Assembly: GCA_022711655.1 (NCBI GenBank)
Contig: JAKLEM010000017.1
Coordinates: forward strand, 1-34,488
Direction: 5' to 3'
Origin: Candidatus Auribacterota bacterium
GTDB lineage: Bacteria; Auribacterota; Ancaeobacteria; Ancaeobacterales; Ancaeobacteraceae
DNA length: 34,488 nt
The position numbers and the translations under genes were made by a program. The notes beneath the pieces were generated by a model. It was given only the letters and a program-made list of their open reading frames with translations, was not told the origin of the DNA and did not search any database. Positions 1 to 34,488 of the stretch are shown here, piece by piece (positions within the stretch are counted from its first letter, which is position 1; each line of letters begins with the position of its first letter).

Positions 1-181
1 CTTGTTCGCGTTGGACCTTCTGCGCGGGGGGGGGGGTACTGAGCGTGGTGCGGTGGCGCGGCGGGCTCTGCGCCGAGAGGGCGGCGACAACCGCCACCTG
101 CCCGAGCGAGCGGAGCTGTTCGTACAGCGCGAACAAACCGTCGGCGTAGATCCCGTCGTCGTTGGTCAGCAATATTCGCAT
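1..181 (-). CDS. surE: 5'/3'-nucleotidase SurE, N-terminal part (cut by window edge)
   Basis: Only the first 60 codons are inside the window; the frame stays open to base 1. The protein begins MRILLTNDDGIYADGL, the SurE signature, and N7-D8-D9 are the metal-binding start of the family's active site. SurE is a metal-dependent phosphatase acting on nucleoside monophosphates. After VVAALSAQS the usual glycine-rich metal and phosphate loop is replaced by PPRHRTT, although the register and the later AQKVQRE segment still fit the family. An 11-base G run (C on the coding strand, 26-36) lies just downstream and gives three consecutive prolines. The start is 8 bp beyond the stop of the upstream peptidase-like gene, so it is probably the distal gene of that operon. 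The family call is firm; whether the protein is active is uncertain. Confidence 0.8.
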   Translation of the reverse strand, partial: MRILLTNDDGIYADGLFALYEQLRSLGQVAVVAALSAQSPPRHRTTLSTPPPAQKVQREQ

Positions 182-189
182 CGTGAGCC

Positions 190-1335
190 TCAGTTCGCTA
201 TGGCCGTTCCGGCGTCCGGGGCGATCTTCCGCCGGGCGTTCTCGGCGTCGACGAACGCCTTCCAGAACTTCTTCCGGTCCCTGTTCATTATATACGCCTG
301 CAGGTATTTTTCAACGACTCCCTGCGTCATCTCGCTCCCTTCGAACTTGAGCTTTATCAGTACCGGGTACGCCGCCATCAGCTTGCGCCGCGCGATCTCC
401 TCTTTGCAGCACTGTTTGAACGCCGCGAAATCCTCGATGTACGGCCCGGCCGCGCGGACGCCGGCCTGCGAGACGACAGCGGTCTCGAAGGCGTCGTTGA
501 GGAGCGTTACCGATTCGCTCATTCCCATTCGCGGCGCGTTGAGCGAAATGCGCCGGGGGTTCCGCAGAGACGATCGCAGCTGCGCGTCCAGCTCATCGTC
601 GGTCTTGAAAACATCGTAGTACATATCCTCGAACACGCATTTCCATCCTTCGTCGCCGTTGAGCAGCGACACATATGCGCCGAAGCGCTCTTTGCCGCGT
701 TCGAGGCGCAGCAGGTATGCGACGAGCGCGGCCGACTCGTTCGCGAATGCCGCTCCGAGTCCCGATGCCCTGAGGCGTTCCCTCACGGCGAAGAGTTCCC
801 CGACCGGCAGGAACCTTCCCGAAAGAACGTCGCTCCGGACGCTGTTCGCATAGCCCGGCGCGGTGCGCGGGTCGACGTAACAGGCGACGCCGGCGGTCAG
901 CCAGGCCGGGATGTGGTCGGCGTACCGCCGTATGGCCCCCGCATCCCGGACTCCCGAACAGCACAGCGCCTGGTGCCTGATGATCTCGGGGGCGACGTTG
1001 TCCCAGAACAGGTCGCCCTTCGCCGGGACCGTGACCACGCTCTTCACCGCCGCGCCGTCGATCTCGTACGTCCGCTTCGTCTTCTTCGCGGACGGCGACA
1101 GGATGATCTCCATCGTCTCCTTCCCCGGCTCCGGCCATCCCAGGGCGTCGAGGAGGCGCGCGCGGAAATCCTCGGACTGGGAGGCGATCCAGTTCGCGTC
1201 CTGGTGCGTCGGCCCGTAAACGGTGAAATATTTGTGCGCGCTGACGACGCGGACGATCTTCTTTTCCGCCGGAGCGGCGGAAGCGGACGCGGCGCAACAG
1301 GCCGCGATAAGCGTGGCGAGCAATAGTTTCTTCAT
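190..1335 (-). CDS. Secreted gluzincin-like (peptidase MA-type) protein, catalytic motif apparently lost
   Basis: This is a 381-residue protein. The start chosen is the ATG whose ATGA overlaps the dtd stop; translation further upstream reads through dtd. MKKLLLATLIAACCAASASA is a clear signal peptide, so the product is exported. Residues 119-153 have the layout of peptidase-MA-like gluzincins: a helix where HExxH normally sits, followed by PAWLTAGVACYV, the counterpart of the usual P-x-WLxEGxAxY segment. The HExxH position reads RHQALC (120-125) and the second glutamate is replaced by alanine, so neither zinc site nor general base is visible. The remaining roughly 200 residues are helical and not recognised. 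I infer a non-catalytic, possibly substrate-binding or structural, periplasmic protein. A distant unrelated family remains possible. Confidence 0.7.
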   Translation of the reverse strand: MKKLLLATLIAACCAASASAAPAEKKIVRVVSAHKYFTVYGPTHQDANWIASQSEDFRARLLDALGWPEPGKETMEIILSPSAKKTKRTYEIDGAAVKSVVTVPAKGDLFWDNVAPEIIRHQALCCSGVRDAGAIRRYADHIPAWLTAGVACYVDPRTAPGYANSVRSDVLSGRFLPVGELFAVRERLRASGLGAAFANESAALVAYLLRLERGKERFGAYVSLLNGDEGWKCVFEDMYYDVFKTDDELDAQLRSSLRNPRRISLNAPRMGMSESVTLLNDAFETAVVSQAGVRAAGPYIEDFAAFKQCCKEEIARRKLMAAYPVLIKLKFEGSEMTQGVVEKYLQAYIMNRDRKKFWKAFVDAENARRKIAPDAGTAIAN

Positions 1336-1802
1336 GGCGCAGGCGCCTTTTCCGGGGACAGGGCCCTCGTGTCGAGCAGGAAGGTGACGGGGCCGTCGTT
1401 GTCGAGCGAGACGACCATGTACGCCCCGAAGACACCCGTTTTCACGACAGGGCACGACCGCGACATCTCGCTCGCGAACCGTTCATATATCCGGCGGGCC
1501 GCATCGGGCGGGGCCGCCGTCTCGAACCCGGGCCTGCGGCCGCGGGAAAGATCCGCGCACAGGGTGAACTGCGAGACGACGAGGTATTCGGCGCCGGCGT
1601 CGCGGCCGGAAAGGTTCATCTTGCCGTCACGGTCCTCGAATATCCTGAGCTGGGGGATCCGGGAGGCGAGCGCGGCGGCGTCCTCATCCGTATCCCCCTG
1701 GGCGACGCCGAGCAGTATGACCAGGCCGGGGCCGATCGATTGGTGGACCTTTCCGCCGATGGCCACCGAGGCGCGCGTCACGCGTTGGATGAGGGCTCTC
1801 AT
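1332..1802 (-). CDS. dtd: D-aminoacyl-tRNA deacylase (DTD)
   Basis: The 156-residue protein has the usual DTD length. It begins MRALIQRVTRASV and contains both family signatures, SQFTL (77-81) and NDGPVT (135-140), which build the active site at the dimer interface. The enzyme hydrolyses D-aminoacyl-tRNA, and glycine mischarged on tRNA-Ala, in the cytoplasm. The ATG at 1802 was chosen because the homologous region starts there; the in-frame extension upstream is arginine-rich, low-complexity and non-homologous. Its end overlaps the next gene by ATGA, implying translational coupling. The FmdB-type gene lies 73 bp upstream on the same strand. Confidence 0.95.
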   Translation of the reverse strand: MRALIQRVTRASVAIGGKVHQSIGPGLVILLGVAQGDTDEDAAALASRIPQLRIFEDRDGKMNLSGRDAGAEYLVVSQFTLCADLSRGRRPGFETAAPPDAARRIYERFASEMSRSCPVVKTGVFGAYMVVSLDNDGPVTFLLDTRALSPEKAPAP

Positions 1803-1875
1803 AATGACGGTTCGGTGCGTTCCTCCCGCAACCCGGCGCGCCGCTGCGCACCGCAGGCGGCGGACGTCACACTCG

Positions 1876-2163
1876 CTACTTCTTTTTCTTGTCGCACTTC
1901 GCCTTGCAGCTGTCCTTGTTCGGGCAACTTTCGCCGGAGCTTTTCGACCCCGAGTCCTTTTTCGCATCGCCGCTATAGGTCGGGCTGCGGTAATCGGTCG
2001 CGTAAAAGCCGGAACCTTTGAAGACGATCCCGCTGCCTTTGCCGATGAGCCGTTTCACCGACCCGTTGCATTTCGGGCAATGTTTGAGCGGCTGCGCGGT
2101 GATGCTCTGGAACTCCTCGAACAGGAAACCGCACCGCTTGCACTCGTATTCGTATGTCGGCAT
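1876..2163 (-). CDS. FmdB-family zinc-ribbon protein
   Basis: This is a 95-residue protein. MPTYEYECKRCG and HCPKC give the paired CxxC knuckles (residues 8-11 and 29-32) of the FmdB/CxxC_CXXC_SSSS putative regulatory family. The middle carries the typical K-G-S-G-F-Y-x-T-D-Y stretch (about residues 49-58). The tail is lysine-rich with three more cysteines (SCPNKDSCKAKC). The start has a strong purine-rich RBS (AAGGGGGG) just upstream. The biochemical role of the family is not settled; a small metal-binding regulator or chaperone is usually proposed. It sits between mlaD and dtd on the same strand. Confidence 0.88.
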   Translation of the reverse strand: MPTYEYECKRCGFLFEEFQSITAQPLKHCPKCNGSVKRLIGKGSGIVFKGSGFYATDYRSPTYSGDAKKDSGSKSSGESCPNKDSCKAKCDKKKK

Positions 2164-2280
2164 ATACCCCCCTTGAAATGACCAGTGACCAAATATCCAA
2201 TGTCCGATAAGACGTCTTTATGCACTACCTCGCTGGAACTTGCTCATGGGACATCGGCCAGTATCTCACAATGGCGCCGT

Positions 2281-3252
2281 TTAGAAAATAAACGGGAACC
2301 CCTTTGGCTTCCCCTTCTTTCTCGCTTCTTCCCTCTTCCGGACATCCCGCTCCTTCAGCATGCCGTCGGAGGTCTCCTTCCAGAACAGGCGCCACGGCTC
2401 GTGCTTGACCACGTAGGTGAAGTCTTTTGTGTTCTGTATCGTCTCGCGTATGTCGCCGCGGTTCTCCCGGACGATCTGCTCGATGGTCTTCATGACCTCC
2501 CTCATCTGGTCCAGCATCTTCTCGCCGTCGGTCTTCGCGCGCGACGTGAGCTGTTCGAAGTTCGCGATCGAGGTCTTGATAGCCGCGCGGTTTTCCGAGA
2601 CCGTGTCGTTCGCGTTGCGGGCGAAATCGTTGAGGTTCACGATCAGGTCGGACGCGTCGTTGACCACCTTCTGCACCTTGCCGCTCTGCTGGACCTCGGT
2701 CACGATCGACTTGATGCTCGCGAACGACTCCTCGGCGTGCAGGATCGTCTTGTGCGTGTCGTCGGCGATCGCCTTCAGCGAGTTGCCGAGCTGCTCGGCC
2801 TTGAAGTCGCTCAGGATGGTGTTGACCCGCTCGATGAGCTTGACCATGTCGGTCGGGTCGATCCCGCGGAGCGTCGCGCCTGACTCAAGCGCGGGCTTCT
2901 GCGAGACGACCGGCATGATGCTGACGAATTTCTCGCCGACGAACCCCGCGCTGGAGATCATCACCCGCGAATCTTCATTGAGCTTGATCGACGTGCGCAC
3001 CGAGATACCGACATCCACGGCGCCCTCGGTCTGCGACTTTATCTTGATCCACTCGACCTTGCCGACGTTCACCCCCGCGAAGGTGACCGGTGCGTTCTCC
3101 ATCAGGCCGTTGATATTTGAGAAGGTCACGGCGTAATGGTTCATCTCTGCGCGGTCCTTCATCCCAGTCACGTTGAACAGGAAGAAACAGAGGATGCCGA
3201 AGCTGACCGTGATCAGGACGCCCGCCTTGGTTTCCTGCTTCAGGTATTCCAT
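2281..3252 (-). CDS. mlaD: MCE-domain lipid-transport substrate-binding protein (MlaD-like)
   Basis: This 323-residue protein has one N-terminal membrane anchor (about residues 10-30). An MCE domain follows (about 38-115), with the family phrases VTFSNINGLMENAPVTFAGV and VGKVEWIKI. The long helical C-terminal half (about 130-285) suits the barrel or needle helices of longer MCE proteins. In MCE/Mla systems the hexameric MCE ring binds lipid in the periplasm and connects inner-membrane permease to outer-membrane partners. It follows mlaE and mlaF in the same direction with an 83-bp gap, which contains a small GCGG-TTAT-CCGC hairpin. No MlaC-type carrier is seen here. Whether this operon traffics phospholipid, sterol-like or other lipids cannot be told. 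Confidence 0.92.
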   Translation of the reverse strand: MEYLKQETKAGVLITVSFGILCFFLFNVTGMKDRAEMNHYAVTFSNINGLMENAPVTFAGVNVGKVEWIKIKSQTEGAVDVGISVRTSIKLNEDSRVMISSAGFVGEKFVSIMPVVSQKPALESGATLRGIDPTDMVKLIERVNTILSDFKAEQLGNSLKAIADDTHKTILHAEESFASIKSIVTEVQQSGKVQKVVNDASDLIVNLNDFARNANDTVSENRAAIKTSIANFEQLTSRAKTDGEKMLDQMREVMKTIEQIVRENRGDIRETIQNTKDFTYVVKHEPWRLFWKETSDGMLKERDVRKREEARKKGKPKGFPFIF

Positions 3253-3314
3253 ACCGATCCTTTCAGGTTGTATATGAAACCACTCTTCCCGATAAAAATC
3301 AAGCTTCTCGAACA

Positions 3315-3328
3315 GCGGTTATCCGCCG
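3315..3328. repeat. Short dyad GCGG-TTAT-CCGC, copy of the hairpin core at 26622-26635
   Basis: The 14-base word GCGGTTATCCGCCG between mlaF and mlaD is identical to the centre of the hairpin at 26615-26640. Four-base arms enclose a TTAT loop, and an alternative AGCGG/CCGCT pairing is possible. Two copies of a 14-mer in 34 kb, both intergenic and both palindromic, suggest remnants of a dispersed element. No regulatory role is shown. Confidence 0.5.
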
Positions 3329-3335
3329 CTAAACC

Positions 3336-4121
3336 TCAAACGCCCGTCAGGCTCTTGATATATTCCTCGCTCGAGCGGCGGAGCGGCACCGGGCCGTCGG
3401 CCGAGCCGGTAATGAACTGCTGGACCAGCGGGTTCGACGAGTCCCTGATCTCGTCGGGCGTCCCGACCGCGATGACCTTCCCCTCGTAGAGCATCGCCAT
3501 CCGGTCGGCGATGCGGAAGGCGCTCTTCATCTCGTGCGTCACGACGATCGACGTTATCCCGAGCTTCTTGGACAGGTCGACGATCAGCCGGTCGATCACC
3601 GCCGTCGTGATCGGGTCGAGCCCCGCGCCCGGCTCGTCGTAGAAGACGATCTGGGGGTCGAGGGCGATCGCCCGCGCGAGCCCCACGCGCTTCTTCATGC
3701 CGCCGCTGATCTGCGACGGCATCAGGTTCTCGAAGCCGGTCAGCCCGACCAGCTCCAGCTTGATCTTGACGATGATCTTGATGATCTCGTCGTTCAGGTC
3801 GGAGTGCTCGCGCAGCGGCAGCGCCACGTTCTCGCCGACGGAGAGCGAGTTGAGGAGCGCCCCGCTCTGGAAAAGGATGCCGAACTTCTTCCGCACGGCG
3901 TCGAGCTGCGCTTCGGTCATCTTCGCTATGTCCTTCCCGTCGAAAAGGATCTCGCCTTGGTCGGGCCGGTAATAGCCGACCAGGTGCCGCAGGAGGGTGC
4001 TCTTGCCGCAGCCGCTGCCCCCCATGATGACCATCGTCTCGCCGGTCTTCACCTCCAGGTTGATGCCCGAAAGGACCGTCCGGCCGTCGAACTTCTTAAC
4101 GAGATTGTTGACCGTGATCAT
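3336..4121 (-). CDS. mlaF: ABC transporter ATPase of the MCE/Mla lipid transporter (MlaF-like)
   Basis: This 261-residue cytoplasmic ATPase has a Walker A (GGSGCGKST, 34-42), a Q-loop (ILFQSGALLNSLSV, about 82-95) typical of Mla/Ttg2A ATPases, an ABC signature (SGGMKKR, 139-145), and a Walker B with D-loop (IVFYDEPGAGLDP, 158-170). It powers lipid transfer through the MlaE permease. The start MITVNNLVKKF at 4121 lies 5 bp after the mlaE stop and matches the normal family start; the frame upstream merely runs antiparallel to mlaE codons. Together with mlaE and mlaD it forms the core of one transporter. Confidence 0.95.
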   Translation of the reverse strand: MITVNNLVKKFDGRTVLSGINLEVKTGETMVIMGGSGCGKSTLLRHLVGYYRPDQGEILFDGKDIAKMTEAQLDAVRKKFGILFQSGALLNSLSVGENVALPLREHSDLNDEIIKIIVKIKLELVGLTGFENLMPSQISGGMKKRVGLARAIALDPQIVFYDEPGAGLDPITTAVIDRLIVDLSKKLGITSIVVTHEMKSAFRIADRMAMLYEGKVIAVGTPDEIRDSSNPLVQQFITGSADGPVPLRRSSEEYIKSLTGV

Positions 4122-4126
4122 ACCCG

Positions 4127-4918
4127 TTACACCATATAGAAGACGGCGGTGAAGAAACAGTCGGCGGCGACAACCGAGATCAGCGAGTTGACCACCGATA
4201 TCGTCGTGAAGCGCCCGACCCCCTCGGCGCCGCCCTCGACGATAAACCCGTAGTAACAGCCGACGACCGCGATGATGATGGCGAAGAAGAAACTCTTCAC
4301 GAGCCCCGTCACGATGTCCTTCAGCTGGAGCGCCATCAGCGATTTCTGGATGTAATACGACGCCTCGACGCCGAGGTTCATCTTGCCGATGACGAACCCC
4401 CCGAGCATGCCGACCGCGTCCGAGAAGATCACCAGACACGGTACCATGATGATCATCGCCAGGAGCCGCGGCGAGATCAGGAACCGCACCGGGTTGATCG
4501 CCATCGTCTCGAGCGCCATGATCTCCTCGGAGACCCGCATCGTGCCGAGCTCGGCGGTGAACGACGCGCCGACGCGTCCCGCGACGATGATAGCCGTCAT
4601 CAGAGGCCCCAGCTCGCGGGTGAAGGCGATCGCCGTGAAGTCGGCGATCAGGCTCTCGCTGCCGAACTTGCGCAGTTGGTAGGCCAGGAGCATCGCCATC
4701 GTGAGCCCCACGAAAAACGAGATCACCATGACGATCATCAGCGAATTGACCCCCGCCTCCACCATCTGCGAGACAAGGTGGAATCGCTTGACCGGCTTCT
4801 TTCGGAAGGGGCCGACGACGATCCAGTAGAACGCCTCTCCGGTGATGCAGGCGATGCTGGTGAGGTGGCGGAAGAACATGATCGTCCGCCTGCCGATAAA
4901 ACCGAATAGATGTTTCAC
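4127..4918 (-). CDS. mlaE: MlaE-family ABC transporter permease
   Basis: This 263-residue permease has about five hydrophobic spans. It carries the family core ELGPLMTAIIVAGRVGASFT and TAELGTMRVSEEIMALE, followed by the segment about major positions and reference helix seen in MlaE/Ttg2B. I chose a GTG start at 4918 because AAGGA sits 9 nt upstream and because VKHLFGFIGRRTIMFFRHL matches the N-terminal elbow helix of the family. An ATG at 4879 with AGGCGGA in front is the main alternative; the frame is also open to 4981. It forms the inner-membrane channel with the MlaF ATPase. The STAS gene lies 129 bp upstream on the same strand, with an 18-bp palindrome between them. Confidence 0.92.
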   Translation of the reverse strand: MKHLFGFIGRRTIMFFRHLTSIACITGEAFYWIVVGPFRKKPVKRFHLVSQMVEAGVNSLMIVMVISFFVGLTMAMLLAYQLRKFGSESLIADFTAIAFTRELGPLMTAIIVAGRVGASFTAELGTMRVSEEIMALETMAINPVRFLISPRLLAMIIMVPCLVIFSDAVGMLGGFVIGKMNLGVEASYYIQKSLMALQLKDIVTGLVKSFFFAIIIAVVGCYYGFIVEGGAEGVGRFTTISVVNSLISVVAADCFFTAVFYMV

Positions 4919-4971
4919 GTGCAGATATCCTTTATTGACATTCCCACGTTCTCCTGCCGGAAACACGCAGT

Positions 4972-4989
4972 GTACAGGCATGCCTGTAC
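4972..4989. promoter_or_regulatory. Perfect 18-bp palindrome upstream of mlaE
   Basis: GTACAGGCA immediately followed by its reverse complement TGCCTGTAC makes an uninterrupted 18-bp dyad in the 129-bp gap between the STAS gene and mlaE. It could be an operator for a dimeric regulator of the transporter genes or one unit of a REP-like dispersed palindrome. No second copy was noticed in this window. Confidence 0.55.
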
Positions 4990-5047
4990 CCTACCACCGC
5001 GCTTCCGGTCCCCGCTCAAAGACGCAGGGGTGACAGAACGGGATTAT

Positions 5048-5374
5048 TCACTTGAGATCATCGCTGCTTGCGTGGATGGCAAAGATACTGTCGAGGCGCG
5101 CCACCTCGAAAACATGCCGTACCGATTCGGACAGGCCGCACAGCGCGATCTCGCCGCCGCCTTTTTTCAATTTCTGCATCGCTTCGATAAAGGTGGCCAG
5201 CCCGGAGCTGTCGATGTAGCTCACCCGCGTCAGATCGATCGCAATGCGGGCCTTTTTCGCCTTGGCCCGTCCGGCGAGCTCTTTGCGGATATCCGGAGAG
5301 GTGTGCAGGTCGATCTGCCCGTCGACGGCCAGCACGGCCCATCCGTTCTTCTCCGACACATCTATCTTGATCAT
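5048..5374 (-). CDS. STAS-domain anti-anti-sigma factor (SpoIIAA/RsbV-like)
   Basis: This 108-residue single STAS domain contains ARIAIDLTRVSYIDSSGLA; S56/S57 in the D-S-S-G motif is the serine phosphorylated by RsbW/SpoIIAB-type kinases. Unphosphorylated protein would bind the anti-sigma kinase and release its target. The start overlaps the stop of the RsbW-like gene by ATGA, so the two are translationally coupled. The next gene downstream is mlaE, and in some Mla systems a STAS protein (MlaB) is an essential ATPase partner, so a second role is conceivable. The DSSG motif and the kinase and phosphatase neighbours favour partner-switching as the main role. Confidence 0.93.
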   Translation of the reverse strand: MIKIDVSEKNGWAVLAVDGQIDLHTSPDIRKELAGRAKAKKARIAIDLTRVSYIDSSGLATFIEAMQKLKKGGGEIALCGLSESVRHVFEVARLDSIFAIHASSDDLK

Positions 5375-5862
5375 GAGCGCTCCTTCTTTTTTCCGCCGCC
5401 GGCTCCGGCCTTCCCGGCCCCGGGGCAGGCGCAGCCGCCTTTTTCCAGGTATTTGACGAGTCGCAGCTCCGTACCGACTTCGGGCGACACGTCGTAGGTC
5501 ACTTCGTCCATGAACTTCTTGATGAAATAGACGCCGAGGCCGCCGGGGCGGACGTCTTCGAGCGCGCGCGGCTTGATCATTTTCACGTCGACCTTCTTGC
5601 CGAAATCCTTGAGGACGATCTCGAGCCTGTCCTTGTAGAGGTTGAGCACCAGGACCACCTTCTTCTTGTAATCGTTCCCGTAGCTGTACTTGATGATGTT
5701 GGTGAACGCCTCCTCGACCGCCAGCGCGATGCAGTTGACGAACTTCTCGGGAAAGCGCATGCAGTGGCAGACCTGGAAGATGACCGCGCGCGTCACGCAG
5801 AGGAACTGCGGGTGGCTCGGCACGGTCAGGTCGATCGTATGCTGCGGTTTCTTCTCAGGCAT
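5371..5862 (-). CDS. RsbW/SpoIIAB-like anti-sigma factor serine kinase
   Basis: This 163-residue protein has a GHKL/HATPase_c_2 fold. The N box is EEAFTNIIKYSY (50-61, with E50/E51 and N55), the G1 box is DFGKK (86-90) and the glycine lid is GGLGVYFIKKFMDEV (107-121). Proteins of this class bind ATP, phosphorylate a STAS antagonist, and hold a sigma factor or another effector. The ATG at 5862 was chosen because GAGGA lies 6 nt upstream; a TTG two codons earlier is less likely. The C-terminus adds an unusual Cys/Gly/Lys tail (about 143-163, with GGCACPG) beyond the kinase fold. It overlaps the phosphatase gene by 8 bp. No sigma factor gene is in the window, so the output target is unknown. Confidence 0.9.
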   Translation of the reverse strand: MPEKKPQHTIDLTVPSHPQFLCVTRAVIFQVCHCMRFPEKFVNCIALAVEEAFTNIIKYSYGNDYKKKVVLVLNLYKDRLEIVLKDFGKKVDVKMIKPRALEDVRPGGLGVYFIKKFMDEVTYDVSPEVGTELRLVKYLEKGGCACPGAGKAGAGGGKKKERS

Positions 5863-7165
5863 CGCCAATCCTCACGGCTACCAGGGTGATGTCGTCGTGC
5901 TGGGGCACGTTGCGGGAAAATTTCATTATATCACCGAGGACGGCGCTTGCCATGTTTTTCGGCGGCCCCTGGTGTTTTTCGCACACGCTCATCAGCCGGC
6001 CGGTCCCGTATTCCTCGCCCGCTGTGTTGCGCGCCTCGACCACGCCGTCGGTGTAGAAAAGGAACCTCTCTCCCGGCGTAATCCGCATATCGGTCTGCCG
6101 GAAATCGCATCGGGGCACCACGCCGACCGGCGGGTTGCGCACGCCGTCTTCTGAACGCGCGCGGCCGTCGGCTCCGATGACGATCGGCGCGGGATGGCCG
6201 GCGCTGACATAGGTCAGCGTCCCGGCTTTAGTATCGAATATCCCGTAGATGATCGTGGCGAACATCCCCATCGTGCTCTGCCGGCAGAGGCGCTCGTTGA
6301 GGGCGCCGATCAACCGGGCGGGGTCCTGCACGTCGGCAAGTATGGAACGGAAGTCTGTGACGATCTTCACCATATAAAGCGCCGCGGGAACCCCCTTGCC
6401 CGACACGTCGCCGATGAGGACGGCGAGGAGGGAGTCGCCGAGCCGCACGAAATCGTAGAAATCGCCGCCGATCTGCAGCGCCGTCACGTTGCGGCCGAAG
6501 GCGCCGGCGCCTTTCACGCGGGGGAAACGTTTCGGGAGGAAATTCGCCTGGATCTGCTTGGCGATCGACAGCTCCTGCTCCACGCGCTGCTGCTTCATGA
6601 GGCTCTCGACCATCCGCGCGTTCTCGACCGCAACGGAGGCGCTGTCCGCGAACGCGCTCAAGAGCTGCATATCCGACTCGTCGAACTCTTTCTTGCCCAC
6701 CGGGTTGATGATCTCGAGGATGCCGATGACCTTCTTCTTCACCCGCATCGGGACGCAGGCGATCGACCTGGTGACGAACCCGGTCGACTTGTCCGGCTTC
6801 GAGTAGAAACGGGGATCCTTTGACACATCCGGTATCAGGAGCGGCTCTCCGTTCAGAGCGACCCACCCGGCGATCCCCTGCCCCATCTTGAGGCGGAACT
6901 TCTCCTTGATCTCCTTGCCCTTTTCGCCCCGCGTGATCTCGAAGACCAGCTCGTTGGTCTCTTCGTCGATGAGCATCAGGGAGCTCGCCTCCGCTTTCAT
7001 CACCTGTTCGGATATCTCCATGATATGCTGGAGGAGTTCGGACAAGTTGAGCGTCGAGTTCAGGATAGAGCTCACCCTGATAAGGCATGAAAGGTCAGCG
7101 ACTTTGCCCTTGAGTTCTTTCACCTTGTCTTCGAGCGTGATCGCTGCGAGTTCGGTATTCGACAT
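5855..7165 (-). CDS. GAF-domain PP2C-type serine phosphatase (RsbU/SpoIIE-like)
   Basis: This is a 436-residue protein. A short N-terminal coiled coil (about 10-25) precedes a GAF sensor domain (about 30-185, with MGQGIAGWVA and VPMRVKKKVIGILEI). A linker helix (186-210) leads to a PP2C_SIG phosphatase domain (about 225-434). Metal-binding motifs are visible: GGDFYDF (233-239), GDVSGKG (252-258), YTDGVVEA and QHDDITLV. It should dephosphorylate the STAS protein encoded two genes downstream when the GAF domain senses its ligand or state. It is the first gene of the long leftward run ending at surE and faces the small-peptide promoter divergently. Its GAF ligand cannot be predicted. Confidence 0.94.
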   Translation of the reverse strand: MSNTELAAITLEDKVKELKGKVADLSCLIRVSSILNSTLNLSELLQHIMEISEQVMKAEASSLMLIDEETNELVFEITRGEKGKEIKEKFRLKMGQGIAGWVALNGEPLLIPDVSKDPRFYSKPDKSTGFVTRSIACVPMRVKKKVIGILEIINPVGKKEFDESDMQLLSAFADSASVAVENARMVESLMKQQRVEQELSIAKQIQANFLPKRFPRVKGAGAFGRNVTALQIGGDFYDFVRLGDSLLAVLIGDVSGKGVPAALYMVKIVTDFRSILADVQDPARLIGALNERLCRQSTMGMFATIIYGIFDTKAGTLTYVSAGHPAPIVIGADGRARSEDGVRNPPVGVVPRCDFRQTDMRITPGERFLFYTDGVVEARNTAGEEYGTGRLMSVCEKHQGPPKNMASAVLGDIMKFSRNVPQHDDITLVAVRIGDA

Positions 7166-7225
7166 AAGTTGCGCTATATTACCACACTAGGACTGAACAA
7201 CACCAATTATTTTAGACAAAAACGC

Positions 7226-7254
7226 TTGACAATCGGATCGATAGAAAATATAAT
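7226..7254 (+). promoter_or_regulatory. Perfect sigma-70 consensus promoter TTGACA-17-TATAAT
   Basis: TTGACA (7226-7231) and TATAAT (7249-7254) are separated by exactly 17 bp, a full consensus housekeeping promoter. Transcription would begin near 7261. The only thing downstream on this strand before the convergent sixA is the 36-codon ORF starting at 7319, giving a 5' leader of about 58 nt. A strong promoter in a 260-bp gap between two minus-strand genes implies a real short transcript. Confidence 0.8.
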
Positions 7255-7318
7255 GAATATGAGCTTCGAAGCAAAAAAGCTGATTATCCTTATCAGGCGT
7301 TCAGTGGAGGAAAAGGGC

Positions 7319-7429
7319 ATGAGCGGTCGTAAAACCCTGGCCAGCATATGTATCAGTTCTCTGAAAAAGCTGCTCGGCTCCCTATTGGAGAGCTTCCATA
7401 TCGCAGGCCGCATGCCGTGGGCCGATTAG
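7319..7429 (+). CDS. Candidate 36-residue amphipathic peptide
   Basis: ATG at 7319 is preceded by GGAGG with 8-nt spacing and lies about 58 nt downstream of a perfect promoter. The peptide starts MSGRKTLASICISS and continues KKLLGSLLESF, which would form an amphipathic helix (about residues 5-28), then ends GRMPWAD. It matches no family I recognise. The frame is open further upstream (ATGs at 7253 and 7259), but those lie in or before the predicted transcription start. The stop TAG overlaps the end of sixA on the opposite strand. It could be a small membrane-associated peptide or toxin, a regulatory peptide, or an incidental ORF within a small RNA. Confidence 0.45.
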   Translation: MSGRKTLASICISSLKKLLGSLLESFHIAGRMPWAD

Positions 7430-7932
7430 CGGCTTAGCAGCGCGCCCGCAGTCTTCGGATCGACCAACAAGACAAGCTCCTGGGGCGTTTTTCCCGCGTT
7501 CCCGCTTATCTCGAAAACGGCTACTCCCCCTTTCGACAGATGCATTTCGTCGATCTCCCGTCCGAACAGCAGGAGGGCGATCATCTCGCCGAGATAGGGC
7601 TGATGCCCCGTCAGCATGACCGTCGCGTGATCCTCGAACAGCCTCTGCACCGATTGCAGGACGATTTCTTTGTCGCCGCCGGGGGCGAGCTCGTTATCGG
7701 TCGCGATCGTATCGACGGAAAGCCCGAATGCCTTCGCCGCCTCTTCGGCCGTCTGGCGGGCGCGTATCAGCGGGCTCGACAGGATCACCCCGGGAACGAT
7801 CCCCGCCTTCCTGAGAATGCGCGACGTCGCCTGCGCCTCTTTCGCCCCCTCAGGCACGAGCGCGCGGGAAAAGTCGCCGCCGGCGGAATGGGGCTGCGCC
7901 GTGCCGTGCCGCATAATGATCAGATGCTTCAT
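7426..7932 (-). CDS. sixA: Phosphohistidine phosphatase SixA family
   Basis: This 168-residue histidine-phosphatase-superfamily protein has the catalytic RHG triplet at 8-10 (IMRHGTA). A second active-site histidine lies in LTGHQPYLGEM (H110), along with the SSPLIRARQTAE segment (52-63) typical of SixA. The family removes phosphate from histidines of signalling or PTS-related proteins. The ATG at 7932 was chosen for its GGAGG RBS and for homology starting MKHLIIMRHG. It is a stand-alone minus-strand gene, divergent from the TMTC-like gene by 93 bp and convergent with the small peptide ORF. The physiological target is unknown. Confidence 0.92.
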   Translation of the reverse strand: MKHLIIMRHGTAQPHSAGGDFSRALVPEGAKEAQATSRILRKAGIVPGVILSSPLIRARQTAEEAAKAFGLSVDTIATDNELAPGGDKEIVLQSVQRLFEDHATVMLTGHQPYLGEMIALLLFGREIDEMHLSKGGVAVFEISGNAGKTPQELVLLVDPKTAGALLSR

Positions 7933-8025
7933 CTGTGCCTCCGGACTTTTGTCGGGATTATACCACAGCGAGGCGCCGCGAAAACAGGTGATAATCCGCA
8001 GCAGATCAGGTAAAATATCGCTATC

Positions 8026-9903
8026 ATGGACACACGACGCCTCCGCCTTGGCATCATACTCGTTCTGCTCGTCACCGCCGTCTCGTTCCTCCCGTCGCTG
8101 AAAAACGGGTTCACGAACTGGGACGACGATAAGATGCTCACCAACAACCTGCTCGTGAGGGAACTCTCCGCGCGCAACATAAAGACGATGTTCACCGAAC
8201 CTCACGTCGGGCTCTATCACCCGCTCGTCCTGATGTCGTTCGCGGCGGAACACCGTCTCTTCGGGCTGAACCCGCTGCCGTACCACATCGACAACCTCGC
8301 GCTCCACCTGATCAACACGGCGCTGGCGGCATGGCTGATCCACCTTTTGAGCGGTTCGGTGTTGGCCGCGCTAGCGGGCGCCACACTGTTCGGGATCCAC
8401 CCGCTCCACGTCGCGTCTGTGGCGTGGGTCACCGAACGTAAAGACGTGCTCTATGCGATATTCTTCCTGGGAAGCATCATTTCCTATCTGTATTACCGCC
8501 AGCGCAAACAGGACCGGCTGTATTACCTCTCGCTTGCGCTGTTCGCGCTCTCGCTCCTCTCGAAACCGATGGCGGTGACGCTGCCGGCGGTCCTTATCCT
8601 GACCGATTATCTGCGGAAGGAGACGTTCTCGGCGAAACGGATCTCCGGGTATGTCCCGTACGCGGCGCTCGCCGGCATCTTCACGATCGTTACGCTCGTC
8701 GCGCGGTCGATCGGCAAGGAGCCCGAGTACACGTTCATCGACAACGTCTTTATCGCGAACTACGCTTTCGTCTTCTACCTGGTAAAAACGGTACTGCCGG
8801 TTAAGCTGGCATGCTACTACCCGCCGCCGGCAAAAACGGGCGCGCTGCTCCCGGTTATTTTCTACTGCGCGCCGCTCGCCGTCGCCGCGCTGGCCGCGGC
8901 CGTTGCGTTCTCCGCAAGATACACGCGAAAGATCGTCTTCGGTTTTCTTTTTTACGCCGTCACGGTTTTTCCGGTCCTGCACCTCGTCTCCGGCGGGCCG
9001 ACGGTGGGCGACCATTACACCTACATACCGCTGCTCGGCATCTTCTACCTCGCGGGTGAAGGCGTTTCGCGGTTATGGGAACGGCGGCAGAAGGCGCGCG
9101 GCCTCATCGCCGCGGGCCTGGCCGTCCTTACGATAGCACTCGCCGGCGCGACATGGACGCGATGCCTGGTCTGGAAAGACGGCCTGACGCTGTGGAACGA
9201 TTTCCTGTCGAAGTACGGCGGCATGCCGAACACGTCGATCGCCTACAGCAACCGCGGAAACGCACACATGGACGCCGGGGACATCGGCAAGGCAGTCGCC
9301 GATTACGACGAGGCGGTCCGGCTCGACCCCCTCTACGCCGACGGCTACAACAACCGCGGAAACGCCTACAACATGCTCAAGGAGTACGACCGGGCGATCG
9401 CCGACTACAACCGGGTGCTCGAGATCAGGCCGGCGCACGCCGAGGCGCATTACAACCGGGGAAATTCCTATATTTACAAAGGCGATTATCAGCAGGCAAT
9501 GGCCGACTACGCGGCAGCCATACAGATAAACCCGAACTATGCCGAGGCGTACAACAACCTGGGAAATGCGCTCAGCGACACCGGCTCGCCGGAAAAATCG
9601 ATCGCGTTCTATGACGCGGCTCTCCGGATCAATCCGGGCTTCGCCGAAGCGTATGCCAACCGGGGCAACGCGCTGACGAGGATGGGGGCGTTGGGCCGGG
9701 CGATAGCGGACTACACGAACGCGATACGGTGCAACCCCCGGTATGCGGCGGCATATCTGGGAAGGGCGAACGCGCAGGCGGCCGCCGGAAAATACCGGGA
9801 AGCGCTGCGCGACATTGCCGCAGCGCAGCAGCTGGGATCCGCGGTCGATCCGGCGGTGATCGAGGAACTGCGCAGAAGGTCAACGGGACTCTCTCCCCTA
9901 TGA
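8026..9903 (+). CDS. TMTC-like membrane glycosyltransferase with C-terminal TPRs (copy 1)
   Basis: This is a 625-residue protein. Residues 1-395 form a polytopic membrane region with about ten spans, with the layout of GT-C enzymes and eukaryotic TMTC O-mannosyltransferases. An acidic motif sits in the first extracytoplasmic loop (NGFTNWDDD, 27-35), followed by YHPLVLMSF, HPLHVASVAWVTERKDVLYA and LLSKPMAVTLPAVL. From about 402 to 615 there are six TPR units with the repeated phrase YNNRGNAY. In TMTC proteins the membrane part transfers mannose from a polyprenyl phosphate donor and the TPRs bind the acceptor protein. Its stop overlaps the next start (ATGA), so it is coupled to the GT39-like gene. 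It is a paralogue of the gene at 14721. Transferase activity is inferred from architecture only. Confidence 0.85.
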   Translation: MDTRRLRLGIILVLLVTAVSFLPSLKNGFTNWDDDKMLTNNLLVRELSARNIKTMFTEPHVGLYHPLVLMSFAAEHRLFGLNPLPYHIDNLALHLINTALAAWLIHLLSGSVLAALAGATLFGIHPLHVASVAWVTERKDVLYAIFFLGSIISYLYYRQRKQDRLYYLSLALFALSLLSKPMAVTLPAVLILTDYLRKETFSAKRISGYVPYAALAGIFTIVTLVARSIGKEPEYTFIDNVFIANYAFVFYLVKTVLPVKLACYYPPPAKTGALLPVIFYCAPLAVAALAAAVAFSARYTRKIVFGFLFYAVTVFPVLHLVSGGPTVGDHYTYIPLLGIFYLAGEGVSRLWERRQKARGLIAAGLAVLTIALAGATWTRCLVWKDGLTLWNDFLSKYGGMPNTSIAYSNRGNAHMDAGDIGKAVADYDEAVRLDPLYADGYNNRGNAYNMLKEYDRAIADYNRVLEIRPAHAEAHYNRGNSYIYKGDYQQAMADYAAAIQINPNYAEAYNNLGNALSDTGSPEKSIAFYDAALRINPGFAEAYANRGNALTRMGALGRAIADYTNAIRCNPRYAAAYLGRANAQAAAGKYREALRDIAAAQQLGSAVDPAVIEELRRRSTGLSPL

Positions 9904-11390
9904 GACATCACCGTATAGATCGTTCCCGCCTTGTTTTCTTCGCGCTCATACCAGCCGCTTTGTTCGGCATTACCGCAGTGTTCTACGGCCGGCTCACGGG
10001 AGACGAGGGGTGGTACGTCCTCGCCGCTACGGACGTCATGCAAGGCAAGCTGCCCTATCGTGATTTTCTGTTCACCCAGATGCCGCTTCTCCCCTATTTC
10101 TACGGCACACTCATGACCATATTAGGGAAAGGCATGTTCGCCGGCCGTTTGATCTCCTTCACCATCAGCATGGCAAGCGTCGCAATGCTACTGCAGATAT
10201 GCAGGCGCGAAGGGGGGATCAACGCCGCAGGCGTAGCAGCCCTCCTGCTGGGAATGAATCTGAGCTATGTCTTTCACACCTGCGCCGTCAAGACCCAATC
10301 ACTTACCGTTTTTTTGGTCACCGCAAGCCTATTCGCTCTTCGCCCCCGGCAGCTATCGAGGACAAGGGACATGCTAAGCCTTTTTCTGATGACACTGGCG
10401 TTCCTAACAAGACTTTCCGTCATCCCATGCCTTCTCGCGCTCATCATATACCTCTTTCAGCGCTATCGACCTCGTCTCGCGTGTTTCGCGAAAATATGTG
10501 CGGCGCCGGCCTTGTGCGCCGGTCTGGTCATCGCGTTCTTCTACGCCAACGGCAACATGATCTTCGGCGTCATCACGTTCCACTCGGAGTATTACAGCAA
10601 CCCGGCATTGTCTATGAGCAGCATGCATACGTTTCTCAACAGATTCTTCCTTGACCAGTATCCGATCATTATCGCGTTCATCGTCTCCTGCGTCCTATTT
10701 GCATTACGTCTCGTCAGGAATAATGGATCGACGTTTCTTTCCGGCGGATCAGATGCCTACGCGTGGATGCTCATCGTTTCCTATGCCGCCGCAACCGCGA
10801 TCCATGTGACACGACCAATATCCTACGCGTGTTATCAGATCTCCATCATACCGTTCGTCATCCTGTTCGCCTCGCTGGCTCTCGGCGATTATCTGGATCA
10901 TACGTCAGGAGCGACGAGACGCGCCGTCTACACAGCCATTTTCTTCTCATGTCTTGCCGGAATGCCGCTGCAAGAATACGACGTTTCTCTGAAAGGCGAC
11001 GGAACGCTTCGTAAAACCATCGAGGCATCAAGAGCGATCAGGGAACTTTCAGCAGAAGGCGACCGCATCCTGACGTTCGCCACAGAGCTTGCCGTCGAAA
11101 GCCGCCTCGTCAGCCTTCCCGGATACGAACTCAGCGAGTTCGCGTACTTTCCTGTCATGAGAGACGAAGTCGCCGCCAAACTCCACGTCGTCGACCAAAA
11201 ACAGCTCTACGAGGATCTTCGGGAGAAAAATGCGCGCATTTTGTGCCTGACTCCTCGGGATTTTGCCATCATGGCCGGCAACGATATCGAAAGACTCGCG
11301 CGGATAATCCGATTAAACTATGTTGTGCGGCGAGAAATCCCCCTTTATGGACAATTTCGCCAAACTCTCACCATATACACCGCGCGATGA
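9900..11390 (+). CDS. GT39/PMT-like integral membrane glycosyltransferase
   Basis: This 496-residue protein begins with one transmembrane helix, then GDEGWY (34-39), the acidic first-loop motif of GT-C transferases. The segment LPYRDFLFTQMPLLPYFYG follows, characteristic of the PMT/ArnT-like (glycosyltransferase 39) group. About ten hydrophobic spans follow (to about 390), then a soluble C-terminal domain of about 110 residues. Such enzymes move a sugar from a polyprenyl-phosphate carrier to a protein, lipid A or glycan on the periplasmic side. The ATG at 9900 was chosen because of its 4-bp overlap with the previous stop; upstream in-frame sequence is antiframe to the TPR gene. The acceptor and sugar are unknown. 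Base composition looks somewhat more AT-rich than the flanking genes. Confidence 0.83.
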   Translation: MRHHRIDRSRLVFFALIPAALFGITAVFYGRLTGDEGWYVLAATDVMQGKLPYRDFLFTQMPLLPYFYGTLMTILGKGMFAGRLISFTISMASVAMLLQICRREGGINAAGVAALLLGMNLSYVFHTCAVKTQSLTVFLVTASLFALRPRQLSRTRDMLSLFLMTLAFLTRLSVIPCLLALIIYLFQRYRPRLACFAKICAAPALCAGLVIAFFYANGNMIFGVITFHSEYYSNPALSMSSMHTFLNRFFLDQYPIIIAFIVSCVLFALRLVRNNGSTFLSGGSDAYAWMLIVSYAAATAIHVTRPISYACYQISIIPFVILFASLALGDYLDHTSGATRRAVYTAIFFSCLAGMPLQEYDVSLKGDGTLRKTIEASRAIRELSAEGDRILTFATELAVESRLVSLPGYELSEFAYFPVMRDEVAAKLHVVDQKQLYEDLREKNARILCLTPRDFAIMAGNDIERLARIIRLNYVVRREIPLYGQFRQTLTIYTAR

Positions 11391-11412
11391 TCCGCGGGGC
11401 TGAAGAGAAGTT

Positions 11413-13776
11413 ATGAGAAGAATATTACTCATACTGCTGATCCTTGTCGGCGCCTACTACGCAAAAGCGATCGTCGCCCCCCCGGCACAGATGATCGGCT
11501 GGGAGCAAAGCGACACCCGCGAGCAGTACTTTCAGTGGCGGCAGTACGGGTTCGGCGAACTGAGGGCCGGACGGCTTCCTTTCTGGAACAGATACGCATA
11601 CTGCGGAACGCCGTTCATGGCGAACGTGCAAACGGCGCTCTTCTATCCTCCGAACGCCATCTTCCTCGTTATGAAAACGGCCCGGGCGATCAACTGGAGC
11701 TTCATCATCCATGCGCTGATCGCGGCAGCCGGCATCGCGCTTTTCCTGCGCCGATTGGGGGTGCCCGGGATCGGACAGCTCTGCGGCGGGATCACCTTCG
11801 TCTTTTCGGCTCCGTTCATCTGCCAGGTCGCGGTCGGCCACCTCACCCTGATCAACACGATAGCATGGACGGGGTTCATCTTCTGGGCCGTCCTGTGTGC
11901 ATCCGAACGGCCTTCAGTGGGCAGAGCCGTAACGATCGCCGTGTTCGCCGCCCTCGCGCTCCTGGCAGGCAACACGCATAATTTCTTCTACCTGACGATC
12001 GCCGGCGGCCTCTATACGATCTTTCTCGCCGCACGGAAGATGAGCGAACAGCGGCCGAGCAACCCCACGCCGCTGTTGCTTTGTTTCGGCGGAGGAATGG
12101 CGCTGGCAGCGGGCATGTGCGCCTTCCAACTGCTCCCGGCACTGGAGCTCGGATCGCATTCTGCCCGCCAGGGGGCGACCTATGAATTCTGCGCGACGTT
12201 CTCTTTCACGCCCGAAAGCATCCTCACATTCCTGATGCCTGAATTCTACGGCAATACGTTCCACACCCCGTACTGGGGGCGCTTCTCTTCATGGGAACTC
12301 TGCGCGTATTGCGGGACCGTTTCCTTCATTCTCGCGCTCGCCGCTTTCACCGGGCTGAAGGATAACACGCGGCGAGCGACGGTGATCTTCTTCGGCGGAG
12401 CCGCAGCCCTATCCTTCATACTCGCGCTCGGCGGCTACACGCCGCTGTTCAGGCTCTTATATAATTATGTCCCCGGCTTCAACCTCTTCAGGGGCAACTC
12501 AAAATTCATCTTCCTCACAGCGTTCTCGCTATCCGTCCTGAGCGGCATCGGTGCCGGCCGGCTTTTCTCTCCCTCGGAAGAAGATGCGGCAATACACGCA
12601 CATCGCACCCGGCTCGCCCTGGTTACCGCCGTCTTCATCATCGCCGCCGGGAGCGTCTTCGCACTGTGCCGATTGAACGGCTACGCGCTCTGGGAGCGCT
12701 TCTTCATGTTCATCCACAACCTCCCGTTCAACCTCCATCAGTTTCCCCGGCTCGCAGAAAGATCATCGATGGGCGTCTCGTACGGGGAGGCGTTTTTGCA
12801 GTTCATCCGCTGCGCGGTCTTGGCGGCGGCATTCTGCGGTATTTTCTGGATACGGAGTACGCGAACCCGGACATACGTACTGATCCCGCTCATTCTGATC
12901 GATCTATGGAGTTTCGGGCTCAAATATATGTTCCTGAACGACAGCGGAACGATCGGGATCGAACGGGGGCCGCTCGCCTACCTTTCCAAGGAGGCAAAAC
13001 CGTTCCGAGCGCTGACGCCCGGCCTGCCTCGCAACTTCTCAATGGTCAACCTGGTCGAGAACGCGGAAGGGTACGATCCGATCGTTTTGCGGGATTACTA
13101 CGAATACGCCGCTTTTTCTCAGGGCGCAGGCGCTTCCGATCTCGCAATACTGCTCCAGTCGACGGTCCCTCTTTTTACGTTCAACAAGTTCACCGATCTG
13201 CTGAACGCAAAATATCTCCTCTTGCCTGCCGGCATCCCTTTCCAGGCGAACCCTGCCTTCATAGAGGAGGCATACCGGGATGACGGCAACGTGCTCCTGC
13301 GCTTCAAAAACGCAGGCGACCGCTTCCTGTTCGTTAACGACGTCAGGGTTGTGCCGCGCAAAGAGACGCTTGCGACGATGGCATCATCGTCATTCAACCC
13401 TTTCCGGTCGGCGTGCGTCGACGAAGAGCCGCCCTTTCAACTGACAGCGGGCACAACGCCGACAGCGCAGCTCTCGCTGCGATCATACGCGTCCGAAACG
13501 ATCTCTCTCGATATACGGGCGGAAACCGACGGGCTGCTCGTCCTGCTTGACGCCTATTATCCGGCATGGAAGACGACGGTGGACGGTGTCAGTCAAAAAA
13601 CATACCGGACCGACTTCCTCTTCCGCGGCGTCTTTCTCCGCGCGGGGTCGCACCGTATTGAGATGCGCTACGTGCCGGACTCGTTCCGAAAAGGGCTGGC
13701 GGTCAGCGGCGCCAGCATACTTCTCGCGTGCGCAGCGGCGCTCGTTCGGATGGCAAGACGGAAACAGCGAAGATAA
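11413..13776 (+). CDS. YfhO-like polytopic membrane protein (GT-C-type)
   Basis: This 787-residue protein resembles the YfhO family: an N-terminal helix, then QSDTREQYFQWRQYGFGELR with PFWNRYAYCGTPFMAN. About a dozen membrane spans run to about residue 500. A soluble C-terminal domain ends with the family hallmark DAYYPAWKTTVDG (about 715-727) and a final membrane helix. YfhO-type proteins are needed to glycosylate lipoteichoic acid or extracellular polymers in Firmicutes and are common in exopolysaccharide islands elsewhere. It starts 22 bp after the GT39-like gene with a purine-rich RBS (AAGAGAAG) and is co-oriented, so it is likely co-transcribed with it. The acceptor is unknown. Confidence 0.85.
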   Translation: MRRILLILLILVGAYYAKAIVAPPAQMIGWEQSDTREQYFQWRQYGFGELRAGRLPFWNRYAYCGTPFMANVQTALFYPPNAIFLVMKTARAINWSFIIHALIAAAGIALFLRRLGVPGIGQLCGGITFVFSAPFICQVAVGHLTLINTIAWTGFIFWAVLCASERPSVGRAVTIAVFAALALLAGNTHNFFYLTIAGGLYTIFLAARKMSEQRPSNPTPLLLCFGGGMALAAGMCAFQLLPALELGSHSARQGATYEFCATFSFTPESILTFLMPEFYGNTFHTPYWGRFSSWELCAYCGTVSFILALAAFTGLKDNTRRATVIFFGGAAALSFILALGGYTPLFRLLYNYVPGFNLFRGNSKFIFLTAFSLSVLSGIGAGRLFSPSEEDAAIHAHRTRLALVTAVFIIAAGSVFALCRLNGYALWERFFMFIHNLPFNLHQFPRLAERSSMGVSYGEAFLQFIRCAVLAAAFCGIFWIRSTRTRTYVLIPLILIDLWSFGLKYMFLNDSGTIGIERGPLAYLSKEAKPFRALTPGLPRNFSMVNLVENAEGYDPIVLRDYYEYAAFSQGAGASDLAILLQSTVPLFTFNKFTDLLNAKYLLLPAGIPFQANPAFIEEAYRDDGNVLLRFKNAGDRFLFVNDVRVVPRKETLATMASSSFNPFRSACVDEEPPFQLTAGTTPTAQLSLRSYASETISLDIRAETDGLLVLLDAYYPAWKTTVDGVSQKTYRTDFLFRGVFLRAGSHRIEMRYVPDSFRKGLAVSGASILLACAAALVRMARRKQRR

Positions 13777-13780
13777 AATA

Positions 13781-14485
13781 TCAGGTGCGCAAAAACCTGA
13801 TCTTGAGGATCATAAGAAAGGTATGAATTGTTTTCCCGAGGCGATTCAATTTGGACTGGCCTTTTCTCCTCTCGACGAAAACGATAGGAACCTCGCTGAT
13901 AACGCACCCGCGCCGCGCGCATGCGTAAAGCATCTCTTCCAGGACCGAAATATCTTCTGAAACGATCGAATCAAGTCCGATCTTTTCGAGCGCACGCCTC
14001 GTGTAACAGCGGAAACCGGATGTCCAATCCCTGACATCGCGCCCCATCACCGCACGGACGTACAGGTTTGCAAACAGCGTCGTATACCTCCGGATAAAGC
14101 TCCTGCGAACCTGCATGCCTCCCGGTATCATCCTCGACCCGATAACGACGTCGGACCGGAACGACTCCTGTATCATAGCCGGGATAAACCGCGGGTTGTG
14201 GGAAAAATCCCCGTCCATCCCTATGATAAGATCGGCCCCAATGCGCATGGCCTCCTTGAAGCCGTCCACGCAGGCACTTCCATAACCTCTCTTGTCTTTT
14301 CTTTCCAGGATATGGACCTGTGGGTTATCCGCGGATATTTCCTCGACGATCTTCTCCGTATCATCGGGAGAATTGTCATCAACGATGAGGATGTGGGTAT
14401 CGGGGACACGCCGCAGGATCCTGTTGATCAGGCGGCGGATATTTTCCTTTTCGTTGTATGTCGGGATAACGACGACTGTCTTCAT
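13781..14485 (-). CDS. Polyprenol-phosphate mannose synthase-like glycosyltransferase (GT2)
   Basis: This 234-residue soluble GT-A protein begins MKTVVVIPTYNEKENI. It has VDDNSPDDT (nucleotide pocket), GMDGDFSHNP (the DxD-like motif with the S-H-x-P of DPM1-type enzymes), and TSGFRCY. It matches the short DPM1 class that lacks C-terminal membrane helices. The reaction would be GDP-mannose (or another NDP-sugar) plus polyprenyl phosphate giving polyprenyl-phosphate-sugar, the donor used by GT-C enzymes such as those encoded on both sides. It is read opposite to its neighbours, ending 4 bp from the YfhO-like stop. The ATG at 14485 was chosen by homology, with GGAG upstream. Confidence 0.88.
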   Translation of the reverse strand: MKTVVVIPTYNEKENIRRLINRILRRVPDTHILIVDDNSPDDTEKIVEEISADNPQVHILERKDKRGYGSACVDGFKEAMRIGADLIIGMDGDFSHNPRFIPAMIQESFRSDVVIGSRMIPGGMQVRRSFIRRYTTLFANLYVRAVMGRDVRDWTSGFRCYTRRALEKIGLDSIVSEDISVLEEMLYACARRGCVISEVPIVFVERRKGQSKLNRLGKTIHTFLMILKIRFLRT

Positions 14486-14640
14486 GCAATCTCCGCTCCG
14501 GTTTACGCCATGTAATGATGCCATCAAAAGAAAGCTCTGTAAACAAGGATCCGGCTTATGCCTCCAAAAGCGACGATGTGCCTTGTCGCCGTGTCAGGAC
14601 AAGCTGCGTGGATTTCATATTTACCCGCGGACAATTGGCA

Positions 14641-14668
14641 TTACAGAAGCGCCGCCGCGTGATATAGT
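14641..14668 (+). promoter_or_regulatory. Possible promoter for the second TMTC-like gene
   Basis: Within the 235-bp gap between the divergent GT2 and TMTC-like genes, TTACAG (14641-14646) and TATAGT (14663-14668) are 16 bp apart. The -35 match is poor, so this is only a candidate. The rest of the gap shows no ORF, repeat or hairpin I can support. Confidence 0.25.
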
Positions 14669-14720
14669 TCATTAACACACTCACGATCACCACATCGGAT
14701 AACGTTTACAGCGAGGCGGT

Positions 14721-16619
14721 ATGCGCCGGAACAGTATTATTGTCGGATTGATCCTATGCGCCGCCATCGTCACCTGCGTTGCCTTCTCCCCGTCACTGCA
14801 GAACGGCTTCACCAACTGCGACGACCATGACTACGTCACCCAAAACCAGACTATAACCGAACTGTCGCTGAAAAACATCAAGACGATCTTCACCACGACA
14901 TCCGTCTTCTACATCTACCACCCGCTGGTCCTGCTCTCATACGCCGTCGAGCACCACTTCGTGGGGTTGAAGCCGTTCCTGTACCACCTGGACAACCTCA
15001 TCCTGCACCTGATAAACGTGTCGCTCGTCTTCCTGCTGATCTTCATGCTGGACCGCAACGCCGCTGTCGCGTTCTTTGTCGCCCTTCTCTTCGGCATCCA
15101 CCCCCTCCGCGTCGAATCGGTGGCGTGGGTCACGGAGCGGAAAGACGTCCTCTACGCCGCCTTCTACCTGGGTTCGCTGATCTGTTACCTCCGCTACGCC
15201 GCTGACGCAGCCCGTCGGAAATATTACGGTTGGTCGCTCTGTCTTTTCATCATCTCGCTCCTCTCGAAGCCGATGGCCGTCACGCTCCCCGCCGTCCTGG
15301 TCCTGCTTGACTACCTCAACAAAAGGAAGATCGACCGGCGGGCGATCGTCGAAAAGATCCCATTCTTCGCGCTCTCGCTGATCTTCAGCTTCGTCAATAT
15401 GTCGTCCCACTATCCGGCAGACGAGGCGCGGGTGGAGGCGGGCTTCACCATGACGCATAAGATCCTCAACGGCTTTCACGGCGTCTTGTTCCATATCGGC
15501 AAACTGCTGGCGCCCGTAAACCTCTGCTGCCTCTATCAGCATCCGAAGAATTTCGTCGCGGAAATCCCGATCATCTACTGGCTGTCTCCCGTCATCGTCG
15601 CCGCGCTGTGTATCGCCTTCCTTGCCTCCGCGCGGTATTCGCGAAAAGGGCTGTTCGGCTTTCTGTTCTTCCTGGTCACGATCCTTCCGGTCCTCCAGTT
15701 TCTGCCGGTCGGCGGGAAATCGACCCCCGCCGACCGTTTCACCTATCTCCCCGCGGTCGGGCTCTTTTACCTCGCCGGCGAGTTCCTGTACTGGCTGGGG
15801 TGGGAAAAGTTCAAGGATCTCAAGCCGGTCCGGATCGGGGTCATCGCCGTTTTCGCCGCCGTCGTTGCCGTTTTCAGTTTTCACACCTACGCGATGTGCG
15901 GCGTCTGGAAAGACAGCGTCACCCTCTGGACGAATGTCCTGAAATACTACCCGGACAACCTGGTATCCTTGTCTAACCGCGGCGGCGGCTACATCGACCG
16001 GCGCGATTTCGACAATGCGGTCAAAGACCTCAGCGAAGCGATCCGGATCGAGCCGCGTTATTTCCTGCCGTACGTCAACCGGGGGATGGCGTTCGCCGCA
16101 AAAGGCGATATTGACCGTTCCATTGCCGATCACACGCAGGCGATACAGCTCAACCCGCGGTTCGCCCCCGCATACTACAACCGGGGCAACATGTACGCGT
16201 TCTTAAAACAATTCGATAAAGCCATAGCCGACTACACCGCGGCGATCGAACGGCAACCGCTGTATGCCGCCGCCTACAACAACCGGGGAAGCGCCTACAA
16301 CGATACCGGCGATACCGGGAAGGCGCTCGCCGATTACTCCGAGGCGGTCCGGATCGAGCCGCGCTACGGACAGGCGTTCTCTAACAGGGGGAACGTGCGA
16401 TCGCGGCGGGGCGATCTCGACCTCGCGATCGAGGATTACTCGAGGGCGATCGCGCTCGACCCCCGCAACCTGGACGCCTATCTCGGCCGCGCCGCGGCGT
16501 ACGCGCGCAAAGGCGACTACACGATGGCATGGCAGGACATCGATCGCATCCGCGAGCAGGGATATACCGTAGACCCGGCATTCATCGAAGAGCTGCGGCG
16601 CGTGTCGGGCCGGCGGTAA
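14721..16619 (+). CDS. TMTC-like membrane glycosyltransferase with C-terminal TPRs (copy 2)
   Basis: This 632-residue protein has the same architecture as the gene at 8026. A polytopic region (1-405) carries NGFTNCDDHDY (28-38), YHPLVLLSYAVEHHF, HPLRVESVAWVTERKDVLYA and LLSKPMAVTLPAVLVLLDYL. Six TPR units follow (about 413-612) with YYNRGNMY-type phrases, and the end VDPAFIEELRR is shared with copy 1. The first-loop acidic cluster is DDHD here versus DDD in copy 1, and the loop regions differ, suggesting divergent donor or acceptor use. GCGAGGCG precedes the ATG. It is likely a periplasm-facing transferase acting on protein or glycan; the function is inferred. Confidence 0.85.
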   Translation: MRRNSIIVGLILCAAIVTCVAFSPSLQNGFTNCDDHDYVTQNQTITELSLKNIKTIFTTTSVFYIYHPLVLLSYAVEHHFVGLKPFLYHLDNLILHLINVSLVFLLIFMLDRNAAVAFFVALLFGIHPLRVESVAWVTERKDVLYAAFYLGSLICYLRYAADAARRKYYGWSLCLFIISLLSKPMAVTLPAVLVLLDYLNKRKIDRRAIVEKIPFFALSLIFSFVNMSSHYPADEARVEAGFTMTHKILNGFHGVLFHIGKLLAPVNLCCLYQHPKNFVAEIPIIYWLSPVIVAALCIAFLASARYSRKGLFGFLFFLVTILPVLQFLPVGGKSTPADRFTYLPAVGLFYLAGEFLYWLGWEKFKDLKPVRIGVIAVFAAVVAVFSFHTYAMCGVWKDSVTLWTNVLKYYPDNLVSLSNRGGGYIDRRDFDNAVKDLSEAIRIEPRYFLPYVNRGMAFAAKGDIDRSIADHTQAIQLNPRFAPAYYNRGNMYAFLKQFDKAIADYTAAIERQPLYAAAYNNRGSAYNDTGDTGKALADYSEAVRIEPRYGQAFSNRGNVRSRRGDLDLAIEDYSRAIALDPRNLDAYLGRAAAYARKGDYTMAWQDIDRIREQGYTVDPAFIEELRRVSGRR

Positions 16620-16662
16620 TTTCTTCAACCGCCTCACGGCGATTATGTGCTATCATCTCCGC

Positions 16663-17544
16663 ATGGACCTTCAGAAATATCTTCTGGAACGCAAGAAACT
16701 CGTCGATACGCGCCTGGAACGTCTGCTCCCGCAAAACGGCACGCCCCCTTCGCTTATCCACCGGGCGATGCGCTATTCGCTGATGATCGGCGGAAAGCGG
16801 ATCAGGCCGGTCCTGACGCTCGCGGCCTGCGAGGCGGTCGGCGGCGACTGGCGAAAAGCGCTCGACGCCGCGTGCGCGATCGAGCTGATCCACACCTATT
16901 CGCTGATCCACGACGACCTCCCCTGCATGGATAACGACGACTTCCGCCGCGGAAAGCCGACCAGCCACAAGGTATTCGGCGAAGCGGCGGCGGTGCTCGC
17001 CGGCGACGCGCTCCTGACGTTCTCTTTCGAGATCGTCGCGGCCTCGAAAACTATACCCGCCGTGCAGAAACCGGCCCTCGTCTCACTGATCGCCCGCGCC
17101 GCCGGATCGCAGGGGCTTATCGGCGGGCAGGTCGTCGACATGGAGAGCGAAGGGAAAAAAGTTTCGGCAAAAACGGTCGAATATATCCACGCGCACAAGA
17201 CCGCGTGCCTCATCTCGGCCGCGATCGAGACCGGCGCGATGATCGGCGGCGCGAAGGTGAAAGAGCTTTCCTCGCTGAAACGCTACGGCCGGACTGTCGG
17301 CCTGACCTTCCAGATCGCCGACGACATCCTCGACATCACGGGAACGAAAGAGAAGCTCGGCAAGGGCATCGGCAAGGACGTCGCGCAGAAAAAGGCCACC
17401 TATCCGTCGGTATACGGGATAGAAAGGTCGCGCGCCATCCTCGAGGAGAAAACGCAGGAAGCGGTCAGGTCGCTCGGCCCCTTCGGGGCGGAAGCGGCCC
17501 CCCTCAGGGAGATCGCCGTCCTCATCGCGCGGCGCGACCGCTGA
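16663..17544 (+). CDS. ispA: Short-chain polyprenyl (farnesyl/geranylgeranyl) diphosphate synthase
   Basis: This 293-residue all-helical trans-prenyltransferase has a GGKRIRP substrate loop (43-49) and a first Asp-rich motif DDLPCMDNDD (84-93). The two-residue insertion of that motif (DDxxxxD) marks bacterial farnesyl/geranylgeranyl synthases. The second motif is DDILD (220-224). It condenses isopentenyl diphosphate with an allylic diphosphate. MDLQKYL at 16663 was preferred to the ATG six codons earlier because family members start near this point; neither has a strong RBS. It follows the second TMTC-like gene by 43 bp, and the chagasin-like gene follows by 23 bp. The exact product length cannot be read from sequence. 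Confidence 0.92.
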   Translation: MDLQKYLLERKKLVDTRLERLLPQNGTPPSLIHRAMRYSLMIGGKRIRPVLTLAACEAVGGDWRKALDAACAIELIHTYSLIHDDLPCMDNDDFRRGKPTSHKVFGEAAAVLAGDALLTFSFEIVAASKTIPAVQKPALVSLIARAAGSQGLIGGQVVDMESEGKKVSAKTVEYIHAHKTACLISAAIETGAMIGGAKVKELSSLKRYGRTVGLTFQIADDILDITGTKEKLGKGIGKDVAQKKATYPSVYGIERSRAILEEKTQEAVRSLGPFGAEAAPLREIAVLIARRDR

Positions 17545-17567
17545 AACCAGCATACGACGGAGGGACC

Positions 17568-17969
17568 ATGACGCGACACATGCGAAGTCTTTCGATCGGG
17601 ATCGCCGCGCTGGCCCTGATCGCGCTCGCCCCGGGGCTTTGCGAAGCGAAGCGGATCGTCATACGGGAAAATACGAACAACAAGAACATCGTCGTCAGCC
17701 GCGGCGATATCCTGCAGATAGTCCTCGCGGGGAATCCGACGACCGGGTATTCGTGGCAGGTCGGACAGCTCGACCCGAGGATCTTCAAGCTGCTCCGCGA
17801 ACCGGAATACCGGCAGACGCAGCAGGCGATCGGCGGAGGGGGATTTTATTCTTTCGAGCTTGCAGGGATGGCCCCCGGGGCGGCGGCGGTCACGCTCGTC
17901 TACCTCCGGCCGTGGGAAAAGAAAAAGCCGCCGGCAAAGACCTTCAGGATCAACGTCATGGTGAAATGA
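17568..17969 (+). CDS. Secreted chagasin-type (I42) cysteine-protease inhibitor
   Basis: This 133-residue protein has a signal peptide (1-27, ending GLCEA before KRIV). All three inhibitory loops of the I42 family are recognisable: NPTTGYSW (56-63), GGGGF (89-93) and RPWE (114-117). Chagasins block papain-type cysteine proteases by wedging these loops into the active cleft. The ATG at 17568 has an excellent RBS (GGAGGG). It lies 23 bp after ispA and is convergent with the HD hydrolase. No papain-like protease is encoded in the window, so the target may be a distant endogenous enzyme or a foreign protease. Confidence 0.9.
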   Translation: MTRHMRSLSIGIAALALIALAPGLCEAKRIVIRENTNNKNIVVSRGDILQIVLAGNPTTGYSWQVGQLDPRIFKLLREPEYRQTQQAIGGGGFYSFELAGMAPGAAAVTLVYLRPWEKKKPPAKTFRINVMVK

Positions 17970-17981
17970 GAAGGCGGCGCG

Positions 17982-18791
17982 TCACGACGGGCGGCGGCTT
18001 TTCGGCTTGAGCCGGCTCTCGACGTGCGCCCTGACCATCTCGTTGATGCGCGACACCTTCTCGTCGGCAGGCAGGACGCTCACCAGGACGTCGAGATACC
18101 CTCTCTCCACGATCCTCTTCAGAGCAACGTCGAAATTCATGTCGTACACCCAGGCGAGCTGCAACAGCTTGAAATCGTTCACCCGCTTGAGGTCCGCATA
18201 CCTGACTGGCTTCCGGTGCAGCAGCAGCTCGTAGACGTGCTCGGAGATACCGGGATCGTCAGGGAGGTTGATCTTGACGTCGACGTCCTTCAGCGAATCC
18301 CTGTCCGTGTAAAAGCGCGTCACCACCCAGTAGATGTCGATCTTGTCCGCGTCGCGCAGCAGGCGCGCGTGCCGCAGGATGTCGTCGCGTTCCGATGCGG
18401 ACAGCGCCGGCGCGTTGTGCAGCGCCACCGCTTTCATCACGACCTCCCGGACGGCCTCCGGCAAATGCCGCAGGATATCCTTCTCTTTGAGTATGCGCAC
18501 GCCCAGCGCCGCATGGTTCTCCGACTGCACGTCGGAAAGCGTCCCGTACCGTATGATCTGCTCGAAACGCCCGATATCGTGGAGAAGCGCGGCGGCCTCC
18601 GCGATCAAAAGGTCTTGCTCGGAAAGAGCCAGCTCCCTGCCGATCTCGACGATCTCGCGGCAGACGCGGACGGTGTGGTCGTCCTTCAGCTTGATATTCG
18701 GCTTCTGCGCCGGATGCCTCAGGTAGAACCCGCCGACATATTCCGCGTACCATGCCTTAAGATCGCTTAGGTGTCCGGGTGTCATTTTCAT
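17982..18791 (-). CDS. HD-domain phosphohydrolase
   Basis: This 269-residue protein contains an HD metal site: H39, H71-D72 in LLHDIGRFEQ, and an aspartate-rich helix RDADKID (146-152). H93 (ENHAALG) and H125 (ALHNAP) are further likely ligands. HD enzymes of this type hydrolyse phosphomonoesters, nucleotides or cyclic dinucleotides in the cytoplasm; no GYP motif is present, so c-di-GMP hydrolysis is not indicated. It is the last gene of a minus-strand set (SudB fragment, prenyl synthase, yjbQ, this gene), starting 15 bp after yjbQ. An ATG two codons later is an equal alternative start. The substrate is unknown. Confidence 0.85.
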   Translation of the reverse strand: MKMTPGHLSDLKAWYAEYVGGFYLRHPAQKPNIKLKDDHTVRVCREIVEIGRELALSEQDLLIAEAAALLHDIGRFEQIIRYGTLSDVQSENHAALGVRILKEKDILRHLPEAVREVVMKAVALHNAPALSASERDDILRHARLLRDADKIDIYWVVTRFYTDRDSLKDVDVKINLPDDPGISEHVYELLLHRKPVRYADLKRVNDFKLLQLAWVYDMNFDVALKRIVERGYLDVLVSVLPADEKVSRINEMVRAHVESRLKPKSRRPS

Positions 18792-18806
18792 AAAGGGAAC
18801 TTTCTC

Positions 18807-19205
18807 TCAGGCGGGGATCACCGACACATGAACTTCGCGAGTGCGGGGTCCGTCGAACTCGCAGAGGAAGATCCCCTGCCAGGTACCGAGCTTGAGCGAG
18901 CCGCCGCTGACGTGCAGGATGTGCGAATGACCGAGCAGCGACGATTTGACGTGCGCGTGGGAATTGCCCTCGCTGTGCCTGTACGGCCCGCGGACGGGGA
19001 CCAGCTTGTCGAGCGCCGTTATGATGTCTTCCTGCACGCTCGGGTCAGCGTTCTCGTTGACCGTCAGCCCCGCGGTGGTGTGCGGAACGGTCACGACACA
19101 GATCCCTTCGCCGATCTTTGAGGCGGAGACGACGGCTGCGACCTGCGGGGTGATATCGCTGAAAGAGGCCTGAGCGCCTGTCTTGACGCTGAATATCTTG
19201 AACAT
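18807..19205 (-). CDS. yjbQ: YjbQ/UPF0047 family protein
   Basis: This 132-residue protein matches the UPF0047 pattern along its length: PHTTAGLTVNENADP (41-55), HSEGNSHAHVKSSLLG (77-92), and GTWQGIFLCEFDGPR (107-121). Conserved histidines form a metal site at the trimer interface. Members show weak thiamine-phosphate synthase activity and their true role is unclear. It begins 3 bp after the long-chain prenyl synthase stop, so the two are tightly linked. Confidence 0.94.
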   Translation of the reverse strand: MFKIFSVKTGAQASFSDITPQVAAVVSASKIGEGICVVTVPHTTAGLTVNENADPSVQEDIITALDKLVPVRGPYRHSEGNSHAHVKSSLLGHSHILHVSGGSLKLGTWQGIFLCEFDGPRTREVHVSVIPA

Positions 19206-19208
19206 CGC

Positions 19209-20210
19209 CTACCTCGCCCCCGGCGACGCCGCGCTCGCGCCGGCCCGGGCCGCGGCGAACCTGTTCGGGTCAATGATGGTATTCGCGAGCGCGAACAGCG
19301 CATACCGCGCCGGCGAAGCGGGGAGATGTTCGAGCGCCGCCTTCGCGCCGGCGACATGACGCCGCGCAACGCCGAGCGAATATTCCAGGGAATCGTACCG
19401 TTCCAGCAACGCCGCCAGCCGGCTGTCGCCGCCGGGGCCGGCATCGGGGGTGATAAGCCCCGCAAGCTCTTCACGCTCCGCGGCGACCGACAGCAGCCGT
19501 ATGAACGGGAGCGTCAGCTCCCCTTTGCCGATATCGGAGCGGAGCGATTTCCCGGCCGTCTTTTCGCTGCCGAAGGCGTCGATCAGGTCGTCGACTATCT
19601 GGAACGCAACGCCGATCATCCTGCCGAAATCGTAGAGCGCCTTCTGCGAGCGCTCGTCCGCCCCCGACAGCGACGCGCCGACCTCGCAGGCGGATGCGAA
19701 GAGTATCGCGGTCTTGCGGTCGACGATGCGGAGGTAATCATTTTCCGAAAGCGTCAGGTCGTACCGGCGGAAGACCTGCTCCATCTCTCCCTCGCAGATC
19801 GCCCGGGCAGACGAGATCAGCGTCCCGCGGCAGGCGGCCAGCTCGTCTGAGGAGGCGCTGACCAGCGCACACGACAGGAGGTAATCGCCGAAGATCACCG
19901 CGGCCTCGTTGCCGTATCGGGCGTTGTGCGTCGGTATCCCCCGCCGAAGCCGCGCCTGGTCGATCACGTCGTCGTGGAGCAGCGTCGCAGTATGGAAGAG
20001 CTCTAGCGCGACGGCCGCGTCGATATGGGCGTCCGTTACCTCTCCGCAAAGCCGCGCGGACAGTAAGAGGAGCGCCGGCCGGATGCGCTTCCCCCTGTTC
20101 TCGGCGGCATAGGAGACGCAGCGCCCCATGAACGGCGAGTCCGTGGCGACGCTCTGCGCAAGCCGCTCTTCGAAGCGGTCCATCTCCGGCTGTATGAGAT
20201 CAGCGTTCAT
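19209..20210 (-). CDS. Long-chain polyprenyl diphosphate synthase
   Basis: This 333-residue trans-prenyltransferase has NRGKRIRP (38-45), a first Asp-rich motif DDVID (80-84, without the insertion seen in the ispA-like enzyme) and a second motif DDLID (207-211). Position -5 before the first motif is alanine (A75), a small residue that leaves the chain-length pocket open, as in octaprenyl/heptaprenyl synthases. It would make the isoprenoid tail of a quinone or a lipid carrier. The ATG overlaps the stop of the SudB-like fragment (ATGA), and yjbQ follows by 3 bp. The precise chain length is not predictable. The alanine-rich C-terminal tail (about 315-333) is unremarkable. Confidence 0.92.
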   Translation of the reverse strand: MNADLIQPEMDRFEERLAQSVATDSPFMGRCVSYAAENRGKRIRPALLLLSARLCGEVTDAHIDAAVALELFHTATLLHDDVIDQARLRRGIPTHNARYGNEAAVIFGDYLLSCALVSASSDELAACRGTLISSARAICEGEMEQVFRRYDLTLSENDYLRIVDRKTAILFASACEVGASLSGADERSQKALYDFGRMIGVAFQIVDDLIDAFGSEKTAGKSLRSDIGKGELTLPFIRLLSVAAEREELAGLITPDAGPGGDSRLAALLERYDSLEYSLGVARRHVAGAKAALEHLPASPARYALFALANTIIDPNRFAAARAGASAASPGAR

Positions 20211-20458
20211 CTGTTCTCCGTTCTCATAACAAAGTCATGGATCCCCTGCGCGGCGCACTTTCTTTCGCCCGTCGCCCATATCACGGTCGCGGCCCCGGGG
20301 ACGACGTCGGCGACGGTGACCGGTATCCGCTCTCCCTCCTCGCATATGCGCCGGACGACGAACTGGCCGGGGAGATGGGCGTCGGCGATCTCGGGGGCTT
20401 CGATCTCAAAGAGGTTTATGTCTTTCGAGAGTCTGCTTTTGTGGACGATACGGAACAT
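20207..20458 (-). pseudogene. Truncated SudB/NfnA-like (ferredoxin-NADP reductase) N-terminal fragment
   Basis: This is 83 codons. Residues 1-58 (beginning MFRIVHKSRLSKDINLFEIE, with LPGQFVVRRI and GERIPVTVADV) match the N-terminal FAD-binding barrel start of sulfide dehydrogenase subunit SudB/NfnA proteins, which are normally about 280 residues. After TVIWATGE the sequence departs (RKCAAQGIHDFVMRTENR). The rest of the FAD domain, the NAD domain and the C-terminal cysteine cluster are absent. The frame ends in an ATGA overlap with the prenyl synthase. It therefore looks like a deletion remnant whose 5' end now leads this operon. A functional mini-protein is possible but less likely. Confidence 0.65.
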
Positions 20459-20520
20459 GATGAGACTACATTAACACTTTTATACCTTGAATATCTAACA
20501 AAAAAACTGTCTAATATGAG

Positions 20521-20690
20521 CGAAACGGCGGATAATGGCCCGTCTGCGGCAACCCGGCGAATCGAAGGTTCGCGGAGCAGCCCCCGCATGGGGGCGTTGC
20601 CCGCCACCGATCCCTTCGTGGCGTACTTACCAGTACGCCTCCTCGGTCTCTGGCGGACTCCTTGCAGCCGGACCATTCTTCGCCGTTTCG
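20521..20690. repeat. Composite inverted-repeat element (MITE-like or structured RNA)
   Basis: Terminal arms CGAAACGGCG at 20521-20530 and its complement CGCCGTTTCG at 20681-20690 continue as an imperfect inverted repeat of about 28 bp. Nested inside are CCCCC-GCAT-GGGGG, CGCCAC/GTGGCG and GGCGTACT-TACC-AGTACGCC hairpins. This fills most of the 268-bp gap between the SudB fragment and fprA; no coding sequence is supported there. The arm CGAAACGGCGG recurs at 26615-26625. No transposase is nearby, so it would be a non-autonomous element, or a folded leader upstream of fprA. Confidence 0.6.
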
Positions 20691-20714
20691 ATTTCCGAAA
20701 ATTCAATCGATTTG

Positions 20715-20722
20715 AAGGAGGT
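20715..20722 (+). promoter_or_regulatory. Full consensus ribosome binding site of fprA
   Basis: AAGGAGGT ends 4 nt before the ATG at 20727 and fixes that start over the longer open frame upstream, which would run through the inverted-repeat element. The match to the anti-Shine-Dalgarno sequence is complete. Confidence 0.85.
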
Positions 20723-20726
20723 ACAT

Positions 20727-21908
20727 ATGAACCCTCGAAAGATCACCGATAACGTCTTTTCCGTCGGCGCCGTGGATTGGGACCGGCGACTGTTCGACAG
20801 CCTGATACCGCTCCCCGACGGTACGAGCTATAACTCGTACCTGATCAAAGGCAGCGAAAAGACGGCGCTCCTCGACACCGTCGACCCGGCGATGAAAGAG
20901 ACCCTGTTCGAGAACCTCTCGGACATCAAGCACATCGACTACCTGGTCGCCCACCACGCAGAGCAGGACCATTCCGGCTCGATACCGTTCGTCCTCGAGA
21001 AATTCCCCGGCATCACGATCGTGACCAACCAAAAATGCCGCGACATGCTGGTCGACCACCTCCACGTCCCCGCGGACAAGTTCCGGGTCGTGGCCGACGG
21101 CGAGACGCTGTCGCTCGGGGACAGGAGCCTGCAGTTCATTTTTACGCCGTGGGTCCACTGGCCGGAAACGATGGTCAGCTACTGCGCCCGGGATAAGATC
21201 CTGTTCACCTGCGACTTCTTCGGCTCGCACCTGGCAACGGCCGACCTGTTTGTCGCTCATGAGGCGCAGGTCGTCGAAGCGGCGAAGCGATATTACGCCG
21301 AGATCATGATGCCGTTCCGGATCCCGATCCAGGGGCATCTGACGAAGCTGAAGGCGTATGACATCAGGACCATAGCCCCGAGCCACGGCCCGATATGGAA
21401 TAAGCCGTCTTTGATCGTCGACGCCTACGCCGATTGGGTCCTGGGCAAGCCGAAGAACGTCGCCGTCATACCGTTCGTCACGATGCACGACAGCACCCGC
21501 AGGATGGTCCGCCGGCTAGCCGGCGCGCTGATCGATCGGGGCGTCACGGTCGAGGAGTTCGACCTCCCCGTCACCGACCTCGGCAAGCTCGCCATGTCGC
21601 TCGTCGACGCCGCGACGGTGGTCGTGGGATGTCCGACGGTCCACGGCGGGGCGCACCCCGCCGCTGTGTACGCGGCATACCTCGCCAACGCGCTGCGGCC
21701 GAAATTAAAGTTCGCCTCCGTGATCGGCTCATACGGCTGGGGCGGCAAGATGGCGGAACAGGTGGCGGGTATGCTCTCGACCGTGAAACCGGAGATCATC
21801 CAGCCGGTCGTCGTGAAGGGGCTGCCGCGCGAAGCCGACTACAGGGCGCTCGACGCGCTCGCCGACGCCATCGCGCTGAAACATAGAGAGGCCGGGATCG
21901 CCCCCTAA
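20727..21908 (+). CDS. fprA: A-type flavoprotein / flavo-diiron protein (FprA)
   Basis: This 393-residue protein has a beta-lactamase-fold diiron domain (1-245). Its ligands are H77-x-E79-x-D81-H82, H144, D163 and H220 (APSHGPIW). A flavodoxin domain follows (about 245-390), with the FMN loop at TMHDSTRRM and GSYGWGGK. These enzymes reduce O2 to water or NO to N2O using electrons from rubredoxin or F420H2 and protect anaerobes and microaerophiles. There is no extra rubredoxin or NADH-reductase domain, so a separate donor is needed. The zinc transporter gene starts 3 bp downstream. The folded element upstream could influence expression. The call is very secure. Confidence 0.96.
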   Translation: MNPRKITDNVFSVGAVDWDRRLFDSLIPLPDGTSYNSYLIKGSEKTALLDTVDPAMKETLFENLSDIKHIDYLVAHHAEQDHSGSIPFVLEKFPGITIVTNQKCRDMLVDHLHVPADKFRVVADGETLSLGDRSLQFIFTPWVHWPETMVSYCARDKILFTCDFFGSHLATADLFVAHEAQVVEAAKRYYAEIMMPFRIPIQGHLTKLKAYDIRTIAPSHGPIWNKPSLIVDAYADWVLGKPKNVAVIPFVTMHDSTRRMVRRLAGALIDRGVTVEEFDLPVTDLGKLAMSLVDAATVVVGCPTVHGGAHPAAVYAAYLANALRPKLKFASVIGSYGWGGKMAEQVAGMLSTVKPEIIQPVVVKGLPREADYRALDALADAIALKHREAGIAP

Positions 21909-21911
21909 TCC

Positions 21912-22724
21912 ATGTTCGATATCGTGAAAAACATCCATCCTGTCCTGCAGGCGCTCGTCGCCGGCCTGTTCACCTGGAGCGTCACCGCTCTCGGCGCCGC
22001 TGGCGTCTTCGTAAAGAAAGATTACAGCCAGCGGATGCTGGACGGCATGATGGGGTTCGCCTCAGGCGTCATGATCGCGGCAAGTTACTGGTCGCTCCTC
22101 GCGCCGGCGATCGAGATGTCTCAGGGGAAACCGGTTCCCGCGTGGGTGCCGCCCGCGACCGGGTTCCTTGCCGGCGGATTATTCCTCTGGGCGATCGACA
22201 AGGTGCTGCCCCACCTCCACATGAATTTTCCGACATCCGAGGCGGAAGGGATACATACGCACTGGAAGCGGAGCGTCCTGCTGGTGCTTGCGATCACGCT
22301 GCATAACATACCGGAGGGGCTCGCCGTCGGCGTCGCCTTCGGTGCGGCGGCCGCGGGCCTGCCCTCGGCGACGATCGCCGGCGCCGCCGCGCTTGCGCTC
22401 GGCATCGGGATACAGAACTTCCCGGAAGGGTTCGCCGTCTCGATGCCCCTTCGCCGGGAAGGGCTGTCGCGGGGCAAGAGTTTCTGGTACGGGCAGCTTT
22501 CCGGGATCGTCGAGCCGGCGGCGGCGGTTCTCGGCGCCGCCGCGGTCATGGTTTCACAGCCGCTGCTCCCTTACGCGCTCAGCTTCGCGGCAGGGGCGAT
22601 GATCTTCGTCGTCGTCGAGGAGCTGATCCCCGAATCGCAGCGCGCGGGCAACACCGATTTCGCGACAGTGGGAGCGATGTTCGGCTTTGCGATCATGATG
22701 GTACTCGACGTGGCTTTGGGTTAA
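21912..22724 (+). CDS. ZIP-family divalent metal transporter (GufA/ZIPB type)
   Basis: This 270-residue protein has about eight hydrophobic spans. The metal-site helices carry HNIPEG (131-136), QNFPEG (168-173) and SGIVEP (197-202), as in bacterial ZIP proteins. It moves Zn2+ or Fe2+ into the cytoplasm. A histidine pair (HLHMN, 101-105) and IHTH (114-117) lie in the loop before the metal-site helices and may bind metal. It starts 3 bp after fprA with no good RBS, so translation is probably coupled. Linkage to a diiron protein makes iron or zinc supply a reasonable guess. Confidence 0.93.
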
Positions 22725-22768
22725 AACTGCGGATTACCGCCCGCCGGCGGCATCATCGCTCGAAAATA

Positions 22769-22810
22769 CAAAAGGGGCGGCGATCGCACTGATGATTGCC
22801 GCCCCTTTTG
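22769..22810. terminator. Bidirectional intrinsic terminator
   Basis: A 17-bp stem pairs 22769-22785 with 22794-22810 (one G-T wobble) around an 8-nt loop. The GC core GGGGCGGC is flanked by AAAA on the left and TTTT on the right, so it works for either strand. It lies between the convergent ZIP and aldo/keto reductase genes. Confidence 0.9.
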
Positions 22811-22819
22811 CGTTCAACC

Positions 22820-23983
22820 CTACGCGATAAGCGCCCGCACCTTTTTGATATTTGCTGCGATATCGATCCCGTGGACGCATTTTGCGGCGCAGGCCCCGCA
22901 TGAAGCGCACTTACCGAGCTGCCGGTCGCACCGCTCGACGGCAAAGCGTTCGCGGGCAAGCCGGGCGTCCTTATACCCCTCAGCATACATGACCATCCGG
23001 TTAAGCGCCGGTATATGCGCGTTCTGCGGACAGGTCGCGACGCACTTGCCGCAGCGGCGGCAGTACCGCTTGTCGATGGCGCGCGCATACCGGTTGAGGG
23101 TCTTCCTGTCGGACCAGCCGACCTTCGTCCCCATCACCTTGAAATTCTCCTCGAGCTGATCGAAATTGATCATGCTCGGGATGGCGGCGGCCACGTTCTT
23201 GTCGTCGAGCACCCAGCGCAGCGCCGCCTGGTGCGGGCTGAGTTCTCCCATTTCCTTTGTCTCGTATCCGCCCGCCTGCGTCTTCATGGCGACGATGCCG
23301 AGCCCCGCCGCCGTCGCCCGCGCGAACGACTCCGCGACGTCCGCCTCGCTCTTGAAACTGTAAGCCACCAGCGCCATGTCGTAGAAGCCGCTCTTGATCG
23401 CCGCATCGACTACGGCCGCCATGTTCTCGTGCGTGGTCACGCCGGTGAAGCGGATCTTGCCCGCCTTCTTGTACTCGCTGAGCACCTCGATGGCCATCGG
23501 GTCGAGCACCCCCGCCTCGTCGGTCTTGTTATGAAGCTGCATGACGTCGATATAGTCGGTATTGAGGCTTCTCAGGCTGCGGTCGATGCTTTCCTGCATA
23601 TCCTTCTTCGACTGTCCTTCGGCGTTGTGGACCTTGGTCGCGATATACACCTTATCGCGCACGCCCTTGAGCGCCTCGCCGAGGATCTTCTCGTTGCGGC
23701 CGTTCATGTAGCAGTCGGCCGTATCGAAGTAGTTGATCCCCATATCGAACGCCCGTCGGATCACCGCCGGTTCGTCGGTCCGCATAGCGCCGAACGAGAT
23801 CGGCGTGATCTTAAGGCCCGTCCGCCCGAGCGTCCGGTACTCCAAGCTTCCCGCCGTCGCCGGCCCGGCCGCAAACAATGTAGGCGGGAACGCGAGATCT
23901 CGTATCCCGCTCATAAGAACGCCCGCCCCGAGCGCGCCCCAGGACGCCTTCTTTAGAAAATCACGCCTGTCGATCCGTTCCAT
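22820..23983 (-). CDS. Tat-exported aldo/keto reductase with C-terminal [4Fe-4S] ferredoxin domain
   Basis: This is a 387-residue protein. RRDFLKK (6-12) followed by a hydrophobic stretch is a twin-arginine signal, so the folded protein is exported or membrane-attached. Residues about 47-310 form an AKR barrel starting YRTLGRTGLKITPISFG, with the catalytic tetrad visible in YFDTADCY, IATKV and VMQLHN. The C-terminal 75 residues carry two cysteine clusters, CRRCGKCVATCP and CASCGACAAKCVHG, for one or two 4Fe-4S clusters. The ATG at 23983 was chosen for its AAGGAGG RBS 4 nt upstream; a TTG eight codons earlier is unlikely. The substrate is unknown, and it is likely an electron-linked sugar or aldehyde redox enzyme. 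Confidence 0.92.
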   Translation of the reverse strand: MERIDRRDFLKKASWGALGAGVLMSGIRDLAFPPTLFAAGPATAGSLEYRTLGRTGLKITPISFGAMRTDEPAVIRRAFDMGINYFDTADCYMNGRNEKILGEALKGVRDKVYIATKVHNAEGQSKKDMQESIDRSLRSLNTDYIDVMQLHNKTDEAGVLDPMAIEVLSEYKKAGKIRFTGVTTHENMAAVVDAAIKSGFYDMALVAYSFKSEADVAESFARATAAGLGIVAMKTQAGGYETKEMGELSPHQAALRWVLDDKNVAAAIPSMINFDQLEENFKVMGTKVGWSDRKTLNRYARAIDKRYCRRCGKCVATCPQNAHIPALNRMVMYAEGYKDARLARERFAVERCDRQLGKCASCGACAAKCVHGIDIAANIKKVRALIA

Positions 23984-24032
23984 ACGGCCTCCTTGAGATG
24001 CGGACAAGCACTCGCTCGATACCGCGATCCCC

Positions 24033-24347
24033 TTATTTGGACTTATTACGGTCCTTTTTCATGTGATACTTCTTCTTCGCGCCGCTTTTCTTCGTGCTCC
24101 GATGGACCTTTTTGTACTTCATCGGCTTTGACGAATAGCTCTTTGATTTCTGTCCAAGCGGCACCAGACCGACCTCCTTGTTCTCGTCGGTCCCGCCCTT
24201 CGTCTGCCCCATCGTGAACTCCTGGTCTTCCTTAAAGCCTTCGTCTTTAAGGGCGGCCTCATGCCCCTCGAGCGCTCTCGCGCAGGGCGCCGCAAAACAA
24301 GCCAGCGCCATCAATGCGAACAACATGACAGATAACCGGCGAACCAT
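24033..24347 (-). CDS. Secreted lysine-rich small protein of unknown function
   Basis: This is a 104-residue protein. MVRRLSVMLFALMALACF through PCARA is a signal peptide cleaved before LEGHEAAL. The mature N-terminal part is acidic (EDQEFTMG, TDENKE); the last 45 residues are strongly basic (KYKKVHRSTKKSGAKKKYHMKK). I chose the ATG at 24347 because GGGAGG is 6 nt upstream; in-frame ATGs at 24353 and 24389 are alternatives that would add a long n-region. I do not recognise a family. It is divergent from the CDF gene and 49 bp downstream of the aldo/keto reductase start. The polarity suggests binding to an acidic surface polymer, but that is a guess. Confidence 0.6.
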   Translation of the reverse strand: MVRRLSVMLFALMALACFAAPCARALEGHEAALKDEGFKEDQEFTMGQTKGGTDENKEVGLVPLGQKSKSYSSKPMKYKKVHRSTKKSGAKKKYHMKKDRNKSK

Positions 24348-24417
24348 TGCCATCCTCCCGCTGTCAGAACGTTTCGTGCTGTGTTTCATCACTTTTCTAC
24401 CGCTTTCGACATTAACC

Positions 24418-24428
24418 TGATATATAAT
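24418..24428 (+). promoter_or_regulatory. Extended -10 element close to the CDF start
   Basis: TGATATATAAT contains TATAAT at 24423-24428 and an alternative TGA-TATATA extended -10. There is no convincing -35. Transcription would start near 24435, only about 3 nt before the ATG at 24438, where no Shine-Dalgarno sequence is visible. The message may be leaderless. Confidence 0.45.
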
Positions 24429-24437
24429 ACCCAAAGT

Positions 24438-25409
24438 ATGAATACAGGAAAAGCACTAAAATCCGCGGCGGTCATACCGATATTCACGAACACGGCGCTC
24501 ACGCTGATCCAGCTGGCGATCGGGATCATGATGAAGAGCGTCGGCATTATCTCGTTCGGGCTCGACACCATCATCGACCTGTTCATCTCCGTGATCTGCC
24601 TCGTCGGGATAACGCATGCGGCGCGTCCCGCCACGGCCGCCCATCCGTACGGCTACGGGAAGGCCGAGAACATCGCGACCCTCTTCGTGTCTGTCGCGAT
24701 ATTCGGGACGGCTGCGCTGCTCGTTTACGAATCGGCGGTCAATCTCATGAACCAGCACCGGATCGGCCATGTCTGGCTCGGGGTCGCCGTCATGGTTGTC
24801 TCGGCGGCGGTCAATTTTGCGGCAAGCCGGCATCTGCTCAGGGAATCAGGCAGGCTCGATTCCTCGACGTTGCGCGCGCAGGGGATCAACCTGAAAATAG
24901 ACGCGATCACCTCCGTCGCCATCATCGCGGGGCTCGTCGCGATACGGTTCACTGGGCTGACCTTTATCGACCCGCTGATCGCGATCCTCATAGTCGCGGC
25001 GCTTATCAAAACCGGCATCGACATCATGAAGCCGTCGCTGCTCGACCTGATGGACCGGCGCCTCCCCGAGGACGAGGAAGAAGGGATCATGGAGATCATT
25101 CGCGGCCACTCCGAGCGCTTCGTCGGCTTCCAGAAACTGAAGAGCAGGCGGTCCGGGCGGCAGCGCCACATCGAGATCCACATGGTCATGTGCAAATCGC
25201 AGAGCGTCCTGTCGGCCCATGAGATGGCCCGGGCGCTCGAGGAAAGCATCCAGAGAAAATTTCCCGACAGCACGGTCGTGATCAAGACCGAGCCGTGCAC
25301 GGTTCTCCACTCCGACTGCAAGGGATCGTGCTCGACATCGCACGCGAAAGGTTTTTACATCGATTTTTCTCCGGTCGACAGGAACAATTCCTGCACCGAA
25401 GAGAAATGA
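24438..25409 (+). CDS. Cation diffusion facilitator (CDF) metal efflux protein
   Basis: This 323-residue protein has six predicted spans and a cytoplasmic C-terminal domain (about 205-300). The transport site in TM2 is D43-x3-D47 (SFGLDTIIDLF), and HPYGYGKAE (69-77) is the usual loop motif. TM5 has N151-x3-D155 (INLKIDAITS), where most Zn/Fe CDFs have HxxxD; this may shift selectivity, for example toward Mn2+. The C-terminus adds a cysteine-rich tail (CTVLHSDCKGSCSTS, about 284-298) that could bind metal. ATG 24438 has no clear RBS but follows a -10 element closely. It would export divalent cations by proton exchange. Confidence 0.9.
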   Translation: MNTGKALKSAAVIPIFTNTALTLIQLAIGIMMKSVGIISFGLDTIIDLFISVICLVGITHAARPATAAHPYGYGKAENIATLFVSVAIFGTAALLVYESAVNLMNQHRIGHVWLGVAVMVVSAAVNFAASRHLLRESGRLDSSTLRAQGINLKIDAITSVAIIAGLVAIRFTGLTFIDPLIAILIVAALIKTGIDIMKPSLLDLMDRRLPEDEEEGIMEIIRGHSERFVGFQKLKSRRSGRQRHIEIHMVMCKSQSVLSAHEMARALEESIQRKFPDSTVVIKTEPCTVLHSDCKGSCSTSHAKGFYIDFSPVDRNNSCTEEK

Positions 25410-25439
25410 GGCTGCGCCTCGGGGCCCGGCGGGGGCCGC

Positions 25440-25748
25440 TCAATCGAGGTCGAACGGCCTGACCGGGGGCTTGATGTCCTTGTCCTGCTTTGCCTTCTCG
25501 ACACTTTTCTTAAAAGCGTCATCGAGCGTCTTCGACTTATCCCTCTCGCGCTCCCTGGCGTCGCGGAACTGCGAGTCGAGCTTCTCGTCTTTAGACTTCA
25601 CGTCGTGGATAATGTCGGTAAGGAGATCGGCGCTCCCCGCCTTCTCGGCGACGACCGACTTATGATGCTTCACCACCTTGCCGTCCTCGGAGTCGACCTC
25701 GAGCAGCTCCCTGCAGCACGGGCAGGTCACATATAGCGTGCGCGGCAT
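25440..25748 (-). CDS. Small CPxC zinc-binding-like protein with charged helical tail, unknown function
   Basis: This is a 102-residue cytoplasmic protein. It begins MPRTLYVTCPCCRELLEVD; the CPCC cysteines (9-12) and the E-V-D-S-E-D-G-K-V-V-K-H-H stretch that follows resemble half of a zinc ribbon, so it may dimerise to complete the site. Residues 40-95 are highly charged (Lys/Asp/Glu) and helical, probably a coiled coil. The ATG at 25748 has GAGG 5 nt upstream and was preferred to a GTG two codons earlier. It lies 24 bp downstream of the polysaccharide deacetylase and may be in its operon. I do not recognise a named family. Confidence 0.7.
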   Translation of the reverse strand: MPRTLYVTCPCCRELLEVDSEDGKVVKHHKSVVAEKAGSADLLTDIIHDVKSKDEKLDSQFRDARERERDKSKTLDDAFKKSVEKAKQDKDIKPPVRPFDLD

Positions 25749-25772
25749 AGTCACCTCTTTTTCGGAAGAAAT

Positions 25773-26585
25773 TCACATGCAGTATTGCTTGCAGGCTCGC
25801 CCTTCCCGGTTCCTATAGAAGTTCCTGATCCCCCGGAACAGATTGTAGATACGCGACGTCTTCGCCCAAAGCAACAGGTCATACTGATCCCGCTCTGTCA
25901 ACTTGATCCTGTTCAGCGCGAAGAGATCGGTGTTCAGCACTGATGCCGAACGGTTGGTGGTGCAGGCGCCGATATATCCCGCCTTCCTCGCCGCCTCCGC
26001 TGTCTCCGCGCTGTAGCCGCCGAGCGGGTAGCATAGGAGATTCACCGGGGACCCGAGACGTTTCTCGAGCAGATCCTTCGACTCGCGCACTTCGCGGAAA
26101 TACGCATCGGCGACGAGCGACGGCAAAAATGCATGACTGACGCTGTGAGAGCCGATCATTATGCTGTTGGCGCACATCTCTTTCGCCTGGTCGCTCGAGA
26201 TGTAGCCGGGAGTCCCCAGGTAGTCGGATGGGATAAACACGGTCGCGGGGAACCCGGCAGCTTTCAACAGCGGGTAGGCGTTGGCGTAGTTGTCCTCGTA
26301 GCCGTCGTCGAACGTGATGACGACGCACTTGTAGGGGAGCTGCGTCGCCTTGCCGGCCGAGCGAACATACTCCTCGAGAGATATCACGAAAAAGCCGTTC
26401 TTCTGCAGGAACTCGATCTGCTTCGCGAAGACCGCCGGCGAAACGACCGGCGTTTGCAGCCGCGAATCCGCGCCGACGCTGTGGTACATCAGGATCGGGA
26501 CCAGCGAGTTGGAGAAGGAAACAAGGACCACCCCCGCGACGGCGGTAAACAGCAGCAATGTCACTATGAGGAAAAAACGTTTCAT
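25773..26585 (-). CDS. Membrane-anchored polysaccharide deacetylase (NodB/CE4)
   Basis: This 270-residue protein has an N-terminal signal or anchor (1-25). Its CE4 domain shows LMYHSVG (32-38), the catalytic and metal aspartates in TFDDGYEDN (D93, D94), and the metal histidines H147-x3-H151 in GSHSVSH. CYPLGGYSAET is the counterpart of the usual YPFG motif. It should remove acetyl groups from N-acetylated polysaccharide at the cell surface. The final 30 residues are basic with two cysteines. It is divergent from the 29-residue basic gene; the hairpin at 26615 and the promoter at 26642 lie between them. Confidence 0.93.
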   Translation of the reverse strand: MKRFFLIVTLLLFTAVAGVVLVSFSNSLVPILMYHSVGADSRLQTPVVSPAVFAKQIEFLQKNGFFVISLEEYVRSAGKATQLPYKCVVITFDDGYEDNYANAYPLLKAAGFPATVFIPSDYLGTPGYISSDQAKEMCANSIMIGSHSVSHAFLPSLVADAYFREVRESKDLLEKRLGSPVNLLCYPLGGYSAETAEAARKAGYIGACTTNRSASVLNTDLFALNRIKLTERDQYDLLLWAKTSRIYNLFRGIRNFYRNREGRACKQYCM

Positions 26586-26614
26586 TGATCACCACCCGTT
26601 ATTACTGTGCGCCG

Positions 26615-26640
26615 CGAAACGGCGGTTATCCGCCGTTTCG
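26615..26640. repeat. Perfect 11-bp inverted repeat with TTAT loop
   Basis: CGAAACGGCGG, loop TTAT, then CCGCCGTTTCG forms a perfect, GC-rich hairpin ending one base before the -35 box at 26642. There is no U-tract, so it is not a normal terminator. The arm equals the terminus of the element at 20521-20690 and the core equals 3315-3328. It may be an operator for the adjacent promoter or a collapsed mobile-element remnant. Confidence 0.75.
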
Positions 26641-26641
26641 A

Positions 26642-26669
26642 TTGACAGAATCGTTTTTCATTATATAAT
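26642..26669 (+). promoter_or_regulatory. Strong sigma-70 promoter TTGACA-16-TATAAT
   Basis: TTGACA (26642-26647) and TATAAT (26664-26669) are 16 bp apart. Transcription would start near 26676, about 20 nt before the ATG of the 29-residue basic gene. Both hexamers are perfect, indicating high expression. Confidence 0.85.
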
Positions 26670-26696
26670 GGGGCGAAATAAAAGAAAGGATTTAAT

Positions 26697-26786
26697 ATGG
26701 GCAGACAGTACAATCGCAGAGAGAAGCGGACCCGCAAAAAGCAGTACATCAAACGTAAAAAAGCGGCGCTTAAGAAAGCGAAGTAG
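26697..26786 (+). CDS. 29-residue highly basic protein
   Basis: ATG at 26697 has AAGGA 6 nt upstream and follows a near-perfect promoter. The product starts MGRQYNRREKRTRKKQYIKR and ends KKAALKKAK. Fifteen of 29 residues are Lys or Arg against one acidic residue, and there is no signal peptide. Size and charge are like tiny ribosome-associated proteins or nucleic-acid-binding tails; I cannot assign a family with certainty. It stands alone: divergent from the deacetylase and convergent with the cyclase gene. The combination of promoter, RBS and compact 3' region makes it very likely to be a real, highly expressed gene that length cut-offs would miss. Confidence 0.75.
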   Translation: MGRQYNRREKRTRKKQYIKRKKAALKKAK

Positions 26787-26814
26787 CCGCGGCGAATTCC
26801 CGCTCACATGCCGA

Positions 26815-26842
26815 CCCGGCGCTTCCGACGCGTCGCGCCGGG
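26815..26842. other. GC-rich hairpin between convergent genes
   Basis: CCCGGCGC (26815-26822) pairs with GCGCCGGG (26835-26842) around a 12-nt loop. It sits between the end of the small basic gene and the end of the cyclase gene. It lacks a U-tract, so a terminator role is possible but unproven. Confidence 0.4.
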
Positions 26843-26864
26843 AAAGCATCCCCGCTCGTAACGC

Positions 26865-27500
26865 CTACACCACCGTATCCAACAGGAACACCCTGCTCGG
26901 CGCTCCGTCGCCGTCTTTGAGTTTCAGCGGGGCACAGACCACCGTGTAACGCCCCGCAGGCACAGCCGCCAGCGCCAGCCCCTCGACGATAACGGTCCCT
27001 GCATCCATAAGAACGCGGTGTACCGGGTGTGTCTTCATGCCTGCGGCCTCGATCGACAAATAATCGATCCCCACCAGCAGCGCCTTTCGTTCTGCAAGCA
27101 GCCGCGCCGCCCCCTCGGTCAGCGCGACGAAATCCTTAAAAAAGGCCCGCGGCTCCGCCTCGAGCCGCAGCGTGTTGGCCGTCCTGAACAGTATCCGCCG
27201 CTCCGACGCGGGTATGCTTTGCACAAGGTCCTCTTCGATCATCCCGGCGTCCCCCGCGTCGACGACGACTGCGGGGCCGACGAGAGCGTCGAGCGGCAGC
27301 GCGTCCACTCCCCGCCCATCCAGGTATATGTGCCGCGGCGGGTCGACGTGCGTGCCGAAATGGGTCCCCATCGTCACGACGCTCACGTTGGAATTATTTC
27401 CCTTGTCGACCGACTTGGCGACAGAGCGCGAGAACGGCGGGTCGTTGGGCCAGATCAGGGTCTCTTCGGAAAGGGTCGTCGAGATGTCATATATTTTCAT
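26865..27500 (-). CDS. Cyclase-family (KynB-like) metal-dependent hydrolase
   Basis: This 211-residue protein contains the metal site THFGTHVDPPRH (46-57), the HxGTHxDxPxH signature of the cyclase/arylformamidase family, and VGIDYLSIE and HRVLMDAG further on. Relatives hydrolyse N-formylkynurenine, cyclic amides or lactone-like substrates. No tryptophan catabolism gene is nearby. Instead it is 14 bp downstream of a glucose-dehydrogenase-like gene, so a ring-opening step on a sugar-derived product is a context-based guess. The start at 27500 is the natural N-terminus of the family (MKIYDIS). Confidence 0.9.
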   Translation of the reverse strand: MKIYDISTTLSEETLIWPNDPPFSRSVAKSVDKGNNSNVSVVTMGTHFGTHVDPPRHIYLDGRGVDALPLDALVGPAVVVDAGDAGMIEEDLVQSIPASERRILFRTANTLRLEAEPRAFFKDFVALTEGAARLLAERKALLVGIDYLSIEAAGMKTHPVHRVLMDAGTVIVEGLALAAVPAGRYTVVCAPLKLKDGDGAPSRVFLLDTVV

Positions 27501-27514
27501 CGGTCATCCCGGAA

Positions 27515-28660
27515 TTACGCCAACGGCGAGAAGTCGATCACTTCCTTGATCTGCATCTTATCTTTTTCGTTAAAGCACTTCGTGACCGCCTCAGCGTCCG
27601 AGAACGGGACGCGCCTGGTGATGATGCCGTCCACGACGTCGGGGAATTTCTTATAGATCTTCGCCAGGAGCGCAGCCGCCTTCTCGAAATGCGACTTATT
27701 GGCGTTGACCGAGCCGACGATCACCTGGTTCATCCTCACGACCTGGCGCAGCAGGAGGTTGCCGTCGAGCTTCACTTCGCTGTATTCCGCGGAAGGGATC
27801 CCGGTAAAGATGTAGATCCCGTTGCGGCCGAGGGCGGAAACCAGCCGCAGCGCGTAGCCGGAGACGCCGGTCGCCTCCACGATCATATCGAGCGGGCCGG
27901 TGAGCGTATTGACCTCTTCGGGGACAACCCGGCGCGAATCGACATACTTCGCGCCGGTCTTCTTGAGCAGCTCGACGCGCGGATGGCCCTCGTCGCGGTT
28001 CTCGAGCACGAAGGTGGCGACGCCGCCGTAGCGGAGCATCGCCGTCATCAAAAACCCGATCGGGCCGGCGCCGAAAACGAGCGCCGTTTTGCAATATCCC
28101 CATTCCCCTTCGGCATGCGCCTGCCCCTGACGCGGCGTGCACGCCCAAGGGTAGCGGCTCTGGACGAGCTCGACAAGCTCAAACGCCTTGACGCAGATGC
28201 TCAACGGCTCTATCAGGACGCCGAGGCCGGCTATATCCCGGGGCAGGACGACGAGGTTTTTCTCGTCGTCGACAATGTGTTCGGTGAAAAAGCCGTCAAG
28301 CTTGTGGATCCCGCGCTCGGTGAACAGCCCGGTCTCGCACATGTCGCTCTGGCCGGCTGCGCAGCTGGCGCACTCGCCGCAGCCGCGGCGCACCGTCGGC
28401 ACGACGACGTCTCCGCGCTTCAGTTTCCCAACGGCGCTGCCCGTATCTTCCACCACGCCGACCGCCTCGTGGCCGAGGACGATCCGGTCTGCTCCGGGTG
28501 CGATATCTTTCCGGTCGTGCCTGACCATCGACCGGTCCGTCCCGCAGATACCCGCCTGGACGATGCGAACCAGGACATCTTTTGAACCTTGTATCTGCGG
28601 CGTGGGGATCTCGAACCGGTGAATCCCGGGCTTGTCTTTCAACATGCCGATGGCGTACAT
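27515..28660 (-). CDS. Archaeal-type glucose 1-dehydrogenase-like zinc dehydrogenase (MDR)
   Basis: This 381-residue medium-chain dehydrogenase has a catalytic zinc site from GICGTD and GHE, and a four-cysteine structural zinc loop CGECASCAAGQSDMC. The nucleotide-binding loop is FGAGPIGFL. The stretch NLVVLPRDIAGLGVLIEPLS, then a WxC-containing linker before the Rossmann fold, follows the arrangement of archaeal glucose 1-dehydrogenases, which oxidise glucose or galactose to the lactone with NAD(P)+. ATG 28660 was chosen for its GGAG RBS; codons upstream are not homologous. It lies between a cyclase-family hydrolase and a split transketolase. Substrate identity is inferred from family only. 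Confidence 0.88.
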   Translation of the reverse strand: MYAIGMLKDKPGIHRFEIPTPQIQGSKDVLVRIVQAGICGTDRSMVRHDRKDIAPGADRIVLGHEAVGVVEDTGSAVGKLKRGDVVVPTVRRGCGECASCAAGQSDMCETGLFTERGIHKLDGFFTEHIVDDEKNLVVLPRDIAGLGVLIEPLSICVKAFELVELVQSRYPWACTPRQGQAHAEGEWGYCKTALVFGAGPIGFLMTAMLRYGGVATFVLENRDEGHPRVELLKKTGAKYVDSRRVVPEEVNTLTGPLDMIVEATGVSGYALRLVSALGRNGIYIFTGIPSAEYSEVKLDGNLLLRQVVRMNQVIVGSVNANKSHFEKAAALLAKIYKKFPDVVDGIITRRVPFSDAEAVTKCFNEKDKMQIKEVIDFSPLA

Positions 28661-28706
28661 ATCGTTTCTCCGCAAAGAAGATACAGGGCACAAAGCCTGA
28701 GAGGCT

Positions 28707-29657
28707 CTACGCCCGGCCCTTTCTTCCGATAGATCTCAGGCAGGCTTCCACGATCTTCTCTTTAGTCAGGCCGTATTTGAGCTTGAGCTCGTCGCTCTCG
28801 CCCGATTCGCCGAAAACGCCGGCTATGCCTATCATCTCGACGGGGACCGGAAAATTCGCCGCGAGACATTCGGCCACCGCGCCGCCGAGACCGCCGGCCA
28901 GCTGATGCTCTTCGGCGGTGACCGCGGCACCGGTCTTCTCCACCGATGCCAGCAGCGTTGCCGCGTCAAGCGGCGCGATTGTGTGCATATTGATGACGTC
29001 GGCGCCGACGCCTTTCTGCGCGAGCTCGGCCGCCGCGTCGAGCGCGTCGCGCACCATGATCCCGCAGGCGACGATCGTGACGTCGTTGCCGCGGGCAAGC
29101 AGGTTCGCCTTCCCGATGCCGAACGTATCGGGCACCGCCGTTACCGCGGGGGCCGGGTTGCGGCCGACGCGTATGAAGACCGGACCCTTCCACGATGCCG
29201 CTGCGACCACCGCCTTGCGCGCCTCTTCCGCATCGGAGGGGACGAGGACGCACATGTTCGGCAGGACGCGCATCAGCGCGATATCCTCGAGCATCTGCGC
29301 CGTCGCGCCGTCCGGCCCCACCGTGATCCCGCTGTGCGTCCCGACGATCTTCACGTTGGCGTTGTTGTAGCAGACCGAGACCCGGATCTGGTCGAGCGCG
29401 CGGCACAGGATGAACGAGCTGAACGAACAGGCGTACGGCACCTTGCCGGCAAGCGCCAGCCCGGCCGCGGTGCCGATAAGGTCCTGCTCGGCGATCCCCA
29501 TATTAAAAAATCTGTCGGGGAACAGCTTTTCGAATTTGTCGGTGCGCGTCGAGCCGGCCATGTCGCCTGTCAGGGCGACAACCTCGGGCATCGCCTTCGC
29601 CAGCTCGAGCATGCCGTCGCCGGCACCGTCACGCGTCGCTCTCATCTTTTCTGCCAT
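28707..29657 (-). CDS. Transketolase, C-terminal subunit
   Basis: This 316-residue protein comprises the pyrimidine-binding and C-terminal domains of transketolase, encoded separately from the TPP domain. FFNMGIAEQDLIGTAAGLAL holds the catalytic glutamate (E76, in GIAEQ), and THSGITVGPDGAT is a typical active-site loop. Split transketolases are common in archaea and several bacterial phyla. It starts 4 bp after the N-terminal subunit gene, so the pair is co-translated. It transfers two-carbon ketol units between sugar phosphates in the non-oxidative pentose phosphate pathway. Confidence 0.94.
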   Translation of the reverse strand: MAEKMRATRDGAGDGMLELAKAMPEVVALTGDMAGSTRTDKFEKLFPDRFFNMGIAEQDLIGTAAGLALAGKVPYACSFSSFILCRALDQIRVSVCYNNANVKIVGTHSGITVGPDGATAQMLEDIALMRVLPNMCVLVPSDAEEARKAVVAAASWKGPVFIRVGRNPAPAVTAVPDTFGIGKANLLARGNDVTIVACGIMVRDALDAAAELAQKGVGADVINMHTIAPLDAATLLASVEKTGAAVTAEEHQLAGGLGGAVAECLAANFPVPVEMIGIAGVFGESGESDELKLKYGLTKEKIVEACLRSIGRKGRA

Positions 29658-29661
29658 ATAG

Positions 29662-30477
29662 TTACCCGATCTCCTTCAGAGCCCGCTCCAGCTCTTCCCT
29701 GCTCGGCGCCTTGCCGTGCCAGTCGGGGTTCAGCTCCATGAACGAGACGCCCTTCCCTTTGACCGTCGCCGCGTTGATCAGCGTCGGCTTCCCCTTCGCC
29801 GCTTCCGCGCCGTCAAGCGCGTCCATGACCTGCGAGATGTCGTGCCCGTCGACGTCGATCACGTTCCAGCCGCACGAGCGGAACTTGTCGGACACCGGCG
29901 CGAGGTCTTTGACCTTTTCGGTGAGGCCGTCCTGCTGGACCCGGTTGCGGTCGAGGATCGCGCAGACGTTGTCAAGCTTCCGGAAACCGGCCGACATCGC
30001 CGCCTCCCAGACCTGCCCCTCGTCGATCTCGCCGTCGCCGAGGATGCAGTAGACGCGCCTCGCGCTTTTATCGAGCCTGGAAGCGAGCGCCCACCCGTTG
30101 GCGACGGACAGGCCCTGCCCGAGCGACCCCGTCGATAGTTCCACGCCGGGAACCCCCCGGTAGGCGTGCCCCTGCAGGAGCGCGCCAAGCTTGCGGAACC
30201 GCGAGAGCTCCTCTTTCGGGAAAAAGCCGCGGTGCGCCAGCGCCACATAGAGCGCGGGGCTGCAGTGCCCTTTCGAGAGGATGAAGATATCGCGGTCCGG
30301 CCAGGACGGATCTTTCGGGTCGATGCGAAGCTTGTAGCAATAGAGCGCGATGACGATCTCGACCATCGACAGGGAACCTCCCGGATGGCCGGAGCCCGCG
30401 CCAAAAACCGTCGTCACGATGTCCCTGCGGAACTGCCTCGCAAGCGCGGTGAGCGTGTTGATATCAGGTCTGTTCAT
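29662..30477 (-). CDS. Transketolase, N-terminal (thiamine-diphosphate) subunit
   Basis: This 271-residue protein is the TPP-binding half. It has SGHPGGSLS (29-37), SKGHCSPALY (68-77), the ribose-phosphate and TPP contacts GSLGQGLSVANG (117-128), and the metal/TPP motif GDGEIDEGQVWEA (147-159) followed by DRNRVQQDG. It pairs with the next gene to form the active alpha2-beta2 enzyme. It is the first gene of the leftward sugar cluster and is divergent from the 6-phosphogluconate dehydrogenase gene across a 118-bp gap that has a promoter for the latter. Confidence 0.95.
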   Translation of the reverse strand: MNRPDINTLTALARQFRRDIVTTVFGAGSGHPGGSLSMVEIVIALYCYKLRIDPKDPSWPDRDIFILSKGHCSPALYVALAHRGFFPKEELSRFRKLGALLQGHAYRGVPGVELSTGSLGQGLSVANGWALASRLDKSARRVYCILGDGEIDEGQVWEAAMSAGFRKLDNVCAILDRNRVQQDGLTEKVKDLAPVSDKFRSCGWNVIDVDGHDISQVMDALDGAEAAKGKPTLINAATVKGKGVSFMELNPDWHGKAPSREELERALKEIG

Positions 30478-30521
30478 GGTATGTACAGGGGAGGATTTCT
30501 TATCATCAGGCGCCTTGCCCC

Positions 30522-30550
30522 TTGACCCCCCCGCCTTTTGTCACTATAGT
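30522..30550 (+). promoter_or_regulatory. Promoter for 6-phosphogluconate dehydrogenase gene
   Basis: TTGACC (30522-30527) and TATAGT (30545-30550) are separated by 17 bp, each one mismatch from consensus. Transcription would start near 30557, about 39 nt before the gnd ATG. ACTATAGT is self-complementary, so a divergent start is possible, but no matching -35 was found on the other strand. Confidence 0.65.
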
Positions 30551-30595
30551 ATCCGTAAAGAACCGCCCAGTAAATATAATTGATCGGAGGGCCTC

Positions 30596-31492
30596 ATGGA
30601 ACTTGGCTTTATCGGCCTCGGCCGTATGGGAATGAATATCGCGCACAACCTCCTCTCCAAAGGGGTCCGCGTCGTTGCGTACAACCGGAGTCCCGGTCCG
30701 GTCTCCTCTATTGCTTCAAAAGGGGCCGTCGCCGCCGGATCGCCGCTCGACCTCGCAAGAAAGCTGCAAGGGCCGCGGACGATCTGGATCATGGTCACCG
30801 CCGGAGAGGCGGTCGACGCCGTGATCGAAAGCCTCCTGCCGTTCATCTCCAAAGACGATACCATAATCGACGGCGGCAACTCTTACTACAAGGACTCAAT
30901 CCGCCGGGCGGAAAAGCTCGCGGGCAAAGGGATCAACTTTCTCGACTGCGGCACCAGCGGCGGCCTCGAGGGGGCCGCGCATGGCGCCTGCCTGACCGTC
31001 GGAGGCCCCCATGCCGTATTCCAGAAACATGAAGAGCTGTTCAGGCTGATCGCGACCGGGGAAGGCTACACCTATATGGGAGAATCCGGCGCCGGGCATT
31101 TCGTCAAGATGGTCCACAACGGCATCGAATACGCCCTGCTCCAGTCGTACGCGGAGGGGTTCCAGCTCATGCGCGGCGCCCCGTTCGACCTCGACCTGCA
31201 TGAAGCGGCCCGCGTCTGGAACCGCGGCAGCGTGATCCGCTCATGGCTGCTCGAGCTCGCCGAAAAAATGTTCGCGAAAGACCCCCATTTAGAGAAGATC
31301 GGCGGCGAGGTCGGCGGCGGCGAGACGGGGGCATGGTCGGTCGAGACGGCGATAGAGCTTAAGGCCCCGTTCGCGATGCTTGCGCAAGCGCTGTCGGCGA
31401 GGTACGATTCAAAGACCAACGAATCGTTCGCGAACAGATTCGTCGCCGGCATGCGCAACGAGTTCGGCGGGCATGAAATCAAGGAAAAGTGA
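30596..31492 (+). CDS. gnd: 6-phosphogluconate dehydrogenase, short (decarboxylating) form
   Basis: This 298-residue enzyme has a Rossmann GLGRMG (7-12), DGGNSYYKDS (92-101) and the substrate-binding GTSGGLEGAAHGACLTVGG (119-137). The catalytic lysine K171 is followed by HNGIEY (174-179). It belongs to the short GndA/YqeC-type class of about 300 residues rather than the 470-residue E. coli type; the missing part is the C-terminal dimer tail, so this is not a truncation. It converts 6-phosphogluconate to ribulose 5-phosphate with NAD(P)+ and CO2 release. GGAGG precedes the ATG by 5 nt. It overlaps the thioesterase gene by TGATG. Confidence 0.95.
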   Translation: MELGFIGLGRMGMNIAHNLLSKGVRVVAYNRSPGPVSSIASKGAVAAGSPLDLARKLQGPRTIWIMVTAGEAVDAVIESLLPFISKDDTIIDGGNSYYKDSIRRAEKLAGKGINFLDCGTSGGLEGAAHGACLTVGGPHAVFQKHEELFRLIATGEGYTYMGESGAGHFVKMVHNGIEYALLQSYAEGFQLMRGAPFDLDLHEAARVWNRGSVIRSWLLELAEKMFAKDPHLEKIGGEVGGGETGAWSVETAIELKAPFAMLAQALSARYDSKTNESFANRFVAGMRNEFGGHEIKEK

Positions 31493-31890
31493 TGAGCTCT
31501 CACACCATACAATTCAGGGTCAGGTATCCCGAGGTCGACCAGATGGGTGTCGTCCATCACTCGCACTATTTCGTCTACTTCGAGATGGCGCGAGTTGAGC
31601 ATCTGCGCAGCATCGGCTACAGCTACGCCGATTTCGAGAAGCAGGGGATCCTCTTCGCCGTGGTGAAACTCGCCTGCACATACAAGGCACCGGCGCGATA
31701 CGACGACCTCATCGAGGTTGAGACAACGGTGACGCGGGTGCGCGCAGCGACCATAGAGCACAAGTACCGGGTCACCAAAGACGGCGGCAAAACGCTCCTG
31801 GCGGAAGCCGAATCGACGATCGCCTGCATTGACAAGAACGGCGAGCTCCAGCAGATACCCGACTTCCTACTCAAAGAGATCGGCTCCTAA
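31492..31890 (+). CDS. YbgC/FadM-like acyl-CoA thioesterase
   Basis: This 132-residue hot-dog-fold protein has the 4-hydroxybenzoyl-CoA thioesterase signature VDQMGVVHHSHYFVYFEMAR (15-34), with D16 as the catalytic aspartate. Such enzymes hydrolyse short or aromatic acyl-CoA or acyl-ACP esters in the cytoplasm. The ATG at 31492 overlaps the gnd stop and has AAGGA in front; a GTG one codon earlier is an alternative. It is followed by an intrinsic terminator. Family sure, substrate unknown. Confidence 0.92.
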   Translation: MSSHTIQFRVRYPEVDQMGVVHHSHYFVYFEMARVEHLRSIGYSYADFEKQGILFAVVKLACTYKAPARYDDLIEVETTVTRVRAATIEHKYRVTKDGGKTLLAEAESTIACIDKNGELQQIPDFLLKEIGS

Positions 31891-31978
31891 TACAATCGGA
31901 ACCGGTGAAACGGAGCGCGGGAGGAACAGGGTCGCCTGACGCATAACGCTGAACCACGTCTCGCAAAGCGACAATATA

Positions 31979-32009
31979 AAAGCCCGCGCTCTGTTGAAGC
32001 GCGGGCTTT
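31979..32009. terminator. Intrinsic terminator between thioesterase and PEP-CTERM gene
   Basis: A 12-bp stem AAAGCCCGCGCT / AGCGCGGGCTTT surrounds a 7-nt loop, with A and T flanks on both sides. It can end transcription from the rightward gnd-thioesterase pair and the leftward PEP-CTERM gene. The rest of 31891-32052 has no gene I can support. Confidence 0.85.
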
Positions 32010-32052
32010 ATCTATAGACTATTCACTGTTCACTAACGACTGCTCCCACCAC

Positions 32053-32652
32053 CTACCGCTTCATCCTTCGATAACCCGCTATGCCCACCCCCAAGACGCC
32101 CAGCGCAAACATTGCCACCGACGACGGTTCGGGAACTGCGGTGCTGTAATTTGACTCAACGACATCCCAATAAGCCGTATTACCGTTACTGCTGAAAGAG
32201 ATCTCATATTTCACTTGGGTCGGAGTTCCAACAGAGCTTGAAGTCTCGAATGTGTATTTATTCCAACCGTTCCAGGTGACGTTAAGAGCGTTTTGCGTAT
32301 CCACAAGGGCACTAGCTGCGTCATAAAAATTGACATTTAAAGAACCCATACCCGCAACCGCGCTATTGAAATAAGCGCTACCGGAAATAGTGGCACCGGA
32401 GGTATACGCATAGAAACTGGAAGTTGTCGCTGTTACCGTATTGGCTCCTGCTGGGGTAAGCGCAAGGGAATAAGTGCCGTTGCCGGGGGCTACCTCAGTC
32501 GATTTAGAACCCGTTCCCACACCGCTAATTGTCCAGTCATCCAGGACCCCGACTTCGAAACTGTTATTTTGAATAGTCGCATATAAATTGTTCGAAAAAA
32601 AGAGGCACAAGAAAACGACAGCAACCAAGGAAAAACAACTTCGAGTCTTCAT
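32053..32652 (-). CDS. PEP-CTERM surface protein, about 200 residues
   Basis: This 199-residue protein has a signal peptide (1-25, MKTRSCFSLVAVVFLCLFFS then NNLYA). The mature domain is rich in Ser, Thr, Asn and Gly and predicted beta, beginning with IQNNSFEVGVLDDW, resembling carbohydrate-binding-like jelly rolls of PEP-CTERM proteins. The C-terminus has VPEPS (173-177), a hydrophobic helix and YRRMKR, the exosortase/archaeosortase recognition signal. It would be exported, sorted by an exosortase (not in this window) and attached to or released at the surface. The ATG at 32652 was chosen for AAGGAG 8 nt upstream. The function of the mature domain is unknown. Confidence 0.88.
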   Translation of the reverse strand: MKTRSCFSLVAVVFLCLFFSNNLYATIQNNSFEVGVLDDWTISGVGTGSKSTEVAPGNGTYSLALTPAGANTVTATTSSFYAYTSGATISGSAYFNSAVAGMGSLNVNFYDAASALVDTQNALNVTWNGWNKYTFETSSSVGTPTQVKYEISFSSNGNTAYWDVVESNYSTAVPEPSSVAMFALGVLGVGIAGYRRMKR

Positions 32653-32813
32653 TACGCGCTCCTTTCTTTTGATCTCACATGACACATGAAGATAATAGCA
32701 AAATAGTAGCATAAGGACGACTTCGGGAACACAAAACTATTGTGCCTAGAATAGCGGGGAATGAATAAAAGCCTACTTGCTATGGTGTTATCAGGGCATC
32801 ATCACGGCGCGCA

Positions 32814-32851
32814 GCCGATCTCACCATCACCCAATGGGTGTGAGAACCGGC
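32814..32851. other. Imperfect hairpin in the 300-bp gap between the two PEP-CTERM genes
   Basis: GCCG, CTCA and CACCC pair with GGGTG, TGAG and CGGC around an AAT loop, with a CCAT bulge and a small internal mismatch. It lies in the 32653-32952 gap, which otherwise contains the terminator of the upstream gene, and would be in or before the leader of the 199-residue PEP-CTERM gene. No gene in this gap has convincing support. Confidence 0.35.
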
Positions 32852-32893
32852 AATTCGCATCTTTATCACTTGTTTTTACGACCTACACGCCAT

Positions 32894-32928
32894 AAAAAAA
32901 GCGCCCTCTCCGTACAAGAGAGGGCGCT
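32894..32928 (-). terminator. Intrinsic terminator of the large PEP-CTERM gene
   Basis: On the minus strand an 11-bp stem AGCGCCCTCTC / GAGAGGGCGCT with a 7-nt loop is followed by seven U residues, 24 bp after the stop of the leftward gene. This is a textbook rho-independent terminator. Confidence 0.93.
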
Positions 32929-32952
32929 CATCTGTCCAATCAGCATACGGCG

Positions 32953-34488
32953 TTACCGCGCCGCCTTCATTCTCTTCATCCCGACACCCACAAGCCCCAG
33001 GATCCCCAGCGCGAAAAACGCGACAGATGAGGGTTCGGGGACGGCCTGCGTATAGGTAATATTGATATCATGATAGTTGGAACCGTCCCAGTTAGCCTGC
33101 TCGATACTGAAAACACCGGTGGCAGAAGGGTTTTGCGCCTTAAACTGCGTCGCGTCGATGGTGAAGTCCGACACATCGAAGCCATTAACCCATGTGCCTG
33201 CAGTCGCAATTTTCCACGAGGCGTTTGTGTCCGTAAAGTTGGGACATGCACCTTCGACATTCCCGGCCGTCAGTGATTTGAGTGCGACGGTAAATGTATT
33301 TCCTGAATTAGCGTTAATATTTAGCTGCCATCCGACATTGAGCAAATCCCAGTTGGTGCCGGCGACACCGGTAGCGTCGTTGATCTCCCACAGATAGCTC
33401 CCACCCCCGTTCCAGCTGCTGTGTTGCGCCACGTTAAGCGTCCCGGGTGATAAGCCGGGCGATACCTGTCCATCGAGCACCAACTCTTTGACCGTGCCGT
33501 TACCTTGAATGGTTGCGCCGCTATTCACCGTAACAATGCTTCCCGAAATGTCTCCGGTTACTGATAGCGTCCCCTGACTTACCGTCGTAGAGCAGAGATG
33601 TGTCGCCGCGTTATTCCCCGATATCGTGAAAGTCCCGGCGCCTGTTTTCACGAGATAAGTACCCGCGCCCGAACTGCTGGTGATCGCACCGCTAAACTCC
33701 GAGTTGTTTCCCTTCGCCCCCGTCGTCAATGTGTACCCGTCGGAAATATTGGCACTCCCGCTCCCGGCAAGCGATCCGATCGAAGCATTACCGTTCTCAA
33801 CTTTCAGTGTGCCCGTCGCGCCTACGTCGACACTGCCGCCATCCATGGTGGGGCCACTGTACAACGCCAGGACGCCCTCTATGACACTAACTGTACCGCT
33901 AAACTCGGTATGGTTGTTCGCACCGGTGATCACGAGCGCCCCAGTCGTTCCCCTCTTCTCGATGGTACCCGACCCTTTTAATTTGCCGCTGAACTTCATG
34001 TCGTAATTGTAGAACGTATCACCGGTCGTATTGGTGACGTTGCAGTTGAGCGTCTTTCCGTTCAGGTCAATGATCGCCGAGGCGTCGAACTGCGTGGACT
34101 TTGTCGCCGTCGCGTTCATCGACCACGTCTGGTTGGCGCCGATCACCGCCTTACCTGTAGAGGTATTCGCAATATAGAAATTTCCGGAAAAACCGTCCTG
34201 TGCTTCGGCAAACAACCCGCCGCTGCCGATGGTCAATGCCCAATCGCCGCAGCCGATCGAGAACCACGGTTGCTGGTTAAAAGCGATGCTGTTGACTGAC
34301 CAGTTCGCGTCAAGCGACGACATCCCGCCCGGCCCGACCACGTTCCCGAATAAGAGGTCAGCGGTCCCGTCATTGGGAGGAGTAACATCCCCATCCCAAT
34401 TCGAAGCGGTACCCCAGTTCATGTCTCCCATCCCGCCACCGCCATCCCATGTGTAACTTGCAGGAAACACGGGCCGCGCGATACCAAG
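32953..34488 (-). CDS. PEP-CTERM protein with autotransporter-type beta-strand repeats (5' end outside window)
   Basis: At least 511 residues are present; the frame stays open to the window edge, so the start and signal peptide lie outside. A GTG at 34470 is within the frame but follows ARP, apparently the end of a signal peptide, and is not a likely start. The visible protein opens with SYTWDGGGG and NWGTASNWDGD, then repeats the autotransporter-associated strand pattern (LVKTGAGTFTISGNN, GTLSVTGDISGS, LDGQVSPGLSPGTLNV). It ends with VPEPSSVAFFALGILGL and MKRMKAAR, an exosortase signal almost identical to that of its neighbour. Likely a beta-helical adhesin or matrix protein at the cell surface. 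Confidence 0.88.
   Translation of the reverse strand, partial: LGIARPVFPASYTWDGGGGMGDMNWGTASNWDGDVTPPNDGTADLLFGNVVGPGGMSSLDANWSVNSIAFNQQPWFSIGCGDWALTIGSGGLFAEAQDGFSGNFYIANTSTGKAVIGANQTWSMNATATKSTQFDASAIIDLNGKTLNCNVTNTTGDTFYNYDMKFSGKLKGSGTIEKRGTTGALVITGANNHTEFSGTVSVIEGVLALYSGPTMDGGSVDVGATGTLKVENGNASIGSLAGSGSANISDGYTLTTGAKGNNSEFSGAITSSSGAGTYLVKTGAGTFTISGNNAATHLCSTTVSQGTLSVTGDISGSIVTVNSGATIQGNGTVKELVLDGQVSPGLSPGTLNVAQHSSWNGGGSYLWEINDATGVAGTNWDLLNVGWQLNINANSGNTFTVALKSLTAGNVEGACPNFTDTNASWKIATAGTWVNGFDVSDFTIDATQFKAQNPSATGVFSIEQANWDGSNYHDINITYTQAVPEPSSVAFFALGILGLVGVGMKRMKAAR

Follow-up and report, generated by a model that had tools for sequence, protein, structure and literature searches.

The window analysed here, a stretch of 34,488 nucleotides that makes up one contig of a genome of 1.62 Mb and 75% completeness (G000), carries a 29-codon gene for a strongly basic peptide, MGRQYNRREKRTRKKQYIKRKKAALKKAK, of which 15 of the 29 residues are Lys or Arg when counted by eye. 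Judged by sequence comparison, the peptide belongs to an unnamed family that is under purifying selection and was missing from our searches of Pfam, NCBIfam and PDB. Because it is tiny, basic, single copy, strongly constrained and encoded by a free-standing gene, which is the profile of bS22, we infer that the peptide is probably a small, lineage-restricted ribosomal protein that would occupy an rRNA pocket and has so far escaped annotation. The preliminary description of this DNA had taken the ORF for a real but overlooked gene. This is now strongly supported, and the ORF stands far above chance expectation, because homologues occur in many genomes and purifying selection on them is strong.

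The gene, its promoter and the upstream palindrome

The compact ORF with 15 basic residues, the good RBS and the near-perfect promoter that had been described from the letters were all recovered (Table 1). A site similar to the RBS precedes the gene in many relatives, whereas several members from Verrucomicrobiota are without a clear one. A scan of 600 bp found one promoter of this kind against 0.2 expected, and the whole window contains only two exact matches where none was expected. In the sister genus (G001), a near-identical promoter, TTGACT-16-TATAAT, is situated at the equivalent position. The second exact promoter of the window, TTGACA-17-TATAAT at 7226-7254 (+), enters the gap between two minus-strand genes. 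Downstream of it there is a 36-codon ORF starting from an ATG at 7319 (7319-7429) with a GTGGAGG-like RBS, and the two together are possibly a further small gene or an RNA.

Table 1. Features of the peptide locus, in coordinates of the window.
Feature	Position	Strand	Remarks
Divergent neighbour, probable polysaccharide deacetylase (cluster c19)	25773..26585	-	read by eye; context, outside the family
Perfect palindrome, 11-bp arms, 4-nt loop	26615..26640		ends 1 base upstream of the -35; not conserved
Sigma-70-type promoter TTGACA-16-TATAAT	26642..26669 (-35 26642-26647; -10 26664-26669)	+	12/12 to consensus
RBS GAAAGGA	26684..26690	+	from sequence; ATG 6 nt further on
29-codon gene (stop TAG included), basic peptide	26697..26786	+	conserved single-copy family, purifying selection

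The perfect hairpin reported beside the -35 box is indeed present, with a fold z of -5.0, and the 10-bp core of its arm has no other match in the window when up to 3 mismatches are allowed. Its suggested regulation of the peptide promoter, however, found no support, as the promoter is retained in the sister genus with no such palindrome upstream of the gene, and as the palindrome lies outside the transcript of the gene. Transcription of the peptide gene is expected to start only downstream of the palindrome, which therefore cannot form a hairpin in the mRNA of that gene. We rejected a terminator or an RNA attenuator, in view of the missing T-run, the position 5' of the expected transcript start and the absence from the sister genus; an Rfam search of the region gave no match. 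The start codon of the divergent gene is about 30 bp from the palindrome, which is upstream of it. With this arrangement on both sides, the palindrome may serve as an operator or belong to the 5' leader of the divergent gene.

In the sister genus, the peptide gene likewise adjoins the divergent probable deacetylase gene, and synteny extends to a small probable zinc-ribbon gene, a two-part transketolase and others. The homologue in the sister genus is MGQQHNAREKRARKKAYIKKTKKTTAKNKKES. The two peptides share 16 of 27 residues despite differences at 37 of 81 nucleotides; random substitution would leave 7 identical residues, and 16 were reached in none of 5000 simulations. Among the loci examined across phyla, the neighbours of which were read by eye, there was no universal neighbour of any kind and no recurrent ribosomal one. 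Location outside a ribosomal operon is compatible with a ribosomal protein, for which operon membership is not required, as small unlinked ribosomal genes exist. Two other observations were made in this part of the window. The transketolase consists of two adjacent half-genes (28707-30477), an arrangement kept in the sister genus, and two proteins with PEP-CTERM-like C-terminal sorting signals are encoded at the contig end (32053-34470).

Distribution and conservation of the family

A search of related genomes with the 29 residues alone, as had been proposed, recovered homologues in three genomes of the same phylum at 54-59% identity. Loss of the reading frame in relatives had been named as the evidence that would speak against the gene; the frame is kept. 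We then extended the family by iterated profiles (alignments A1, A2, A3, A5 and A6). Within its own phylum, four lineages were positive, namely f1 (2/2), f4 (2/2), f7 (most genomes) and f10, and 13 of the 17 families gave no match in profile searches, the sensitivity of which is limited for such short proteins. The phylum that we take to be Verrucomicrobiota (that of G311), with what are probably the genomes of Akkermansia muciniphila and Opitutus terrae, had the family in 148 of 195 genomes, and in 138 of the 184 that were at least 90% complete. All seven genomes were positive in the phylum of G121, presumably Dictyoglomota, to which the probable genomes of Dictyoglomus thermophilum and D. 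turgidum belong, as were 12 of 40 in the phylum of G258. Single occurrences were found elsewhere (G230, G147 and G191), and one homologue (G011) is located in JACPWU010000032.1, from a groundwater MAG that was submitted under the name of a Chlamydiae bacterium. G000 had a single match, as did each of the positive genomes in the phylum of G311.

Of 384 genomes sampled broadly, 19 had a match and most of the phyla sampled had none, within the same limit of sensitivity for short proteins. True matches were cleanly apart from noise, with E-values of about 1e-7 or lower for 18 of the 19 and a single borderline case. The weak matches L008, L016-L019, L027-L029 and L192 were taken as noise. By these profile matches, the family is common to Verrucomicrobiota, Dictyoglomus and several uncultured phyla, with one copy per genome.

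The family consensus is M[GS][KQR]Q-x-[NR]-x3-KR-x-RR-x2-Y[LI]KR-x-K, with a variable tail behind it. When the profile was built with the phylum of the window left out, the window peptide scored 57.6 bits, compared to 27.0 for the best of 2000 composition-matched shuffles. The information content peaked at the N-terminal M[GS]xQ and at Tyr17, beyond Lys and Arg alone, so the conservation is specific. An orthologue pair from Dictyoglomus had 14 synonymous and only one nonsynonymous codon difference, and its identity was 85% in the ORF compared to 40% just past the stop. AlphaFold2 predicted a single helix for the homologue of the sister genus (residues 7-31, pLDDT 88.9) after a short N-terminal tail; no significantly conserved helical face was detected (p = 0.36). 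Most members have 29-45 aa. In Akkermansia-type members and a few others (L084 1501-1908, L147 and L176), the 30-residue core is followed by a long Ala/Lys/Pro-rich, H1-like tail, resulting in a total of 90-135 aa. Searches of Pfam and NCBIfam with the window peptide and about 30 relatives returned sub-threshold noise only, profile searches of PDB with A1, A3 and A6 matched zero chains, and the motif strings of the family had no match in a literature search.

Possible roles of the peptide

Among the candidate roles listed in the preliminary description, association with the ribosome is now the best-supported one, with binding to DNA or to another RNA as the possible alternatives. The family has the general traits of ribosomal proteins in that it is small, basic, single copy and strongly conserved within lineages. 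We infer that Met would be removed from the N-terminus and that the short tail and the one predicted helix (residues ~7-31) would sit in an rRNA pocket, where the peptide would offset the charge of the phosphates and lend stability to the subunit in its folded state. Such an action would be comparable to that of bS22, eL41 and bTHX, each at its own site. What speaks against a ribosomal role is the lack of ribosomal genes nearby, the missing matches in most phyla sampled and in 13 of the 17 families of its own phylum (within the limited sensitivity for short proteins), the Ala/Lys-rich tails of Akkermansia-type members and the lack of a significantly conserved helical face. There is about an even chance that the peptide is a previously unnamed, stoichiometric structural protein of the ribosomes of Verrucomicrobiota (including Akkermansia), Dictyoglomota and several uncultured phyla, at an rRNA site that this protein does not fill in the solved ribosomes.

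The peptide might instead be a ribosome-linked but non-structural factor, acting in assembly, hibernation or stress, or it might be the partner of a stable RNA, for example RNase P RNA or 6S RNA. Restriction to certain phyla would agree with this, as would a gene that stands alone under a consensus promoter of its own, and such action is generally known for small basic peptides. However, the near-universal presence in Dictyoglomota suggests a constitutive part, and we regard a factor of this kind as unlikely, though worth keeping in mind.

We consider it quite improbable that the peptide is nucleoid-associated, with its basic helix on DNA and the H1-like tail of longer members compacting the DNA. 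The Ala/Lys/Pro-rich tails of the Akkermansia-type and some other members point in this direction, as do their weak matches to histone H1-like proteins (HC2, Burkholderia type), and in the Akkermansia-type members the tail could have a DNA role. But these matches concerned the tail only and were below the cut-offs (14.8 vs 40 for Pfam HC2 and 19.1 vs 80 for NCBIfam in the Akkermansia-type member), the conserved core has no such region, and the 29-aa protein of the window had no HC2/H1 match in Pfam or NCBIfam. Most members are tail-less, and the conserved M[GS]xQ with the near-invariant K10, R11, R14 and R20 implies one specific partner, not generic DNA. Low-complexity tails occur on ribosomal proteins too, as in the longer chloroplast relatives of bTHX.

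The equal size class and charge could also make the peptide a diverged bS22 or bTHX of this organism, which is very hard to reconcile with the profile searches. Both proteins scored like shuffled sequence on the leave-phylum-out family profile, bS22 at 12.5-16.3 bits, inside the shuffle range, and bTHX at a noise-like 4.0 bits (the bTHX, Mycobacterium bS22 and Flavobacterium bS22 queries were confirmed in PDB). G000 has a separate, clear bS22 gene, MPCGRKKRKVKMNKHKRKKRLKRDRHKKK (G000:C16:2651-2737, L140), the sole match of the bS22 search in this genome, with a motif nearly of the Borrelia/Bacteroidota type. The bS22 profile was positive in 34 of the 42 genomes tested, including most of those bearing the family; no bS22 match was obtained in G230, G014, G413 or any of the five Dictyoglomota genomes tested. 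That the ORF arose by chance, with a composition biased towards basic residues, has only its very short length in favour; conservation, synonymous bias and synteny refute this reading, which can be practically dismissed.

Comparison with known small basic proteins

A ribosomal role would mean that the ribosomes of whole phyla, the gut commensal Akkermansia included, contain an extra protein, which has no name in current annotation models and no entry in PDB by sequence. Were the peptide not ribosomal, its function would still call for an explanation, since proteins of some 30 residues with near-universal presence and strong selection across phyla must do something. In either case, the motif may be of use to annotators, as the gene usually falls under length cut-offs.

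Known ribosomal proteins of this kind are equally short, bS22 and bTHX having 27-33 aa. The family resembles eL41 in its single basic helix of about 25 residues, but eL41 obtained 20.6 bits on the family profile, less than the best shuffle, and this gives no evidence of homology. With bTHX (Thermus Thx; plastid PSRP4/S31) it shares the tiny size, the basic charge, the start MGK and, in some lineages, long extensions around a short core, the chloroplast relatives of bTHX being longer; the shared motif, however, is MG only. The closest parallel in character is bS22, an AURKAIP1/COX24-type small-subunit protein with the analogues mS38 and eL41, which likewise has about 30 residues, 50-60% Lys and Arg and a helical fold. 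The family is like it in size, charge, single copy and the lack of a fixed neighbour, although the sequence motif is another one. In Borrelia, bS22 has 30 aa with 61% Lys and Arg, was missed by genome annotation and was found only as density in cryo-EM, in a pocket formed by the 16S helices h2, h27, h44 and h45 (PMC10618245). If the peptide described here is ribosomal, its case would repeat that discovery on a larger scale.
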